Source of the DNA: Planctomycetota bacterium | Lineage (GTDB): Bacteria > Planctomycetota > MHYJ01 > JACPTZ01 | Length of the DNA stretch: 64,000 bases | Assembly (NCBI GenBank): GCA_016192525.1 | Contig: JACPTZ010000091.1 | Coordinates: 124,001 to 188,000, forward strand | Reading direction: 5' to 3' | Shown here: positions 1 to 64,000 of the stretch, piece by piece | How positions within the stretch are numbered: position 1 is the stretch's first letter | How the letters are laid out: each line of letters starts with the position of its first letter | Made by a program: the position numbers and the translations under genes | Notes under the pieces: generated by a model | The model's input: only the letters and a program-made list of their open reading frames with translations | Database searches by the model: none | Told to the model about the DNA's origin: nothing

Positions 1-474
1 CGCGGTCAATCCCACCCGCTCCAGCCACTCCGCCACCTTCGCGATGCACGCGGATCGGTCTTTCACCCGCACCGACAACACGAGTTCCAGGTGCTGCCGG
101 GCGGTCTTCTGCGGCCAGAGTGCGCCGTGCTGGAAGACCATCCCAGCGCCGCGGCGCTCGGGCGGAACGGGGACCCGTCGTCCACGTCCCCAGGGCGGGG
201 GCGGAGAGTTCTGTTGTTCCCCTCCCCCCGCAGGGGGGAGGGCAGGGAGAGGGGTGCGCTCCGGTCCGGAAGAACTGCTCCAGCACTCCTCCCCCCACCG
301 CACGCTCCCCCCGTCCGGCTCCTCCAGTCCCGCGACGCACCGCAGGAGCGTCGTCTTCCCCCCCCCGGACGGGCCGATGAGCACGGTGCAGGTGCCAGGC
401 GCGACCGAGAGCGAAACATCGCTCAGGGCGGGAACAGCGCCGTAGGACTTCCGGACATGATCGAGGGCCAGCAT
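1..474 (-). CDS. ABC transporter ATP-binding protein (3' part beyond the window)
   Basis: The nucleotide-binding subunit of an ABC importer or exporter would hydrolyse ATP at the inner face of the membrane to drive transport. The visible 158 codons start at the ATG at 474 and show a Walker A motif (GPSGGGKTT) near residues 37-45 and a Q-loop region (VFQHGALWPQK) near residues 116-126. The signature and Walker B motifs lie outside the window. Between Walker A and the Q-loop is an unusual stretch rich in Pro and Gly, about residues 60-95, encoded by a palindromic repeat that also occurs in intergenic DNA elsewhere in this window. The substrate cannot be inferred because no permease is visible. 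The family call is solid; the subfamily is unknown. Confidence 0.85.
   Translation of the reverse strand, partial: MLALDHVRKSYGAVPALSDVSLSVAPGTCTVLIGPSGGGKTTLLRCVAGLEEPDGGSVRWGEECWSSSSGPERTPLPALPPAGGGEQQNSPPPPWGRGRRVPVPPERRGAGMVFQHGALWPQKTARQHLELVLSVRVKDRSACIAKVAEWLERVGLTA
211..255. repeat. Palindromic repeat inserted in frame in the ABC ATPase gene
   Basis: The sequence reads CTGTTGTTCC, then a C-tract/G-tract palindrome, then GGGCAGGGAGAGG. A near copy lies between rpsF and ssb at 52161-52204, and related C/G-tract units occur at 12196-12236 and 59459-59500. Here it is translated as part of the ATPase without breaking the frame. Confidence 0.7.
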
Positions 475-627
475 GGCGCGCGGCATGGTAGCGCGGCGGA
501 CGCGTCCGGGCCAAGCATTCGGACGAACTGTCACCGCGCCTTTCGGGATTCGAGGTCGATCCCGACCCGCCCGCCGACCAGTGGATTCTGGCCAGAGCCC
601 GGTCCCCATCGTAGAATCGCCCCCGCC

Positions 628-1308
628 ATGACCCTCCCCCCCCTCTCCATCGACCCGGACATCGCCCGCGCCTCCACCCTCCCCGCCGAGGTGTACCGGG
701 ATCCGCGGTACTTCGACCTTGCCCGCGAGCGGGTCTTCACGCGCACGTGGCAGTTCCTGGGCGAGGTCGGCGTCCTCACGGAATCCGGGTCGGTCGCCCC
801 GTTCACGCTCCTCGAAGGTCTCCTGAACGAGCCGATCCTCCTCACGCGCGACGCGGCCGGGGAGATCCGCGCGCTCTCCATCGTCTGTACCCACCGGGGA
901 AACGTCCTCGCCGAGGCGCCATGCAGGACGCCGGCGATGCGATGCCGATATCACGGCCGGAAGATCGCGGGGTACTACTACTGGCTCTTCCCGAACACGA
1001 TGTTCAACTTCTACCCGTGGGGAATCTCGATCAACCTCGTCCAGCCGCTCGCGCCGGACCGGACGCGGGTGCGCTATCTCGCGTACGTGGGGGACCGGTC
1101 CCGGCTCGGAAAGGGGGCGGGCGGGTCGCTCGACCGGGTGGAGCGGGAGGACGAGGCGATCGTGGAACGGGTGCAGCAGGGGATCGCCTCGCGCTTCTAC
1201 GGGCGCGGCCGCTACTCGCCGCGGCACGAACGCGGGGTGCACCACTTCCACCGGCTGCTGGCGAGGTTTCTGACCGAAGCGCCGGAAGTCCCGGCCCGCA
1301 CCCTGTAG
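628..1308 (+). CDS. Rieske ring-hydroxylating oxygenase alpha subunit, internally deleted
   Basis: The 226-residue product starts like a Rieske non-heme iron oxygenase. It has the [2Fe-2S] ligand pattern CTH (about residue 87) then CRYH (about residue 107). It ends like the C-terminal part of the catalytic domain (GYYYWLFPNTMFNFYPWG, then VHHFHRLLARF). The family is usually about 350-450 residues. Here the sequence jumps from YHGR straight to the YYYWLF motif, so roughly 150 residues that normally hold the mononuclear iron ligands (two His, one Asp) are missing while the frame stays open. It may keep the Rieske cluster but should lack oxygenase activity. A TAGAAT box at 612-617 sits 10 nt before the ATG. 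It is best regarded as a decayed gene unless expression is shown. Confidence 0.75.
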   Translation: MTLPPLSIDPDIARASTLPAEVYRDPRYFDLARERVFTRTWQFLGEVGVLTESGSVAPFTLLEGLLNEPILLTRDAAGEIRALSIVCTHRGNVLAEAPCRTPAMRCRYHGRKIAGYYYWLFPNTMFNFYPWGISINLVQPLAPDRTRVRYLAYVGDRSRLGKGAGGSLDRVEREDEAIVERVQQGIASRFYGRGRYSPRHERGVHHFHRLLARFLTEAPEVPARTL

Positions 1309-1415
1309 CAGTCGCCGAGCCCCCACACGGAGTCGTTTCACATCGACGTTGACATCCGGGGCCGCGGGGCTTCATACTGCCGGTCGACACGGGGCGCGAG
1401 AAAGGAGAGCGGTCC

Positions 1416-2369
1416 ATGGACACTCGACACGGGGCGGGATTCGTCTTCCTCCTGGTCTTCGGGGCGGGCACCGCCGTTCGGGCGGAGGACGACCTCAAGA
1501 CGGAGATCGCCAGCTTCAAGCAGGAACTCGACGGCCTGCAGTCGATGCTGACCGATCCCGCGGCCCACCTCGACCGTCTGACCCGACTCAAACAGCAATT
1601 CCTCGCGCTTGATGCGAGACCGGATCTGGACCGGGGGTCGACCAACTCCTGGCGACTCTCGCAGGAGATCGGCAAGATCGAGGCCGCCTTCGGGGAGTAT
1701 GACTCCGCCGTTCGCCGATACCGGGAACTTCTCGGCCGGTTGACCGACAAGGAATGGGTGCCGGGGACCGTCTGGTTCCTCTGGAAGTACGCGGTCAGAT
1801 CTGGTGATCCGAAGTTGCTGAAGGAAGTCGCCGCCACCGTCATCGAGAAAGACCCTGAGGGGCCGATGGCCACGCGGCTCGTCCGGGAGAAGGGCCCGCC
1901 CTACGCCGGCCTCATCGGCAAACCGGCCAAGCGGCTGGCGGGCAAAGACGTCGGCGGTCGCGCCGTGAATCTGGGCGCGATGAAGGGCAAGCTGGTGATC
2001 GTGCACTTCTGGGGCACGTGGTGAGGGGCCTGCACCCGGGAATTCCCGGATCTTGTGCAGTTGCACAAGAAGCTGGAAGCGAAGAAGGACGTGGTCCTGG
2101 TCACCGTGAACTGCGGGGAACCGCGGGCCACCCTGGACGCCTACCTGAAATCCCAGGGGGGGGAGGGAATGCTGACGCTCCATGACGAGAAGGGCGTCCT
2201 CGCCCGGGCGTGGGGAGTGGCGGCCTACCCGTCCAACTTCATCATCGACGAGACCGGAGTCGTGCGCTCGGCCGGGAATTCGGAATTCGACCTGGACCTC
2301 CTCGGCGACCTCATCGGGGATTTCGAGGTCCGTCAGTCCCGCAAGGAGGCCGAGAAGGAGAAGAAGTAG
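1416..2369 (+). CDS. Secreted TlpA-like thioredoxin, candidate selenoprotein (TGA read as Sec203)
   Basis: The reading frame 1416-2369 is interrupted only by TGA at 2022-2024. Read through, it gives 317 residues: a Sec signal peptide (about residues 1-24, cleavage near VRA), a helical region, then a TlpA/thioredoxin domain. The TGA falls exactly at the first cysteine of the redox motif (HFWGTW-x-GAC, residues 203-206). The thioredoxin fold continues afterwards with the cis-proline motif AYPS (Pro272). This is the pattern of UxxC thioredoxin-like selenoproteins, in which Sec replaces the nucleophilic Cys. A stem-loop starts six bases after the TGA. The start has a good Shine-Dalgarno sequence (AAGGAG at 1402-1407). 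If TGA is a true stop, the product is a 202-residue protein without active site, and 2055-2369 would be a fragment. Confidence 0.7.
2030..2060 (+). promoter_or_regulatory. Candidate SECIS-like stem-loop after the TGA codon
   Basis: CTGCAC (2030-2035) can pair with GTGCAG (2055-2060). Inside this stem lies the perfect palindrome CCGGGAATTCCCGG (2036-2049), giving an apical loop about 16 nt after the TGA with G at its first position. An alternative hairpin, CTTGTGCA/TGCACAAG (2052-2069), has GT in its loop. Both fit the loose bacterial SECIS description, but no folding was computed. Confidence 0.45.
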
Positions 2370-2510
2370 CGCCGGAGCCGGTGAGGGCCGTCACTACGGC
2401 TCTTCCACCGTCCACTTCCCGTAGATCACACCCTTCTCGGGCGAGCGCCCCGGAACCTGCTCCGAGCGGCGCCGGGAGTCCAGCAAGATTGACGGGGGCG
2501 GGCCGCGACG

Positions 2511-3686
2511 TCAAACATCTTTGCGGTCCGGCGGGTCTCCTCCTTCGTCCACGGGGGCCGTCACCAGCGCGTGCACCATCTCCCGGAGCCAGTCCACTTC
2601 CTCGCTCGAACAGCCGACCCCGAATTCGAGCGACTGCTCCCCGGCGCGGGCGTGAACCGCCCAGCCGGGACGGAGCATGGTCCGGGCCGGCGCCAGTTCA
2701 GACCGGCCGGTCCTCAGATCCTCGATCGCACCGGCCGCCAGTTCGATCTCGGTGCGGAGCAGGAGGTGCCGCCGTTCCAGCCGGAGGCGACGGGGAGACG
2801 CGATGACCCGCTCGCGGATCCGGGTGGTCCCCGGGATGAGCCACGTCCCGACCCCGGCCACCCCCAGGGCCAGCGCGAGTGTGAACACGCTCAGAACGAG
2901 ATCGCTCGGGGAGGGTCCTCCGGAGGGGGATCGGGACAGGATCACTCCGATCCCTGCCAGCAGACCACCTCCGACGAAGACCGCCACGGCCAACGCCAGC
3001 CGGTGGGTCCAGCGATATCCCCTCGAGGGGATGTCGAACACGACCTCGTCCCCCTCCACCTCGTACCCGATCCGGCTGTCCTCCGGCTGGGATGGAAACT
3101 CGCGCTCCCCCGCGCGCCCGGAGGCGCGCTCGCGAAGCGGAACTCCAATCTCGTCCGCCCGGAGATCGACCGGCGCGGACCCGGTGGCGTCCCGGAACAT
3201 CGCGCCGAGAAACCGGGCGACGACGACCGCCTTGTCGCGAGCGGCCTTGTGCTCATCAAGGCTGACCAGGACTACCTCTCCGTGGCGGGTCGGCAGCCGC
3301 ACGCGGAAGCGCGTGTGCGTGCCGTGGCCGGTGAACACCTCATGTTTAGAAAGGGTGACCGGGGCCTCGTCCTTTACGAGTGTGGTCCGGAACGGGACGG
3401 CGACGAGCAGGTTCCACTCCTTGCGCACGGTCCGACGCGTGCGATCGATGATCACGCGGCTCGGGCTCCGTCCGATGGCCGCGCCTCCAACGACGGCCGC
3501 GATGCCGAAGAGGATCACCTTGATGTTCTTGGAGCGGATGGCCTTTCGCGTCGAGGCCGAGGGAACAAGCGCCAGCGCGATCAGGCCGATGCCGAGGAGG
3601 AGAAGCGCCGCCCCGGTGAGGGCGGAGTGACCGCCGTAGCGGAGAAACTCCATCTGGTCGGGGTCGGGGGAGTCGGGGGATTTCAT
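2511..3686 (-). CDS. Hypothetical membrane protein, paralogue of the gene at 4406-5593
   Basis: The 391-residue protein has two N-terminal hydrophobic segments (about residues 22-42 and 55-75), a soluble middle part, a second membrane pair (about residues 230-290) and a C-terminal soluble domain ending in SSEEVDWLREMVHALVTAP. I recognise no catalytic motif or named family. The neighbour at 4406-5593 shares the layout: a central conserved line (SRIGYEVEGDEVVFDIPSRG here, SRIEWEVQEDEVVFDLPPRG there), the second membrane pair, then the C-terminal EFGxGxSxEExxWxRxM motif. The two flank a GNAT gene on the same strand, suggesting local duplication. The role is unknown; a membrane-anchored PH-like or stress-related protein is possible but unsupported. 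Confidence 0.75.
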   Translation of the reverse strand: MKSPDSPDPDQMEFLRYGGHSALTGAALLLLGIGLIALALVPSASTRKAIRSKNIKVILFGIAAVVGGAAIGRSPSRVIIDRTRRTVRKEWNLLVAVPFRTTLVKDEAPVTLSKHEVFTGHGTHTRFRVRLPTRHGEVVLVSLDEHKAARDKAVVVARFLGAMFRDATGSAPVDLRADEIGVPLRERASGRAGEREFPSQPEDSRIGYEVEGDEVVFDIPSRGYRWTHRLALAVAVFVGGGLLAGIGVILSRSPSGGPSPSDLVLSVFTLALALGVAGVGTWLIPGTTRIRERVIASPRRLRLERRHLLLRTEIELAAGAIEDLRTGRSELAPARTMLRPGWAVHARAGEQSLEFGVGCSSEEVDWLREMVHALVTAPVDEGGDPPDRKDV

Positions 3687-3755
3687 GGCCCGGCGGTCCT
3701 CGGGAACTCCGGAAGCCTATCTCCCGGCCGCGCGTTGTCCAAGAGGAAACCGCCG

Positions 3756-4409
3756 TCAGACGCCGTCGAAGACGGGCGGATACCTCACGGTCCCGCGCAC
3801 GCCGTCGAGGGCGCCGGGGAACAATTCGAGCGCCATGAAGACTTCGTCACGGACCAGGAAGGGCGGCTCGATCCCGAGCGGGCGGGCGGGGCGAAACCCG
3901 AAGCGCGGATAATACTCCGGATGACCCAGCACGATGACGATCCGGTGCCCGAGTGCGCTGGCGCGGTCGAGCCCGGCCCGCACGAGGTCGGAGCCGATGC
4001 CCCGCCGCTGAAACCCCGGCCTCACGGCCATGGGGGCGAGGGCCAGGGCGGGGTGCACACCGGCCGCAGGGGCGGGGACCGACCGGTCGTCGGCGGCCCT
4101 CTCGTCGGTCCCCACGGCATGGTTCGACAACGGTGGTGTCCCTTCCTGCAACGACGAGGTCGGGACCCGCCCGGCCGGCGTGGTCGGGACCCGTCCGCCG
4201 GACCGGAGTTCGATCCCGATCGGACTGAGCAGGATGTGCCCGACGACCTGCCCCTCCTCCTCCGCCACAAGCGAGAGCCTCGGGTCGAAGCCCGGCCCGC
4301 GCCGGATCGCTTCCACGAGCCGCCCCTCATTCTCCTGCCCGAAGGCGAGGCGATTGACTTCCGCGATGGCGGGCGCATCGGATGGGATCTCGGGCCGGAC
4401 ACTGGTCAT
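3756..4409 (-). CDS. GNAT N-acetyltransferase, YhbS-like, with in-frame repeat insertion
   Basis: This predicted acetyl-CoA-dependent N-acyltransferase of the YhbS type has unknown substrate. The N-terminal half (DAPAIAEVNRLAFG, LVAEEEGQVVGHILLSP) and the acetyl-CoA-binding segment APMAVRPGFQRRGIGSDLV (about residues 125-143) are typical, as is the later HPEYYPRFGFRPA. At 217 residues it is longer than the usual 165-175. The excess is about residues 69-119, rich in Gly, Pro, Ala and Arg, translated from a dispersed inverted-repeat element (4069-4174) that elsewhere in the window is intergenic. The insertion lies in the loop just before the cofactor-binding strand, so the fold could survive. 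The start ATG overlaps the stop of the upstream gene (4406-4409), indicating co-transcription. Confidence 0.85.
   Translation of the reverse strand: MTSVRPEIPSDAPAIAEVNRLAFGQENEGRLVEAIRRGPGFDPRLSLVAEEEGQVVGHILLSPIGIELRSGGRVPTTPAGRVPTSSLQEGTPPLSNHAVGTDERAADDRSVPAPAAGVHPALALAPMAVRPGFQRRGIGSDLVRAGLDRASALGHRIVIVLGHPEYYPRFGFRPARPLGIEPPFLVRDEVFMALELFPGALDGVRGTVRYPPVFDGV
4069..4174. repeat. Dispersed inverted-repeat element (copy 1 of 3), inside the GNAT gene
   Basis: The ends are related to GGCGGGTSCCGACC and its reverse complement. Similar elements lie at 49021-49125 and 51001-51104, both intergenic. All three share the internal run TGCAACGAYGAGGTCGGGACC near the right end (with one variation in copy 2). 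Confidence 0.65.
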
Positions 4410-5593
4410 GGGGCCAGCGTGGATCCTGGAGGAGCACTTGCAGGCGAAGGGATGGTGATTGCGGCGTCACTCTGCGCGCGAGGCAGCGGGGCCCTGACGA
4501 GGAGTTCGATCAGGTCGCGAACCCACTGCAGCTCCTCGCGGGAATAGCCCAGCCCGAATTCGAGTGTCTTTCGGTCGTCCGCCGCATGGACGATCAAGTT
4601 CGGCGAGACGATGAACCGAGAAAACTCCCGATTCGTCGGCACGACCACGAGTTCATCCAGTTCGCCCTCGATCCTCGAACTCCAGACTCTGATCGAGCCC
4701 AGCCGACGTTCGAGCCGCACCCCCCGATGCGAAGCCGCCACGCGTTCACGACATGCCAACGAACGCATGGCTGCGAGGAAGAGGCTCATGAAGCCGAGGC
4801 CGCCCACGAACGCCAACAACCAGAACAGGAGCATCCCGTCCGGCCTCTCAAACTCCCCCCTCGACCGAAGCCAGAGATCGTGGGCTAGATGAGCGATGGC
4901 GAGCATCAGGGCCACGCCCATCAGCAGCCGCCAGTTCAGCCCTCGGGGGGGCAGGTCGAACACGACTTCATCTTCCTGAACTTCCCATTCGATGCGACTG
5001 TTGAGGGGTTCGGGAGGAAGTTCGGGCGGGCCCCCACCCGCCGCGACCCGATCCCGCAGCGGCAGATCCAGTGTACTTGCAGGTCGATCGATGAGTTCCC
5101 CGCTGCTGAGGTCCCTGATGCCGATCCCCGCAAATCGTGCGATCCTCCTCGCGCGGCGTCTCGCCCTTGTGTAGAACCAGCAGAGTCCCAGATCGATCGA
5201 CTGACGGCCGGCCAAGTGGAGCGAGAACAGCGGGCCCCCCAAGTCGAGCGCGCCGCCGTTCGCGGATAGAATCTCAACCCTGTCGTAATCGTCCATCCGG
5301 CGCACGGTCGATCCAAATCGGACGAAGAAACGTCGGTAGGTGACAACGGTGCGCGTTCGACGGTCGAGCACCGCTGCGTCGTAGCAAAGGAGGGAGGCAG
5401 ACGCCCAAAGAAGGACGAGCGCCGCAGCGACACGTGCGACGGTCCCCCACCCTCCGGAGAGGATGGGATCGCTGAGGTCTGCGCCCTGCGACAAGGCCTT
5501 GGCCGCCAGGCCAAGGAAGAACGCGAACAGTACGACCACCGTGAGATGGAGCGGCTCAGTGCGCCTGATTTCCATTCGTTCAGGGTTGTTCAT
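4406..5593 (-). CDS. Hypothetical membrane protein, paralogue of the gene at 2511-3686
   Basis: The 395-residue protein has N-terminal membrane segments (about residues 15-38 and 50-72), a soluble region, a central conserved line (SRIEWEVQEDEVVFDLPPRG), a second membrane pair (about residues 222-290) and a C-terminal soluble domain ending in a motif shared with its paralogue (EFGLGYSREELQWVRDL). No enzyme motif is visible. It is the first gene of a short minus-strand operon: its stop overlaps the GNAT start by four bases, and the paralogue follows GNAT. The duplication looks old, because identity is restricted to the conserved lines. Function is unknown. Confidence 0.75.
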   Translation of the reverse strand: MNNPERMEIRRTEPLHLTVVVLFAFFLGLAAKALSQGADLSDPILSGGWGTVARVAAALVLLWASASLLCYDAAVLDRRTRTVVTYRRFFVRFGSTVRRMDDYDRVEILSANGGALDLGGPLFSLHLAGRQSIDLGLCWFYTRARRRARRIARFAGIGIRDLSSGELIDRPASTLDLPLRDRVAAGGGPPELPPEPLNSRIEWEVQEDEVVFDLPPRGLNWRLLMGVALMLAIAHLAHDLWLRSRGEFERPDGMLLFWLLAFVGGLGFMSLFLAAMRSLACRERVAASHRGVRLERRLGSIRVWSSRIEGELDELVVVPTNREFSRFIVSPNLIVHAADDRKTLEFGLGYSREELQWVRDLIELLVRAPLPRAQSDAAITIPSPASAPPGSTLAP

Positions 5594-5740
5594 CGTCCCC
5601 GCCGGACTCCAAGCAGGCCATGTCCAGTATGTCGGGATGGAGAATCCGGGTCAAGGGCCGGCTGCTTTCTCAAGACCGACCCTCCCCCCGAAGATCGCCG
5701 CCGCCTTCAGAGGTCGGGGCACGGTGCCGACGATTCTCCC

Positions 5741-5781
5741 TTGCAATTCACGCCATGAATGATTATCATTCACGGCATGAA
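5741..5781 (+). promoter_or_regulatory. Promoter with overlapping long palindromic operator before the DUF4143 ATPase
   Basis: TTGCAA (5741-5746), a 17-bp spacer and TATCAT (5764-5769) form a sigma-70-type promoter. A 35-bp imperfect palindrome (5747-5781, core TGAATGAT-T-ATCATTCA at 5756-5772) covers the -10 box and the start codon. The predicted transcription start is at or next to the ATG at 5777, so the mRNA would be leaderless and could be repressed by a dimer bound here. Confidence 0.6.
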
Positions 5782-7045
5782 TTCACTTGTACCCCCTGCC
5801 CTCCTCCCCCGCCTCCTGGCGCCGCGGGTGCGGACCATGATGAAGACCTTCCCGGTGGTCGCCGTCACCGGCCCGCGACAGGCGGGAAAGACCACTCTCG
5901 TCAGGAGCCTCCCCCTCGCAGATTCGCGGCGGTATGTGACGTTCGACGATCTCGAATCCCTGGATCGCGCCCGACGTGACCCGCACGGGCTTGTCGAGGG
6001 CGGGGAGCCGCTGACTCTCGACGAGGTGCAGCGGGTGCCCGACCTTCTTCTGGCGATCAAGATGGCCGTAGACACCCGCCGGAGACCGGGACAGTTCCTA
6101 CTGACCGGATCGGCCAACCTGCTCCTCATGCGACAGATCGCCGAGAGCCTCACCGGGAGGGCCGTCTACCTCCATCTCTGGCCTCTGACGGAGTCTGAGA
6201 AGAAAGGACAACCGGACCCCGGACCCTGGAGCGAATTGCTGACCGCCGAGGATGCGACGGCGGCCCTCACTCTCCTGAGGAAACGCTCCAGCCATGAAGG
6301 AAAGAAGGAGACTCACATCCTGACCGGAGGCTACCCCCGCGCAGCCCTCGCCGACGATGACGCGAGCCGAACCGCCTGGTTCGATGGATACGTCACGACC
6401 TACCTGGAGAGGGACCTTCGCGAGGTATCGGCGATCTCCGCGCTTCCCGACTTTCGCCGTCTGATGGGGCTGGCGGCCCACCGCGTGGGTCAGATTCTCA
6501 ATCAGGCGGAATTGGGGAGGGATGCCGCCCTGCCCCAACCGACGGCGCACCGGTACCTGAACCTCCTCGAGACGACCTTCCAGATCGTCCGGATCCCCCC
6601 CTACGCGTCGCGGGGCACGAAGCGGCTCGTGAAGGCCCCGAAGGTCTACTGGTGCGACCCCGGCCTGGCGGCTCATCTGGCGGGACTCCCGACGGCGGCG
6701 GCTGTCCGGTCGAGCTCGATCTATGGCGCCCTCGTGGAGAATCACGTCCTCCTGCACCTTCTCGCGTGGCGCGAAACCGCCACTCCGCGTCCGCAGATCC
6801 TCCACTGGAGGAACGCGTCCGGGGCAGAGGTGGACTTCCTCATCGAGGCCTTCCCACGGCTCCTGCCCGTGGAAGTCAAGGCCACGCGAAGGCTGAGTTC
6901 CGCGGATGGCAGATCGATGGAGGCGTTCTTCGCCGAGCATGGGCGATCCTCCCCGTTCGGACTCATTCTCCACGACGGCCTCGAGGCCTATCGCTTCTCC
7001 CCGCGAATCGTCGCTGCCCCCTTCTCCCTGCTGTTCGGCGCCTGA
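5777..7045 (+). CDS. AAA ATPase with C-terminal DUF4143 nuclease-like domain
   Basis: The protein carries an AAA domain with Walker A (GPRQAGKTT), Walker B (LTLDEVQRVP) and a sensor segment (QFLLTGSANLLLM). A DUF4143 domain follows, whose end has a PD-(D/E)XK-like pattern (GAEVDFLIEAF, then LPVEVKAT). Such proteins are common, often solitary, horizontally mobile genes of uncertain role and are sometimes found near toxin-antitoxin loci. The ATG at 5777 is chosen over 5759 because the promoter -10 box and operator overlap 5759 and no Shine-Dalgarno sequence precedes either. A broken relative of this family lies at 57963-58470, and winged-helix fragments of a different ATPase family occur at 21.6-23.0 kb. 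The family call is firm. Confidence 0.88.
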   Translation: MNSLVPPALLPRLLAPRVRTMMKTFPVVAVTGPRQAGKTTLVRSLPLADSRRYVTFDDLESLDRARRDPHGLVEGGEPLTLDEVQRVPDLLLAIKMAVDTRRRPGQFLLTGSANLLLMRQIAESLTGRAVYLHLWPLTESEKKGQPDPGPWSELLTAEDATAALTLLRKRSSHEGKKETHILTGGYPRAALADDDASRTAWFDGYVTTYLERDLREVSAISALPDFRRLMGLAAHRVGQILNQAELGRDAALPQPTAHRYLNLLETTFQIVRIPPYASRGTKRLVKAPKVYWCDPGLAAHLAGLPTAAAVRSSSIYGALVENHVLLHLLAWRETATPRPQILHWRNASGAEVDFLIEAFPRLLPVEVKATRRLSSADGRSMEAFFAEHGRSSPFGLILHDGLEAYRFSPRIVAAPFSLLFGA

Positions 7046-7058
7046 ACCCGATCCGTTC

Positions 7059-7224
7059 TCAAGTGCGCCCACACTTTGGCTGTCATCCTGAGCGAAGCGG
7101 CCCGCAGGGCCGCGAAGCGAAGGATCGCCAGCCTGAGTGGGTCTCGGCTTCAGGGCTGGTAATCCTTCGCCTCGCCCTGCGGGCGAGGCTCAGGATGACA
7201 GGTCAAAACGTGGGCGTACTTGAG
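7059..7224. mobile_element. MITE-like palindromic element with target-site duplication (family R1, copy 1)
   Basis: The 166-bp element has long inverted ends (CTCAAGTRCGCCCAC, then TGTCATCCTGAGC). It is flanked by the direct repeat CCGATCCGTTC at 7048-7058 and 7225-7235. It fills most of the gap between the ATPase gene and fabH and codes for nothing. Related copies lie at 29915-30002 (truncated), 44985-45184, 48543-48721 and 54276-54404. Confidence 0.75.
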
Positions 7225-7350
7225 CCGATCCGTTCCCTTGCCGCCTCCGCCGGACGGGACGTAGAATGCTCCTCCGCCGCCGCGCGCGGGTGAGCCGCCG
7301 CCCCCCGCACGGGCGGGCAAGCCGCCCGTGCCACCCAGGAGTGCACCCCC

Positions 7351-8400
7351 ATGCCCCGCGCCTGCATTCTCGGAACCGGATCGTATCTTCCGCCCCGCGT
7401 CGTCACGAACGACGAGCTCTCGAAGCGCCTCACCACGAGCGACGAGTGGATCCAGCAGCGCTCCGGCGTGCGAGAACGCCGGTATGTGGAGCCGGGCGTC
7501 GGCCCAAGCGATCTCGCGTTCGAGGCCACGAAGCGCGCGCTCGACATGGCGGGGCTCCAACCCTCCGATCTCGACTTCCTCATCCTCGCCACCCAGACCC
7601 CCGAGCACGAGTTCCCCGGCACCGCCTGCTTCCTCCAGAAGAAACTCGGCCACTTCGGCGTGGCCGCCCTCGATGTCCGCGACCAGTGCACGGGGTTCCT
7701 CTACGGCCTCTCGATCGCCGACGCTTACGTGCGACTCGGGATGTACAAGCGCGTCCTCGTGGTCGGCGCGGAGGTCCACTCGACCGGTCTCGAGTTCGCC
7801 GACCGCGGCCGGCACATCACCGTCCTCTTCGGCGATGGGGCGGGGGCCGTGATCGTGGGACCGGCCGACGTGGGGCAGGCGTCCCCGCCTGCCCCCGCTG
7901 GCGCGGGCGGGAACGCCCGCGCCACGAAGGATCGGGGCATCCTCTCAGTCCACCTCCACGCCGACGGGCGGTTCGCGGAGGAACTCTGGGTCCCGGCGCC
8001 GGGCAGCATCTACCCGGGTCGGATCACGCACAAGGAGATCGACGAAGGACTGCACTACCCGGTGATGAACGGCAAGGCGGTCTTCAAGGAGGCGGTCACG
8101 CGGATGATCGAGGTCTCGAAGGAGGCCCTCGGAGCGAACGGCCTCACGCCGGCCGACGTCACGCATTTCGTCCCGCACCAGGCCAACCTCCGGATCAACG
8201 AGATGGTGGCGAAAGACCTCGGCATCCCGCCGGAACGGTGCGACGATTCGATCCGCAAGTACGGCAACTGCGCCGCGGCGAGCGTCCCGATCGCCCTCGA
8301 CGAGCGCGTCCGCTCCGGCGCCGTGAAGCCGGGCGACATCGTGCTCATGTCCACCTTCGCGGCCGGATTCACGTGGGGGTCCGCGGTGGTGAGGTGGTGA
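7351..8400 (+). CDS. fabH: 3-oxoacyl-ACP synthase III (FabH/KASIII)
   Basis: KASIII condenses malonyl-ACP with an acyl-CoA primer to start fatty-acid synthesis in the cytoplasm. The 349-residue protein has the full thiolase-fold set: active-site Cys113 (DQCTGF), His276 (HFVPHQANLRI) and Asn306 (YGNCAAASVP), plus the C-terminal FAAGFTWGSAVVRW. AGGAG lies about 8-10 bases before the ATG. Residues about 174-192 (ASPPAPAGAGGNARAT) form an insertion encoded by a palindromic GC-rich repeat (7869-7926) in a surface loop before DRGILSVHLHADG; normal KASIII enzymes lack it. The catalytic residues are intact, so the enzyme is probably active. A primer-specific KASIII homologue of a secondary pathway cannot be excluded, since no other fab genes are adjacent. 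Confidence 0.92.
   Translation: MPRACILGTGSYLPPRVVTNDELSKRLTTSDEWIQQRSGVRERRYVEPGVGPSDLAFEATKRALDMAGLQPSDLDFLILATQTPEHEFPGTACFLQKKLGHFGVAALDVRDQCTGFLYGLSIADAYVRLGMYKRVLVVGAEVHSTGLEFADRGRHITVLFGDGAGAVIVGPADVGQASPPAPAGAGGNARATKDRGILSVHLHADGRFAEELWVPAPGSIYPGRITHKEIDEGLHYPVMNGKAVFKEAVTRMIEVSKEALGANGLTPADVTHFVPHQANLRINEMVAKDLGIPPERCDDSIRKYGNCAAASVPIALDERVRSGAVKPGDIVLMSTFAAGFTWGSAVVRW
7869..7926. repeat. GC-rich palindromic repeat inserted in frame in fabH
   Basis: Two nested inverted repeats (GGCAGGCG/CGCCTGCC and CGCGGGCG/CGCCCGCG) are bounded by CGTGG and CCACG. The unit adds about 19 codons to fabH without breaking it. A related, shorter unit (ACGGGCGGGCAAGCCGCCCGT) lies just upstream of fabH near 7310-7340. 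Confidence 0.65.
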
Positions 8401-8424
8401 TCGGACCGGACGCGCCGATTGCGT

Positions 8425-8453
8425 TTGACCGCCGCGGGCGATCGCGCTAGACT
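8425..8453 (+). promoter_or_regulatory. Sigma-70-type promoter upstream of the radC fragment
   Basis: TTGACC (8425-8430), 17 bp, TAGACT (8448-8453), followed by an AGGAG Shine-Dalgarno sequence before the ATG at 8478. Confidence 0.6.
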
Positions 8454-8477
8454 CCCTGTTGTCTTCAGGAGCAACGC

Positions 8478-8858
8478 ATGAACCCGCATGCCCAGATGCA
8501 ATCGGAGGCGGCCGCCAAGGGTCCCCGCCCGATGCGAGAGGTCCTTCCCTCCGCGCCGAGGTACTCCCATCCGGGGGAGAAACTCGCGAAGGAGGGGCCG
8601 GAGACGTTGTCGGACGAGGAACTGCTCGCGATCCTCATCTCTTCGGGGGGAAAGGGGAGGAGCGCTGAACAGATCGCCGGGGAGATCGTGCACCGCTTCG
8701 GTTCCATCGAGGGGATGATGAACAAGCCCCTCGAGTGGTTCTACGACTTCAAGGGGATGGGGGACGTCAAGATCATCCGGCTCGCCGCCGCGTTCGAGAT
8801 CGGACGCCGTCTCTGGGGGAGGAAGGCGCCTGCCCACCCGACGAAGACACACCCGTAA
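8478..8858 (+). CDS. radC: RadC N-terminal (UPF0758) domain only; truncated gene
   Basis: The 126 residues match the N-terminal part of RadC-family proteins: PREKL-like start (HPGEKLAKEGPETLSDEELLAILISSGGKG), the helix-hairpin-helix segment (FKGMGDVKIIRLAAAFEIGRR), then a short unrelated tail. Full RadC proteins are about 220 residues and carry a C-terminal MPN/JAB metalloprotease-like domain with an HxHPSG motif. That domain is absent here. The frame ends where the reading frame of the next gene, a DNA methyltransferase, already appears coding, which suggests that arrival of that gene removed the radC 3' half. The promoter and Shine-Dalgarno sequence are intact, so a short DNA-binding protein may still be made. 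Confidence 0.8.
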   Translation: MNPHAQMQSEAAAKGPRPMREVLPSAPRYSHPGEKLAKEGPETLSDEELLAILISSGGKGRSAEQIAGEIVHRFGSIEGMMNKPLEWFYDFKGMGDVKIIRLAAAFEIGRRLWGRKAPAHPTKTHP

Positions 8859-8949
8859 GCTCCCGGAACAACCGGTCCACCTCGCGTCGGGCCTCTCGGC
8901 GGGGATCGAGGAGGCCATCGTTTCGTACCTCCGCGAGATCGATTCGCTC

Positions 8950-11900
8950 GTGACGGAGTCGGCCCGCACCCAGCGGTTCCTCGTCCTGCTGCACTCGCTC
9001 TTCTCCTCGTGCCGACCGGCCTTCATCGAGGAGTATCTCGGCGGGGCCGAACACTACGTCCGGGTCAAACAGAAGGACCTTCTCCTCCGTGGGCGGATCG
9101 ACACGCTCTACGGCAATCTCGTCATTGAATTCGAGCATGCCCTGCCCAAAATGCTCGAAACGGCCAAGGGGCAGTTGGGTCGCTACTTCGCCCTCCTACG
9201 AGCGAGCGCGCAGGATCGGCCGAGAAGTTACATTGGAATCGCGACGGACGGGGTCCGCTTTCACCTGTTCGTTGAGGCTTCAAGCGCGCCGGCGAAGCCC
9301 GAGCCCGAGACTGTCGCCCTGGACGAGGTGGAGCCCGTCGATCTGTCCCGGATGACCGCGGCCGACGTCTACTTCTGGCTCGATCGCCACTTCATGCGGG
9401 AAGCGGGACCGCGGCGCCCGACGGCCGCGGAGTTCGTCCGGGACTTCGGCCCGAAGAGTCCCGCCCTCCGTCTCGCGACGGCCGAGCTGGGCGCCTGCTG
9501 GGGGAACCTCCGGGAGGACGCCGGCATTGGACTCCTCTACGACAACTGGCAGAAGTATCTGCGGATCACCTACGGCGGAATCGTCGCCGATGCGGACCTG
9601 TTCCTGCGCCATACTTATCTGGCCCTCCTTGCCCGGCTCATGGTCTGCGCGAAACTCGCCGGTGCGCGCGGCCTCGAAGGCGCCGACACGGTCGCCTCGA
9701 TCCTCGACGGTTCGTTCTTCGCCAGGCTGGGCATCGAGAACTTCTTCGAGAGCGACTTCTTCGCCTGGCCTGCGAGACCCGCGGCCCGGAACGTCGGCTT
9801 GCGCGTCGCGCGCAAGCTCCTCTCGCAACTCCAGACCTATAACCTGAGGGAACTCGGGGAGGACGTCTTCAAGGCCCTGTACCAGGAGCTGGTGGACCCG
9901 CAGACGCGCCACGATCTCGGCGAGTACTACACCCCGGACTGGCTCGCGGCCGCCATGGTGCGGGAGGGTCTTCGTGACCGCCCCGAGGCCCGGGTGCTGG
10001 ACCCGGCCTGCGGTTCTGGCACCTTCCTGTATCAGACGATCCGACACAAGATCGAGGCGCTTGGAAAGTCGCCGAAGACCCTCAGGCACATCCTCGATTC
10101 GGTCGTGGGCTTCGACATTCATCCGCTCGCCGTCACCATCGCCCGAACGAACTACCTCCTCGCCCTTGGAGAACTGAGCGCGAAACGGACGGGGAGGATC
10201 GACATCCCCGTGTTCATGGCCGATTCGATCCACCTTCCGGAGGAGGAACTCGAGATCCACGCCCAAGGGCTGCCCGTCACCCTTCACGATCGCAAGGTCT
10301 GGCTTCCCAAGGTCGTGGTCGAGAACGTGGAGCAGTACGCCGAGGTCATACATGCCTCCAGCGCCTACGCGGCACAGTTCGAGGGTCAGGACCGGGGCGA
10401 CGCTCGCGCCTTCCTGCGCTTCCTGGAGAGACGAACCTCCCGCGTGGCCGGCGACGCCGCACTCGTGCGGGCATTGACGCTGCTGGCCGACACCCTCCGC
10501 GAACTCCGTCGCGAGAAACACGACAGCATCTGGTCGTTCGTGCTGAGGAATCTCTTCCGCCCGGTCTCGGAGTTTGGCCGTTTCGATCTGGTGCTCGGCA
10601 ACCCTCCCTGGCTGCTCTATCGATTCATCGAGAAGGGCGAATATCAGCAGTTCGTCAAGAAGGCGATCGTCGTCACGTACAAACTCGCGCCGAAGCGGGT
10701 CGAATTGCTCACGGCGATGGAATTGGCGTCGCTCTTCTTCCACCGCGCCGCCGACCTCTATCTGAAGCCTGAGGGGGCGATCGCCTTCGTCATGCCGCGC
10801 GGCATCTTCACGTCGGACCAGCACGAGAACTTCCGGGCGGGTCCCGAAGGGGCGAAAGTCGGAATCACCGGACTCTGGGACCTCCAGGATGTCACCCCGC
10901 TGTTCAAGGTGCCGGCGTGTGTGGCGATCGGGACGCGCGACCGGAAGAACGCCGCGCCCATCCCGGGGTACCGCTTTTCCGGAAGACTCAGCCGCGAAAA
11001 CGCCTCTCTGAACGAGGCGCTCACCTCGCTGCAGATGGAGTCCATCAAATGGCGGCTGAATCGCGTGGGGGGGCGGAGTTTCTTCGCAGATCGGGAGGGC
11101 GCCGGACTGCCCGTTCCGTCCAACGCCTACGCCGGCAAGTTCCGCGAAGGTGCGACGTTGGTGCCGCATAGCCTCCTGTTTGTCGACCTTGTGTCGCACC
11201 CGCGGCTGGGACATGATCCCGAGGCCCCGTCCGTACGGACCTCCGAGCACTCCCGGCACGTGGCGAAAACAGCGTACAAGGATGTCTCGTTGTCCGGACA
11301 GATAGAATCCGAGTTTCTGTGGGCGGCGTACCTGTCCACTGACGTTGTTCCATTCGGAGGTCTCTCGCCGAGGCTTGTAGTTCTTCCAATCGTCAGGCGC
11401 TCAGGGGAGCGTCGCCTGTTGACCTCGGATGAGGCAAGGCGAGAAGGAGCTCCGCACTTGGCCGCCTGGCTGTGCGTGGCGGAGGTGGAGTGGACTCGGA
11501 GGCGCGGCGAGAAAGCAGGGCGCTTGACGCTTCAGAGGAGAATTGACTACGGAAGTGGAGGAGTGAGCAAGCAGGAACGCAGGAAGTACACCGTGGTTTA
11601 CACGCGATCCGCGACAAACCTCTGTGCCTGTGTCCTGCAGGGGAAGGGGGCCATCAAGGTTCGCACCCGAGAGGGGGAGGTATCGACCCAGGGCTTGGTG
11701 ATCGACCAGACGCTGTTCTACCGCGACACTGATGACCGTCAAGAGGCCCAATATCTTGCCGCCGTCATGAACGCGAATTCCCTCGACCTCGCCTTAAAGC
11801 CGCTTCAATCGCGCGGCCAGTGGGGGCCGAGGGACATCTCAGGGAAGGTGCTCGATCTCCCCATCCGCCCGTTCGATCCGGGGAACAAGGACCACCTACG

Positions 11901-12075
11901 GCTCGTCGCCCTCGCCGGGGAGGCCGAGCAGGAGGTCCGCGCGTTCCTGAAGCAGGGACCGTTGCCGAGGAGCATCGGCATGCTTCGCGGACGGGTCCGA
12001 CGGCACATCCGGGACCTACTCGATGAGATCGACAAGATTGCGGCGCCCATGCTGGGGGCTCCCGGGGTCCCGTAG
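8950..12075 (+). CDS. Type IIG-like restriction/modification protein, Eco57I-type N6-adenine methyltransferase
   Basis: The 1041-residue protein combines an N-terminal nuclease-like region (RIDTLYGNLVIEFEHAL, about residues 48-65), a SAM-dependent methyltransferase with motif I DPACGSGTF (about residue 351) and catalytic motif IV NPPW (about residue 552), and a long C-terminal specificity region. Such single-chain enzymes methylate adenine and may cut DNA, protecting the cell from phages. The start is uncertain. The chosen GTG at 8950 has no Shine-Dalgarno sequence, and protein-like sequence (LPEQPVHLASGLSAGIEEA) continues upstream in frame into the 3' end of radC without an ATG, so the N-terminus may be lost. 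About 11150-11760, the likely target-recognition part, is visibly poorer in GC than the rest. Confidence 0.82.
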   Translation: MTESARTQRFLVLLHSLFSSCRPAFIEEYLGGAEHYVRVKQKDLLLRGRIDTLYGNLVIEFEHALPKMLETAKGQLGRYFALLRASAQDRPRSYIGIATDGVRFHLFVEASSAPAKPEPETVALDEVEPVDLSRMTAADVYFWLDRHFMREAGPRRPTAAEFVRDFGPKSPALRLATAELGACWGNLREDAGIGLLYDNWQKYLRITYGGIVADADLFLRHTYLALLARLMVCAKLAGARGLEGADTVASILDGSFFARLGIENFFESDFFAWPARPAARNVGLRVARKLLSQLQTYNLRELGEDVFKALYQELVDPQTRHDLGEYYTPDWLAAAMVREGLRDRPEARVLDPACGSGTFLYQTIRHKIEALGKSPKTLRHILDSVVGFDIHPLAVTIARTNYLLALGELSAKRTGRIDIPVFMADSIHLPEEELEIHAQGLPVTLHDRKVWLPKVVVENVEQYAEVIHASSAYAAQFEGQDRGDARAFLRFLERRTSRVAGDAALVRALTLLADTLRELRREKHDSIWSFVLRNLFRPVSEFGRFDLVLGNPPWLLYRFIEKGEYQQFVKKAIVVTYKLAPKRVELLTAMELASLFFHRAADLYLKPEGAIAFVMPRGIFTSDQHENFRAGPEGAKVGITGLWDLQDVTPLFKVPACVAIGTRDRKNAAPIPGYRFSGRLSRENASLNEALTSLQMESIKWRLNRVGGRSFFADREGAGLPVPSNAYAGKFREGATLVPHSLLFVDLVSHPRLGHDPEAPSVRTSEHSRHVAKTAYKDVSLSGQIESEFLWAAYLSTDVVPFGGLSPRLVVLPIVRRSGERRLLTSDEARREGAPHLAAWLCVAEVEWTRRRGEKAGRLTLQRRIDYGSGGVSKQERRKYTVVYTRSATNLCACVLQGKGAIKVRTREGEVSTQGLVIDQTLFYRDTDDRQEAQYLAAVMNANSLDLALKPLQSRGQWGPRDISGKVLDLPIRPFDPGNKDHLRLVALAGEAEQEVRAFLKQGPLPRSIGMLRGRVRRHIRDLLDEIDKIAAPMLGAPGVP

Positions 12076-12090
12076 GGATAGGGTGGGAAA

Positions 12091-15000
12091 ATGGCACGTG
12101 ACTCGCGCGCCAGCCAGGCCCCCAACATCCTCGCCGGCCTCCTTCTGGCCTTGGTGCTTGCCGGGGCAGGGACCTACATCTCTCTGCGGGAGAGGCCGAC
12201 CCCCTCTCCCTACTCTCCCCACGAGGCGGGGAGGGGTGCAGCGGACGTAACGACCGGAGGCCGGCCCGACCCGAACGAGGATGTCCCGCCGCCTGTCGTC
12301 GCCGAAGACGCCTCCCCCGCCCTGAAATCCCCGAGGTCGCACGACTCCTCGGGCGATCTCCTCCCGCCCGGGGCCGTGCTCCGACTCGGGACGACCCGCC
12401 TGCGCCACGGCAACGCCGTCCGGGCGCTCGCCTTCTCCGCCGACGGGCAGACGCTCTGGTCCGGCGGCACCGACAAGATCGTCTCGCTCTGGGAAGTCGG
12501 GACCGGGCGTGAGCTTCAGCGCCGTCCGAACTGGGCCCCGGTCACCGCGCTCACGCTGCTCCCCGACGGCCGCACGATGGTCTCCTCGGGAGGACAGGAT
12601 GCCGCCTTCCTCTTCCGCGACCTTGCGGGTCGCCCCTTCCTCCGCCTCCTTGCGGGGCGCGGGGTCACCACATCATCGGACTCGTTCGTCCATCCCTTCG
12701 CCGTCTCCCCGGACGGTAAACGGGTCGCCACGATGGGACCGGATGGATCGATTCAGGTCTGGGACGCGGTGACGGGAGAGCCCCTACGGCAGGTCAAGTG
12801 CTCTGAGATGGGGGAATTGCGACCGCCGCTCGAGGGTGATCCGCAAGGAGGAGCAGCCCCCCCGCCGCCCGAACCGGACTTCCTGTTCTTCGCCGACGAT
12901 GTGCGACTCGTCTCGATCTCGAGCGACGGCGACCACCGGCTGTGGAACGCCGCCAAGGGCGCATCGATCACAGACTGGCAGAAGATGGAAGGCGCCCCGA
13001 TCCCGTTCCAGGTCGCTGTCCTGTCGCCGGATGGGCGCCTCCTCGCCATCGCCAACTCGAACGTGATTTCCCTGCGCGATCCCGTGACGGGGAGAGAGGT
13101 CGCACGACTCGATCGCGGGGCCCCGAACGGCCTGGCGTTCTCCGCCGATGGTCACCGGCTGGCGGCCTTTCAGGGCTCCCCCGCGATCCACATCTGGGAC
13201 CTGGAGTCCCGCCGGCGCGTCACTGAGATTGCGGTCCCTTGGGGGACCCCGCCCTGCTCCATCGCACTCTCGCCGGACGGCGCGCTGGTGGCGGGCGGGA
13301 CGTACGAGGGGATGATCCGTCTCTGGGACGCGAAGACCGGCGCGGAACGCACGCGGCACGGGCACGCGGCGTCGGTAATCTCGACCGCCTTCTCTCCGGA
13401 TGGATCGACGATCCTGACCGGCGGCGAGGACGGAATTCGCGAGTGGAATGCCGGGACCGGAGAGGAGCGCGCGGAGCGCCGGATCGGGGGTGAGAGCGCG
13501 GTGCGCGCCAGGTTCCTGCCCGGCGGCGAACGAGTCCTGTTCACGGGGAACGGGCGATTCCGGGTCGTGGAGACGAAATCGCGTACGGAGGTCTGCTCGG
13601 GCGCCATCGTCGCCGGATCGAGATGGAGCTGGACCCCACCGGCCGTCTCCACGGCCGGCGACCGGATCGCCGCTCTGGAGATCGCAGAGGGTGGGCCCGG
13701 CGAATCCCCCCCCATGATCGGAATCTGGGACTTGACGAACGGTGGCAAGATCTGCAGCCTTCCGGCCCCACCGGGCGGGATCACGTCGCTCGCCTTCTCG
13801 CCGGGCGACCGCACCCTCGCCGCGACCCACATAACGCCCTTCGTCGACTCGAAGTCCGAGCGTGTCCAGACTCTTTTCGGCTGGGACCCCGCCACAGGCC
13901 GGGAGCGTTTCCACGTCAGGATCCCTTCGCACTTCGCGTACCAGTTCACGGCTGCCTACTCGCCCAGGGGAACGCTGACGCTGCTCGGCGGATCGAGCGA
14001 GGCCAGGTCGCTCCCGCTCGGAGAACACGGGGTGGCCGCGATCCTCAACTGCGTCCCCGGTTTCCCCGGGCAGTCACAGTACTCGCCCGACGGATCGCTC
14101 TTCGCCTCCACCTGCTGGCGGGACAATCACCGCGTCGACATCTCCGGCGGCGGCCCCGAAGGCCGGGGCGTGACCTTTCGCGACCTTCGCGGATACGTCA
14201 CCGCCATCGGCTTTTCTCCCGACGGCCGGCTTCTGGCGACGGGCCAATCCGACGGAACGGTCCTCCTCTGGGACGTCCGACACCCCGGGACTCCGGAGCG
14301 GGCGCCCCGACCGCCGCCGACCGCCCTGCCGGAACGGGACGATTCTCGTCCCCCCCGCGGATACATGAGTTTCGACGGCCACCTGCGCGGTCGCGGGGTC
14401 CTGACCACTCGCACCCCCGAGGGATCTGCCGTGGCCCGATTCGTCCCCGGCCGAATCGGTCAGGCGCTCCGAATCGAGGGCGGCCGCGAGGCCCGCCCGC
14501 TCGAGTTCGCAGAGGGGGAGTCGCTGCACCTGGGATCGGCGTTCACGGTCGAGTTCTGGTACCGCACCGAGGAGGGCCCCCCCTGGAAGGAGAAGGACCA
14601 CCTCCAGTTCCTGCGCAGCGACCTCTTCTCCTTCGACGTCCGCGACGAGGCCCACGCCCTGCTCTTCTATCACTTCTGGAACTACCAGACGGGCGAGGGC
14701 GGAGGACATGGACAGTTCACCGTGGACGATCGGGCACGTCCTGGAGAGTGGCGGCACGTGGCAATGACGAGCGACGGGTCGAACGGGCCGGAGTCGCTCG
14801 TGCTTTACGTGAACGGGAAGCGGACGAAAGCGACCGGGACCGGCTCCGCGCTACCGGATCATCTCGGCCCGCTGGCGATCGGGCCGTGGGGTCGCGCCGA
14901 CGGCACTCCCCACGCGGCCGCGATCGACGAATTCGCCGTCTACGACTACGCCCGTTCCCCGGGCCAGATCGTGAGTGACGCGGGGCTGGTCGAAGACCCG

Positions 15001-16104
15001 GCGCAGCGCACGGTGGAACGCCCCCCCGCCTTCCCGCTCCCGCCCGCCTCGCCGGAAGCCGAGTCCCCGGAGGAGATCGCCGAGTGGATCCCGCTCCCGG
15101 ATGACCTGAGCGGGATGATCCGGGTGGAGCATCGCGAGGGATTCACCGTCTACCGGTTCGACGGCGACCTGACGAACACGCAGACGATGAGCGTGGCGCT
15201 CGCGGACGGCGCGGTCTGGATTGCGACGAGCCGGGGACTCATCCGGCACGCGGAGAAGGCCGGCACCTGGTCCCTGTTCGGAACGCGCGCGGGTCTCCCG
15301 GCGGAGCGCGTGGACGAGATGGCGGAACTGCGGGGCGACCTCATCGTGGACCTCAGCGAACCGACATCCCCGGGCTTCACGGTGGGGAGGGGCATGTGGA
15401 GGTTCTCGCCCGCGCGCCGCGCCTGCGACCGGATCGGCGATGCGGCGGCGTGGGATTCCGGGATCGTCGGCGACCGGGTGTGGACGGAGGTCGACGGGGA
15501 CGTGATCGCGAACGATCCCGGGGGCGCGGTGCCGGGCCGGTACACCATGGAGAAGAGCGGGATCCTCCACCCGTCGGTCTCTGCGGTCGTGGGGGCGGGG
15601 GACGCGGTGTGGTTCGCCTCGCACGGCGACTACGTCAAAGAGACGAAGGACTTCACCGGCGGAGGGGTGAGCCGGTTCGATCTCGGGACGAGAACGTGGA
15701 GCGGGTTCACGGAGAGGGACGGTCTGGCGCGGTCCTACTGCTCCGATCTCGCGGCAGACGTGCGCGAGGTCTGGGTGGCGCACTGGGACACGGAGCGGGG
15801 GCTGAGCCTCTTCGACACCGCGACGCAGAAGTGGTCGGTCGTTCTGAAGAGCGCGAACGGAGTCTGGGTTGGAGGTCCCCGGGTCGCGCTGGCGGAGGAC
15901 GCGGTCTGGGTGGGGCAGCAGGGCGCCATGGTGCGCCTCGATCGCGCCACTCGCGAGGCGAAGGTCTGGCGCGAGAAGGACGGTCTCCCCGGCTACCTCG
16001 TGAGCGGACTCGCCGTGGCGCCGGACGCGGTCTGGGCGGCGGTCTACGCCTACGGGAACGGCGGGGTGCGAAGCGCGGGGGTGGTGCGGGTGCCGCGGAA
16101 GTGA
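12091..16104 (+). CDS. Giant membrane-anchored WD40 / LamG / propeller protein
   Basis: The 1337-residue protein starts with one N-terminal membrane helix (about residues 13-31), so most of it is probably outside the cytoplasm. Next come many WD40-like repeats (about residues 100-735; lines such as FSPDGRLLATGQSDGTVLLWD) and a LamG/concanavalin-like domain (about residues 755-965; FTVEFWYRTEEG, VLYVNGKR, AIDEFAVYDYARSPGQI). A second propeller with repeated VW-x-GL-like blades fills about residues 1033-1337. No catalytic motif is visible. A scaffolding or carbohydrate/protein-binding role is plausible but unproven. A C/G-tract palindrome (12196-12236) is translated just after the membrane helix. 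It starts 16 bases after the methyltransferase stop with a weak GGGTGGG Shine-Dalgarno sequence. Confidence 0.85.
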   Translation: MARDSRASQAPNILAGLLLALVLAGAGTYISLRERPTPSPYSPHEAGRGAADVTTGGRPDPNEDVPPPVVAEDASPALKSPRSHDSSGDLLPPGAVLRLGTTRLRHGNAVRALAFSADGQTLWSGGTDKIVSLWEVGTGRELQRRPNWAPVTALTLLPDGRTMVSSGGQDAAFLFRDLAGRPFLRLLAGRGVTTSSDSFVHPFAVSPDGKRVATMGPDGSIQVWDAVTGEPLRQVKCSEMGELRPPLEGDPQGGAAPPPPEPDFLFFADDVRLVSISSDGDHRLWNAAKGASITDWQKMEGAPIPFQVAVLSPDGRLLAIANSNVISLRDPVTGREVARLDRGAPNGLAFSADGHRLAAFQGSPAIHIWDLESRRRVTEIAVPWGTPPCSIALSPDGALVAGGTYEGMIRLWDAKTGAERTRHGHAASVISTAFSPDGSTILTGGEDGIREWNAGTGEERAERRIGGESAVRARFLPGGERVLFTGNGRFRVVETKSRTEVCSGAIVAGSRWSWTPPAVSTAGDRIAALEIAEGGPGESPPMIGIWDLTNGGKICSLPAPPGGITSLAFSPGDRTLAATHITPFVDSKSERVQTLFGWDPATGRERFHVRIPSHFAYQFTAAYSPRGTLTLLGGSSEARSLPLGEHGVAAILNCVPGFPGQSQYSPDGSLFASTCWRDNHRVDISGGGPEGRGVTFRDLRGYVTAIGFSPDGRLLATGQSDGTVLLWDVRHPGTPERAPRPPPTALPERDDSRPPRGYMSFDGHLRGRGVLTTRTPEGSAVARFVPGRIGQALRIEGGREARPLEFAEGESLHLGSAFTVEFWYRTEEGPPWKEKDHLQFLRSDLFSFDVRDEAHALLFYHFWNYQTGEGGGHGQFTVDDRARPGEWRHVAMTSDGSNGPESLVLYVNGKRTKATGTGSALPDHLGPLAIGPWGRADGTPHAAAIDEFAVYDYARSPGQIVSDAGLVEDPAQRTVERPPAFPLPPASPEAESPEEIAEWIPLPDDLSGMIRVEHREGFTVYRFDGDLTNTQTMSVALADGAVWIATSRGLIRHAEKAGTWSLFGTRAGLPAERVDEMAELRGDLIVDLSEPTSPGFTVGRGMWRFSPARRACDRIGDAAAWDSGIVGDRVWTEVDGDVIANDPGGAVPGRYTMEKSGILHPSVSAVVGAGDAVWFASHGDYVKETKDFTGGGVSRFDLGTRTWSGFTERDGLARSYCSDLAADVREVWVAHWDTERGLSLFDTATQKWSVVLKSANGVWVGGPRVALAEDAVWVGQQGAMVRLDRATREAKVWREKDGLPGYLVSGLAVAPDAVWAAVYAYGNGGVRSAGVVRVPRK

Positions 16105-16149
16105 CGCCCGTGCGCCCCGGGCATTTCCGGGCTCTCTGTTTCATACGTA

Positions 16150-16263
16150 GTGCCGGAGGCGGTAAGAGGGCTTCCGGAAGATGCCTCCTTCGAGGACGCC
16201 ATGGAACGGCTCCTGTGCACGACGTCTACTTCCGGCTCGAGGGCCGGCGCGCAAGGCCGGGCG
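16150..16263 (+). pseudogene. Joined fragments: antitoxin-like start fused to ATPase winged-helix tail
   Basis: From GTG 16150 the frame reads VPEAVRGLPEDASFEDAMERLL, typical of a small antitoxin that accompanies RelE-type toxins. It then runs into a stretch related, in another frame, to the LHYVYFRLEGQRA end of the winged-helix fragments at 21.6-23.0 kb. It looks like two scraps joined. The rest of 16105-16754 holds a MITE and, on the minus strand at 16275-16470, a protein-like scrap (FWQRWAKELHGSPYFRW) of no recognised family. Confidence 0.45.
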
Positions 16264-16468
16264 AACGCTCAGCATCAGCGGCGGCGCGCAGCACCGTCCG
16301 CTGCATGCTGTTGTTGGGCGGCCGGATCGCCACGAGCAGCTCCAAGCTCGCGAAGAAACTCGGGATCGTAGTCATCTCTGACCCACCTCAGAGTCCAGCG
16401 AAAGTACGGTGAGCCGTGAAGCTCCTTCGCCCATCGCTGCCAAAAGGCCCACTCGTCCTTTGCCACTG

Positions 16469-16595
16469 GGCTCTGTCTGAAAACGTGGGACGTGGCAGGA
16501 AATCGGTAGCACAGGCTTTCGAGCCTGTGCCGCACAGGCTGGAAAGCCTGTGCTACCGGATGTACCGTTCAGATCGCCCGTTTTCAGACAGAGCC
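16469..16595. mobile_element. 127-bp MITE with perfect 17-bp terminal inverted repeats (family R3)
   Basis: The ends are GGCTCTGTCTGAAAACG (16469-16485) and its exact complement (16579-16595). Inside are two nested inverted repeats around GGTAGCACAGGCTTTC and GAAAGCCTGTGCTACC. The internal unit recurs at 21098-21130 and in the glmU 5' region (47188-47212). No target duplication is evident. Confidence 0.75.
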
Positions 16596-16754
16596 TAATC
16601 CATGGGGGTCTAACCGGTTGACAATGACCGCGGATGTCGGAAAGTAGCGCGTCACCGACTTGTCCTCCGCCGAGACCGCCTCCGCCACCGGCACGCCCGA
16701 GAACCAGACCGCCGCCAAGACGGGCGGCAGAATTTCCAAACGCGCCCGCCCCGG

Positions 16755-17585
16755 TCATTGCTGCCGCTGACGGAACGGGTTCCAGTCCCAGAGGCCGTTC
16801 CGATGCACGTGGTCGCCCACGTCGCGCATCCAGCGAAGCTCCTCGTCGCCCATGGGCTCGGAATCCAGGACCCGCAGGTTCTCCTGCATCTGCTCCAGGG
16901 TGGAGGGGCCGCTCAGACACATGTCCACGTGCGGATCGGTGAGCACGAACCGGTAGCAATCCGCCGCGCCCGGAGTCCGGGTCCCGGCCGGCATCCGTCT
17001 GGGATCGATGAGGTGCCCCCAGCGGGTGGTCGTGTAGGTGATTACGCCGGGGGCCCCGCCCGCCGAAGGCAGTTTGGGAAACACCTCGCGCTCGGCGCCG
17101 CGGTGCGCGGCGTTGTACCTGACCATGATGATGTCGAAGCGAGGGTCCTTGATGTAGGCCTCGAACATCGGCCGGTGATGGCATGAGATGGCGATGGCGC
17201 GGATCTTGCCCTCCTCCTTGAGCCTGACCGCCGCGTCCATGACGGCCGGCCCGGGCATCCGGTTGTACCAGCCCAGGAGGAGTACGTCGGCATGGTCCAG
17301 CCCCAGCGACTTCAGGGCCGAATGCAGACTGCGCCGCACGAGGCAACCCCATCTGGAGAAGGACTGGATGCAGACGACCAGGCCTTCGCGATGGGCGGGC
17401 GCGATGTGCCGGATGGCCTCCTTCATGGCCCTGGACCGCAGACTTCCCCAGTAGAAGTAGTTGCAGCCCCGCTCGAAAGCGAGCTCGTAGGCCGCTGCCG
17501 GAGCGCCGTAGGAAGCCCCGAAGCCCAAGGCCTTGACCCGAAGGCCGCTCCTTCCAAGGGTGCGCGTCTGCGCCAGGGCGGTCAT
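16755..17585 (-). CDS. Aldo/keto-reductase-like protein with altered active site
   Basis: The 276-residue protein follows the AKR (beta/alpha)8 barrel pattern: LGRSGLRVKALGFGASYG at the start, ALKSLGLDHADVLLLGWYN in the middle, KIRAIAISCHH, and the C-terminal DMCLSGPSTLEQMQENL. In active AKRs the tetrad is Asp-Tyr-Lys-His. Here the usual NFFDTA-x-x-Y segment reads NYFYWGSLRS, the Lys strand reads LVVCIQSFS and the His position reads LLLGWYN, so most of the tetrad is replaced. Either the chemistry differs or the protein is not a reductase. The ATG at 17585 is chosen because GAGGAC precedes it; an upstream ATG at 17627 would add 14 residues. Confidence 0.8.
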   Translation of the reverse strand: MTALAQTRTLGRSGLRVKALGFGASYGAPAAAYELAFERGCNYFYWGSLRSRAMKEAIRHIAPAHREGLVVCIQSFSRWGCLVRRSLHSALKSLGLDHADVLLLGWYNRMPGPAVMDAAVRLKEEGKIRAIAISCHHRPMFEAYIKDPRFDIIMVRYNAAHRGAEREVFPKLPSAGGAPGVITYTTTRWGHLIDPRRMPAGTRTPGAADCYRFVLTDPHVDMCLSGPSTLEQMQENLRVLDSEPMGDEELRWMRDVGDHVHRNGLWDWNPFRQRQQ

Positions 17586-17856
17586 GGTGCTGTCCTCTGA
17601 AGGAGATGGGCCGAATGACGTCCACAATCTATCGGATCATCCGCTGCATCGGCAAAAAAACCATCTCGTCTCGGGATTTTTCACATCACCTCCCGCCGGT
17701 CTGGAGAAACACGCTCCGCGAGGTGCTCCTCTCCGCGTCCGGCACCGCATGTCGGCTCTTGCGTCTTGCTGGATCGACATTTGCGGCGTGCATGCCGCGC
17801 CTGCCCTCACGGCGTCCGCCGCCGGACGCCCGTGGGGGGTGGGAATGGAGCCATCC

Positions 17857-19071
17857 ATGAAGAATCGCATGACGGGAAACGGGTACTTTCCGGCGCTGCT
17901 CCTGGTCGCGCTGGCCCTGTGGGGATGGGGCTGCACGACGAACGCGCCGACGGCGGGCAACCGATCGTCGCCGTCGACGACGGGGAAGTTGATCATCACC
18001 TCCGAGCCTCCCGTCCTGGCGGTGACCGTCACCGGGCCGAAGTACTGGCGGGCGAGCACGACCCGGATGGAACTCGCCGGACTGGCGCCCGGCGAGTATC
18101 GCCTCCAGAGTGCGCCGCTGGACGAGTTCGCCCCGACCGAGACCACCGTCACCGTCCGCGCCGGGGAGACCGCAACCGTCCATCTGACGCCACAGGTGAA
18201 CCCGGCCTGGAAACCGTCCACCCCCCCGGCCGTGCCGGCCGCGCCCGCCACCGGCGCCCGACTCCCCGCCGGCTTCTCGGCGGTGGGGACGGCGACCGAC
18301 CCGGCGAGCGGCCTGCCGATGCGGATCCGGTGCGACAAGATTGCCTACGAGCTTGTCCTGATCCCGGCCGGGGAGTTCACGATGGGGAGCCCGGACGGCG
18401 AGGGAATGGATGAAGAGCACCCACAGCACCGGGTTCATCTCGACGCGTACTACCTCGGGGTGACCGAGGTGAGCAACGGGCAGTTCCGGCAGTTCCGGCC
18501 CGAATACAACTCCTGCGACTTTGACGGGAAGACCCTGAACGCCGACAACCAGCCGGTGGTCGAGGTGACGTGGAAGGACGCGGAGTCGTTCTGCGTCTGG
18601 GCGGGGCTGGTCCTGCCGACGGAGGCGCAATGGGAGAAGGCGGCCCGGGGAGGGGACGGCCGGAAGTTTCCCTGGGGCCCGCTGTGGCCGCCGCCGCGGG
18701 GCTCGGGGAACTACCAGGACGCGACAACCGAGCGCACTCTCGTCGGTTTCTCCGGGATACCCAACTATGATGACGGCTATGCGGTGACGAGCCCGGTGGG
18801 GACATTCGGAACGGATGCCCCATACGGAACGCGGGATCTGAGCGGGAACGTCTCGGAATACTGCGCGGACCGTTATGCGGACAAGTACTCCGGCCGCGCG
18901 CCGGAGCGGAACCCGACGGGGCCGGCGAGCGGTCCGGACCGCGTGGCGCGCGGCGCGTCGTGGTACAGCAACGACCTGGTCGACATCCGGGTGGCCCACC
19001 GAGTCAAGGTCGCAGAGACGACCCAGGACAGCGGCACCGGTTTCCGGGGCGCGCTGGTGGTCTCCCGGTAA
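17857..19071 (+). CDS. Lipoprotein with formylglycine-generating-enzyme/SUMF1-like domain
   Basis: The 404-residue protein begins with a lipoprotein signal (membrane stretch then WGWGC, Cys about residue 26) and a PEGA-like beta domain (TSEPPVLAVTVTG, LAPGEYRLQS, about residues 40-110). After a Pro/Ala linker comes a SUMF1/FGE-sulfatase domain (LVLIPAGEFTMGSPDGEG, VVEVTWKDAESFCVWAGLVLPTEAQWEKAARG, DLSGNVSEY, GTGFRG; about residues 160-404). True formylglycine-generating enzymes oxidise a sulfatase cysteine. Secreted relatives like this are abundant in planctomycetes and often act as binding or assembly proteins, so catalysis is not claimed. No sulfatase gene is nearby. The start ATG has GGAG a few bases upstream. 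Confidence 0.88.
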   Translation: MKNRMTGNGYFPALLLVALALWGWGCTTNAPTAGNRSSPSTTGKLIITSEPPVLAVTVTGPKYWRASTTRMELAGLAPGEYRLQSAPLDEFAPTETTVTVRAGETATVHLTPQVNPAWKPSTPPAVPAAPATGARLPAGFSAVGTATDPASGLPMRIRCDKIAYELVLIPAGEFTMGSPDGEGMDEEHPQHRVHLDAYYLGVTEVSNGQFRQFRPEYNSCDFDGKTLNADNQPVVEVTWKDAESFCVWAGLVLPTEAQWEKAARGGDGRKFPWGPLWPPPRGSGNYQDATTERTLVGFSGIPNYDDGYAVTSPVGTFGTDAPYGTRDLSGNVSEYCADRYADKYSGRAPERNPTGPASGPDRVARGASWYSNDLVDIRVAHRVKVAETTQDSGTGFRGALVVSR

Positions 19072-19091
19072 TCGCGAAAGGGAGAAGAATC

Positions 19092-20942
19092 GTGAAACAG
19101 CCGAGCAATCTGGCCCTGGGCGCGGTGGCGGTGCTGCTCGCCTGCCTCCAGTGCGGAACGACGCCGGCGGACGATGGCGCGGCTCCGGCACCGGTGATGA
19201 AGCTCAGCGCCGCGCTTGAATGGGAGGATCGCGCGGGGGCCGCGGGGCGCGAGGAGTTCTTCGCGAACCTGTCCCCGGCCGAACTGAAAGACGGGGCGTT
19301 CTGGATCCTCTTCCGGAAAGTCGAGGGCGCGCTGCGGCCGGCGGTGGTGGTCAACGGCGAGGTCAAGACGGTCGGGCCACAGGTCACCGAAATCGTCGAG
19401 CTGACGGTGGCGATCACCTGCACGGGAGGCGAGACCGACAAGCGCCTCACCCGGGTCCTCTTCAGCGACCGCCGGGTCCTCGGGCCGAAGGTCCCGCACC
19501 CGGACGACCTCTACTGCGCCTCAGTCGTCCACACGGCGGTCACCGGGCGGCCGCCGACGGACGCCGCTTCGGTCCCGGAGGAGTTGCGGGCGCGGGCGCA
19601 GCGGACGCTGGCGCTCAACGCGGCGTTTGTCGCCGACGCGGACCGATACGCGCGCGAGATCGAACAGGCCTTCGCGGTCCGCACCCGCTACGCCCTCCCG
19701 CGGGTCCTGCTGGCGGCCGAGGAGTGGATGGAGATCCCCGCCGAGAAAAAGCCGGCGTCGGGGGGAGGCGGACCGTTCGGCACCCCGCTCGACGAGCAGA
19801 TCTTCGGCGGAGAGGAGCCGCCGCCGGCGCTCGCGCCCACCTACTCGCTCGATCTCTGCCTCGACCGGATCGAGGCGGAGGGGAAACACGCGGTGGCGTT
19901 CCAGACCGCCCGATCCCTCTTCAACGACGTCCTCGAGGGAAAGATCATCAGCCAGGCCACCGGCGGCAAACGCCGGATCCTCACCGCGACGGCGGTCTTC
20001 GGCCAGATGGAGCGGAACCGGCAGGAGAAAGGGATCGCCAACGAGACGATCGTGGTAACGGGGAGCAACCGGGGGCCGCTCGACCGCTGCACACTGCTCT
20101 GGCCGTCGGCCCGGACGGAGATCGTCTCGTTCCTGACCGCCCACCCTGCGGCGAAGGTGGTGATCCCCCGCGACCCGGTCGTCTTCTTCGCGGGAAAGAA
20201 TCCGGCCTACGGGATGTACGCGTGGTACGAGGTGGAACCGGAGACCGGGCGTCTGGTCGGGGTCCTCCCCAGCGGCCTGCACGGCGCCTCCGAGGAGTGG
20301 GCGGCGCTTGTCAAGATCCTCGGCGACGAATCGCTCAGCCGGCTGAAGGAGATGGTCGGCCGCGAGGGGGGCCCCCACGCCTTCTTCGGAACGGTGGCCG
20401 GGCTCTACGTGTCGTCGGCCGGCCTCCTCGACGCGGTCAACCTGGTCCTCGCCAACCCCGAGCTGGCGGCACTCTCGGACGCGGAGTGGAAGAAGTTCCT
20501 CGCCGACCACTCGATCGCGTACGCCCGCCAGTTTCTCGAGGCCAACGCCGACCTCTACGATTCCTACTCCTCCCGGGTGGGGTTCTGGGGCGGGGTGGCG
20601 GCGCTCACCGCCAACTTCGACGGCGCGGACGCGGCCCGTCAGTGCCTGAACCACGCCTGGACGGACGTCAAGGCTCGGGCGAGCAACGAGGCGAAGGAGT
20701 GGCTGGCGGGGAAGCACGACGAACTCCAGACGGAGGCGCGCACCGCCCTGCTGGAGGAGGTGACGGGCAGGTTTGGCCAGCGGGGGGCGATCGCCAAGGA
20801 GCTTATCGAGCAGGTCCGCGAGAGATACAACCTCGGGGTGGAAGCGGTCCCGGGGTGGGTCGAGGATTCCGCCCCGCACGTCCGGGAGATCATCGAGGAG
20901 CTCGAGAACCCGACCCCGGCCCCGACCCCGCCGGCGCGGTAG
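19092..20942 (+). CDS. Hypothetical secreted lipoprotein, 616 residues
   Basis: The GTG start at 19092 follows GGGAGAAG and lies 20 bases after the SUMF1-type gene, so the two probably form an operon. The N-terminus is a signal with a lipobox-like LACLQC (Cys about residue 21), then about 590 soluble residues. I recognise no domain. Visible features are an Ala/Glu-rich alpha-helical C-terminal third (about residues 470-605) ending in a Pro-rich tail (NPTPAPTPPAR), and a Gly/Pro linker near residues 220-240. It may be a periplasmic or surface partner of the SUMF1-like lipoprotein; this rests on position only. Confidence 0.75.
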   Translation: MKQPSNLALGAVAVLLACLQCGTTPADDGAAPAPVMKLSAALEWEDRAGAAGREEFFANLSPAELKDGAFWILFRKVEGALRPAVVVNGEVKTVGPQVTEIVELTVAITCTGGETDKRLTRVLFSDRRVLGPKVPHPDDLYCASVVHTAVTGRPPTDAASVPEELRARAQRTLALNAAFVADADRYAREIEQAFAVRTRYALPRVLLAAEEWMEIPAEKKPASGGGGPFGTPLDEQIFGGEEPPPALAPTYSLDLCLDRIEAEGKHAVAFQTARSLFNDVLEGKIISQATGGKRRILTATAVFGQMERNRQEKGIANETIVVTGSNRGPLDRCTLLWPSARTEIVSFLTAHPAAKVVIPRDPVVFFAGKNPAYGMYAWYEVEPETGRLVGVLPSGLHGASEEWAALVKILGDESLSRLKEMVGREGGPHAFFGTVAGLYVSSAGLLDAVNLVLANPELAALSDAEWKKFLADHSIAYARQFLEANADLYDSYSSRVGFWGGVAALTANFDGADAARQCLNHAWTDVKARASNEAKEWLAGKHDELQTEARTALLEEVTGRFGQRGAIAKELIEQVRERYNLGVEAVPGWVEDSAPHVREIIEELENPTPAPTPPAR

Positions 20943-21591
20943 GCAGCGGGCGGACGCGGATCAACCATGGGGCCCGAGTCGTCCCAACACTCTTCCGTTC
21001 CTCGTATGGTCAACCGTCAAGACGCGGTCGGCGAGGCAACGGGGGAATGCGCGGTCCAAGGCCTGTCTGACACCTCCTCCGGCGAAGGCGCAGGAACGGT
21101 AGGACAGGCTTTCCAGCCTGTCCGAATCCGCCGGGAATTCTTTTGACGTCGTGCGCCTCACAGGTGTAGCGTGCGTCGTGGGGAAGGCACAGGCCTGTAC
21201 CCCCTCCCCCCGCTGAGTCCAGAGTCCTCAGAAGCTGATCGAGGAGGTCCTGGCCGATCTCGACGAGGTGCGGCGGAGTCGAAAGAACTCCGGCGTGTTC
21301 CTGTAGGCGGTCTCGCAGGAGACTTGCAGAGGGAGGGATTGATGCCGGTCCAGCAATTCAGGGGCAAGAATGGTGTGGAGATGGCACCGTTGTCCCCTCT
21401 CGGCGATTCGATCGGATCATCATCCTGTGAGCGCAGAGGGCGAGATCCGCGCACACAACGCTTTTACGCCTGCCCGCCCTTCGTGTGGCGGGAGCGCACT
21501 ACGAACGGCGCGGGGCCGTTCGTAGTGCGTCCCGTAAGGGCGCACTGTTGTTGCCGTTGTAGTTGCTGCTGTTCGATCTGCACGGGATCCC
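20943..21591. other. Gene-poor stretch with repeats
   Basis: I see no convincing gene here. It contains one short repeat of the GGACAGGCTTTCCAGCCTGTCC type (21098-21130), a C/G-tract near 21190-21205, gene-like scraps without start or frame, and a third copy of the TTCGTAGTGCGTCCCGT repeat (21516-21575) that also brackets higBA. Confidence 0.5.
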
Positions 21592-22011
21592 GTGGAACCA
21601 AGGGTCCTGCAGACGATCCGCAGCGCCCCGTGCCGCGCTATCCTGCGCAAGATTGCCGCGACCCCCTTCCCGATCCGGTTCAACCGGGGGGAATTGCGCG
21701 AGAGGTTGTCACCGTCGGAGGGGAACGTCCTGGACAACTTCCTGACGAAGATGAACGGTCTCGGCGTCATCCGTCCGGACCCGGAGGGCGGCCGGGGCGC
21801 GTACCGATTCGTGAATCAACTGCACTACGTCTACTTCTGGCGCGAGGGCCAGCGCGCGAGGGGGAGGCGAAGAAGGCTGATCAAGATCGGGCGCCGATAC
21901 GGCCCGACGCGGGGAGCCGCGACGATGGCGGCGCGGCAACTCGAGACGAGCGTTCGAGAGGCGACGCCGGCATCGGGGCTGAGTCGTGTGTGCGAGATCG
22001 TCAGAAAGTGA
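21592..22011 (+). pseudogene. Winged-helix C-terminal fragment of an ATPase (copy A)
   Basis: The 139-codon frame (GTG start, no good Shine-Dalgarno sequence) contains FNRGELRERLSPSEGNVLDNFLTKMNGLGVIRPDPEGGRGAYRFVNQLHYVYFWREGQRA-like sequence. This is what the C-terminal winged helix of archaeal-type AAA ATPases looks like: a helix-turn-helix, then a wing and an aromatic tail. The ATPase core is missing. The segment 21655-21862 is about 92% identical to 22763-22966. The last 50 codons are unrelated. I take it as a remnant that may or may not be translated. Confidence 0.5.
21655..21862 (+). repeat. Direct repeat A (about 205 bp) upstream of brnTA
   Basis: It begins GCCGCGACCCCCTTCCCGAT and is repeated at 22763-22966 with roughly 15 differences. 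The two copies bracket brnT-brnA in the same orientation. Confidence 0.75.
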
Positions 22012-22163
22012 ACGGCGCATGGGCGGTTCGGAGCATTGTTACGAGTTGCGGTCCCGGCCACGAGTTGCTTCATTATCGGTCAACCGGGCCGGCGGGTGAA
22101 TGGACCGTGGAGACGGTCGTGAAGGCGGCCTCGTAGGACCCCCTTTCGGCGCGGGAGGAAGAC

Positions 22164-22442
22164 GTGGAACCGTACTTCTCGTGGGATCACGACAAGGCAC
22201 GGAGAAACCTGCAGAAGCACGGTGTCGGATTTGAGGAAGCGGCGACTGTCTTCCCCGATCCGCTCGCCAGGATCACGCTGGATCCGGAGCACTCCGAACG
22301 AGACACTCGCGAGTTGATACTCGGTGAGTCTTGTGCAGGGCGCCTCATCGTGGTATCATTTGTGGAGCGTGGTGAGGCAGTCCGAATCATCAGCGCCCGC
22401 CTCGCGACGAGAACGGAGCGGCATGAATACGAAGAAGGCTAG
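22164..22442 (+). CDS. brnT: BrnT-family ribonuclease toxin
   Basis: BrnT is a RelE-fold ribonuclease toxin neutralised by BrnA. The 92 residues fit the family from end to end: FSWDHDKARRNLQKHGVGFEEAATVFPDPLA, HSERDTRELILGESCAGRLIVVSF, VRIISARLATRTERHEYEEG. The start is GTG with GGGAGGA about six bases upstream. Its end overlaps the antitoxin start, the usual toxin-first order of this system. The antitoxin normally represses the operon as part of a complex. A 205-bp direct repeat flanks the pair on both sides. Confidence 0.93.
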   Translation: MEPYFSWDHDKARRNLQKHGVGFEEAATVFPDPLARITLDPEHSERDTRELILGESCAGRLIVVSFVERGEAVRIISARLATRTERHEYEEG

Positions 22443-22650
22443 CATGCAACCCGCGAAGCGGAGTCGCGACGAAATGCGGCCGGAGTACGACTTTTCAAAC
22501 GCCCGGCCAAACCGGTTCGCGAAGCGCTTTGCTCGTGGCCGAGCGGGCGGCGTTCTCGTTCTGCTGGAACCCGATGTCGCAAAGGCGTTCAAATCAAGCG
22601 AGAAGCTTAACGCATTTCTGCGAGCCACGCTGGCGGCGGTCAAGGGCTGA
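22423..22650 (+). CDS. brnA: BrnA-family antitoxin
   Basis: The 75-residue partner of BrnT carries the DEMRPEYDFSNARPNRFAKRF segment that is conserved in BrnA and a C-terminal ribbon-helix-helix-like part (GGVLVLLEPDVAKAFKSSEKLNAFLRATL), which would bind the operator. Start ATG 22423 has GGAG five bases upstream and overlaps brnT by 20 bases. ATG 22444, after the brnT stop, is an alternative that removes seven residues. Both keep the conserved part. Confidence 0.88.
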   Translation: MNTKKASMQPAKRSRDEMRPEYDFSNARPNRFAKRFARGRAGGVLVLLEPDVAKAFKSSEKLNAFLRATLAAVKG

Positions 22651-22665
22651 CGCTGACGGGGACCG

Positions 22666-23016
22666 TTGAAGAGCGACGAGTCCCGTTCAAGGGGGCGGAG
22701 CGAACAGTCTCCGGCGCGACAAGCCAGGGTCGTGAGCCACGACACGGTCCGCGCCACAAGCGCCGCGACCCCCTTCCCGATCCGGTTCAACCGGGGAGAA
22801 TTGCGCGAGAAGTTGTCACCGTCGGAGGGGAAGGTCCTGGACAACTTCCCGACGAAGATGAAGGGTCTCGGCGTCATCCGTCCGGACACGGAGGGCGGCC
22901 GGGGCGCCTACCGGTTTGTGAATCAACTGCACTACGTCCACTTCCGGCTCGAGGGCCAGCGCGCGTGGGCCGAGTGGGCCGACAAGCCGCGCTACCGGCC
23001 GACTACAAAGGGCTAG
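22666..23016 (+). pseudogene. Winged-helix C-terminal fragment of an ATPase (copy B)
   Basis: This second copy of the fragment at 21592-22011 reads FNRGELREKLSPSEGKVLDN, GVIRPDTEGGRGAYRFVNQL and HYVHFRLEGQRAWAEWADKP. It lacks the ATPase domain. The frame begins 15 bases after the brnA stop, but its first 35 codons have no family resemblance. The direct repeat part is 22763-22966. Confidence 0.5.
22763..22966 (+). repeat. Direct repeat B (about 205 bp) downstream of brnTA
   Basis: Same orientation as copy A (21655-21862); one-base differences only, no gaps seen. Recombination between the copies would delete brnTA. Confidence 0.75.
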
Positions 23017-23109
23017 TTCTGCCGCTTGTGGAGGGGGGGCGTTCACGCGGGATGCACCCGGCATAGGAAGTGACGAGTTCCACGGTTTGGACCATAGCGG
23101 GGAGGAGGC

Positions 23110-23985
23110 ATGCGCGCTGACCACTTGGTCAAGGACCTTGAGCAGTTCTGGGAGGATCTCACCCGTCACAAGGAACTTTGGGAGAACTCGTTCGGAGACT
23201 CTCACCTCGACGCTGCGGAGTTTCCGATTCGCAACGTAGAGGAGTTGCGCACGCAATGTCGCGGTCTTGCGCGGTCGTTGGGACGGCTACGCCCCTTTCT
23301 GACCAAGTTTCGCCCGTCTTGGATTATGGAACATCCGGCGTCCCGCGTCACTTGGGATGCGTTGGAAGAAGCCGTTTCTCCCGACGCGCTTCCGCTCCGC
23401 AAGGGACCTTCACTGGAAGCAGTTCTTCCACTGATTAACCAGGTCATTGGACAGGTAAAGGCGTTCGGTTCAGATGTGGAGATCTCGGTGGACCCAGAGT
23501 CGCCGACATCGATCGCGAAGAGAGGAGGTCCGGAACGGATTATTGGGTTGCTTCTGCGTTTCCATCTTGTCGCGCAGCAGCTTCGGCGAAGACACGACGC
23601 GCGCGCCACTCTTGACATTAAAGATGAATATGACGCTCAGGATCTCCTGCACAGTCTCTTGCGGCTCTTCTTTGATGACATCCGTGCGGAGGAATGTACT
23701 CCCAGCTACGCTGGCGGGTCATCAAGAATGGACTTCTTGATCAAGGCGGAAAAGACCGTCGTGGAAGTGAAGATGACCCGCGAATCGCTGACGGAACGCC
23801 AGGTCGGGACGGAGCTGATCCAAGACAGCGCTCGGTACTCCGGTCATGAAGACTGCCGGACATTGATCTGTTTCGTGTACGACCCGCAAGGTCGAATCGG
23901 AAATCCAGAGGGCCTTGAGAAGGATCTGTCGCGAGACGAAGGGAACTTGAAGGTCCGCGTACTCGTCGTCCCAAGAGAGACATAG
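23110..23985 (+). CDS. PD-(D/E)XK nuclease (REase DpnII/MboI-like)
   Basis: The C-terminal part (about residues 175-290) is a restriction-endonuclease-like domain common in defence islands: DAQDLLHSLLRLFFDDIRAEE, YAGGSSRMDFLIKAEKTVVEVKMTRE with catalytic Asp and Glu-x-Lys (MDF and VEVK), then LICFVYDPQGRIGNPEGLEKDL. The first 170 residues are an alpha-helical region without a recognised domain. No methyltransferase is adjacent, so it is a solitary nuclease whose target and control are unknown. Base composition is clearly less GC-rich than the flanking housekeeping DNA, consistent with recent transfer. The ATG has GGGGAGGAGGC upstream. Confidence 0.85.
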   Translation: MRADHLVKDLEQFWEDLTRHKELWENSFGDSHLDAAEFPIRNVEELRTQCRGLARSLGRLRPFLTKFRPSWIMEHPASRVTWDALEEAVSPDALPLRKGPSLEAVLPLINQVIGQVKAFGSDVEISVDPESPTSIAKRGGPERIIGLLLRFHLVAQQLRRRHDARATLDIKDEYDAQDLLHSLLRLFFDDIRAEECTPSYAGGSSRMDFLIKAEKTVVEVKMTRESLTERQVGTELIQDSARYSGHEDCRTLICFVYDPQGRIGNPEGLEKDLSRDEGNLKVRVLVVPRET

Positions 23986-24100
23986 CCGACAGAAACGGGG
24001 TGTGCAACGTCGTGGAGACCACGTTTGCGCAGACCACGTCTTGGGACATAGACCCGGGCACATCATGACGCGGTCCGCATTAACCTGGGGGAGGTGCGTC

Positions 24101-24835
24101 GTGGGCACAAAGGAACTTCAGGTCCTTATCAAGAAACTGCGCGATGCCGAGCTCGAAATGAGATGAGGCAAGGCGGGGTTTCTGGACGCGGTCTTTCTTG
24201 CCCCAAGCAAGTTATGGGCCAGAATGACAGGTGGCGAATCGTGGTACTGGGACAAAGTCATGTGTGAAGCTGAAGGGAAGGATTTCCGCGAAATGTGGGA
24301 CACGTCTGAGCGCGGCGACTGGCTGTTATGGCTTTCGATCCACATGATTGGCAGGAATGGCTGGCCGACGCATCACCAAGTTGTCTCAGCCTCTTGCCAA
24401 TGTGCGAGACTGGCACTAATGCATGTCAAGTCCGGCGAAGCTCGCCCGGTTAAGGCCATCGAAATGGCTGAAGCATGGGTTCGCGGACAGGCGACACTCG
24501 AAGAAGTGCGCGCTGTCGGTCATGCAGCCGATTACATGGATCATGACGATGCGGCCTACTGCGCGGCCCAGGCAGCAACATCCGCAGCTCAGGCAGTTTG
24601 CGCCGAAGAGGACGGCTCCTGTTTTCGCTTGGCCTATGTCGCCAGTGACGCGGCCAAATGGGCTGCATGGGCGGCGAGTTACGGAGTTTTCGCGGCGCAT
24701 CTTCAAGTCGGGGAATTTGGTCCTACGGCCGAAGAGGCGAGGGACCTTGCGGAGAAAACGACTCTGCGGGAGTGCGCGAACATCGTGCGGCGGATACTGC
24801 GCGTTCCAAACGAATGGCCTGGACCGGGTCGATAG
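24101..24835 (+). pseudogene. Immunity-like protein gene with in-frame TGA after codon 21
   Basis: The frame opens at GTG 24101, seven bases after a GGGGAGG Shine-Dalgarno sequence, runs 21 codons, meets TGA at 24164-24166 and continues open in the same frame to TAG at 24835. The C-terminal part (DWLLWLSIHMIGR, VSASCQCARLALMHV, KAIEMAEAWVRGQATLEEVRA, then Ala-rich helices and a closing CANIVRR) resembles a family usually annotated as putative immunity protein. Translation could restart at ATG 24224 to give 203 residues. No Cys-x-x redox motif surrounds the TGA, so a selenocysteine is unlikely and a nonsense mutation or sequencing error is favoured. Confidence 0.6.
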
Positions 24836-24864
24836 GTTGTCAGTTTTCTGCTGGCCCGGACCGT

Positions 24865-24971
24865 GGCCCGGACCGCATCGACAGTGGTCAGTTTCTGATG
24901 AGACCCTCGCAACTGTCGATCGGCTCCGCGTCACTGGAGTCCTTCCGCATGGTCGAAGGGAAGGCGTAATG
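24865..24971 (+). repeat. Leader repeat A with inverted-repeat operator, before darT
   Basis: About 105 bp, near 85-90% identical to 27062-27165. It contains CGACAGTGG (24879-24887) and CAACTGTCG (24910-24918), an inverted repeat separated by 22 bp. The repeat ends at the start codon of the small reading frame in front of darT, just as the other copy ends at the abiEi start codon. Confidence 0.7.
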
Positions 24972-25097
24972 CACACTCTCGCCGCAGTGTTCGCCCTCGC
25001 CAGAACGGAGCCGCGGGACAGGGCGGTTACACTGACCGACGCTGACGAAGAACCGGCCAATGGCGTCGATGAGACACCCGGGGAGGCCGAGGCGTGA
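24969..25097 (+). CDS. Small 42-residue protein translationally coupled to darT
   Basis: The ATG directly follows the shared leader repeat (AGGGAAGGCGTA before it), and the stop overlaps the darT GTG start (25094-25097), so translation of darT may depend on it. The product starts with a short hydrophobic stretch (HTLAAVFALA) and has an acidic tail (DADEEPANGVDETPGEAEA). I recognise no family. It could be a leader peptide, a third DarTG component or the scrap of a former gene. Confidence 0.5.
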   Translation: MHTLAAVFALARTEPRDRAVTLTDADEEPANGVDETPGEAEA

Positions 25098-25651
25098 GTT
25101 CCGCGCCGGCCAATCCGAAGATCTACCACATCACTCATGTGGACAACCTGCCTTCGATCCTTGTGGACGGCGGGCTGATCTCGGACGCGGCCATGATCGC
25201 CCGGGGAGGCCCGGCCGCGGCCGTCGGCATATCGAGCATCAAGCAACGGCGTCTTCGTTTGCCGGTGGACTGTCATCCCGGCACCTTTGTCGGCGACTAC
25301 GTCCCGTTCTACTTCTGTCCGCGTTCGATCATGCTGTACGTGATCCATTGCGCGAATCATCCGGAGCTGATCTACCGGGGAGGGCAGGGACCGATCATCC
25401 ATCTCGAGGCGGACTTGCATGCCGCGGTCGCTTGGGCCAATGCGAAAGGCCGGCGCTGGGCGTTCAGCCTCTCCAACGCGGGCGCGGCCTATGCATCGTT
25501 CCGTTGCAGCCTCTCCGATCTCGGCGAGGTCGCCTGGGCCGCGGTGGACTCCTTCGACTTCCGCTCGGCCTCGGTGAAGGAAGGGAAACAAGCGGAGTTC
25601 CTCGTCCACGAGTCCTTTCCCTGGGACCTCGTGACGCGCATCGGAGTGTAG
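25094..25651 (+). CDS. darT: DarT, DNA ADP-ribosyltransferase toxin (ends at an early TAG)
   Basis: DarT attaches ADP-ribose to single-stranded DNA and is countered by DarG. The 185 residues contain the family landmarks: the NAD-binding start (IYHITHVDNLPSIL), the VPFYFCPRSIMLYVI core and the catalytic-Glu segment (QAEFLVHESFPWDLV). The frame stops at TAG 25649-25651 yet continues coding for 29 more family-like codons (SLDIRSKVIDAMRSVTHRPL ... WYY) to TGA at 25741. Conserved DarT proteins end with such a WYF-like tail. The toxin is therefore C-terminally truncated, attenuated or rescued by suppression. GTG start, coupled to the small frame before it. Confidence 0.88.
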   Translation: MSSAPANPKIYHITHVDNLPSILVDGGLISDAAMIARGGPAAAVGISSIKQRRLRLPVDCHPGTFVGDYVPFYFCPRSIMLYVIHCANHPELIYRGGQGPIIHLEADLHAAVAWANAKGRRWAFSLSNAGAAYASFRCSLSDLGEVAWAAVDSFDFRSASVKEGKQAEFLVHESFPWDLVTRIGV

Positions 25652-25757
25652 TCGTTGGACATTCGGTCGAAGGTGATTGACGCCATGCGGTCGGTCACGC
25701 ACCGCCCTCTGGTCGATGTCCAGTCGGCGTGGTACTATTGAGAGACGGGGAGACGTC

Positions 25758-26819
25758 ATGATCGAGTACAAGAGCGGCGACATGCTCGCGGAAGACGCCG
25801 AAGCCCTCGTGAATACCGTCAATTGCGTCGGTATCATGGGCCGAGGCGTTGCTCTCCAGTTCAAGAAGGCGTATCCGGCGAACTTCAAGGCGTACGAGGT
25901 CGCCTGCCGCCGCGACGAGGTGCAGCCCGGCCGGATGTTCGTCTTCGAGACCCACCAGGTCGTGAACCCGCGGTACATCATCAACTTCCCGACGAAGCGG
26001 CACTGGAAGGGGATGAGCCGGATCTCGGACATCGAGGCCGGGTTGCAAGCTCTGGCCGCCGAGATTCGAAATCGCGGCATCCACTCCATCGCCATCCCGC
26101 CGCTGGGCAGCGGTCTCGGGGGGCTGAATTGGCCGGACGTACGGGCGAGAATCGAACAGGCCTTGAACGCGCTTCCCGAGGTGAGAGTCGTCGTGTTCGA
26201 GCCAAAGGGATCGCCCGACGGGAAGAAGACGACCAAGTCCCGCGCCGTGCCGAAGATGACGCCCGGCCGCGCCGCTCTGGTGGGCCTGATGCATCGTTAT
26301 CTGGCCGGATTGATGGACCCCTTCGTGACGCTCCTCGAAGTCCACAAGTTGATGTACTTCATGCAGGACGCCGGCGAGCCGCTGCGCCTTCGCTACGTTC
26401 GGGCGCCGTTCGGGCCTTACGCGGAGAACCTGCGGCACGTTCTTCGTGACATCGAAGGTCATCTCGTCTTCGGCTACGCGGATGGCGGCGACGCCCCGGA
26501 AAAGGAACTGAGGCTCGTGCCTGGAGCCGTGCAGGATGCCACCGCTTTCCTCGCAGACCATCCGGAGACCCGCACTCGTTTCGATCGGGTCGCGGACCTG
26601 GTTCAGGGCTTCGAGACGCCCTTCGGTCTCGAACTTCTGTCCACCGCACACTGGGTCTGCACCCACGACGTGGTTGCGTCGGCCGAGGATGTCATCGCCC
26701 GAACCTACGCCTGGGGCGAACGCAAGCGCCAGTTCTCGGAACGGCAAGTCCGCCTTGCATTGGAAGTCCTGACGAAGAAGGGGTGGATTCGAGGCTCCCA
26801 CTCCGAGAATGGGGCATGA
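25758..26819 (+). CDS. darG: DarG, macrodomain antitoxin
   Basis: DarG removes ADP-ribose from DNA. The N-terminal macrodomain (about residues 1-155) has the expected motifs: DAEALVNTVNCVGIMGRGVALQFKKA, the FPTKRHWKG loop and the IPPLGSGLGGLNW phosphate loop. The C-terminal part (about residues 170-353; EVHKLMYFMQDAGEPLRL, RAPFGPYAENLRHVL, FGLELLSTAHWV) is the DUF4065/GepA-like region usual in longer DarG proteins, which binds the toxin. The ATG follows GGGGAGACGTC and lies 16 bases after the original darT stop, so the pair is co-transcribed. The antitoxin appears intact although the toxin is shortened. Confidence 0.92.
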   Translation: MIEYKSGDMLAEDAEALVNTVNCVGIMGRGVALQFKKAYPANFKAYEVACRRDEVQPGRMFVFETHQVVNPRYIINFPTKRHWKGMSRISDIEAGLQALAAEIRNRGIHSIAIPPLGSGLGGLNWPDVRARIEQALNALPEVRVVVFEPKGSPDGKKTTKSRAVPKMTPGRAALVGLMHRYLAGLMDPFVTLLEVHKLMYFMQDAGEPLRLRYVRAPFGPYAENLRHVLRDIEGHLVFGYADGGDAPEKELRLVPGAVQDATAFLADHPETRTRFDRVADLVQGFETPFGLELLSTAHWVCTHDVVASAEDVIARTYAWGERKRQFSERQVRLALEVLTKKGWIRGSHSENGA

Positions 26820-26874
26820 AGGGCACCCTCACCCGAAAGCCGCGGGCCTGGTCGAGGGCGGGTATCCACTCCCC

Positions 26875-27063
26875 CTACGGCATCGGCAACTTGACCGGCG
26901 TCCCCGCGGTCGGGTCCTCCGCCGCGGCGGGGGAGAAATCCACCATGACCTCGTGGCCCCCCACCTGAAGGAGCAGGCTCTCGAGGTGTTGCAAGCCCGA
27001 GACCTTCGTCCCGTTGAGCAGCGTCAGCGTGTTCCCCGCCGCGACCCCCGCTGTCTGCGCTGG
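26875..27063 (-). pseudogene. PDZ-domain tail of a serine-protease-like gene
   Basis: On the minus strand a frame ending with TAG at 26875 reads AAGNTLTLLNGTKVSGLQHLESLLLQVGGHEVMVDF, the typical carboxylate-binding end of a PDZ domain. It is cut off upstream where the leader repeat starts. No protease domain remains. It marks the boundary of an insertion. Confidence 0.55.
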
Positions 27064-27165
27064 CCGGGACCGTATCGACAGTTGTCAGTTTCTGATGAAA
27101 CCCTCGCAACTGTCTATGCGCTCCGCGTCGCTGGAGACCATCCGCATGATTGAGGGGGAGGCATG
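27062..27165 (+). repeat. Leader repeat B with inverted-repeat operator, before abiEi
   Basis: Second copy of the element at 24865-24971. CGACAGTTG (27076-27084) and CAACTGTC (27107-27114) form the inverted repeat. The ATG of abiEi and its GGGGGAGG Shine-Dalgarno sequence are the right end of the repeat. Confidence 0.7.
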
Positions 27166-27894
27166 AACAAGCCCTACGAGGCTTCAAGACTGCTTCGCGA
27201 AACGGTGCTGCCTGCGCTTGCGCGACGCGCTCCCTACACATCCACCCGCGCCGTTCGGTTGGCCATCAGCAAGGCGAAAGCCAAGGTCCAGCCCGCCACG
27301 ATCAACCACTATCTTCAGTTGCTGTGCCGTGAGGGGGTCATCTTCGACGCCGGCCGCGGCTGGTATTCCTTCCTGAAAGACCCCGTTCGGGTCAGCCCCG
27401 AGCCCGTGGCCGGACTCGTCGGGGAGGTCCGCAAGGCATTTCCCCTCCTCCGTTTCGCCGCCTGGTCCACGGCGCAGGTGAACCCGTGGATGCACCACCT
27501 CATCGGACAGCCGGTGGCGGTGCTCGACGTGGAGAAGGACGCGCTCGACAGCGTCGCGAACCGCCTGGAGGCCGCAAACTGGAAGCCGGCCGTCAACCCG
27601 CGCGGCGAGTCGGCCCGCCGCTTCGCCCCGCATCCCCGGGCCGTGATCGTGCGAGCCCTTCACTCAGCCGCGCCTCAGTCCCCGGACGGGTACGCCACCC
27701 CGGAACAACTGCTCGTGGAGCTCCGGTTGGAGGTCGAAGCCTTGTCCCTCATGCCGGTCTCGGAGTATCGGGCGATGGCCACCCGGATGGCCATCGAAGG
27801 CCGCTTCGAGATGGCCAGCGTGGTGAGCTATGCGACCAAGCGCCGGGTACCCGCAAGCGAGCTCTTCATTAATCCACTATCTGCACTTTTATGA
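27163..27894 (+). CDS. AbiEi-like antitoxin (winged helix, DUF6577-type)
   Basis: The 243-residue protein has an N-terminal winged helix (APYTSTRAVRLAISKAKAKVQPATINHYLQLLCREGVIFDAGRGWYSF, about residues 22-70) and a C-terminal domain (FPLLRFAAWSTAQVNPWMHHLIGQPVAVLDVEKDALDSV) like antitoxins of type IV AbiE systems. These bind inverted repeats in their own promoter and repress it. The inverted repeat in the leader just upstream is the obvious candidate site. The partner nucleotidyltransferase toxin follows after 32 bases. Confidence 0.82.
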   Translation: MNKPYEASRLLRETVLPALARRAPYTSTRAVRLAISKAKAKVQPATINHYLQLLCREGVIFDAGRGWYSFLKDPVRVSPEPVAGLVGEVRKAFPLLRFAAWSTAQVNPWMHHLIGQPVAVLDVEKDALDSVANRLEAANWKPAVNPRGESARRFAPHPRAVIVRALHSAAPQSPDGYATPEQLLVELRLEVEALSLMPVSEYRAMATRMAIEGRFEMASVVSYATKRRVPASELFINPLSALL

Positions 27895-27926
27895 GAATCT
27901 GCTGTTAGTGGACTGTGGCGACGCAC

Positions 27927-29210
27927 ATGATTGCCGCTAAGTGCTTTACGAAGACATGGATCGACGCCAAGAGGGCCGATCTTGGGGGTGGAGACCCCGT
28001 TCTCGTCGAGAAGGCCATTCATGCGTTCGCGCTGGTCGGCCAGCTGGCGAGGCGCGACATCCCGTTCGTGTTCAAGGGCGGGACGAGCCTTCTGCTGCGT
28101 CTTCCCCGGTTCCGGCGGCTCTCGATCGACGTGGACATCCTCTGTCCTCTGCCCGATGCCGATCTCGACCGAATCCTGGCTGAAGCCGGGAGGTCCTCTC
28201 CTTTCCAGGGCTATGAAGAAGATCGGCGGGATCCTGTGCGACGACTCCCGGCCCGGCGTCACTTCAGATTCCACTACCGCCCGGTCGATCTGAACAACCC
28301 CGGGCCGTTCGTCCTGCTCGATGTCGTGAAGGAGGAACAGATATATCCGGATATCAGCGACGTATCCATCCAGACGCCGTTGTTCGAGGCGGAATCCGAA
28401 GTACTCGTGAAGGTGCCGACATTGGAGAACCTGCTGGGGGACAAGCTCACGGCCTTCGCGCCGAACACCGTGGGGATCCCCTGCATGGAAGACTCGGCGA
28501 TGCAAGTCATGAAGCAGATCTTCGATGTCGGGGCATTGTTCGACGCGGCCGGGAACTTCGCCTCCGTGGCGGCGGCATACGAGGCGGTATTCCAGGCGGA
28601 GAACGGATATCGCGAAGGCCGCTTCACCCGGGAACAGGCGCTGTCCGACACGATTGAAACGGCCCGGCGGTACTGCCACTACCATTTCCGGGGTGCCGCC
28701 CCTCATCCGCATCAGGAGCTCTTAGAGCGCGGCCGTCAAACGCTGCAAAGCCACCTGATCGGCGCGAGCTTCACCGAACCGGAAGCCAAGGTGGCGGCGG
28801 CCAAGGCCGCCTTCCTTGCGTCGGCACTTCAAGACAAAACGCTCCATCGTCTTGGACAGCCCTTCCGCTACGACCCGAGCACGGCCACCGGGTTAGCCGG
28901 GGTGAGTCTCCCTGATCCCGTGCTGCAGCGGCTCAGGGGCGGCAACCTCGAGTCCTTCCACTATTGGGCGCTGGCCTTCGGAGCGATGCAGCGGAAAGCG
29001 GCGTGGCGAGAGAACTCGCCCTCACCCCTCCGCCACACGCCTGTCTGCCATCTTCGCCAAACGGATGGCGAGGCCTCTATCTGGCCATGGTCTCCTCCAC
29101 CCTCCACACCCGGTCCCCCTCCCGCGCGAGATAGTGGAAGCGCCGCGGCGAATCCCACATCACCCCCGCGAGGATCTCGTCGTACCCCTTCCCCGGCCGG
29201 CCATCGATGA
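27927..29210 (+). CDS. AbiEii nucleotidyltransferase toxin
   Basis: AbiEii toxins are DNA-polymerase-beta-fold nucleotidyltransferases that halt growth during phage infection. The motif FKGGTSLLLRLPRFRRLSIDVDILCP (about residues 47-72) holds the GS and D-x-D residues, and LENLLGDKLTAFAPNTVGIP (about residues 166-185) is diagnostic. The family-like part ends near YWALAFGAMQRK (about residue 355). The frame then runs on for about 70 residues of Pro/Ser-rich sequence that is mostly antisense to the convergent gene at 29077-29742. The native stop was therefore probably lost. ATG 27927 is preferred; GTG 27915 would add four residues. Confidence 0.86.
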   Translation: MIAAKCFTKTWIDAKRADLGGGDPVLVEKAIHAFALVGQLARRDIPFVFKGGTSLLLRLPRFRRLSIDVDILCPLPDADLDRILAEAGRSSPFQGYEEDRRDPVRRLPARRHFRFHYRPVDLNNPGPFVLLDVVKEEQIYPDISDVSIQTPLFEAESEVLVKVPTLENLLGDKLTAFAPNTVGIPCMEDSAMQVMKQIFDVGALFDAAGNFASVAAAYEAVFQAENGYREGRFTREQALSDTIETARRYCHYHFRGAAPHPHQELLERGRQTLQSHLIGASFTEPEAKVAAAKAAFLASALQDKTLHRLGQPFRYDPSTATGLAGVSLPDPVLQRLRGGNLESFHYWALAFGAMQRKAAWRENSPSPLRHTPVCHLRQTDGEASIWPWSPPPSTPGPPPARDSGSAAANPTSPPRGSRRTPSPAGHR

Positions 29211-29742
29211 CGATCGACCACTTCTTGCCTTCGCGCACGACGAAGGCGAGGTGGCGGCTGTCAGCGCTGAATCGGAGATAGCTCAGCCCGGCCATGTAAC
29301 GATGACTGTCGTGGCGGACCTCATCCCATGAGCCGATCTCGATTCCATCCACGAGGACCCGGTCCCTGTAGTCGACGGTCTCGACATCCGGGGAAATCAT
29401 CGTCGCATGCACGTACTTGCGGCCGTGCAGCAGGACATCGGGAAGGTCCAACGGGCTACGGATCGGTTGCAGCTTCCGGGTCCCGGTCCGCACCCGCCAG
29501 CCGAAGTCGAAGGGTCCCACGTACGCGAGGTGTCGGTGGTCGGGACTCGTCTCGAGGGAGTTCCCCCTCCAGGCGCCCGGCGGCATGTGCCCGAGAGACA
29601 CCTCGACCGCCACCCGTTCGACGTCGCCCGGCGGCCCCCACAACGGGGCCATGGAGGCCAGAGTCACGGCGACCGCGATCAGCGGCGCGAGGGCCCCGTG
29701 CAGGAAACGGTGAAGAGGCCGATCTCGAAGTGTCGATCCCAT
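29077..29742 (-). CDS. Hypothetical secreted beta-propeller-like (PD40/TolB) protein
   Basis: The 221 residues start with a hydrophobic signal or anchor (FLHGALAPLIAVAVTLASMAPLWG). WD40-like TolB repeats follow, recognisable from SPDHRHLAYVGP and FSADSRHLAFVVREGKKWSIVIDGRPGKGYDEI. Proteins with this repeated line are abundant in planctomycete-like genomes. Function is unknown. Start ATG 29742 is a compromise: no Shine-Dalgarno sequence is seen, and 29772 is possible. Its 3' end overlaps the run-on tail of abiEii. Confidence 0.65.
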   Translation of the reverse strand: MGSTLRDRPLHRFLHGALAPLIAVAVTLASMAPLWGPPGDVERVAVEVSLGHMPPGAWRGNSLETSPDHRHLAYVGPFDFGWRVRTGTRKLQPIRSPLDLPDVLLHGRKYVHATMISPDVETVDYRDRVLVDGIEIGSWDEVRHDSHRYMAGLSYLRFSADSRHLAFVVREGKKWSIVIDGRPGKGYDEILAGVMWDSPRRFHYLAREGDRVWRVEETMAR

Positions 29743-29914
29743 CGTGACTGCATCGTAGCCCCGGCATCGCACCGGATCAAGAGCGCGCGATGGGCTTTCT
29801 GGAAGCGCCCGCTCGACGCGGCCGGAGGCGGGCGTTGGAACGTGCCTCCCGGCCGGGATGCGCGTCCGAGGGCGAAGGGGTGCATCCCGCCTGAACGGCC
29901 CCCCCCTCCGGGCC

Positions 29915-30002
29915 TGTCATCCTGAGCCTCGGGCGAAGCCCGAGGCGAAGGATCGCCAGCCGATGCGCCCCAAAGACGCCTACGCTGGTGATCCTTCGCT
30001 CC
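29915..30002. repeat. Truncated R1 element (copy 2)
   Basis: TGTCATCCTGAGC (29915-29927), a GC stem, GCGAAGGATC and the inverted GGTGATCCTTCGC are present, but the closing GCTCAGGATGACA arm is missing. It lies in the 390-bp gap between two minus-strand genes, which otherwise shows nothing. Confidence 0.6.
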
Positions 30003-30134
30003 ACGCCGCCGAACGGAATGCACCCAGGGCGAAGAGCGGGAACTGCCGGGCACGATGCGTTCGGATCGATCCGATAGCTGCGTTACACACGCGGAACTCA
30101 TACCTGTCGATGCGGTCCCGATCACGATCACCGG

Positions 30135-30899
30135 TCAGTCCACCCCCTCAGGCCGGCGGACAGTCCCCCCGTGGAGACCGGCCCTGTCCTCGACCCGCCG
30201 CAGCACGAGCACCAGGGTGGCGGGCTGATGTCCGATGCGGAACGTCGGAATCACGGCGTCCAGCCGCCGGTATCGGGCGCTGAGATTCACCAGTCGTTCG
30301 AGGAGATGGAGGGAGAGGAGAGAGCATGCGACGGTGATCGCCATCGCCCGGATCCAGCCGATCCACAGGGCAAGCCCGATCAGCAGCGTCGAGTTGAAGA
30401 CCATGATCGCCAGACAACCGAAGTGGTTGGCCCGATCGAAGTACCGAACCTCCTCCCGGCCCACGAGAACCTCGAGTTCCTTCTCGGACCCGGATGCACC
30501 CTCTTCGCCTGTTCCCCACCAGCACCTCACCTCGTAGTCGCCCGGGGCCACCTGAACGGCGCGGCCCGCTGCAGAAGCGGGCTCCGGATGAGTGGGTCGA
30601 TAGTACTCCGCCCCGTCGACGATCAGGCCGCCGGTCGGAATCGAGAGAAGGTGCGTCCCCCCGATCGGGATGAGGCCGTCGAGGGTCGGATCGGGCCCCG
30701 CCTCATCCACCCTAATGTCGACCGGCCCGCCCCCATCGGCGCCGGTGTGGATCAGGAAGAGCCGCCCCTCGGAGGCTTCACCTTCCAGGAACTGCGATCG
30801 GTCACCTCCCCCGGCTCCGGGGCCGGGGACTGACCCGTGGATCATATCCCAGGCGCCGATGGCCGCCACGTCGGTTCCGGCGTCGACTCGCGCGCGCAT
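30135..30899 (-). CDS. Hypothetical membrane protein
   Basis: About 254 residues from ATG 30899. The N-terminal 160 residues are soluble with a beta-rich region (VQVAPGDYEVRCWWG). A hydrophobic segment (about residues 162-200, FGCLAIMVFNSTLLIGLALWIGW then AMAITVACSLLSLHLLERL) follows, and the C-terminus has several basic residues. No family is recognised. A longer start at 30962 exists but is less likely because MRARVDAGTDVAAIGAWDM reads like a natural beginning. It lies just downstream of the two-component operon on the same strand. Confidence 0.55.
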   Translation of the reverse strand: MRARVDAGTDVAAIGAWDMIHGSVPGPGAGGGDRSQFLEGEASEGRLFLIHTGADGGGPVDIRVDEAGPDPTLDGLIPIGGTHLLSIPTGGLIVDGAEYYRPTHPEPASAAGRAVQVAPGDYEVRCWWGTGEEGASGSEKELEVLVGREEVRYFDRANHFGCLAIMVFNSTLLIGLALWIGWIRAMAITVACSLLSLHLLERLVNLSARYRRLDAVIPTFRIGHQPATLVLVLRRVEDRAGLHGGTVRRPEGVD

Positions 30900-31023
30900 C
30901 CGGGACTCGCTCTCCGCGGGACGGGATTGGCGGGCGGCACCGCGGAATGCGGCGACAAGCATGCCTTGAGTCCTTCGGCAGGCTCAGGACAAGGCCTGCC
31001 GAAGGGTCGCCGCACTCCGCATT

Positions 31024-32169
31024 TCACTTCGTCTCGCCGCCGAGCACTTCCGCGAGGTCGCGAAGGCGGAACGGCTGCGGGAGGAGCCGCTTCACCGCGA
31101 GGCGCTCGCAGTCGTCGGTGTCCCAGCGGTCGAGCGCGGCGGAGATGAGCACCACCGGGATGTCGATTCCGCGATCCCGGATGTGGCGGCCCAGCCGCGC
31201 GCCGCCCGAGCCGGGAAGATCGGCGCTCAGAAGCACGAGCTGGTACGGCGTGGTGTCCACCCGCATCTCCCCTTCGTCCGACGACGAGGCCACGTCCGCC
31301 GCAAATCCCATCCCGCCGGCCAGCGCCTCGAGAAGACTCCCGTCCCGCGCATCCTCGACCGAGATCAGAACGCGCGAGCGAGCGGTCCGTCCCGGCGCGG
31401 GGCCGAACGGGAGATACGGGAACTCCCCGCCGAGCCGCTCGATGTGCCCGCGGGCGTGGCCCAACCCGTCCACGACGCAGGGCCGCACCCCGGACCGGCC
31501 GATCCGCCGCACCAGCGCGTCGAAGAACTCCGGGAGCGGATCGCCCAGTCCGTCCAGCCGTTCGAGCAGGATCACCAGTCCCGACCTCGCCGCCCGCGGA
31601 TGGCGCAGCACGGCCGAGATCGGCCGGATCACGCTCGCCGTCGCGCGACCCTGGCAGTCCAGCCGGAGCACCAGTTCTTCGAGCAGCGACGCCGCCTTCG
31701 CCCCGAGCCCGCGGCGCTCCGTCTCCGACCCGAGGAAACTCCGCTGCGAGAGTTCCCACTCGCGGCGGGACAGCAACTCGCGCACCGTCCGCTTCAGCGC
31801 CTCGTTGTCCCACGGTTTGGCGATCACCCCGCGCGCCCCCTGATTCGCCGAGTCGAGGAGGACGTGCGTCTCGGGCCAGGCGGTGAGGATCACGCCGAAG
31901 GTGGAGGGCGCCACCAGACGCGCCGATTCGAGGAGCTCCGTCCCGGTCATCCCGGGCATCCTCTGGTCGATGAGGAGGAGGCTGATCTCCCCCTGCGCGA
32001 TCCACTCGAGGGCCTCGTCGGGACGGTCGGTGGTGAGCACGTCCCACGGTTCGCGGCGGAAGAGCCGGCGGAGCGAGGAGAGCACCTGCGGCTCGTCGTC
32101 CACGCAGAGGATGGTGGGCAACCGCGTCGACGCCTTCGCCGGGGGGGACTTCAGAAGTTCCGTGATCAT
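31024..32169 (-). CDS. Response regulator: REC, STAS-like domain and second REC-like domain
   Basis: The 381-residue cytoplasmic protein is the last gene of a four-gene signalling operon. The first REC domain (about residues 18-135) has the acidic pair (CVDDEP), the phosphoacceptor Asp in LLIDQRMPGMTG and the Lys in IAKPWDNE. A middle domain (LVLRLDCQGRATASVIRPI ... SGVRPCVVDG) is shared with the two other regulators of the operon and looks STAS-like. The C-terminal third (SRVLISVEDARDGSLLEALAGG ... PYQLVLLSADLPGSGG ... VKRLLPQPFRLRDL) is a degenerate REC. No DNA-binding or enzymatic output domain is present. Start ATG overlaps the kinase stop. Confidence 0.8.
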   Translation of the reverse strand: MITELLKSPPAKASTRLPTILCVDDEPQVLSSLRRLFRREPWDVLTTDRPDEALEWIAQGEISLLLIDQRMPGMTGTELLESARLVAPSTFGVILTAWPETHVLLDSANQGARGVIAKPWDNEALKRTVRELLSRREWELSQRSFLGSETERRGLGAKAASLLEELVLRLDCQGRATASVIRPISAVLRHPRAARSGLVILLERLDGLGDPLPEFFDALVRRIGRSGVRPCVVDGLGHARGHIERLGGEFPYLPFGPAPGRTARSRVLISVEDARDGSLLEALAGGMGFAADVASSSDEGEMRVDTTPYQLVLLSADLPGSGGARLGRHIRDRGIDIPVVLISAALDRWDTDDCERLAVKRLLPQPFRLRDLAEVLGGETK

Positions 32170-34553
32170 GGTTGCACCTCCGTCCGGGCCTCGGGCCGGC
32201 CGGGGGTGTCATTCCGCACCCGCGCGGCCTCATTCTCCGGGGCGGCGGGGAGCCGGACCGTCACCTCGGTCCCCCGCCCCACCTCGGATCGGATCTCGAT
32301 CCCGCCGCCGTGCGCCTCGACGATCTTGTGCGCCAGGTGAAGCCCGAGGCCGGTCCCCCGGCCCACCGGCTTCGTCGTGAAGAACGGTTCGAAGACCCGG
32401 GGGAGCAGATCCGGGGAGATTCCCTCGCCGTTGTCGCAGATGCGCACCACCGCCTGGCCGTCCTCCGCGCGGGTGGAGATCGTGATCTCCCCCCGCTCCC
32501 GGATCGCCTGCGCCGCATTCACGAGCAGGTTCACGAAGACCTGGTTCAGCCGCTGCGGGTAGCCGTAGACCGGGGGCAGCCGGCTCCCGTCGCGCCGCAC
32601 CGCCGCCTTGTACTTGATCTCGTTCCAGCAGAGCCGGATCGTCGATTCGAGGCACTCGTTGAGGTCGGTGAGCCTTCGCTCCCCCTCGTCGGCGTGCGAA
32701 AAGGCGCGCAGACTGAGGACGATGTCCCGGATGCGCTTCCCGCCCTCCACGCAGTCCCGCACCGCCTGGTTGAAGTCGGTGAGGATGAATTCGGCGTCGA
32801 GCTCCTGCCGCAGCCGGTCCAGATCGGTCCGCACGACCTCGGCGGACTCCCCGCGGGCCAGCCGCGCCGCGGCCTCGTCGCTCGCCTGAAGAAGACGGGA
32901 GAGACGCGTGAAGTAGTCGCTCAGCGTCGTCAGATTGGACAGGATGAATCCGGTGGGGTTGTTGAGTTCGTGCGCGATGCCGGCCGAGAGTTGCCCGATG
33001 GCCTGGAGCTTCTGTCCCTGGAGGAGCTGCGCCGCGGCGCGGTCCCGCTCCTCCTCGGCGAGGCGGCGGTCCGTCACGTCGCGCGAGGTGGCGAGGAGTT
33101 CGCGCACGGCGCCGGTGTCGGGATGCAGGATGGCCCGGGTCTTCGATTCCATCCAGACGTACGCCCCGTCGCGGCGACGCACCCGCGAAGTGGTGGTGAC
33201 GTCCTCCTTGAGGTGGAGGAGCCGGGCGTGGGCGATGCGGAGAGCCGGGAGATCGTCGGGATGAAGGTAGTCGGCATAGGAGTGCCCGACGAATTCCCCG
33301 GGGTCGTATCCCAGCACGGACGAGACCGACGGGGAGGCGTAGAGGATCACTCCCCCGGTGGAGTTTCGGGTGATGAGATCGGTGGAGTGATCGGCGAGAA
33401 GCCGGTAGCGGGCCTCGCTCTCCCGGAGCCGCTCGTCGGCCGCCTTCCGTTCGGAGATGTCGCGGATCGAGGCGCAGGCGTAGACGCCGCGGCCGGTGGC
33501 GATCGGGCTGAGGCCGATCTCGATCGGAAACTCGCTCCCGTCGCTCCGGCGGCCGTAGAGTTCGCGACCCGCCCCCATCCGGATCGCGGCGGGGTCGCCG
33601 AAGAAGGACATGCAGTGTTCGTGATGCCCTTCGCGGTACCGCTCCGGGACGAGGATCTCGACCGGCTGACCGATCAGGTCGCCCCGGGCGTAGCGGAAAA
33701 CCCGCTCGGTCTGTCCGTTGACGATCTCGATCCGGCCGGAGGAGTCAACGATGACCATCGCGTCCGGCGCCGACTCGAGGATCCCCCGAAACTTGGTTTC
33801 CGCGTTCTTCTGGGCGGTGATGTCCCGGGCCTCGACGAGGACGTACCGCACGGCCGCGTCCTCGCCGAAGACCGGAACGAGGCTGAAGTCGATCGTCAGC
33901 ACGCGCCCGCCGCCGGACCGGAGGGTCTCGTCGTAAGCGACGGGAAAACCGGAGACGGCCCGTTCGAAGGCCCCGCGGACCCTTTCGCGAACGGCGGGAT
34001 CGCCCCCCCACCACGGCGCATCGAGGAGCTTCACCTGCATCAGTTCGGAGTAAGGCAGGCCGGAGGCGCGCTGGGCCGCCCGGTTCACGAGGAGGAGCGT
34101 CCCGTCCTGAGCCACCTTGGCGCTGAGGGTGGACATGCTGTCCACGTACTCTTCGAGCGCGCGGTGGGACTCGCGCAGGTCCCGGCCGGAGCGCTCCTGC
34201 TCGGCGATCCGGCCCTCCAGGGCGGCATTGGTGACGGCGAGCTGCAGGGTCCGCTCCTGCACCCGTTCCTCAAGTTCCCCGCGGGCCCGCCGGAGGTCGA
34301 TCACCTCCTCCCGGTTGTCGCGGAGCAGGGCGGCGGTGACGACGGCCGTCACCGTGAGGAGCAGTACGACTCCGAGCAGGAGGATCGCCGCCAGGCCTGC
34401 GCCGTCCGGCGACCAGACGAGCGGGGCCGGAGCGTCCCCGAACGCGAGCGTGATCCCGAGCAGGGCCGCCGCGTAGTAGACCAGCGCCACGGCGGAGATC
34501 TCGACGCACCGCCGGACCCAGAACCTCAACTCGCCTCGCCGCCGGAAGGGCAT
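32166..34553 (-). CDS. Membrane-bound PAS sensor histidine kinase
   Basis: The 795-residue protein has two or three N-terminal membrane helices (about residues 13-75, with MASE1-like sequence LVWSPDGAGLAAILLLG) and a coiled coil (about residues 80-130). At least three PAS domains follow (LPYSELMQVKLLDAPWWGG; ILESAPDAMVIVDSSGRIEIVN; LLADHSTDLITRNSTGGVILYASPS). The H-box is GQLSAGIAHELNNPTGFILSNL and the ATPase domain has N (NLLVNAAQAI), G1 (DNGEGIS) and G2 (GTGLGLHLAH) boxes. It should autophosphorylate and pass phosphate to the REC proteins on either side. The start at 34553 overlaps the previous gene by 28 bases. Confidence 0.88.
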   Translation of the reverse strand: MPFRRRGELRFWVRRCVEISAVALVYYAAALLGITLAFGDAPAPLVWSPDGAGLAAILLLGVVLLLTVTAVVTAALLRDNREEVIDLRRARGELEERVQERTLQLAVTNAALEGRIAEQERSGRDLRESHRALEEYVDSMSTLSAKVAQDGTLLLVNRAAQRASGLPYSELMQVKLLDAPWWGGDPAVRERVRGAFERAVSGFPVAYDETLRSGGGRVLTIDFSLVPVFGEDAAVRYVLVEARDITAQKNAETKFRGILESAPDAMVIVDSSGRIEIVNGQTERVFRYARGDLIGQPVEILVPERYREGHHEHCMSFFGDPAAIRMGAGRELYGRRSDGSEFPIEIGLSPIATGRGVYACASIRDISERKAADERLRESEARYRLLADHSTDLITRNSTGGVILYASPSVSSVLGYDPGEFVGHSYADYLHPDDLPALRIAHARLLHLKEDVTTTSRVRRRDGAYVWMESKTRAILHPDTGAVRELLATSRDVTDRRLAEEERDRAAAQLLQGQKLQAIGQLSAGIAHELNNPTGFILSNLTTLSDYFTRLSRLLQASDEAAARLARGESAEVVRTDLDRLRQELDAEFILTDFNQAVRDCVEGGKRIRDIVLSLRAFSHADEGERRLTDLNECLESTIRLCWNEIKYKAAVRRDGSRLPPVYGYPQRLNQVFVNLLVNAAQAIRERGEITISTRAEDGQAVVRICDNGEGISPDLLPRVFEPFFTTKPVGRGTGLGLHLAHKIVEAHGGGIEIRSEVGRGTEVTVRLPAAPENEAARVRNDTPGRPEARTEVQP

Positions 34554-35335
34554 GGCTCGCGCACCACCTCGATCGGGACCCCGGGGCGCCCGAGCGCGTC
34601 CAGATAGGTCCCCACGCAGCCGGAACGGTCCACCACCGTGATCCGGACCTTCGAGTCCAGGATCTGCTCCAGCAACCCGTCCATGAGATGCCGGATCGAA
34701 TCGGTCAGCCACTTCACATTCTCCAGCATGAGGAGGATGCCCGCCCCCGCCTCGCGCGCGCGGCGGAGCCGGGGGAGGATCCTCTCGATCACCTCCGCGG
34801 AGGATCGCCCGCGACAGTCCACACTCACGACCAGTTCCAGCGGGGGTCTCGGAGCGGCGGGGGGGGAGGTCGGCGCGTCCCGGGGCGGGGGGACCGGGGC
34901 ATCGCAGGCCGTTCCGCTCCGCTCCCGCAGCTCTAGCATCTCGCGGATCGTGCGGCGCAGGTCCCAGTCGTCCCAGGGCTTCGTGAACAGACGGTCGATC
35001 CCGTGGCTCATTCGCCCCACCACCACCTGGGTGTCGGGATATCCGGTGAGCATCACGCGGAGCGTCCCGGGAGAAATCTCGCGGATCGCCCGCGCCAGAT
35101 CGGTGCCGGTCATCCCGGGCATCCGCTGGTCGATGATGACCAGACTGATGTCCTCGCGACGCACCCAGCCGATCGCCTCCTCCGGATCGAGCGTTGTGCG
35201 GAGTTCGTACGGTTCCTGACGGAGCAGCCGGCGGAAGGCCGCGAGAATCGAGGGCTCGTCGTCGACGCAGATCACGACGTGCCGCCGGGACGGCCGCCCG
35301 GAGGGTGCCATGACTTCGTCCGGACCCTGCGTCAT
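34526..35335 (-). CDS. Response regulator: REC plus STAS-like domain
   Basis: Of the 269 residues, the first 130 are a complete REC (VVICVDDEPSILAAF, phosphoacceptor in IIDQRMPGMTGTDL, LTGYP, FTKPWDD). After a Pro-rich linker comes a domain of about 100 residues (LVVSVDCRGRSSAEVIERI, GAGILLMLENVKWLTDSIRHL, VRITVVDRSG) shared with the other two regulators of this operon. The alternating strand/helix layout resembles STAS domains. No HTH or GGDEF output is present. The start ATG overlaps the stop of the upstream regulator (ATGA). Confidence 0.8.
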   Translation of the reverse strand: MTQGPDEVMAPSGRPSRRHVVICVDDEPSILAAFRRLLRQEPYELRTTLDPEEAIGWVRREDISLVIIDQRMPGMTGTDLARAIREISPGTLRVMLTGYPDTQVVVGRMSHGIDRLFTKPWDDWDLRRTIREMLELRERSGTACDAPVPPPRDAPTSPPAAPRPPLELVVSVDCRGRSSAEVIERILPRLRRAREAGAGILLMLENVKWLTDSIRHLMDGLLEQILDSKVRITVVDRSGCVGTYLDALGRPGVPIEVVREPCPSGGEAS

Positions 35336-36225
35336 GGGACGGGTCCCTCCTCCGTTCCGGGGATCGGCTCGGGGACGACGTCGACCGGGGCCGCGGCGCC
35401 GAAGAACTGCCGGTAGAAGAGGCGGGCGACGCCCGAGGGGTCCCGCACCGATACGCGGACACCGCTCGACAGGACCCTCGCTGCGAGTTCGGTAAGAAGC
35501 GTGGAGAAGGGTTCCTCGAGACCGGCGAGGTCGTCGATCTCGACGAGGACGCCGTCGAGCGCCGCCTCCACGCGAGCCAGAAGATCGTCGAGCGGCTGGA
35601 GGACCTCGGCCGTCGTGCGGCCCCGGCAGCGGAGCCGGAGAAGGACCCGATCGCCCCCGGGTTCGCGTTCGAGGGGGGGGGTCCGCGGGGCCGCCCCCGC
35701 CGCGGCGCCCTCGTTCATCTCGCATTCGCGCAGGAGGAGCCGGAGCGTCCGCTTCAGGTCCTCATCGCTCCACGGTTTGGTGATCAGCCGCCGGATCACG
35801 CGTCCCTCCCGCTGGCGCATCGTCTCGAGGTCGGGGTACCCCGTCAGGATGACCCGGACCGTCTGCGGGGCCCGGGCCCGGACGATCTCGACGAGATCGG
35901 TCCCGGTGATCTCGGGCATCCGCTGGTCGGCGATGAAGATCGAGACGTGCCCCTCGCCCACCCACTCCATCGCCTCACGCGGGTCCGGGGTGGCGCGGAA
36001 CTCGTACGGCTCCCCGCGAAGGAGGCGGCGGAGCGAGCTGAGGACCATGACTTCGTCGTCGACGCAGACCACGATGTGTCCGCGGGAAGGACGCCACAGG
36101 GAGACTTCGGACGGTTCCTCCCTCGTCGGCGCCTCCGGACGGGGCGGCGATGCAGTGCGGCTCAACTCGAGGGGGTCGACCGAGTCTCGGGGAGATGTTG
36201 TCGATCGCGGATCGGCGGCGGGCAT
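35332..36225 (-). CDS. Response regulator: REC plus STAS-like domain, first gene of the operon
   Basis: The 297-residue protein has a disordered N-terminal extension (about 45 residues), a REC domain (VVCVDDEVMVLSSLRRLL; phosphoacceptor in FIADQRMPEITGTDL; TKPWSDED) and a C-terminal STAS-like domain (LLRLRCRGRTTAEVLQPL, LDGVLVEIDDLAGLEEPFSTL, VRVSVRDPSG). It leads the four-gene operon 36225-31024, whose genes all overlap by 4-28 bases. ATG 36225 is chosen because the promoter at 36291-36319 lies just ahead. Confidence 0.8.
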   Translation of the reverse strand: MPAADPRSTTSPRDSVDPLELSRTASPPRPEAPTREEPSEVSLWRPSRGHIVVCVDDEVMVLSSLRRLLRGEPYEFRATPDPREAMEWVGEGHVSIFIADQRMPEITGTDLVEIVRARAPQTVRVILTGYPDLETMRQREGRVIRRLITKPWSDEDLKRTLRLLLRECEMNEGAAAGAAPRTPPLEREPGGDRVLLRLRCRGRTTAEVLQPLDDLLARVEAALDGVLVEIDDLAGLEEPFSTLLTELAARVLSSGVRVSVRDPSGVARLFYRQFFGAAAPVDVVPEPIPGTEEGPVP

Positions 36226-36290
36226 GGCCGGCCTCCGCTGGCCGCGCGGCGCACGGCGGGACCGCGCGGCGCCACATGCCCTTCTTCCTG

Positions 36291-36319
36291 CACGATACTC
36301 CGGTGACCCCGCCTTGTCA
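36291..36319 (-). promoter_or_regulatory. Sigma-70-type promoter of the four-gene two-component operon
   Basis: On the minus strand: TTGACA (36319-36314), 17 bp, TATCGT (36296-36291). An AT-rich block (TTATTATATTGTA on the plus strand, 36335-36347) lies upstream and could serve as an UP element. The first start codon is 66 bases downstream. Confidence 0.55.
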
Positions 36320-36366
36320 ACACGCATTACCAGGCTTATTATATTGTAGGGCGGAAACAGTACGGA

Positions 36367-36389
36367 GGGCCTGGCGATGGGCCAGGCCC
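36367..36389 (-). terminator. Hairpin downstream of small gene 1
   Basis: GGCCTGGC/GCCAGGCC with a five-base loop, 56 bases past the stop of the gene at 36445-36711. The T-run is poor, so it may be a 3' stabiliser rather than a strong terminator. Confidence 0.4.
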
Positions 36390-36444
36390 CCCGCACGTTC
36401 TTCCTTCACTTCCCGTCCCCCCCGGGCCGTCGGCCCGTGTACCC

Positions 36445-36711
36445 CTAGAACCGGGGCTCCACGTTCGCCTGGGAGGCGAGCAGGCGGAGCTTGTCGATCG
36501 GCATGAACGGGTTGTTCGAGAGCCGGATCACCTGCTCATCGCCGGTGGGACCCAGGACGTTGAAGAGCGGGCTGTGCCCCTCCTGGATCGCCGAGGCCGG
36601 GATCTGGTAGAGGCGCCCCGTCTCCTTCGAGACATACGCCCCCTCGCAGGCGATCTCGCCCAGCGGAATCGTCCCCCACGTCTCCCGAACGCCCTTCTCG
36701 GAGTTTACCAT
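36445..36711 (-). CDS. Small conserved tandem protein 1 (sigma-54-controlled)
   Basis: The 88-residue protein has no signal peptide or membrane helix. It is strongly related to the next gene (37091-37363): the block CEGAYVSKETGRLYQIPASAI, then HSP-x-x-NVLGP, then NPFMPIDKLRLLASQANVEPRF is nearly the same in both, while the N-termini differ. I do not recognise the family. The ATG has GGAGG about 10 bases upstream, and a near-perfect sigma-54 promoter lies 116 bases upstream (36827-36841). Its place between a two-component operon and sigma-54 activators suggests a regulated output or signalling partner; that is inference. Confidence 0.8.
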   Translation of the reverse strand: MVNSEKGVRETWGTIPLGEIACEGAYVSKETGRLYQIPASAIQEGHSPLFNVLGPTGDEQVIRLSNNPFMPIDKLRLLASQANVEPRF

Positions 36712-36826
36712 GACGAACGGACCTCCTCTCTCTGCACCTGCCGCCGACGCGCAGCGCCGGCCGGCGTTCCATCGTCCCCCGTCCGCGCACGCGGACCTCC
36801 CGGGAACGATGTGTCGCGCCAGAATC

Positions 36827-36841
36827 GCAAGGGACGTGCCG
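36827..36841 (-). promoter_or_regulatory. Sigma-54 promoter for small gene 1
   Basis: On the minus strand it reads CGGCACGTCCCTTGC. This has GG and GC ten bases apart, with the full GGCACG-N4-TTGC core. The predicted start is near 36815, giving a leader of about 100 bases. Confidence 0.7.
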
Positions 36842-37030
36842 GGCGTCTTCGTCCGCCGAACGAGGACCGGGATCGAGGGGAAATGGCGGACGGAAGAGAG
36901 TTCGCGGTCGCCCGGAGATGCCGACGGGACGGGGTGAACCGGCGATGCTGCATGAAGTGCGCGAACCGGTCTTGCGCGGATGCGGGTCTCCACACGGGAA
37001 TCCACAATCCTCACAATCGGAAACTCAGAG

Positions 37031-37053
37031 GGCCCGGCACCACGCCGGGCCCC
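37031..37053 (-). terminator. Hairpin downstream of small gene 2
   Basis: GGGCCCGGC/GCCGGGCCC, five-base loop, 38 bases past the stop of the gene at 37091-37363; only a short T-run follows. It resembles the hairpin after small gene 1. Confidence 0.4.
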
Positions 37054-37090
37054 CCCCGATCCGTCAGGCGCACAATGGACGGAATCAGCC

Positions 37091-37363
37091 TCAGAACCTC
37101 GGCTCGATGTTGGCCTGAGAGGCCAGGGTGCGGAGCCGGTCGATCGGCATGAACGGGTTCGTGGAAAGACGTACGAGGGTCTCCTCCCCGCCCGGACCGA
37201 GCACATTCACCCGGGGGCTGTGCCCCTGCTCGATCGCGGAAGCGGGAATCTGGTACAGCCGGCCCGTCTCCTTCGACACGTACGCCCCCTCACAGCTCAC
37301 CTCGTTGAAAGGGAGCGTCACAAAGGCGGGATGGGCCGCCGCTCTCTCGGCATGGATCGTCAT
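37091..37363 (-). CDS. Small conserved tandem protein 2 (sigma-54-controlled)
   Basis: The 90-residue paralogue of the gene at 36445-36711 shares from CEGAYVSKETGRLYQIPASAI through NPFMPIDRLRTLASQANIEPRF. The N-terminal 20 residues (TIHAERAAAHPAFVTLPF) are distinct, so the two may have diverged in partner choice. The protein is soluble, with a single Cys shared by both. The ATG follows AAAGGAGGA, and a sigma-54-like promoter lies at 37422-37435. It sits just downstream of a sigma-54 activator on the same strand. Confidence 0.8.
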   Translation of the reverse strand: MTIHAERAAAHPAFVTLPFNEVSCEGAYVSKETGRLYQIPASAIEQGHSPRVNVLGPGGEETLVRLSTNPFMPIDRLRTLASQANIEPRF

Positions 37364-37421
37364 CGCGTCCTCCTTTCTCTCTGTCTGTCGCCTCGCGCCT
37401 GACTGAACGACTCCGGGTGCC

Positions 37422-37435
37422 GCAACCCGTGTGCC
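37422..37435 (-). promoter_or_regulatory. Sigma-54 promoter for small gene 2
   Basis: Minus strand GGCACACGGGTTGC, differing from the consensus core at one position. The leader would be about 47 bases. Confidence 0.65.
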
Positions 37436-37457
37436 CCGGGAGGCCCGCGCGGACGGG

Positions 37458-38855
37458 CTAGGCAATCCGCTCCAGCCCGGGACGGCCCGGCGCGCCGGTC
37501 TCTGCGACGGGAGTCGCCGCCTCGAGGTTCATCTTGCGGTAGAGCGTGGAGGGATCGATTCCCAGCCGCCGCGCCGCCGCCTCCCGGTTTCCGGCGCACG
37601 AATTCAGCACGTGACGGATGTGCTCCGCCTCGAAGAGCCGAACCACGGTCCGCAGATCATCCGAGTCGGCCAGGACCGGGTCGGCGGCGATCACCTCGAC
37701 CGGGAGATCGCGTGCCTCCACCACGTCCCCCCTCCCCACGACCAGCGCGTGTTCGATCGCGTTCTCCAGTTCGCGCACGTTTCCGGGCCAGGGGTAGGAC
37801 ATCAGGAGCCGCAGCGCGTCCGGAGCGACGGTTCGGAAGGCCCGCTTCAGCCGCTCGTTTCCACGCCGCACCGCGTGATCGATGAGGAGCGGGATGTCTT
37901 CGCGCCGGGCCCGAAGCGGGGGAATCGAGACCTGGACGACCCGCAGCCGGTAATAGAGGTCTTCGCGGAACTTCCCCTCCGCACAGGCGCTCCGGAAGGA
38001 CCGGTTGCTCGAAGCGATCACGCGCACATCCACCAGCACCGGACGGGTCCCGCCGACGCGCGTCACCTCACGGCGTTCGATCGCGCGGAGGAGCTTCGGC
38101 TGGAGTCCGATCGGCATCTCGGAGATCTCGTCGAGGAAGAGCGTACCGCCGTCCGCGGCCTCGAAGTACCCCTCCCGGTCGGCGTGGGCGCCGGTGAAGG
38201 AGCCCCTCAGATGGCCGAACAGTTCGCTCTCGAGCAGGTGCTCCGAGATGGCGGCGCAGTTGAGCGTCAGAAAGGGGCCGGCGCGCGCGGGCGAGGCGTC
38301 GTGAAGGGCCCGGGCCACGAGTTCCTTCCCGGTCCCGCTCTCCCCGGTGATCAGCACGGTGCTGCACGTCGGTCCGGCCTTCTCGATGAGACGAAAGACC
38401 TCGCGCATCGCGGCGCTGTCGCCCACCATCGAGTGTCGCAGGGCGGGTCGGGAGATCTCCCGGCGCGGCCCGGCGAAATTGAAGACCGGGAGATCCATCC
38501 GCGCCGCCCGGACGCATCGCGTCACGATCTCGGGCGGATCGAAGGGGGCGCCGATGTAGTCCCAGGCCCCCTGGCGGAAGGCGGCGATGGCCGTCTCCAC
38601 GGAGGGATGCTCCGCGAGAAGGATCACCGGCATGCCGGGCCGCGCGCGCTGAAAGTGGTCGAGCACCTCGAGGCCGTTGAGGCCGGCCGCTTCGAGGTCG
38701 CAGAGAATGAGATCGGGGGGCCAGCCCGCCGCGAGGCGAACGCCGCAGAGCCCGTCGCCCGCATCGGCGCCCTCCAGTCCCGACTCGCGAATGAGCCGGG
38801 CGAGGGACTCGCGGATCGCGCGATCCCCCGCGATGACGAGGATCCTGTTTCCCAC
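37458..38855 (-). CDS. NtrC-type sigma-54 response regulator with degenerate receiver
   Basis: This 465-residue transcription activator remodels sigma-54 RNA polymerase using ATP. It has an N-terminal REC (about 1-120), an AAA+ domain with Walker A GESGTGKE, the sigma-54 contact loop GSFTGA (normally GAFTGA) and Walker B GTLFLDEI, and a C-terminal Fis-type HTH ([20 protein letters not shown]). In the REC the phosphoacceptor Asp remains ([13 protein letters not shown]), but the acidic pair is reduced (IAGDRA) and the conserved Lys is replaced (GAPFDPPE), so phosphorylation control is doubtful. The GTG start at 38855 follows AAGGGAG. A sigma-54 site upstream (38921-38934) suggests autoregulation. 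Confidence 0.88.
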
Positions 38856-38920
38856 CGCACCGCTCCCTTCACCCCACATCCCTCCCGCTGGCGGCTGGCG
38901 CGTGTGACGGGTAAGCCGGA

Positions 38921-38934
38921 GCAACGTCTGTGCC
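38921..38934 (-). promoter_or_regulatory. Sigma-54 promoter of the NtrC-type regulator gene
   Basis: Minus strand GGCACAGACGTTGC, 66 bases before the GTG start, so the activator gene may be driven by its own sigma factor type. Confidence 0.6.
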
Positions 38935-39139
38935 GCGGTCGAGCGCGCCCGGCCTTCCGCCTCACCCCTCCCAGCCGTGGGGGATCGGCGACGCCATTCC
39001 CCCAGTTGTTGCGGTGCCGCGGATCCGCGGCAGGGAGTGGCTCCACCCTGATCGAAAACGGTCTCTTCCCGGGGTCGCGAATCGGAAGGCCGATCCTTCC
39101 GGCCGCTGCGAACCGGCGAGGCCGGCGCGAGTTTTGCAT

Positions 39140-39168
39140 TTGACAAAGCGGGGAGCGCCGCCTAGACT
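39140..39168 (+). promoter_or_regulatory. Sigma-70-type promoter of the second sigma-54 activator
   Basis: TTGACA (39140-39145), 17 bp, TAGACT (39163-39168). The leader to GTG 39312 would be about 135 bases. The 38856-39311 gap between the divergent regulators holds only this and the sigma-54 site above. Confidence 0.65.
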
Positions 39169-39311
39169 GCCGTTAGGAATGGGAAGTTCAACGTCGTTCA
39201 CCACCCCGCCGTAACATCCTGACAGACCGCGAGCGTGGCACCGTGCGGAAGCACCGACGGACGCGGCAGAACCACCGCGGCCGGAGGGGCGTGTCCCGGG
39301 AGGATCGATCT

Positions 39312-40703
<1,392 letters not shown>

Positions 40704-40712
<9 letters not shown>

Positions 40713-41186
40713 GTTCCCCGATTCTGCGCCGTGATTCAGACCCTCGTCGAAAGACCTCCGCGTTCCGCCCGACACATCCCGGGTGAAGAGGAGACGACCT
40801 ACGTCGACCACCCATGCGGTCCCATCAGGAAACCGGCTTATCCCGGGCACCGTCCTCCTCCCGAGAGTGAATGGATCCGAGAGCCGGACGTCACGGTCGT
40901 CGATCCGCCCATATCCCAGCAGACGATCCACCGGCCATCCGACGGTCCGGTCGCCCGCCTGAGCCACGACCAGAAGGTCTCTGGGGGACGCCGCGCAGGG
41001 ACTCGACCCCAGGAAGAGGGACAGGTCGTACACGGCGAGAAGAAGCCCCCGATAGGGGACCACGCCCATCACCCCGTCCCCCCGCGTGATCGGTGGCTGA
41101 AGGGCGCCGAGCCGACGGATTTCGACCAGCGTCGACTCCGCCAACGCGCAGGTCATTTTGCCGATCTGAAAGAGAAGACATTGCAT
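40704..41186 (-). CDS. cheW: CheW-like coupling protein
   Basis: The 160-residue single-domain protein has the CheW pattern: CLLFQIGKMTCALAESTLVEIRRLGALQPP, MGVVPYRGLLLAVYDLSLFLG, DLLVVAQAGDRTVGWPVDRLLGY and a closing ISRFPDGTAWVVDVGRLL. CheW links chemoreceptors to CheA. Neither is in the window, so this may be a stand-alone or adapted scaffold. Its 3' end overlaps the convergent activator by nine bases. A sigma-54-type promoter lies 84 bases upstream. Confidence 0.82.
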
Positions 41187-41269
41187 GACGGATTCCCGGA
41201 AGAACACCGATCCTGGCAGACCCCGGATGGAGCAGATCTCGGGAGTGAGGTTCAACGCGACGAGAAAGC

Positions 41270-41283
41270 GCAAGAGGCGTACC
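41270..41283 (-). promoter_or_regulatory. Sigma-54 promoter upstream of cheW
   Basis: Minus strand GGTACGCCTCTTGC: GG and GC ten bases apart with TTGC conserved, one core mismatch. The rest of the 485-bp gap 41187-41671 shows no gene or repeat. Confidence 0.5.
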
Positions 41284-41671
41284 GGGTGAGCCCCCTCTTG
41301 CTTCCTCCGCCGGTGTGCTCGGAAGGCGCTCTCTCCACAGGGACCGCCCGAGCCAAGTCTCCCCGGACAATCGTCACACACGGACCGGGACACGAGGGAG
41401 AGGGGGGCTGAACACAAGATGATTCTCAGAAGTGATTTGCGAGTCTCTCCGCGCCCGGGATCGACCTCTCCCGGTGCGTGCGGGACGAAGGCGGGCAGGC
41501 CTCTGATCTCTCCACACTCACTCCACCGCTACAGTGCAAGCCTTCACCACGAATTCCAGCGAGATTCCACCAAGGCGAGGAGAACCCATCTCCGACGGTT
41601 GAAAAGGTCGGTTGCCCGAATTCCGGATGGCGCGAAACCGGCGTATCGACCCGTCGGGGGGACAGGGGGCG

Positions 41672-43024
41672 CTATCGAAAGAAGACGAGGGTGATTACGA
41701 TGAAGAGCGGGACGAGCACGGCCGTCGACCAGGCCATATAGCCGAAGAAGGAGGGCATCTTCACGCCGGACTCTTCCGCCACCGCCTTCACCATGAAGTT
41801 GGGGCCGTTCCCGATGTAGGTGTTGGCCCCCATGAAGACCGCCCCGCAGGAGATGGCCGTGAGGAGGGCGGGCCCGCCCGCCGCATCGAGGAGATTCCCG
41901 AGATGGGAGGCGTCGACGTGGAGCAGTCCGCAGGCCAGGGCGGAGAAGGTGAGATAGGTCGGGGCGTTGTCGAGGAAGCTGGAGAGCATCCCTGTGGCCC
42001 AGAAGAACTGCCAGGGTTCGGTGACGCCCATCTCCCCCCCCCGGGCTTCGAGAATGAGAAGCGCCGGGACCATCGTGGCGAAGATCCCGGCGAACAGGAC
42101 CGCCACCTCGATGATCGGGCCGTAGGTGAACCGGTTCGCCTCGCGCACCTCTTTCCTGGTGGTGCTGAGGGAGGCCTCCGCCATCGCGAGCATCGCGATC
42201 ACCTGCACGATCTTCTGCGTGTCCGGGCTCCAGCCGGCCCGGTTCCCGTACCACCCGGCGAAGAAGATCGCCGCCACCACCCCGAGGAGCCAGACCACGT
42301 TCAGCCCCCCCTCGATCCGGATCGGGACCGCGGCCTTCTCGACCTCCTCGAACTGCGATCCGGGCCGCTCCTTCTCCTCCACGGCCAGGCGGTGCTGGTC
42401 GTAGAGGTTGAAGAGAATCAGCAGCACCACGCAGGCGACGAGCCACTGCGGGGCGAGCCGCAGCGTCCACTCGAAGGGAACCCCGCGGAGGAAGCCGAGA
42501 AAGAGCGGCGGGTCGCCGAGGGGGGTGAGCGATCCCCCGATGTTCGAGACGAGGAAGATGAAGAAGACCACGATGTGGGCCTTGTCGCGACGCGACTCGT
42601 TGGCGCGAAGCAGGGGCCGGATGAGGAGCATCGAGGCGCCGGTGGTCCCGATCACGCTCGCCAGCAGGGTGCCGATCGCCAGCAACCCGGTGTTGGCGAG
42701 CGGCGTCCCCGAAAGCGACCCGCGAACGTAGATCCCGCCGCTGATGATGTACAGCGAGGCGAGGAGCGTGAGGAAGGCGGCGTACTCCTTCGCGGTGTTC
42801 GCCAGCTCGTGCCTTCCCCCGTCCAGGATGAATCCGAAGTAGATCAGGATGGGCAGGGCGCAGAGAAGGCTGACGATTCCCTTGTTGCGGTTGTGCTCCC
42901 ACCATTTCGGGACGGCAAGCGGGAGGATCGCGATCGCGAGAAGAAGCGAGGCGAACGGCACGACGGACCAGAGGGGGAGACTCAGGCCCAGGCCCTCGTG
43001 GGCCAGGTGATCGGCGGGTTCCAT
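41672..43024 (-). CDS. Sodium:proton antiporter-like membrane carrier (NhaD/CitM-type)
   Basis: The 450-residue polytopic inner-membrane protein has about 11-12 hydrophobic segments. Conserved lines include SVIGTTGASMLLIRPLLRANESRRDKAHIVVFFIFLVSNIGGSLTPLGDPPLFLGFLRGVPF and, near the end, GMLSSFLDNAPTYLTF and MGANTYIGNGPNFMVKAVAEESGVKMPSFFGYM. These are typical of the ion transporter superfamily with NhaD Na+/H+ antiporters and citrate carriers; many such genes are annotated as sodium:proton antiporter. It follows mcsB with a 19-base gap, so the two are probably co-transcribed. The ion specificity is not proven. Confidence 0.82.
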   Translation of the reverse strand: MEPADHLAHEGLGLSLPLWSVVPFASLLLAIAILPLAVPKWWEHNRNKGIVSLLCALPILIYFGFILDGGRHELANTAKEYAAFLTLLASLYIISGGIYVRGSLSGTPLANTGLLAIGTLLASVIGTTGASMLLIRPLLRANESRRDKAHIVVFFIFLVSNIGGSLTPLGDPPLFLGFLRGVPFEWTLRLAPQWLVACVVLLILFNLYDQHRLAVEEKERPGSQFEEVEKAAVPIRIEGGLNVVWLLGVVAAIFFAGWYGNRAGWSPDTQKIVQVIAMLAMAEASLSTTRKEVREANRFTYGPIIEVAVLFAGIFATMVPALLILEARGGEMGVTEPWQFFWATGMLSSFLDNAPTYLTFSALACGLLHVDASHLGNLLDAAGGPALLTAISCGAVFMGANTYIGNGPNFMVKAVAEESGVKMPSFFGYMAWSTAVLVPLFIVITLVFFR

Positions 43025-43043
43025 GGTGAGGTCTCAGGGAGGG

Positions 43044-44132
43044 TCATTGAGCGTCGGTAACCCGGGCCAGGCGCTTCCGGAACACCTCCGCCCGGACCAC
43101 ATCGCGCTCCTCCGGCTTGAGCGGCCGCTGGGCTTCCTTCTGAAGGTGGGCCGGCTGGGTGGCGATGAACAGATCGTTCACGATCTTGATCGAGAGGCCG
43201 GGGATCACGCTGTGCGGTTTCTCCGGCGTCCCGAGGTTCAGTCCGAGGCGAACCATCGAGAGCAGCCTCAACATCTCCTCCGAGGAGAGCGTCCGGGCGT
43301 GCCGGAGCAGGCCGAAGGAGCGCCAGATCTTGTCCTCCAGCTCGTTCCGGTTCTCGGCCATGAGCCGCTGCCGCATGTCGCGCTCGTACTTGACGATCTC
43401 CGGAACGACCCGCTGGAGTTCGTCGATGATCTGGGCCTCGGAGCGGCCGAGCGTCACCTGGTTCGAGACCTGGAAGAAATCGCCGAGCGCCTGCGTCCCT
43501 TCGCCGTACAGGCCGCGGACGGCGTACCGCATCTGGGCGAGCGCGTTGAAGAACTTCTCCACCTGCTTCGCGAGGACCAGCGCGGGAATGTGGAGCATCG
43601 CCGACACACGCATCCCGGTCCCGACATTCGTCGGGCAGGCGGTCAGATAGCCGTACTTGGGATGGAACGAGAACGGCAGTTCGCCTTCGAGGGATCGCTC
43701 GATCGACTCCACCTCCGCAGCCGCCTCCTCCGGCTGAAATCCCGAACGCAGGACCTGAATCCGGAGGTGGTCCTCCTCGTTCACCATGATGCTGACGGTT
43801 TCCTTGCGGCCGATGGCGACGCCGCGGTCCCCCTCCCCATCCGCCAGCTCGCGCGAGATCAGGTGACGCTCGACGAGCACCACGCGGTCGACCGGTTCCA
43901 CCCCCTCCAGACAGACGTAGCGGAGTCCGCGAAGCGTTTTCGACGACTCGACCTTGCGCCGGACGATCGACGCCAGGTCGCGCTTCGAATCGGGGGTGGC
44001 CTTGAGGTGGAAGGGAAAACCCTGGATGTTGCGGGCGAGCCGGACGCGGGTGGACATCACCACGTCGGCGTCCGGGCCGGTGCCCTTGAGCCACTCGCCG
44101 GAGTCGGTCAGGATTTCCGAGAAGTCGACCAT
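43044..44132 (-). CDS. mcsB: McsB protein arginine kinase
   Basis: McsB phosphorylates arginine residues and marks proteins for ClpCP degradation in Gram-positive bacteria. The 362 residues match the ATP:guanido phosphotransferase family: VVMSTRVRLARNIQGFPF, the active-site region ACPTNVGTGMRVSAMLHIPALV (Cys166), NEEDHLRIQ and SLEGELPFSFHPKYGYLT. A C-terminal pArg-binding region follows. Its helper McsA is encoded upstream on the same strand, separated by 283 bases holding a palindromic element. No ctsR or clpC is nearby, unlike the Bacillus operon. Confidence 0.93.
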   Translation of the reverse strand: MVDFSEILTDSGEWLKGTGPDADVVMSTRVRLARNIQGFPFHLKATPDSKRDLASIVRRKVESSKTLRGLRYVCLEGVEPVDRVVLVERHLISRELADGEGDRGVAIGRKETVSIMVNEEDHLRIQVLRSGFQPEEAAAEVESIERSLEGELPFSFHPKYGYLTACPTNVGTGMRVSAMLHIPALVLAKQVEKFFNALAQMRYAVRGLYGEGTQALGDFFQVSNQVTLGRSEAQIIDELQRVVPEIVKYERDMRQRLMAENRNELEDKIWRSFGLLRHARTLSSEEMLRLLSMVRLGLNLGTPEKPHSVIPGLSIKIVNDLFIATQPAHLQKEAQRPLKPEERDVVRAEVFRKRLARVTDAQ

Positions 44133-44227
44133 GCGTGACGGTTCCCGGGAACGAGATATGATCGAAACTCTGCCCGCGGTGATGGTTCTTCAAACGACGC
44201 CCGCGATGCCCGATGATCGCCTCAGGG

Positions 44228-44366
44228 TGTCATTCCGAGACGCCGCGCGCCGTTCAGGCGGGCGTCGAGGAATCCGAACGAAAGCCTGCATCGCCCCGCG
44301 AATGGGGCGCGTTCCCGCCAGATTCCTCTCGTCGCGCCAAACGACGGCGCGACGCTCGGAATGACA
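44228..44366. repeat. Palindromic element between mcsA and mcsB
   Basis: TGTCATTCCGAG (44228-44239) and CTCGGAATGACA (44355-44366) are the ends, with inner GAGGAATCCG/GATTCCTC arms. It is a different family from R1 (CATCCTGAGC) but built in the same way. Confidence 0.65.
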
Positions 44367-44415
44367 TGAATTCATGCGAGTCGCGGCGCGGGACCGCCCC
44401 AACCCGTATCATGGA

Positions 44416-44946
44416 CTACTCCCCCCCCTCCATCGCGTCCTTCAGCTGCTTGATCCGGTCGCGCACGGCCGCCGCCTTCTCGTAGAATTCCTGCTGAACC
44501 AGGCTCGCCAGATCGGTCTCCAGCCGCCGCAGTTCCGCCAGCCGGGAGATCTCCTCCTGCGCCTTGCCGCCCGGGCTGGTGGGGGTCTTGCCGGTGTGCT
44601 GGATGCGGCCGTGAACGCGCTCGATCAGTTTCGGAAAGTTCTCCGAGGCGCTGAAGACGGTGTAGTCGTGGGCGCAGCCGAACCGGGCACGGGCGGCGAA
44701 CTCGGCATAGGTGAGGCCGCACTCGGGGCACTTCAGGTCCTCAAGTTCCGCCGTCTGGCGGCCGGCCACCTGCTGGGCCTTGAGCAGCCCGCCGAGCAGG
44801 TCCTCGATCGACATCTTGACGTTGTACGTGACCCCCTTCTTGGCGGCGCACGCCTCGCAAAGGTGCGTCTCCTTCTTGAGGTTCGCCTGCGATATCTCCG
44901 CCAGGTGAACCGTTGCTTGCGACTGATGGCAGGCTTCACACAGCAT
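44416..44946 (-). CDS. mcsA: McsA-like zinc-finger activator protein (UvrB/UvrC motif)
   Basis: The 176-residue protein begins with the first of several CxxC zinc-binding pairs (MLCEACHQSQATVHLAE, HLCEACAAKKG, LKCPECGLTYAEF). It ends with a UvrB/UvrC motif (ELRRLETDLASLVQQEFYEKAAAVRDRIKQLKDAME). This is the layout of McsA, which activates McsB and senses metal or thiol stress. The ATG at 44946 directly precedes the first zinc pair. It is the upstream partner of mcsB. Confidence 0.9.
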   Translation of the reverse strand: MLCEACHQSQATVHLAEISQANLKKETHLCEACAAKKGVTYNVKMSIEDLLGGLLKAQQVAGRQTAELEDLKCPECGLTYAEFAARARFGCAHDYTVFSASENFPKLIERVHGRIQHTGKTPTSPGGKAQEEISRLAELRRLETDLASLVQQEFYEKAAAVRDRIKQLKDAMEGGE

Positions 44947-44984
44947 GTGGATGGAGTCCGAAGTCAAAAGTCGAACGTCAAGAG

Positions 44985-45184
44985 TCCGGAGGTACGGGGT
45001 TACCGTCCCATTGTCATCCTGAGCCTCGGCCGCAGGCCGAGGCGAAGGATCACCAGAGTGTACGGTTCGCAGACTCCTACGCTGGTGATCCCTCGCTCGG
45101 CCGGCCAAACGCCCGTCCGCCATCTGTGTGGCGGAGCGGCCGGCTGAGCTCAGGATGACAATGCGGCAACCTCGTACGTCCGGA
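44985..45184. repeat. R1 palindromic element with long inverted ends (copy 3)
   Basis: The ends TCCGGASGTACGRGGTT and their complement enclose TGTCATCCTGAGC (45012-45024) and GCTCAGGATGACA (45148-45160). The element fills most of the gap between mcsA and the HPS-RraA gene. No target duplication is visible. Confidence 0.65.
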
Positions 45185-45236
45185 AATTCAGGACAGTCCG
45201 CTGACTACGGACTATCGACCTTCGACTTCCCGACCT

Positions 45237-46556
45237 CTACGTTCCTTCTGCGATACGCTTCTCCCACTTCACGAGCTCCGCCACCTCGGCCAGCGAGGAG
45301 TTGGCCCGGATCTCCGCGCGGAGGCGGTTCTCGCGTTCGAGCACGTCCATCGCCCGGTTCGCCACTTCCACGGCCTTCGCCGAAGGGACGCGGACCAGGC
45401 CGTTGTCGTCGCCGATGATCCAGTCGCCCGGGGCCACCTCCATCCCCTCGATCTTGAGATTCACGCCCGTCTCGCCGAATCCCTTCGGCTCGCCCGCGTT
45501 CGGCGTTACATGCCGGGCGAAGGCGGTGAATCCGATCTTGCGGATGTCCTCGATGTCCCGGATCGCGCCGTAGATGACCACGCCCGCGATCTTCTTCTGA
45601 AGCGCGCTCTCCGAGGCGAGTTCACCCCAGACCGCCGGGGGGAGACCGCCGGCGTCGATGACGAGGACGTCGCCCGGCTTCGCGAGGTCGATCGACTCCA
45701 CCGGCTTCGCCCAGTCGCCGGGATAGGTCCGCACGGTGAACGCGGGGCCGCAGAGGCGCTTTCCCGGCGTGACGCACGGGATGCCGTAGATGACGCCGCC
45801 GCGGTGCATCGCGTCGGAGAGATTCGGGGTGGAGACGCGCTCGAAGATCTCGCGGATCGCGCCAGCCGACTTCCTCTTGTAGAGCGAGGTCTGCACCGCC
45901 TCGAGGGTGTCGATCGCGTGGCGGATGTCGCGCGCCGCCTTCTCGGCATCCATCGACTTCGTGATAGCGCCGCCGACGATCACGATGTCCGCCCCGGCGC
46001 GCACGGCCTCCGGTGCGCTCTCGGAGTGGAACCCGCCCGCCGCGGCCACCGGGAGATTTGTGGCGGCGCGGACCTTGCGCAGGAGGTCGAACGGGGCCTC
46101 GCCCCGCATCTGGGCGTCGATCGGGATGTGGATGCCGACGTGGTGCGCCCCCCACTCCTCGCACTTCTTCGCGAGGGCGGCGGGATCGGTGACCTCGAGG
46201 AGGTCGACGCAGATGTCGATCCCGTAGTTGCGCCCGGCCTCGATGCACTCCAGGATCGACGCCTCGCTCGCGGCCCCCATGACGGTGGCCACGTTGGCGC
46301 CCGCCTTCGCCGCGGCCTCCATTTCGCACCGGCCGGCGTCCATGGTCTTGAGGTCGGCGACGATCGTGTGTTTGGGAAACTCGGCGCGGAGGGCTCGGAC
46401 GGAGTCGAGTCCGGCGCTCTTCACGAGGGGGGTGCCGACTTCGATCCAGTCGGCCCCGCCCTTCACGGCCTCGCGGGCGCACTTGAGGGCGCGGTTCAGT
46501 TCGAGGAAATCGAGGGCCACCTGCAGGATGGGCTTCTGGGGTGTCTTCGCGGCCAT
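45237..46556 (-). CDS. Bifunctional 3-hexulose-6-phosphate synthase / RraA-family protein
   Basis: The N-terminal half (about residues 1-212) is an orotidine-phosphate-decarboxylase-fold 3-hexulose-6-phosphate synthase: QVALDFLELNRAL, ADWIEVGTPLVKSAGLDSVRAL, HTIVADLKTMDAG, AAAGGFHSESAPEAVRAGADIVIVGGAIT. It would join formaldehyde to ribulose 5-phosphate, or run in reverse to supply pentose. The C-terminal half (about residues 225-439) is RraA/demethylmenaquinone methyltransferase-like: STPNLSDAMHRGG, GDVLVIDAGG, WGELASESALQKKIAGVVIYGAIRDIEDI. This fusion is known in several bacteria and archaea. No hexulose-phosphate isomerase is nearby. The upstream gap 46557-47083 shows no convincing gene. 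Confidence 0.92.
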   Translation of the reverse strand: MAAKTPQKPILQVALDFLELNRALKCAREAVKGGADWIEVGTPLVKSAGLDSVRALRAEFPKHTIVADLKTMDAGRCEMEAAAKAGANVATVMGAASEASILECIEAGRNYGIDICVDLLEVTDPAALAKKCEEWGAHHVGIHIPIDAQMRGEAPFDLLRKVRAATNLPVAAAGGFHSESAPEAVRAGADIVIVGGAITKSMDAEKAARDIRHAIDTLEAVQTSLYKRKSAGAIREIFERVSTPNLSDAMHRGGVIYGIPCVTPGKRLCGPAFTVRTYPGDWAKPVESIDLAKPGDVLVIDAGGLPPAVWGELASESALQKKIAGVVIYGAIRDIEDIRKIGFTAFARHVTPNAGEPKGFGETGVNLKIEGMEVAPGDWIIGDDNGLVRVPSAKAVEVANRAMDVLERENRLRAEIRANSSLAEVAELVKWEKRIAEGT

Positions 46557-47083
46557 GGAAGCGAGGATATCAGCGGCGGAAGCGGGGGGTCAAGGGGTTT
46601 CGGCACGCGGCACGGACACGACGAGGGAGGGGGCGAGGATGTCGGGTCCGGACTGGCTCTGAGGCGCTCGAATGACGAATGCGGAATGACGAACATCGGC
46701 GGACCCTCACCGGGCCGCACGCGCCAGCGGGAGGCTGACGTTGAGGGGACGTCGAATCCGACTCACCCGGAGGACGTAGACGCTTCCCGCGTTGTCGTCC
46801 GCTTGCCCCGTCTTCGCCATAATCAGGCCTTCACGCAGGCAAGCTCGAAATCTCCGCGGGATGATAGCCCGAGCCGGCTCCGCGATCAAGCGCGTGCCTC
46901 AATCCTGGCCGTCGTCCCGGAGCCGTGCGATGCGCATCTCTTGACCCGTGTCTCCGGCGGGGATAGATTCCGAGCCTTCGCCCGTGCCGCATCACTCAGT
47001 GCTCCCTATGCGCCTCCGTGGTCCCGGGTGGGTGAGGAGACACGGAAGCAGTGAGGCACGAAGGACAGCAACAGAGGTTGCCG
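46557..47083. other. Gene-poor stretch before glmU
   Basis: I see no supported gene. A 60-codon minus-strand frame (46707-46889) has no recognisable family and is not called. The gap separates the minus-strand mcsA/HPS-RraA block from the plus-strand housekeeping block, so it should contain promoters for both, but none is clear. Confidence 0.4.
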
Positions 47084-48481
47084 ATGCCGAGCCGCAAGAC
47101 CAGGCCGCACGCCGCGAGCAAGCCGGTCGAACCCTCGCCGGGCCCCCCGGGAGCCCCGGGCGCCGTTGGCGCGGCGCGCCCCAACGTCGCACAGGCTGGA
47201 AAGCCGGTGCTGCCGAGTGGGCCGCGCGTCGCCGCGGTCATCCTCGCCGCGGGAAAGGGCGTGCGGCTCAAATCCTCCCGCGCCAAGGTGCTCCACGAGG
47301 TTGCCGGGCGGCCCGTGCTCGACTACGTCCTCGACGCCGTCGAGCAGGCCGGCATCACCGACGTCTATGTGGTCATCGGCCACGAGGCCGAGACGGTCAA
47401 GGGACGCTTCTCCACCCGGCCGGTGAAGTGGATCCCCCAGCCGGAGCAGCGCGGGACCGCCGATGCCGTCCGGTGCTGCGAGCCCGCCCTCGGCACATGG
47501 CCGGGGGAGATGATCGTCCTGGTCGGCGATGACCCGCTCATCCGACCCGAGACGATCCAGGCCCTGCTCGCGGCGCATCGCGCCGAAAAGGCCACGGTCA
47601 CGGTCGTCACCGGGGTCGTCGAGAACGCCTCGGGCTACGGCCGCGTGGTCCGCGACAGGAAGGGCCATGTCGAGGCCATCGTCGAGGAGCGCGACGCGGA
47701 CGCCGCCACGAAGAAGATCCGCGAGATCAACTCCGGCATCTACGCGTTCAACGCCCGCGCCTGCTTCGCCCACCTCCGCCGCGTGAAGCCCAGCGCCTCG
47801 AACGGCGAGTACTACCTCACCGAGGTGGTCCGCCTCGCCCTCGCGGCGAAACAGCGCGTCGTCGCCTACGAGGCGCCCGACGCCGCCGAAGTCCTCGGCA
47901 TCAACACTTGCGCCGATCTCGCGCAGGCGGGCCGGATCATCCGGCAGCGGATCATGGACCGGCATCTCGCGAACGGGGTGATCGTCGTCGATCCCGCCTC
48001 CACATACATAGAAGACGGCGTGATCATCGGCCCCGAGACGGTCATCCTCCCCTACTCCGTCATTCACCGCGGGGCGAGCATCGGCTCTCACTGCGAGGTG
48101 GGCCCCTTTGCGCACCTCCGCAACGGCGCCCGACTCTCCGACCACGCCGAGATCGGAAACTTCGTCGAGGTGAAGAACACCGACGTGGGCTCTCACACCA
48201 AGGCCAAGCACCTCACCTACCTCGGCGACGCGGTGATCGGTCGGAACGTGAACATCGGGGCGGGGACGATCACCGCGAACTACGACGGCAAGCGCAAGAA
48301 CCGGACGGTGATCGAGGATGAGGCCTCGACGGGGAGCGGGACGGTCCTCGTTGCCCCGGTGAAGATGGGCCGCGGCTCATCCACGGGGGCGGGCGCCATC
48401 GTGACCCGCGGGCACGACGTCGCGCCCGGGGACACGGTGGTGGGCGTGCCGGCGAGAAGCATGCGGGGAAAGGGAGGATAG
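47084..48481 (+). CDS. glmU: Bifunctional GlmU: UDP-GlcNAc pyrophosphorylase / glucosamine-1-phosphate acetyltransferase
   Basis: GlmU makes UDP-N-acetylglucosamine for peptidoglycan and lipopolysaccharide. After an unusual 50-residue N-terminal extension comes the uridyltransferase domain (VILAAGKGVRLKSSRAKVLHEVAGRPVLDYVLD, EQRGTADAV, VGDDPLI, GYGRVVRD). A left-handed beta-helix acetyltransferase domain follows (VEVKNTDVGSHTKAKHLTYLGDAVIGRNVNIGAGTITANYDGKRKNRTVI). The extension is Pro/Ala/Arg-rich and is partly encoded by a repeat unit (47188-47212), so it is probably not functional. Start ATG 47084 is a guess between GTG 47051 and internal starts. It heads the housekeeping cluster with prs. 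Confidence 0.92.
   Translation: MPSRKTRPHAASKPVEPSPGPPGAPGAVGAARPNVAQAGKPVLPSGPRVAAVILAAGKGVRLKSSRAKVLHEVAGRPVLDYVLDAVEQAGITDVYVVIGHEAETVKGRFSTRPVKWIPQPEQRGTADAVRCCEPALGTWPGEMIVLVGDDPLIRPETIQALLAAHRAEKATVTVVTGVVENASGYGRVVRDRKGHVEAIVEERDADAATKKIREINSGIYAFNARACFAHLRRVKPSASNGEYYLTEVVRLALAAKQRVVAYEAPDAAEVLGINTCADLAQAGRIIRQRIMDRHLANGVIVVDPASTYIEDGVIIGPETVILPYSVIHRGASIGSHCEVGPFAHLRNGARLSDHAEIGNFVEVKNTDVGSHTKAKHLTYLGDAVIGRNVNIGAGTITANYDGKRKNRTVIEDEASTGSGTVLVAPVKMGRGSSTGAGAIVTRGHDVAPGDTVVGVPARSMRGKGG
47188..47212. repeat. R3-type repeat unit inside the glmU 5' region
   Basis: GCACAGGCTGGAAAGCCGGTGC matches the inner repeat of the MITE at 16469-16595. Here it lies in frame within the N-terminal extension of GlmU, just before the first catalytic motif. 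Confidence 0.55.
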
Positions 48482-48542
48482 CCGCCGAAGGCGCTGAAAA
48501 CACTGAAACGGAGGAATGAGGGGGACAACCACAGAGACTAAG

Positions 48543-48721
48543 AGCGCCTATCAGAATGACCGCCGTGGCATGTCATCCTGAGGCCGCCCCGCAGCACGTG
48601 CTGCGGGGCCGAAGGATCACCGGTCTGGAACCGGCTGAGCGCTGAGCTGGTGATCCTTCGCTTCGCCCGCCAAACGGAGGCGGGCGAAGCTCAGGATGAC
48701 AAGTTCATTCTGATAGGCGCT
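48543..48721. mobile_element. R1 MITE with 5-bp target duplication (copy 4)
   Basis: The terminal inverted repeats AGCGCCTATCAGAATGA and TCATTCTGATAGGCGCT are exact over 17 bp. They are flanked by CTAAG on both sides (48538-48542 and 48722-48726). The core is the R1 pair TGTCATCCTGAGG / GCTCAGGATGACA. Confidence 0.75.
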
Positions 48722-48772
48722 CTAAGAACAACAACGGACATTAACTGAAACAACAACAGATGGGGTAGGTGA

Positions 48773-48948
48773 CCGGGTGGCCCGCCCCGCAGGGGCGGGC
48801 GCGACGCCGCAGGCGTCGCGCAGAAGCCTCACCCGAGGCTCTGAACGGAGAAAGACGGTTGCCATCGCCCGAGTCTTGGTTGGTGGCTTCTTGTCGCCCC
48901 GTAGCGCGTGCTACGGGGCGACCCCGTCCTTCGGGCCGGGCCACCCGG
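48773..48948. repeat. Second palindromic element between glmU and prs
   Basis: CCGGGTGGCCCG (48773-48784) and its complement CGGGCCACCCGG close an approximately 176-bp element with internal GC stems (CGACGCCGCAGGCGTCG and CCCCGTAGCGCGTGCTACGGGG). The 685-bp gap 48482-49166 contains this, the R1 MITE and one R2 repeat, and no gene. Confidence 0.6.
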
Positions 48949-49020
48949 GATGAGCCGATGCCGCCAGAAGTTCATTGACGAAAGGCCCCCCGATGGAGAT
49001 AATGCGCGGCCCAATGCGGG

Positions 49021-49125
49021 GGCGGGTGCCGACCGGTTCCGCGGACCTCGACCGTCGTTGATCGCGCCTGCGTCATTGGATTGAGTCGCGTTCTTTCTGC
49101 AACCATGAGGTCGGGACCCGCCCGG
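49021..49125. repeat. R2 inverted-repeat element (copy 2 of 3), before prs
   Basis: Same ends as at 4069-4174: GGCGGGTGCCGACCGG and GGTCGGGACCCGCCCGG. Located 41 bases upstream of the prs start. Confidence 0.65.
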
Positions 49126-49166
49126 TGGCCGCTCTCGGGGCCTGCCCGGGCCCGTCCAGGTGACAC

Positions 49167-50108
49167 ATGACGCGCCGAAACACCATGATGGTCTTCTCGG
49201 GAAACGCCAACCGCGGGCTCGCGGGCCGGATCTGCGAGCACCTCGGCATCCCCGTCGGCAACATCTCCTGTTCGCGGTTCCCGGACGGCGAGTGCGACGT
49301 CAAGATCGACGAGGACATCCGCGGCGCGGATCTCTTCCTCGTCCAGTCCACCTGTCCGCCGGTGAACGACCACCTCATGGAACTCCTCGCGATGATCGAC
49401 TGCGCGAGGCGGGCCTCCGCGGACCGGATCACCGCCGTCATCCCCTACTTCGGCTACGCCCGGCAGGACCGCAAGGCCGAAGGACGCGTCCCGATCACCG
49501 CCAAACTGGTGGCCAATCTCCTCTGCGCGGCCGGCGCGAACCGAATCCTCACGATGGACCTCCACGCCGCCCAGATCCAGGGCTTCTTCGACATCCCGGT
49601 GGACCACCTCTTCGCCTCGCCCGTCCTGGTGGACCACTTCCGCAAGAAGGAACTCGGGCAGCTGTCGCTCCTCAGCCCGGACGTCGGCTCGATCAAGATG
49701 TGCCGCGCCTACGCGAAACGGCTGAACGCCGGCCTGGCGATCTGCGACAAGCGCCGTTCGGGCAGCCAGGAAACCGAGGTCATGCACGTCATCGGCGACA
49801 TCAAGGGCAAGAACGTCATCATCGCCGACGACCTGATCTCCACCGCCGCCTCCATCACCGAAGCCGCGCGGACGGCGTGGGACCGCGGCGCGCGCGACGT
49901 CTTCATGACGGCCACGCACCCCGTGCTGTGCGGGCCCGCCATGGACCGGCTGGTCAAGGCCAGGGTCCACGAATGCGTGGTGACCGACACCATCCCGCTC
50001 GGCGAAAAGAGGCTGGAGACCCTGCATGTCCTCAGCGTGGCCGGGCTCTTCGCCGAGGCGATCAAGCGCATCCACAAGAGTGAGTCGGTGAGTTCGCTGT
50101 TTCTCTAG
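49167..50108 (+). CDS. prs: Ribose-phosphate pyrophosphokinase
   Basis: PRPP synthase transfers pyrophosphate from ATP to ribose 5-phosphate in the cytoplasm, feeding nucleotide, His and Trp synthesis. The 313 residues contain the expected elements: FSGNANRGLAGRICEHLG, SRFPDGECDVKIDEDIRG, PYFGYARQDRK (flexible loop with the catalytic Arg/Lys), MDLHAAQIQGFFDIPVDHL (metal-binding His-Asp) and the PRPP-binding loop VIIADDLISTAASI. It is followed by rplY, an order found in many bacteria. Confidence 0.96.
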   Translation: MTRRNTMMVFSGNANRGLAGRICEHLGIPVGNISCSRFPDGECDVKIDEDIRGADLFLVQSTCPPVNDHLMELLAMIDCARRASADRITAVIPYFGYARQDRKAEGRVPITAKLVANLLCAAGANRILTMDLHAAQIQGFFDIPVDHLFASPVLVDHFRKKELGQLSLLSPDVGSIKMCRAYAKRLNAGLAICDKRRSGSQETEVMHVIGDIKGKNVIIADDLISTAASITEAARTAWDRGARDVFMTATHPVLCGPAMDRLVKARVHECVVTDTIPLGEKRLETLHVLSVAGLFAEAIKRIHKSESVSSLFL

Positions 50109-50228
50109 TCCGGGAATTCTGCCGCCGGCCCGCGACGCGGGCCCCGGAACAACTCCAGGCGTGTTCCCTCAGGGTCGCGCGGCGCCGCGGTGCGGTCGGC
50201 CGGTCGGCGACCAGGAAAGGAGCCTCTC

Positions 50229-50948
50229 GTGCAAGCCACCCCCCTCAAGGCGGAAGTCCGCACCGGAACCGGCAAGTCGGCCGTCCGGCTCCTCCGCCGC
50301 CAGGCCAAGGTACCCGCGGTCCTCTACGGCCAGGGCCAGCCCTCCCAGCCGCTCACCATCACGAATGACGAAGTCCGGGCGGCCATCAAGCGCAATGTCC
50401 GCCTCGTCGACGTGACGCTTCCGAATGCGGTCCACAAGGCCTTCATCAAGCAGGTTCAGTACGATCCCCTCGGGGAACGGGTCCTGCACCTCGACCTGGA
50501 GCGCGTCGATCTCACGAAGGAGATCGCGGTGGTCGTGGAGATCATCCTCAAGGGCCGCGCGGTCGGCCTGAACGAGGGCGGCGTGGTGGAGCACGAGCTG
50601 AAGCAGCTCACCGTGCACTGTCTCCCGACGAACATCCCGGCTTTCATCGAAGTGGATGTCTCCGCCCTCAAGAAGGACTCCGCCATCTACGTGAAGGAGT
50701 TGCACCTCCCCGCCGGCGTCCGGATCACGGTGAACCCGGAGCAGATCGTGGTCGCCTGCCGCGAGCCGCAGCTGGAGGAGGTGGCGACCGCCGCGACGGC
50801 GCTGCCCGGACCGCTGGAGCCGGAAGTCATCACGGCCAAGAAGCCCGAGGAGGGCGCCGAGGGGGCGGAAGCCGGGAAGGGAGCGGCCGGGGCCGCGAAG
50901 GGGAAGGAGCCCGCGGCCAAGGAGGGCGACAAGAAGGAGAAGAAGTAG
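50229..50948 (+). CDS. rplY: Ribosomal protein bL25 (Ctc/TL5 form)
   Basis: bL25 binds 5S rRNA in the 50S subunit. The 239-residue protein is the long form: an N-terminal RNA-binding domain (about residues 1-95; TGTGKSAVRLLRRQAKVPAVLYGQGQ, VDVTLPNAVHKAFIKQVQYDPLGERVLHLDLERVD) and a C-terminal beta domain (LKGRAVGLNEGGVVEHELKQLTVHCLPTNIPAFIEVDVSAL). The Ala/Lys-rich tail (about residues 205-239) is low-complexity. Start GTG 50229 has AAAGGAG upstream. A strong hairpin (CCGGCCCGCG/CGCGGGCC, about 50122-50140) lies between prs and this gene. Confidence 0.93.
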   Translation: MQATPLKAEVRTGTGKSAVRLLRRQAKVPAVLYGQGQPSQPLTITNDEVRAAIKRNVRLVDVTLPNAVHKAFIKQVQYDPLGERVLHLDLERVDLTKEIAVVVEIILKGRAVGLNEGGVVEHELKQLTVHCLPTNIPAFIEVDVSALKKDSAIYVKELHLPAGVRITVNPEQIVVACREPQLEEVATAATALPGPLEPEVITAKKPEEGAEGAEAGKGAAGAAKGKEPAAKEGDKKEKK

Positions 50949-51000
50949 GGAGCCCTGGGTGGATCCTGGATTGGACAGAAACGAGAATATGGCCCGTAGG

Positions 51001-51104
51001 GGCGGGTGCCGACCGGTCGTCATGAGTCACGAATCGCTGATCGCGCCGGAGGTACCCGACTTCACGCGGTGTTTGCTGCAACGATGAGGTCGGGACCCGC
51101 CCGG
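51001..51104. repeat. R2 inverted-repeat element (copy 3 of 3), before pth
   Basis: GGCGGGTGCCGACCGGTCGT begins and GGTCGGGACCCGCCCGG ends it. It lies immediately before the pth start (7 bases away) and leaves no room for a Shine-Dalgarno sequence of its own. Confidence 0.65.
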
Positions 51105-51111
51105 GCCGCGC

Positions 51112-51750
51112 ATGAAGATCATTGTGGGACTCGGCAATCCGGGGCGTGAGTACGAAAGGACGCGCCACAACATCGGGTTCCGGGTGGTGGACGCGCTGGC
51201 CGCGGCCGAAGGCTGGTCCTGGAAACGCGGCGACCGCGACGCCGCCGGCGGCCTGACGGCTTCGGGATCGCTGGGCGGCGAACGGCTTCTCTGTCTGAAG
51301 CCGCAGGCGTTCATGAATGCTTCCGGGTTCAGCGTGCGCGCGGCGTGCTCCTTCCACCGCGCGGACCCGACCGACCTGCTGGTGGTCTGCGACGACTACG
51401 CGCTCCCCCTCGGCCACCTCCGGATCCGGCGCGAGGGGTCGAGCGGCGGCCACAACGGGCTGGAACACATTGCGTCGCAGCTGGGGACCTCGGCGTTCCC
51501 CCGGCTGCGGATCGGGATCGGTTCGCCGGACACGGACGATCCCGCCGACTACGTCCTCGGACGATTCCCCGCCGGGACGGAGCCGGTTGTAGCGGAGGCC
51601 GTCGAAAAGGCGGTCGCCGCCATCCGCGTCTGCGTGGCGGAGGACGTTGCGACCGCCATGAACCGGTTTAACCGACGGGTTTCGCCTCCCCCGCCGCCTG
51701 AAGGCGGCGCCGGAGACGGCCCGGAGTCCAGCCAGACGGAGGACCCGTGA
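51112..51750 (+). CDS. pth: Peptidyl-tRNA hydrolase
   Basis: Pth releases peptides from dropped-off peptidyl-tRNA. The 212-residue protein has the catalytic set GLGNPGREYERTRHNIGF (Asn9, His19), an LKPQAFMNASG substrate loop, VCDDYALPLG (Asp) and SSGGHNGLEHIASQLGT (Asn). The last 25 residues (RVSPPPPPEGGAGDGPESSQ) are Pro/Gly-rich and look like translated repeat DNA. The start codon has the R2 element directly in front. Its stop overlaps the rpsF GTG start (GTGA), indicating translational coupling. Confidence 0.95.
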   Translation: MKIIVGLGNPGREYERTRHNIGFRVVDALAAAEGWSWKRGDRDAAGGLTASGSLGGERLLCLKPQAFMNASGFSVRAACSFHRADPTDLLVVCDDYALPLGHLRIRREGSSGGHNGLEHIASQLGTSAFPRLRIGIGSPDTDDPADYVLGRFPAGTEPVVAEAVEKAVAAIRVCVAEDVATAMNRFNRRVSPPPPPEGGAGDGPESSQTEDP

Positions 51751-52136
51751 ACGGCTACGAAGGAATGTTCGTCCTCGACGCGACCGCCGCGGCGAAGGAG
51801 TGGAACAAGCTGCAGGCCGCGGTGCTCGGCATCGTGACGAAGCACGGCGGCGAGATCAAGTCGAGCGCCCGGTGGGGCGACCGGAAGCTCGCGTACGACA
51901 TCCACGGCCACAAGCGCGGAACGTATCTCCTCGCCTACTTCACCGCCCCGATCGGCGCGATCCCGAAGATCCGCCGGGACTGCGAACTCACGGAGTCGAT
52001 GATCCGTTACCTCATCCTCGCCCGCGAGGGGACGCTCCCGGTGGCGGCGGCGGCCCAGTTCGTCGAAGAACCCCGGTACGACCGCGATCGCGGCGGACGA
52101 GGCGGAGGCGGCGGACGGTACCGGGATCGGGGGTAG
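51747..52136 (+). CDS. rpsF: Ribosomal protein bS6
   Basis: bS6 binds bS18 on the 30S platform. The 129 residues show the ferredoxin-like fold pattern: YEGMFVLDATAAAKEWNKLQAAVLGIVTKHGGEIKSSARWGDRKLAYDI, RGTYLLAYFTAPIGAIPKIRRDCELTESMIRYLIL. They end in a Gly/Arg tail, the kind that is often glutamate-modified or RNA-binding in longer versions. Start GTG 51747 overlaps the pth stop. The order rpsF-ssb-rpsR-rplI-dnaB is classical. Confidence 0.95.
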   Translation: MNGYEGMFVLDATAAAKEWNKLQAAVLGIVTKHGGEIKSSARWGDRKLAYDIHGHKRGTYLLAYFTAPIGAIPKIRRDCELTESMIRYLILAREGTLPVAAAAQFVEEPRYDRDRGGRGGGGGRYRDRG

Positions 52137-52160
52137 GAAGCGCGCCGATCCGCGGAGACC

Positions 52161-52204
52161 TCTGTTGTTCCCTTCCCCCCGAAGGGGGGAGGGCAGGGAG
52201 AGGG
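52161..52204. repeat. C/G-tract palindrome, copy of the one in the ABC ATPase gene
   Basis: CTGTTGTTCCCTTCCCCCCG then AAGGGGGGAGGGCAGGGAGAGG. It is intergenic here, between rpsF and ssb. Confidence 0.7.
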
Positions 52205-52251
52205 AAATGAGGAAGATTCTTCCGGCCCGCACAGACCAGAAGGGATGAGCC

Positions 52252-52743
52252 ATGGCCACGCTGAACAAAGTGCTGCTCATCGGAAACCTCACGCGCGACC
52301 CCGAGCTCCGCTACACGCAGGGCGGAGCGGCCGTCTGCAAGTTCTCCCTGGCCGTCAACCGGTCGTACACCGGCAAGGACGGGGAGAAGAAGGAGGAGGT
52401 CTGCTTCATCGACGTCGACGTCTGGCAGAAGCTCGCCGAACTCTGCGCGGAGTACCTGAAGAAGGGAAACCCGGCGTTCGTCGAGGGACGGCTGAAGCAG
52501 GACTCGTGGGAGGGGAAGGACGGGACGAAGCGGACCAAGATCCTCGTCGTGGCGGACAACGTCCAGTTCCTCCGCGCCGGGGGATCCCGGGCGGGCGCGG
52601 ACGCCGGCGGACCGCCGCCCGAGGCGGAGATGTCGGCCGGGGCGGAGTCGGACGGACCCCGGATCCGCCCGCATAGCGGATCGAAGAACGCCCCTCCCTC
52701 GGATGAGCCGCCGGGGCCGGAGGGAGAAGACACCCCGTTCTAA
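52252..52743 (+). CDS. ssb: Single-stranded DNA-binding protein
   Basis: SSB coats single-stranded DNA and recruits repair and replication proteins through its C-terminal tip. The 163-residue protein has the OB fold (ATLNKVLLIGNLTRDPELRYTQGGAAVCKFSLAVNRSY, CFIDVDVWQKLAELCAEYLKKGNPAFVEGRLKQDSW), a disordered Gly/Ala/Pro linker and the acidic tip EGEDTPF. It lies between the bS6 and bS18 genes as usual. ATG 52252 follows AGAAGGGATGAGCC. Confidence 0.96.
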   Translation: MATLNKVLLIGNLTRDPELRYTQGGAAVCKFSLAVNRSYTGKDGEKKEEVCFIDVDVWQKLAELCAEYLKKGNPAFVEGRLKQDSWEGKDGTKRTKILVVADNVQFLRAGGSRAGADAGGPPPEAEMSAGAESDGPRIRPHSGSKNAPPSDEPPGPEGEDTPF

Positions 52744-52798
52744 AAGAGGCTGGTCGAGGGCGCAGGGGTGATGGACCATCCACAACAACTTCCAATTC

Positions 52799-52842
52799 GC
52801 CCCGAAGGGGCGAACAGGAAATAGCCGGGGGCGAAGCCCCCG
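52799..52842. repeat. Small palindromes between ssb and rpsR
   Basis: CGCCCCGAAGGGGCG is followed by CCGGGGGCGAAGCCCCCGG, two stable hairpins in the 166-bp gap. Confidence 0.5.
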
Positions 52843-52909
52843 GGACCGCAGGCGATCGGTGACGGGCAGGCGGGAGACAACGGGTCAGGAATATCAGGAG
52901 AACAGAGTG

Positions 52910-53143
52910 ATGGAACCCCAGAAGAAGTACCACAAGTTCCGCAAGGACAATCGGTGCCGGTTCTGCCGGGAGAAGACGAAGGACATCGACTACAAGGACC
53001 TGAACGTGCTGACGAAGCTCTGCACGAACCAGGGCAAGATCTACTCGCGGAAGCGCTCGGGGAACTGCGCCCGGCACCAGAGGTGGGTGACTGAAGCCGT
53101 AAAGAGGGCGCGGTTCGTGGCGCTGATGGAGTATGTGGGGTAG
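52910..53143 (+). CDS. rpsR: Ribosomal protein bS18
   Basis: The 77-residue 30S protein partners with bS6. It shows the conserved core (KFRKDNRCRFCREKTKDIDYKDLNVLTKLCTNQGKIYSRKRSGNCARHQRWVTEAVKRARFVALMEYV) with four cysteines (CRFC, and one in TKLC and one in GNC), the zinc-ribbon type of bS18. ATG 52910 has AGGAG ten bases upstream. Confidence 0.95.
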   Translation: MEPQKKYHKFRKDNRCRFCREKTKDIDYKDLNVLTKLCTNQGKIYSRKRSGNCARHQRWVTEAVKRARFVALMEYVG

Positions 53144-53221
53144 GGGTTGCTCATCGCCTGTCTCGCGAGTGACCTTTCACCCGGTTCGCGACACACGTTC
53201 GACCCGAAGGAGTCGGGAAAC

Positions 53222-53620
53222 ATGTACTGCGTCCGCCCGCGTCGGTCCATTGTCCCGGGAACGATTCTGATCCTCGCCCTCGCCCTGGCGGGGTGCGACC
53301 TCACGTCGTACCGGCGCCCGGCCTACAGCGAAAAGAAAGTCTCGGGTGTGGTCCACGACTTCAGCACGCTGGCGCTCGATGCGGACCGCTTCCCGAACGG
53401 GGCCGGACTGACGAAGGAAGCGGCCCGCATCCTTCAGAAGTGGCGTCCGAGCGAGGAGGAGAAGAGAGAGATCCTGGCGCGGATGGAATCCGTGACCAAG
53501 TCCTTCGTCCACGGCGGCGAACCGGTCGCCGCGGGGCGGATGAAGGAGTTCACGATGATCGTGACGGGATACGCCGGAGCCAAGGCGCATCCCCGCCGAG
53601 AGTGGGAGTATCGACCATGA
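53222..53620 (+). CDS. Small hypothetical lipoprotein
   Basis: The 132 residues start with a signal peptide and lipobox (ILALALAGCD; Cys about residue 24). The mature part has no recognisable domain. It includes HDFSTLALDADRFPNGAGLTKEAARILQKW and a run of helices. The stop overlaps the rplI start by four bases (ATGA), so it sits inside the ribosomal operon. Function is unknown; a cell-envelope role is likely from the lipobox. Confidence 0.75.
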   Translation: MYCVRPRRSIVPGTILILALALAGCDLTSYRRPAYSEKKVSGVVHDFSTLALDADRFPNGAGLTKEAARILQKWRPSEEEKREILARMESVTKSFVHGGEPVAAGRMKEFTMIVTGYAGAKAHPRREWEYRP

Positions 53621-54207
53621 ACGTGCTTCTGCTGCAGAACGTCGACAATCTGGGCAAACAGGGCGACGTGGTGAAGGTGACCGAAAAGATCGCGCGGGAG
53701 ACGCTCTTTCCGAAGCGGCTCGCCACGGCGCTCAACCCCAATCATGTGCTGCTCTGGCAGGACATCGACGCGCTCGGGAAGCGGGGGGAAATCGTGGAGG
53801 TGAAGCCGGGATACGCCCGGAACTTCCTCTTCCCGAACCGCCTCGCCTCGCGACCGACGCCCGCCGACCTCTACGCCTTCGAGCAGGCGAAGAAGAAGAT
53901 GGTCCGGCAGGAGGCGATGGCCCGCTCCGAGGCCGAGGCTCTGGCGAAGAAGCTGGAGGAGGTGGCCTGCACGATCGAGGCCAACGCCAACGAGGAGGGC
54001 GGCCTCTTCGCCGCCGTCACGACGCAGATGATCTCGGAGGCGGTGGGGAAGGAGGGGGTCAAGATCGACGCCCGCCACATCGTCCTCGAGGCGCCGATCA
54101 AGGAACTCGGCGTCTACACGGTGCAGGCGAAGATGCACGGCGACGTGACCGCCTCGTTCCGTCTCTGGGTGGTCGAGGCGAAGGACCCGGAGCCGAAGAA
54201 GACCTGA
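53617..54207 (+). CDS. rplI: Ribosomal protein bL9 with duplicated N-terminal domain
   Basis: bL9 is a 50S protein usually of about 148 residues: one N-terminal domain, a long helix and a C-terminal domain. Here the 196 residues begin with two tandem N-terminal units. Residues 1-42 (LLLQNVDNLGKQGDVVKVTEKIARETLFPKRLATAL) and 43-90 (LLWQDIDALGKRGEIVEVKPGYARNFLFPNRLAS) are alike, but only the second keeps the RNA-binding GYARNFL motif. The linker helix (about residues 95-120) and the C-terminal domain (about residues 125-190) follow normally. The first unit is therefore an extra, degenerate copy. ATG 53617. Confidence 0.92.
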   Translation: MNVLLLQNVDNLGKQGDVVKVTEKIARETLFPKRLATALNPNHVLLWQDIDALGKRGEIVEVKPGYARNFLFPNRLASRPTPADLYAFEQAKKKMVRQEAMARSEAEALAKKLEEVACTIEANANEEGGLFAAVTTQMISEAVGKEGVKIDARHIVLEAPIKELGVYTVQAKMHGDVTASFRLWVVEAKDPEPKKT

Positions 54208-54275
54208 AGCGCGGTGTCGGGTCCCGCTGTCACGAGGGAACAGACTCCCGCGGGCGAGCGTTCATCGGACAGATC

Positions 54276-54404
54276 TGTCATCCTGAGCTTCGCCCGCCGC
54301 CGGCGGGCGAGGCGAGGGATCACTCTCGCACGAGGCAACCGGTCTCGTTCGCGCATGGCTGGCGATCCTTCGCCTCGCCCTGCGGGGCGAGGCTCAGGAT
54401 GACA
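54276..54404. repeat. R1 palindromic element (copy 5), between rplI and dnaB
   Basis: TGTCATCCTGAGC (54276-54288) and GCTCAGGATGACA (54392-54404) with GC stems and GGATCACT/GGCGATCC arms inside. Only the inner part of the R1 ends is conserved. Confidence 0.65.
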
Positions 54405-54456
54405 AGCCGAGGCCGGGTTTCGTTCGGCACCGTCCTCAGCTGCAGGACTCCCACAC

Positions 54457-57084
54457 ATGCCCCCCGATCCGCTGGCCGCGCGTGAGCCGCCGCAGGACCT
54501 CGAGGCCGAACGCGCCCTCCTCGGCTCGATCCTGATCGACGATCGCGTCACCGGCGAGGTGCTGCAGATCGTCGAGCCCGCCTCGTTCTACCACCCGGGG
54601 CACCGGACCCTCTTCGAGACCTGCGTCCGGCTTTACGACGCCCGCAAGCCGATCGACGCCCGCATCCTTCACGACGCCCTGGCCACCGCCGGCACCCTTG
54701 AGGCGGCGGGCGGCGCCGACTACATCGCCGGCCTTTTCGAGGCCGTCCCCTCCGCCGCCAACGCCGAGCACTACGCCGAGATCGTCCGCGAGAAGTTCAT
54801 CCGGCGGGAACTCATCCGCACCTGCTACGAAGTCCTGAAGATGGCCGCCGAGGGGGGGGAGGAGCCCGGCACGATGCTCGATCGCGCCGAGCGGATGATG
54901 TTCGACATCGTGAAGCACCGCGCCAAGGCCGCCTCGCTCAAGATCGGCGACATCCTGCGCGAGGCCTTCCAGCGCATCACCGACATCCGTGACCGCAAGG
55001 CCCGCGTCACCGGCCTCGAGACCGGCTTCTACGACATCGACGATCTCACGACCGGGTTTCATCCGTCGCAACTCATTGTGGTGGCGGGACGTCCGTCGAT
55101 GGGAAAGAGCTCGCTGGCTTTAAATGTCGCCCTGCACGCCGGGGTGGAACTCCAGAAGCCGGTGCTCTTCTTCTCGCTGGAGATGGACGCGCAGAATATC
55201 GCCCGGAACATGCTCTGCACGCACGCCCGGTTCGACAGCCAGAAGATCCGCAAGGGGCTGATCTCCGAGGAGGAGTACGCCCACCTCATGGTGAAGGCGG
55301 GGAAGTTCACCGAGGCCCCGATCTTCATCGACGACACGAGCGGCCTCTCCGCCCTCGAACTCCGCGCCCGCGCCCGGCGGTTCAAGGCGGAGAACGACAT
55401 CCAGATCATCTTCATCGACTACATGCAGCTCATGGAGGTCCGCGGCGGGGGGCGCGGCGGTCCGGAGAGCCGCCAGCAGGAGATCGCGATGATCTCGCGG
55501 TCGCTGAAGGCGCTCGCCCGCGAACTGGAAGTGCCGGTGATCGCGCTCTCGCAGCTGAGCCGCCAGGTGGAGAGCCGCGAGAGCCACCGGCCGGTGATGT
55601 CGGACCTTCGTGAATGTGTGACCGGGGATACGCCGGTCATGCTTGCCGATGGGCGACGGGTGCCGATCCGAGATCTCGTGGGACGCAAGCCCATGGTCTG
55701 GACGGTGAACGAGCGAGGAAAGGTGACAACCGCGAGATCGGATCGAATCTGGTCCGTCGGGCGCAAGCCTGTGCTCCGAATCACCCTCGCGAGCGGGCGG
55801 GAACTCAGGGCCACGTCAAGTCATCGCCTCTATGGCGCTTCGGGATGGCTCCGTGTCTCAGACTTGCAACCCGGAGACCGTCTCGCCCTCTCCCGCACGT
55901 GGCCCGAGCCCCGGAACACGTTGAGCTGGCCGGTCGAGCATCTTCAGCTCCTGGGTCAACTCATCGGGGACGGCAGTTACCTCGTCCACCAGCCCCTCCG
56001 ATACACCACCTCGTCCCCCGAGAACAGCCGGATTGTCGCCCGGGCCGCCAGGATCCTCGGCAGCAGCGTCAAGAGGTACGAGGGGCGCGGCCGGTGGCAC
56101 CAGCTTCTGCTGGGCGGAAACGGAAACCGGTGGCACCCGCGCGGGGTCAATCGCTGGCTGCGGAAGTTGGGAATCTACGGACAACAATCTCATGAGAAGC
56201 GCTTGCCGGAGGATGTATTCAGACTCCCGAACGGCCAGGTCGCCGTTCTCCTCCGGCACCTGTGGGCGACGGATGGTTCCATCACTCTCCGGAGACGAGG
56301 CAGCCGCGGCGCTCCGCGCGTCTACTTTGCGACGTCCAGCCGGGGACTCGCGCTTGACGTCGTCGCCCTGCTTCTCAGATTCGGAATCGTGGCACGGATC
56401 CGGGCGGTCACCCAGCGGGGGTACCGTCCCGTTCATACGGTCGACATCTCCGGCGGGGAGCAGCAGCTTCGGTTCCTGGAGCGGGTCGGCGCCTTTGGGC
56501 CGCGCTGCGAGTCGGCCCGCAGGCTGCTCCGGTTGCTGCGCGCGACCGGAAAGAACCCGAATGTCGACACTCTGCCGGTGGAAGTGTTCGATGAAGCCCG
56601 CACGGCGATGAAGCGGAGAGGAGTAACGCAGCGCGGCATAGCCGCGATGAGGGGCACCTCGTACGGCGGCACGGCCCATTTCAGGTTCGCGCCTTCGCGG
56701 GACACGATTTCGTCGTATGCCGGGCTCCTCCAGAATGATCGACTCAGGTCGTGGTCTGAGTCCGACCTCTTCTGGGATCGCATCCTCAAGATCGAGCCCG
56801 CGGGAGTCGAGCCCGTGTACGACCTCACAGTACCCAAGACCGCGTCGTGGCTCGCCGACGGCATCGTCAGTCACAACTCCGGGGCGATCGAGCAGGACGC
56901 AGACGTGATCATGATGCTCTATCGGGACGAGTACTACGACCCGGACACGCCCGACAAGAACACCGCCGAAGTCATCATCGCCAAGCAGCGCAACGGTCCC
57001 ACCGGGACCGTGAAACTCCGGTTCCTCAAGGAGTTCATGCGCTTCGAGAACGCCACCGGGCCGGCCGTCGAAACGCCGAGATGA
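54457..57084 (+). CDS. dnaB: Replicative DNA helicase DnaB with in-frame intein
   Basis: DnaB is the hexameric replicative helicase. The 875-residue precursor consists of a DnaB extein (454 residues after splicing) and an intein of 421 residues. The extein has the N-terminal domain (ERALLGSILIDDRVTGEVLQIV), Walker A AGRPSMGKSS (about residue 210), Walker B IQIIFIDYMQLM and ALSQLSRQVESR. The intein interrupts the conserved PVMSDLRE-SGAIEQDADVIMML segment, a common DnaB insertion site. The extein is complete and should be functional after splicing. Start ATG 54457; the R1 repeat lies just upstream. Confidence 0.95.
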   Translation: MPPDPLAAREPPQDLEAERALLGSILIDDRVTGEVLQIVEPASFYHPGHRTLFETCVRLYDARKPIDARILHDALATAGTLEAAGGADYIAGLFEAVPSAANAEHYAEIVREKFIRRELIRTCYEVLKMAAEGGEEPGTMLDRAERMMFDIVKHRAKAASLKIGDILREAFQRITDIRDRKARVTGLETGFYDIDDLTTGFHPSQLIVVAGRPSMGKSSLALNVALHAGVELQKPVLFFSLEMDAQNIARNMLCTHARFDSQKIRKGLISEEEYAHLMVKAGKFTEAPIFIDDTSGLSALELRARARRFKAENDIQIIFIDYMQLMEVRGGGRGGPESRQQEIAMISRSLKALARELEVPVIALSQLSRQVESRESHRPVMSDLRECVTGDTPVMLADGRRVPIRDLVGRKPMVWTVNERGKVTTARSDRIWSVGRKPVLRITLASGRELRATSSHRLYGASGWLRVSDLQPGDRLALSRTWPEPRNTLSWPVEHLQLLGQLIGDGSYLVHQPLRYTTSSPENSRIVARAARILGSSVKRYEGRGRWHQLLLGGNGNRWHPRGVNRWLRKLGIYGQQSHEKRLPEDVFRLPNGQVAVLLRHLWATDGSITLRRRGSRGAPRVYFATSSRGLALDVVALLLRFGIVARIRAVTQRGYRPVHTVDISGGEQQLRFLERVGAFGPRCESARRLLRLLRATGKNPNVDTLPVEVFDEARTAMKRRGVTQRGIAAMRGTSYGGTAHFRFAPSRDTISSYAGLLQNDRLRSWSESDLFWDRILKIEPAGVEPVYDLTVPKTASWLADGIVSHNSGAIEQDADVIMMLYRDEYYDPDTPDKNTAEVIIAKQRNGPTGTVKLRFLKEFMRFENATGPAVETPR
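55615..56877 (+). other. DnaB intein with LAGLIDADG homing endonuclease
   Basis: The self-splicing 421-residue insertion begins with Cys (CVTGDTPVMLADG, block A), contains a block B-like RATSSHRLYG and ends with WLADGIVSHN followed by Ser of the extein (blocks F/G). Two dodecapeptide motifs, LLGQLIGDGSYL (about residue 112) and HLWATDGSIT (about residue 214), indicate a LAGLIDADG endonuclease able to spread the intein to empty dnaB alleles. Splicing residues (Cys1, His-Asn, Ser+1) are all present. Confidence 0.92.
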
Positions 57085-57158
57085 GGGGGCCTCCCGGCCT
57101 CGTTCGTAGTGCGTCCCGTCAGGGCGCACTGTTTCTGTTGTTCGCTGTTGTTGTCCGC
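57081..57158 (+). repeat. Direct repeat (about 75 bp) upstream of higBA
   Basis: It contains CGTTCGTAGTGCGTCCCGTC and AGGGCGCACTGTTTCTGTTG. A near-identical copy follows higA (57871-57949) in the same orientation; a third copy is at 21516-21575. Confidence 0.7.
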
Positions 57159-57212
57159 TGGCGTCGTCTTCCACACCCGCACCAACGAAGCCGTTCTTGG
57201 CGCCTGACGTCT

Positions 57213-57249
57213 AATCACGCTTGACGTGATTCACGCATCGCGTTATCAT
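57213..57249 (+). promoter_or_regulatory. higBA promoter and operator
   Basis: TTGACG (57221-57226), 17 bp, TATCAT (57244-57249). The perfect inverted repeat AATCACG-CTTGA-CGTGATT (57213-57231) covers the -35 box and is a likely HigA operator. The ATG at 57256 is only six bases after the -10, so the mRNA is probably leaderless. Confidence 0.65.
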
Positions 57250-57255
57250 GGGCTT

Positions 57256-57534
57256 ATGATCGTGTCGTTCAAGAGCGCCGACACTGAGGCCCTGGCGAGA
57301 GGCCGGCGAGTCAGGCGATTCGCGGGCGTCGAGTCCGTGGCGCGACGCAAGCTCCGACAGCTGGAGATTGCGGGGAGGCTGGAGGATCTGCGTGTCCCCC
57401 CGGGCAACCGGCTCGAAGCACTCCGGGGCGACCGCTCCGGGCAGCACTGCATCCGTTTGAACGACCGACTCCGGGTGTGCTTTCGCTGGACCGTCGCCGG
57501 CCCCGCGGACGTGGAGATCGTGGACTATCACTAG
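57256..57534 (+). CDS. higB: HigB-type RelE-fold toxin
   Basis: The 92-residue ribosome-dependent mRNA interferase candidate matches HigB: MIVSFKSADTEALARGRRVRRF, ESVARRKLRQLEIAGRLEDLRVPPGNRLEALRGDRSGQHCIRLNDRLRVCFRWT and a closing VEIVDYH. ATG 57256 is preferred over 57226 because the promoter's -10 box lies between them. The antitoxin starts 12 bases after the stop. Confidence 0.92.
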   Translation: MIVSFKSADTEALARGRRVRRFAGVESVARRKLRQLEIAGRLEDLRVPPGNRLEALRGDRSGQHCIRLNDRLRVCFRWTVAGPADVEIVDYH

Positions 57535-57546
57535 GAGGAGAATCTC

Positions 57547-57900
57547 ATGCGAAAGTTGAGGCCCGTAACGCCAGGCGAATTGCTCCTCGAGGAGTTTCTC
57601 ATCCCCATGGGACTCACGCAGTACCGCCTCGCCAGGGAAATCGGCGTGCCGCCCCAGAGGATCGGCGAGATCGTGGCCGGCCGACGGGCGATCACGGCCG
57701 ATACCGACCTTCGGCTCTGTCGCTTCTTCGGTCTGTCCAATGGCTACTGGCTGAGGGCTCAAGCGGCCTGCGACACCGAAGTGGCGGAGGGGCCGCTCGC
57801 CAAGGCGCTGGCAAGGATCAAACCCTGGAAGGGTACGGCGGCGCAGCAACGGCTCCCGGAAGGCGCCGAAGTGAGGGGTCCTTTCCCCCGCCGTTCGTAG
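57547..57900 (+). CDS. higA: HigA-type XRE antitoxin
   Basis: The 117-residue protein neutralises HigB and represses the operon. It has the XRE helix-turn-helix (PGELLLEEFLIPMGLTQYRLAREIGVPPQRIGEIVAGRRAITADTDLRLCRFFG) followed by the usual NGYWLRAQAACDTEVAEGPLAKALARIKPW. The C-terminal 20 residues (RLPEGAEVRGPFPRRS) are not family-like and lie in the right-hand direct repeat, so the native stop was probably replaced. AGGAGGAG precedes the ATG. Confidence 0.9.
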   Translation: MRKLRPVTPGELLLEEFLIPMGLTQYRLAREIGVPPQRIGEIVAGRRAITADTDLRLCRFFGLSNGYWLRAQAACDTEVAEGPLAKALARIKPWKGTAAQQRLPEGAEVRGPFPRRS

Positions 57901-57949
57901 TGCGTCCCGTCAGGGCGCACCGTTTCTGTTGTTCGTTGTTGTTGTTCCG
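57871..57949 (+). repeat. Direct repeat (about 75 bp) at the 3' end of higA
   Basis: Second copy of the element at 57081-57158. It contributes the last codons and stop of higA. Recombination between the copies would excise higBA. Confidence 0.7.
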
Positions 57950-57962
57950 CGTCATCTCCCCC

Positions 57963-58470
57963 TCAGGGGTGGGTCCGTCCCGACCCCTGCAGGGTGAGGC
58001 ACTCCCCGATCCGCCCCACTCCCACCGCACGTATCCCGGGACACCGCGGGGAGGGAGCCGCAGCGGCCCCGCGGGCGGAATGCACGAGCCATGCCGTGAC
58101 CGTCTGATTCTCGATGCTCCCGGCGAGGCGGGTGAGGGCGCGGGCACGTCCGGCATCGGAGTGCGCGTGGCCTTCGCCTCGTCGCGCAGGTCGAGGAGGT
58201 GGCCCGCCGGCCCGCAGTCCACGAAGTACAGTCTGGGGGTCTTGATCAGACGCTTGCCGAGATTCTGGTGATACGGGGGGACGACGAGGATCTGACCGGT
58301 GGTCTCCAGGATGCCGAGTCCCTCGGTGACGGTGGGGACGCTCACGCCGAGCGAGGGCGGCCGGGTCGGTCTTGTTGAGCATCCGCTCGCATCGGGTGGC
58401 GAGGAGCGCCAGAAATCTGCGGCCGGCCATCGACTCCGTAACGCCGACCATGAGCGACGCCTCCCGCGAA
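57963..58470 (-). pseudogene. Decayed AAA/DUF4143 ATPase gene
   Basis: Minus-strand pieces in shifting frames resemble this family: SLMVGVTESMAGR near 58455, LGVSVPTVTEGLGILETTGQILVVPPYHQNLGKRLIKTPRLYFVDCG near 58210-58340 and AGSIENQTVTAWLVHSA near 58080-58130, with an ending VGRIGECLTL. At least two frameshifts separate them, and the N-terminal Walker region is gone. The intact relative is at 5777-7045. The rest of the gap to 58563 shows only the promoter described next. Confidence 0.65.
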
Positions 58471-58511
58471 CCGCTGCTTCGCGAGGCATTCGGAAAGGTT
58501 GTCGACGCCCG

Positions 58512-58541
58512 TTGACAGGGAGGGGGCGCATTTCCTATCCT
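58512..58541 (+). promoter_or_regulatory. Sigma-70-type promoter of the J-domain protein gene
   Basis: TTGACA (58512-58517), 18 bp, TATCCT (58536-58541); AGGAGGAGAG follows at 58551-58560, just before the ATG at 58564. Confidence 0.65.
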
Positions 58542-58563
58542 GTCCCTCTGAGGAGGAGAGGGC

Positions 58564-59349
58564 ATGCCCAAAGACATCGTCACCTCCGCCACGCCCGAAG
58601 AGCGCGAGATCGAGAAGAAGCAGCAGGAGCTGAAATCCCTCGAGACCGATCTCGTCCAGAGCGAACTGCAACTGGCCACGCTTCAGGCCGAACTGCGCGC
58701 CTTCCAGGCCCGATACTTCCACGCCCTCGGGGCCAGGTTCGTCGAGCTCGACTCGATCGAGGCGGAGATCGCCGAAAGGCAGGCCCGCCGCCATCCCGCG
58801 GACGCGGCGGCGCGGGAGCGGGCGGAGCAGGCGCGGGAACGGTCTCAACACGCCACCGAAGAGACCGAGGCCTTCCGGGGCGTCCCGGATCGGGGCAAGT
58901 TCACGCCGACGGAGGACCTCAAGAGACTCTATCGGGGCATCGCATTACGCGTCCACCCGGATCGCGCCGACGGCGATTCGGACCGAGAGCGCCGGCACCG
59001 GGTCATGGCCGAGGTGAACGAGGCGTATGCGAACGGCGACGAGACACGATTGCGGGCCCTGCTCAAGGAATGGGAGGCCAGCCCGGAGGCCATCGTCGGC
59101 GACGAGCCCGCCGCCCGGCTCGTGAGGCTGATCCGCCAGCTCTCGCAGATCTGGGATCGCCTTGTGGCCATCCGGGCGGAGGTCCAGAGGATCAAGGCCT
59201 CGGAACCGTTCCAGTTGCAGAGCCGAGTGGAAGAAGCCGAGGCGGCGGGCCGCGACCTCCTCGCGGAGATGGCCGAGCACCTGGACGAGCAGATCCGGGA
59301 GGCGCGGAAGCGGCTGGGAGAAGTTGAAGCCGCGGAGGGAAGGAAGTGA
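58564..59349 (+). CDS. J-domain (DnaJ-like) coiled-coil protein
   Basis: The 261-residue protein has a central J domain (about residues 115-180; PTEDLKRLYRGIALRVHPDRADGDSDRERRHRVMAEVNEAYANGD) with the HPD tripeptide that stimulates DnaK ATPase. Long coiled coils rich in Glu, Leu and Ala lie on both sides (about residues 8-100 and 195-255). No Cys-rich or Gly/Phe region is present. It is a specialised co-chaperone that probably delivers Hsp70 to one target; the target is unknown. Shine-Dalgarno sequence and promoter are excellent. Confidence 0.85.
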   Translation: MPKDIVTSATPEEREIEKKQQELKSLETDLVQSELQLATLQAELRAFQARYFHALGARFVELDSIEAEIAERQARRHPADAAARERAEQARERSQHATEETEAFRGVPDRGKFTPTEDLKRLYRGIALRVHPDRADGDSDRERRHRVMAEVNEAYANGDETRLRALLKEWEASPEAIVGDEPAARLVRLIRQLSQIWDRLVAIRAEVQRIKASEPFQLQSRVEEAEAAGRDLLAEMAEHLDEQIREARKRLGEVEAAEGRK

Positions 59350-59825
59350 GGTTCATTCGGGCGAGGCGTGCTTCTCTTCTGTCTCGTCTTCCCCACCCGG
59401 GCCGTGGGATCGACTCATGGAGCCTGCGTATCAGGTGTCGATCGCGAGCGAGACGGTCGCCCTCTCCCCGGAGGGGAGAGGGAGGGGTGAGGGACGGGCC
59501 TGCGTTGGCCCGATGCGTGACGGCTGATTGATTCCCCGCGGGCGCCGCCCGGTTCAGCCGCAGTCGTTGTGGGTTGTCCTTTTCCGTAGCCCGGGCCTTC
59601 AGGCCCGGGAACCAAGTGCGCCCCGTTTTTTGGGCCCCCTTCAGGGGGCCTCCGCGAGCGGGGCCGCGGTAGAAGCCCCCTGAAGGGGGCTGTGCCCCGA
59701 TTCCGGCGCCGAACCCCCAGCCCTGCCTGCCCGCCGAAGCCCGCAGGGCGAAGGAGGGAAGGGCTGGGCTGGAGAAAAACGCTGTTCATCGGAGATCCCT
59801 CGACGCCGCAGGAAGAGGTCGCAAA
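59350..59825. other. Gene-poor stretch of C/G-tract and hairpin repeats
   Basis: It contains a C-tract/G-tract palindrome (CTCTCCCCGGAGGGGAGAGG near 59461) and several strong hairpins (CCCGGGCCTTCAGGCCCGGG at 59588-59607; GCCCCCTTCAGGGGGC near 59632; and related arms to 59700). I see no gene. Confidence 0.5.
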
Positions 59826-59966
59826 ATGAGCGCAGACAACACGCCTCATGAGCGGGACATCGTCCCCGTGACTCCCGCCCCGCTCGCCCCGCCCTCGAAC
59901 ACCCTCGCACGGCGAGTGCCGCATTGTGCTATGATGCGGGTTCATGAGCCCGACAGTTTTCCGTGA
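59826..59966 (+). pseudogene. Duplicate of the ankyrin-gene start, truncated
   Basis: MSADNTPHERDIVPVTPAPLAPPSNTL is nearly the same as the start of the ankyrin gene at 60522 (about 85 bases of direct repeat, 59826-59911 and 60522-60607). It then runs into unrelated sequence and ends at TGA 59964. The two copies bracket the DUF4160/DUF2442 pair. Confidence 0.65.
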
Positions 59967-60182
59967 GGGGGCCTTTCGGTTTTACTTCTTCTCTCGTGAA
60001 GAGCGGCGAATGGACGTTCACGTGCAGGGGACGGAGGGTGAAGCGAAGTTCTGCTGGAGCCCCGGATCAGGCTTGCCCGGAACTACGGCCTGAATCTTCG
60101 GCAGGTCAGGGTGGCGCTGCGATTGATTGAGGAGCATCGCGATGAAATCCGCGACGCATGGCGGGCGCACTTCGGCGGTTGA
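59944..60182 (+). pseudogene. DUF4160 protein gene (toxin-like) with one-base deletion
   Basis: From ATG 59944: SPTVFREGAFRFYFFSREERRMDVHVQGTEGEAKF, typical of DUF4160. The frame is then lost. The family continues KFWLEP; the DNA reads AAGTTCTG-CTGGAGCCC, one G short of it. After the shift the sequence continues correctly (LLEPRIRLARNYGLNLRQVRVALRLIEEHRDEIRDAWRAHFGG, stop 60182). DUF4160 and DUF2442 form putative toxin-antitoxin pairs, so this toxin is broken, or the deletion is a sequencing error. Confidence 0.7.
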
Positions 60183-60456
60183 AGTCGTGAACGTGTCGAT
60201 GCACGGCTTCTGGCTGCTGATCGGCGCGACGGAGCGATTCGTTCCGTTCGAGCAGTTTCCCTGGTTCCGGAAGGCATCCATCGGGCACTTGCTCAACGTG
60301 GAGTTGCCCAGCCCGCATCATCTCCACTGGCCCGACCTGGATATCGATCTCGCACTCGATTCTCTGGACCATCCGACGCGATTCCCTCTCATCAGCAAGG
60401 CCCGCCCCAACACCCCTGCGGGTTCGAGAGCGAGCGCACGAGGAAAGTGTCCCTGA
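60142..60456 (+). CDS. DUF2442 protein (putative antitoxin of DUF4160)
   Basis: The protein starts MKSATHGGRTSAVEVVNVSMHGFWLLIGATERFVPFEQFPWFRKASIGHLLNVELPSPHHLHWPDLDIDLALDSLDHPTRFPL, a close match to DUF2442, which is usually encoded right after DUF4160. ATG 60142 overlaps the end of the DUF4160 gene. The last 15-20 residues (after SKARP) leave the family and end at TGA 60456. Intact while the presumed toxin is frameshifted. Confidence 0.75.
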   Translation: MKSATHGGRTSAVEVVNVSMHGFWLLIGATERFVPFEQFPWFRKASIGHLLNVELPSPHHLHWPDLDIDLALDSLDHPTRFPLISKARPNTPAGSRASARGKCP

Positions 60457-60521
60457 TCCGGGAGACGCGCCCCACGGGAGGGCAGCGCCAGGAGGAGCCA
60501 GCAGAATCATCGGGAATCAGG

Positions 60522-61553
60522 ATGAGCGCAGACGACACACCCCATGAACGGGACATCGTTCCCGTGACGCCCGCCCCGCTCGCCCTGCCCTCGAACACCC
60601 TCGTGGGCCGGGGCCTCGCCCTCGCGGCGCACCTTGAGGGGCTGGCCGAGCGTGCCGCCGCCCTAGACCTCGCAGACGCGAACGCGGCAGACGAGAACGG
60701 AGAGACGGCACTGCATCGAGCAGCCAGGGACGGGGACGTGGAAAGGGCGAGGTCCCTGATCGCTCGCGGTGCAGAGGTCGATGCTGCGGACAAGGATGGC
60801 TGGACTGCCTTGCTCTTCGCCACAGACAACGGGCACACCGATGTTGTCGAGTTGCTCCTGAGACACGGTGCGAAGATTGATGCCGCGGACAGGTCTGGCT
60901 GGCCTGCCTTATGCTGTGCTGCGTCCTTGGGGCACACGGGCGTTGTCCAATTGCTGCTGGAACATGGTGCGGAAGTCGATGTCGCAAGCGAGGGTGACCG
61001 AACTCCGCTGTCCTTTGTCGCGACGGAGGGCCACGCGGACGTCGCCACGATACTGCTTGAACACGGTGCGAAGGTTGATGCTGCGGAGGAGGATGGCTGG
61101 ACTCCCCTGCACAGAGCCGCGTGCAGCGGCCACACGGCCGTTGCAGAGTTGCTCATTGAGCACGGTGCGAAGGTCGATGCTGTGGAAGAGAATGACTCGA
61201 CTCCCCTGCACAGAGCCGCGGACAGTGGCAACACGGCCGTTGCAGAGTTGCTCCCGAAACACGGTGCGAAGGTTGATGCTGCGGAGGCGGATGGCTGGAC
61301 TCCCCTGCACAGAGCCGCGTACTGGGGCTCGGACTGCTTGGGCCACACGGCCGTCGCAGAGTTGCTCATTGAGCACGGTGCGAAGGTCGATGCTGCGGAC
61401 GAGAATGGCAGGACTCCCCTGCACGTAGCCGCGTACGAGGGCAACACGGCCGTTGCCGAGTTGCTCATTGAGCACGGTGCGAAGGTCGATGCCGTGGCCA
61501 AGAATGGCTGGACTCCCCTGCACGGAGCCGCGTTCAAGGAGGACGTACTCTAA
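60522..61553 (+). CDS. Ankyrin-repeat protein, first part (ends at in-frame TAA)
   Basis: The 343 codons hold an N-terminal leader and about eight or nine ankyrin repeats (DGWTPLHRAACSGHTAVAELLIEHGAKVDAVEEN-type units). The frame stops at TAA 61551-61553 and reopens immediately in the same frame (61554-61874) with more ankyrin sequence, so the gene originally continued. The repeats are nearly identical in DNA, suggesting recent internal amplification. Ankyrin proteins act in protein-protein contacts; the partner is unknown. ATG 60522 has a weak GGAATCAGG upstream. Confidence 0.82.
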   Translation: MSADDTPHERDIVPVTPAPLALPSNTLVGRGLALAAHLEGLAERAAALDLADANAADENGETALHRAARDGDVERARSLIARGAEVDAADKDGWTALLFATDNGHTDVVELLLRHGAKIDAADRSGWPALCCAASLGHTGVVQLLLEHGAEVDVASEGDRTPLSFVATEGHADVATILLEHGAKVDAAEEDGWTPLHRAACSGHTAVAELLIEHGAKVDAVEENDSTPLHRAADSGNTAVAELLPKHGAKVDAAEADGWTPLHRAAYWGSDCLGHTAVAELLIEHGAKVDAADENGRTPLHVAAYEGNTAVAELLIEHGAKVDAVAKNGWTPLHGAAFKEDVL

Positions 61554-61874
61554 TTGTCCTTGTTCCCGGAGATGGATGCGGAGATGGATGCCGCGAAGGC
61601 GAAGGGGCACAGAGACGTAGCCGAGTTGCTCCTGGATCACGGCGCAGGCATCGATGCCGCCGACGGAACAGGGCGAACCGCCTTGCACGTGGCCGCATCA
61701 TCTGGGCGTACGAATGTCGCCGAGTTGCTCCTGCAATGCGATGCAGAGAGTGACGCGAAGGACGGGGAAGGATTGACTCCGATCCGCTTGGCAGAATCCA
61801 GAGGACACCGCGAAATCGTCCATTTGCTTCGCGCGCACGGCGCGCAGGAAACACCGCCGGAGGGAGCGCCATAG
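61554..61874 (+). pseudogene. Ankyrin-repeat protein, part after the in-frame stop
   Basis: Continues the frame of 60522-61553 with three more ankyrin units (GHRDVAELLLDHGAGIDAADG, GRTNVAELLLQCDAESDAKDG, GHREIVHLLRAHGAQE) and ends at TAG 61874. It is unlikely to be made on its own, because it begins with the codons after the TAA and has no good start. Confidence 0.7.
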
Positions 61875-61995
61875 GTGGAGGGGAATCCCCCGTTGACCGG
61901 ACCTTGTGCTGATCGCTGTCGATGCGGATGCGGCATCGCGCACAGTCAGCATTCACGACCCTTTCCGCCCACTGAGGTCCTCCCCCGAGTATCCC

Positions 61996-63150
61996 ATGCG
62001 ACACTCGACCTTGTCTGCAACTCCCCGCTGCATCTACTGCCTTGAAGAGAAGGCGAAGACGGAGTTTGACCAAGATCACGTGTTGTCCCGCGGACATGGC
62101 CGGTTTCGCGACAATCTAACGCTGTTGCATTCTGTGTGCCGTTCGTGTAACGGGCAATTCGGAAACTCCATCGAGAGGATCGATACGGAGAGGAGCATTG
62201 AAGCCGTCCTTCGACTGCTCTATGAGGTCCGTCCGATTTCAAATCGAGCCGCGAAACTCAAGAGCCCGCCGATCCTGCTCCCGATGACTGCGGAAGGCCC
62301 TTGGAAGGGCGCCTTGCTGGAAGTCTACGAGGAGAATTCTCACCCCCGCATGCGTCCGGTCCCTCAAGTGTGCTTTGCTTCGCGGTCAGGATCCGGCAAG
62401 GTGTTTGTGTCGGAAGCCGAATGGGTCAATAGCGGGTATGCGATTCCATCGGATGCTGACCCAGCCAAGGGCGCTGGTCTCTTCGCGCCGGACTCAGCCG
62501 GAGAGCAGAGGCTGCTGCAAAGGCTGAGGGAGAAGGGCATCGACCCGACAACCTACCCGACCTGCCGGTCCGTGGGGCCTCCACCCATGGCAGCGGGCCT
62601 CGTTGGATTCAATATCCAATGCGTGCTGACTCCAGAGATACTCCGATGTCGCGCAAAGTCGGCGTTCAACTACTTCGCGTGGAATGTCGGCCCGGACTTC
62701 GCCTGCAGACCATCCTTCAATGCGGTCAGAGAATACATCCGCTCGGGCACGAGGCCGGGGTATCATCCGATCATCCCGAGCAACAAGCCCCTCATCATTC
62801 GGCCAAACAATGTCAGTCGTGATCCACGGATGCATGTTCTGGCAGTGGGATGGTCACCTGACAAGCAGGACATTCTGTCCGACGTGGTGATGTACTCTGA
62901 GATTGGATACGCCGTGGTGTTGTCACTGGGGTGCTCAGAGATTTGGCGTGAGGTGAGATCAGCTCATCGATTTCGACTCCACGGGCGAGTCACTCGTCTG
63001 TTCGGCGCGGCGTCTCGGGATGAAGATCACTGGTGGAGAGGAGGTGGCATGGACTCCGCCGTCAATCGCCACTCAACAATGTTGCAGCAGTCCACGGGGC
63101 ATCCTCGACCGAATGATGTTTCTGCAGAAGAAACCCGGAAGCCGTCATGA
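61996..63150 (+). CDS. HNH endonuclease protein
   Basis: The 384-residue protein starts with an HNH domain with zinc ligands (CIYCLEEKAKTEFDQDHVLSRGHGRFRDNLTLLHSVCRSCNGQFGN; CxxC, DH and CxxC in order). The remaining 300 residues have no recognised fold. HNH proteins of this size occur in defence and mobile loci, but here the role is open. Base composition is lower in GC than in neighbouring genes, suggesting transfer. Start ATG 61996 is chosen close to the HNH domain; 61906 is also possible. The stop overlaps the next gene (ATGA). Confidence 0.8.
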   Translation: MRHSTLSATPRCIYCLEEKAKTEFDQDHVLSRGHGRFRDNLTLLHSVCRSCNGQFGNSIERIDTERSIEAVLRLLYEVRPISNRAAKLKSPPILLPMTAEGPWKGALLEVYEENSHPRMRPVPQVCFASRSGSGKVFVSEAEWVNSGYAIPSDADPAKGAGLFAPDSAGEQRLLQRLREKGIDPTTYPTCRSVGPPPMAAGLVGFNIQCVLTPEILRCRAKSAFNYFAWNVGPDFACRPSFNAVREYIRSGTRPGYHPIIPSNKPLIIRPNNVSRDPRMHVLAVGWSPDKQDILSDVVMYSEIGYAVVLSLGCSEIWREVRSAHRFRLHGRVTRLFGAASRDEDHWWRGGGMDSAVNRHSTMLQQSTGHPRPNDVSAEETRKPS

Positions 63151-63491
63151 AACGCGTCTCGTTCGCTCTCCTCTTCGCCGCAATCCTCTCGACGCTCGTG
63201 TCGGCGATCGGGGTGGCTGCGATGCCGTACGGCTACTACACGTTCCTGAGGCTGGTGCTCTGCGCGAGCTGCGGCGTGGGGTGCACCGTGGCCGTCCAGG
63301 CCAGGTCGCAGGCATGGCCGTGGGTCTACGGCGTGGGATGCCTGCTCTACAACCCGATCATCCCCGTCCACCTCGGCCGCGGGGCCAAGGGCACATGGAT
63401 CATCCTGAACGCGGCGGCGGTCGTCCTGCTGTGGATCGGGGTGTATCTCTTCCGCAGCCGCCCGAGGAACGATGTGGACGGGGGAGTGTAG
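63147..63491 (+). CDS. DUF6804-type small membrane protein
   Basis: The 114-residue integral membrane protein has about four hydrophobic segments. MPYGYYTFLRLVLCASCGVG and WPWVYGVGCLLYNPIIPVHLGRGAKGTWIILNAAAVVLLWIGVYL fit the DUF6804 family, of unknown function. The ATG overlaps the stop of the HNH gene, so the two are co-translated. Confidence 0.7.
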   Translation: MKRVSFALLFAAILSTLVSAIGVAAMPYGYYTFLRLVLCASCGVGCTVAVQARSQAWPWVYGVGCLLYNPIIPVHLGRGAKGTWIILNAAAVVLLWIGVYLFRSRPRNDVDGGV

Positions 63492-63568
63492 GCTGTTTCC
63501 TCCGAGGCGTGCCGGGCAATGTTGGGCAGGAGGAAAATGGCGCCAGGCGACAGCAAGGATGTCGCCCC

Positions 63569-64000
63569 CTACGCGCCCGGCAAGGCTTCGGAGAAGGGAG
63601 ACTGGAATCGCACCCCGTCGAACTGGACCAAAGGACCGGCCATCGAGCGGCGCGTGTTCAGTTCAAGACGTCGGGCCTCGATCCGAGATTGATCCGCCCG
63701 ACATTGCTCGATCACTCTGAAGAGCTCCTCCCGACTGCAGGATGCCACGGCCGCCGGGTGGACAACCACGCGTGAGCTGCTCAAGCCGACGGATGCGTTT
63801 GAGACGAACCCGCCAGTCCAGATTCCCCTCAGCACCGCCAGATCAATCTCTCGAGGAATGAACGCGAAGGCGTAGGACTCGGTGAGGGGAATCGCCAGGG
63901 CCCATTCAAATGCGCCTGTCGACCGCAAGAGGGGCAGATGGAACATCCCCGCCGAGGGATAGAACAGCGGCATCTCATCGTGCGCTCGGACCCGGACCAA
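63569..64000 (-). CDS. Hypothetical protein, 5' part outside the window
   Basis: The last 143 codons of a minus-strand gene that enters from the right. Visible sequence includes PLFYPSAGMFHLPLLRSTGAFEWALAIPLTESYAFAFIPREIDLAVLRGIWTGGFVS and a C-terminal tail. The layout (phage-like HxHPSG-free beta region with a substrate-like PLTESYAFAF line) vaguely resembles DUF4238 proteins, but I would not name it. Partial. Confidence 0.5.
   Translation of the reverse strand: MVRVRAHDEMPLFYPSAGMFHLPLLRSTGAFEWALAIPLTESYAFAFIPREIDLAVLRGIWTGGFVSNASVGLSSSRVVVHPAAVASCSREELFRVIEQCRADQSRIEARRLELNTRRSMAGPLVQFDGVRFQSPFSEALPGA

What the first reader, a model, noticed from the sequence alone, without database searches (positions are those of the whole stretch)
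1416..2369. Candidate selenoprotein: TlpA-like thioredoxin with TGA at the first redox cysteine
The frame is open on both sides of TGA 2022-2024. The codon sits exactly where the family has the nucleophilic Cys (FWGTW-x-GAC), the partner Cys206 and the cis-Pro272 are intact, and a nested stem-loop follows six bases later. A random nonsense mutation or error would not be expected to hit that one codon out of 317. UxxC thioredoxins are a known selenoprotein class; a secreted TlpA-type member in this lineage would be notable.
Basis: partly seen in the sequence, partly recalled or inferred. Interest (0 to 1): 0.85.

Follow-up and report, generated by a model that had tools for sequence, protein, structure and literature searches.

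The report
Selenocysteine-containing secreted TlpA-like thioredoxin
A gene that looks broken by a stop codon is almost certainly intact: the stop sits exactly at the reactive amino acid of a secreted redox protein and is very probably read as selenocysteine, a known trick that this bacterial phylum appears to use often in this protein family.

Summary
Frame 1416-2369 is open through a single TGA (2022-2024) at the first active-site Cys of a TlpA/ResA-like thioredoxin (FWGTW-U-GAC). The same genome bin carries selA, most of selB (cut by a contig end) and a 42%-identical paralogue on another contig with TGA at the same codon; two further UGA-containing thioredoxin-like genes lie elsewhere in the bin. 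Across 294 genomes of the phylum, the FW[GA]xW-TGA-xxC pattern occurs in 80, of which 74 have selA (p=1e-10). Replacing TGA by TAA/TAG gave one match in 59 genomes. A perfect 8-bp hairpin with an AGUU loop lies 34 nt after the UGA, at the same distance in the UGA paralogue, with one compensatory change; it fits the published bacterial SECIS model. selC and selD were not found in this 82%-complete bin but are common in relatives; this is the main gap. UxxC TlpA-like selenoproteins are an established kind, so this is a new member. It has a helical N-terminal domain that I found only in this genome, in three paralogues, one of which has Ser instead of Sec.

The parts
1349..1378 (+). Promoter-like TTGACA-N18-CATACT
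   Evidence: Consensus match only, 10 of 12; one found against 0.1 expected in shuffles
1403..1409 (+). Shine-Dalgarno-like AAAGGAG ahead of ATG 1416
   Evidence: Read directly from the sequence
1416..2369 (+). Selenoprotein gene: TlpA/ResA-like thioredoxin, 317 aa with Sec203
   Evidence: Open frame with TGA read through; Pfam AhpC-TSA E=4e-20; AlphaFold2 model, mean pLDDT 81
1416..1484 (+). Likely Sec signal peptide, residues 1-23 (hydrophobic core, VRA|ED cleavage)
   Evidence: Inferred from sequence; low-confidence N-terminus in the model; no signal-peptide program was run
1485..1905 (+). All-helical N-terminal domain, roughly seven helices, perhaps TPR-like
   Evidence: Helices H20-46 to H150-157 in the model; no Pfam match above cut-off; full-length homologues only in this genome
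1911..2276 (+). Thioredoxin domain (residues 166-287)
   Evidence: Pfam; ResA 1st9/2f9s by sequence E=1e-16 and by fold, TM 0.83 on target
2022..2024 (+). In-frame TGA read as selenocysteine, residue 203 of the U-G-A-C motif
2036..2049 (+). Upstream hairpin CCGGG-AATT-CCCGG
   Evidence: RNA fold; a hairpin is also predicted here in the paralogue
2051..2070 (+). Candidate bacterial SECIS hairpin: UCUUGUGC-AGUU-GCACAAGA, apical loop 34 nt after the UGA

Best explanation
The gene encodes an exported thiol-disulfide oxidoreductase of the TlpA/ResA type in which the attacking cysteine of the CxxC motif is replaced by selenocysteine (U203-G-A-C206). The most likely mechanism: SelB carrying Sec-tRNA(Sec) binds the hairpin at 2051-2070 just after the UGA and inserts Sec instead of terminating. 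The mature protein outside the cytoplasm then reduces or exchanges disulfides through a selenenylsulfide between U203 and C206. Shown: the open frame, the position of the TGA, the domain, the recurrence of TGA at this position, selA and selB in the genome, and a SECIS-like hairpin shared with a paralogue. Inferred: Sec insertion itself, export, reductase direction and substrate.
For: selA over cut-off (572 vs 268 bits); selB 5'-truncated at a contig start, 202-204 bits over model positions 92-581 to its end. Paralogue C203 (42% identity) has TGA at the same codon; bin genes C185 and C119 also carry UGA at the first active-site Cys position. The pattern occurs in 80 of 294 phylum genomes, with 0 matches for the reversed-pattern control in the rows listed. 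The TAA/TAG version gave 1 match in 59 relatives, where TGA gave 32 in those also drawn. 74 of 80 pattern genomes have selA, Fisher p=1.2e-10. Most SelD in relatives is itself read through one TGA, and tRNA-Sec is confirmed by ARAGORN at 30 loci. SECIS: 55 of 58 UGA genes pass the bSECIS energy/loop test against 33% of 88 Cys homologues, and shuffle z-scores still differ (p=9e-8). A >=5-bp stem with a [GA]GU[CU] tetraloop 16-37 nt downstream occurs in 27/58 UGA genes (0.13 expected) and 0/88 Cys genes (0.23 expected). The window and C203 hairpins share the 34-nt distance and AGUU loop, with one compensatory pair (U-A to G-C). The loop needs the Leu codon TTG, 4.7% of Leu codons in six genes sampled. 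Coding constraint continues after the TGA: dN/dS about 0.53 after and 0.59 before.
Against: selC and selD were not found in this bin. At 82% completeness and 227 contigs, both being lost is plausible but unproven. No read support or proteomics was available. The bSECIS contrast is partly driven by GC (65% in UGA genes vs 51% in Cys genes). The UGA genes are related to one another, so the counts are not independent. The hairpin region encodes a conserved LVQLH motif, so protein constraint also preserves it.
Confidence: 0.92

Rival explanations
1. A pseudogene: a chance nonsense mutation made Cys203 into a stop and the rest is decaying.
For: A single TGC-to-TGA change would give it, and selC and selD were not found in the bin.
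Against: The same codon is TGA in a 42%-identical paralogue and in dozens of relatives; dN/dS and codon-position GC are unchanged after the TGA; TAA/TAG almost never occurs at this codon.
Confidence: 0.03
2. A sequencing or assembly error at one base.
For: The genome is a fragmented assembly and no reads were available.
Against: The same position is TGA in an independent gene on another contig and in many genomes assembled separately.
Confidence: 0.01
3. UGA is reassigned to another amino acid genome-wide (Trp or Gly codes).
For: One in-frame UGA in a coding frame.
Against: Only this UGA in 64 kb interrupts a redox motif, and only three have coding-like flanks; the Ser paralogue C108 ends at TGA; selA and selB are present; Trp or Gly would not suit the nucleophile position.
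Confidence: 0.01
4. UGA mostly terminates, giving a short helical-domain protein, and only a fraction is read through, so the switch is regulated by selenium.
For: The helical N-terminal domain lies wholly before the UGA, and Sec insertion is typically inefficient (general knowledge).
Against: The 202-residue product would end inside the thioredoxin fold at its active site, so the second half would probably not fold.
Confidence: 0.03

Closest known systems
UxxC 'thiol-disulfide isomerase-like' (cd02966, TlpA-like family) and 'Redoxin family' UxxC selenoproteins in the catalogue of PMC13188914
   Same: Thioredoxin-fold TlpA/redoxin domain with Sec at the first position of the motif
   Different: This protein adds a helical N-terminal domain for which no Pfam match passed the cut-off; catalogue sequences were not aligned here
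ResA of Bacillus subtilis (PDB 1st9, 2f9s)
   Same: Closest solved structure by sequence (E=1e-16) and fold (TM 0.83 on target)
   Different: ResA has Cys in both motif positions (CEPC), lacks the N-terminal helical domain; 28% identity
NF041054, ResA-like WAxxUGC motif-containing protein
   Same: ResA-like domain with Sec in the active-site motif
   Different: Scores 39 bits against a cut-off of 300; motif here is WGTWUGAC
UGA paralogues in the same bin: C203 (FWGTWUPAC), C185 (FWGFWUGPC), C119 (FWTYCUINC, in a 613-residue open frame)
   Same: UGA at the first active-site Cys position of a thioredoxin-like domain
   Different: Only C203 shares the N-terminal domain and the AGUU hairpin; C185 and C119 lack such a hairpin in the test

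Membership tests
Bacterial selenoprotein | In-frame UGA with coding sequence on both sides | tested here: met
Bacterial selenoprotein | Homologues with Cys or Sec at the UGA position | tested here: met
   58 UGA and 88 CxxC homologues aligned at this position, 3 others
Bacterial selenoprotein | bSECIS hairpin: 3-9 nt loop with G in first two positions, 16-37 nt from UGA, at most -7.5 kcal/mol (PMC13188914) | tested here: met
   AGUU loop, 34 nt, -17.0 kcal/mol
Bacterial selenoprotein | selA and selB in the genome | tested here: met
   selA complete; selB truncated by a contig end, and below the curated cut-off, probably for that reason
Bacterial selenoprotein | selC (tRNA-Sec) and selD in the genome | tested here: inconclusive
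   Not found in the 82%-complete bin; top tRNA hits are Ser, Cys, Leu and others; the weak selD hit at C132 looks like ThiL by inspection; present in 36 and 41 of 59 genomes searched
Bacterial selenoprotein | Selenium shown in the protein | not testable with these tools
   Needs 75Se labelling or mass spectrometry
TlpA/ResA-like thioredoxin | Thioredoxin fold of the AhpC-TSA/Redoxin type with CxxC-type motif and cis-Pro | tested here: met
   motif is U-G-A-C
TlpA/ResA-like thioredoxin | Extracytoplasmic location | tested here: inconclusive
   Signal-like N-termini in window and paralogues by eye only
NF041054 WAxxUGC_long | Score at or above curated cut-off of 300 bits | tested here: not met
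   39.4 bits

The most novel reading that the evidence does not exclude
In this phylum, exported TlpA-like thioredoxins have been converted to selenocysteine forms on a large scale, up to six per genome by one motif alone, many with a near-invariant GGUC hairpin exactly 31 nt after the UGA, so that a large class of redox proteins is probably mis-annotated as broken genes.
Probability: 0.6. Interest if true: 0.55.

Novelty: new member of a known kind. Interest (0 to 1): 0.42.

Why it matters
A gene caller that treats TGA as a stop ends this protein at residue 202 and hides its active half; the same will happen to many relatives. The set gives dozens of natural Sec and Cys variants, and one Ser variant, of one thioredoxin family with a simple, shared candidate SECIS hairpin, useful for testing why selenium is used outside the cytoplasm and what SelB needs in the RNA.

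Tried and rejected
(1) selC in the own genome by Rfam model and by a pattern drawn from relatives' tRNA-Sec: none found. (2) selD in the own genome: the only hit of note is a ThiL-like gene. (3) Orthologues with the N-terminal domain in 392 phylum genomes: none outside this genome at E<=1e-24. (4) Named genome collection: 64 relatives at 23-62% identity; the search patterns were built with Cys at this position, so it could not well reveal UGA forms. (5) Whole-region folding alone is weak evidence: bSECIS z-scores average only -0.55 in UGA genes; the loop-specific test is what discriminates. (7) The phylum is not named by the tools; Planctomycetota is my guess from genome sizes and some named hits, not a result.

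Full report
OBSERVATION. The frame from ATG 1416 to TAG 2369 is interrupted only by TGA 2022-2024. The translated product with Sec at residue 203 matches AhpC-TSA, Redoxin and Thioredoxin_8 across the TGA. Its nearest solved relatives are ResA structures. The alignment puts the TGA at the first active-site Cys; Cys206 and Pro272 are intact. Codon-position GC is much the same on both sides of the TGA. In the whole 64 kb window this was the only TGA with coding-like flanks that falls in a redox motif.

NOT AN ERROR OR A CHANCE MUTATION. The same genome bin (4.18 Mb, 227 contigs, 82% complete) has a full-length paralogue on contig C203, 42% identical, with TGA at the same codon. A third paralogue, C108, has TCC (Ser) there but keeps the second Cys. 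Two more distant thioredoxin-like genes in the bin carry UGA at this position: C185 (FWGFWUGPC) and C119 (FWTYCUINC). Among 59 genomes searched (this one and its relatives) many TlpA-like hits have exactly one TGA, and in those read it lies at this codon. A DNA pattern for FW[GA]xW-TGA-xxC was found in 80 of 294 genomes of the phylum. The same pattern with TAA or TAG gave one match in 59 genomes, where the TGA pattern gave 32 in those also drawn. 74 of the 80 pattern-bearing genomes have selA, against 118 of 214 others (Fisher p=1.2e-10).

MACHINERY. selA is intact (contig C17, 572 bits). selB is open at the first bases of contig C90 and runs to its C-terminus. No tRNA-Sec was found: the best Rfam hits are ordinary tRNAs according to ARAGORN, and a pattern of the kind that fits 29 of 30 relatives' tRNA-Sec genes found none. 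No selD passed the cut-off. tRNA-Sec was found in 36 of 59 genomes and selD in 41 of 59, and most of these selD genes contain one TGA themselves. Several relatives with selA also lack selC in their assemblies (for example G016, G018, G020, G051), so loss through incompleteness seems common here. I treat the absence as a gap, not as a contradiction.

SECIS. The published bacterial model asks for a 3-9 nt apical loop with G in its first two positions, 16-37 nt from the UGA, at -7.5 kcal/mol or below (PMC13188914). The window has a perfect 8-bp hairpin UCUUGUGC-AGUU-GCACAAGA (2051-2070), loop 34 nt after the UGA, -17.0 kcal/mol including a short lower stem. The C203 paralogue has a 7-bp hairpin with the same loop at the same distance and one compensatory pair change. 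The loop uses the Leu codon TTG, which is 4.7% of Leu codons in six genes sampled. Of 58 UGA genes 95% pass the model, against 33% of 88 Cys homologues. That contrast is inflated by GC content, but shuffle-corrected scores still differ (p=9e-8). A stricter test, a stem of 5 or more pairs closed by a [GA]GU[CU] tetraloop, was met by 27 of 58 UGA genes and 0 of 88 Cys genes (0.13 and 0.23 expected). I chose that loop class, so it is descriptive rather than blind. Most of the 27 share GGUC at exactly 31 nt. These genes are related and the hairpin overlaps a conserved protein motif, so the counts are not independent.

PROTEIN. The AlphaFold2 model (mean pLDDT 81) has about seven N-terminal helices and a thioredoxin domain with Sec203 just before its first long helix. 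The closest PDB folds are ResA (TM 0.83 on the target). The N-terminus looks like a signal peptide, by eye only. The N-terminal domain has no Pfam match above a cut-off, and full-length homologues were found only in this genome among 392 searched. The mechanism I favour is the ResA/TlpA one with a selenol as the attacking group: U203 attacks a substrate disulfide, C206 resolves it, and a selenenylsulfide remains to be reduced by a membrane electron donor. The substrate is unknown; cytochrome c maturation or general repair of exported proteins are the obvious candidates from general knowledge of the family.

KNOWN OR NEW. UxxC TlpA-like and redoxin selenoproteins are listed in a 2026 catalogue (PMC13188914), and selenoproteins with Sec genes are described in Planctomycetes (PMC4807772). 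This is therefore a new member of a known kind. What I did not find described is the density of UGA-containing TlpA-like genes across this phylum, and the lineage-specific N-terminal domain; only open-licence papers could be searched.

Noticed in passing
window 667-1305 (+): Rieske/ring-hydroxylating oxygenase alpha subunit that looks shortened inside: Rieske part joined to the end of the catalytic domain (Pfam positions 98-207 of 208), 213 residues.
   Followed up: partly
window 2511-3686 (-) and 4406-5593 (-): Two similar-looking predicted membrane proteins of 391 and 395 residues with no Pfam match.
   Followed up: no
L054 2229-3143 (-), contig C108: Paralogue with Ser in place of Sec/Cys (FWEAGSDAC) but the second Cys kept; the hairpin sequence is lost. 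Possibly a non-catalytic or single-Cys form.
   Followed up: partly
L056, contig C119: Thioredoxin domain in a long, apparently NHL-repeat-like open frame with CUxxC (FWTYCUINCHH): UGA right after a Cys.
   Followed up: partly
many relatives, e.g. L035, L048, L060, L137, L141, L153: Near-invariant hairpin CACGAGC-GGUC-GCUCGUG exactly 31 nt after UGA in FWGDWUGPC-type proteins.
   Followed up: partly
genomes G269, G187, G165, G222: Carry 2 to 6 UGA TlpA-like motifs but no selA was found; probably incomplete assemblies.
   Followed up: no
window 40706 (-): Another in-frame TGA with long open frame on both sides and coding-like composition, no redox motif.
   Followed up: no
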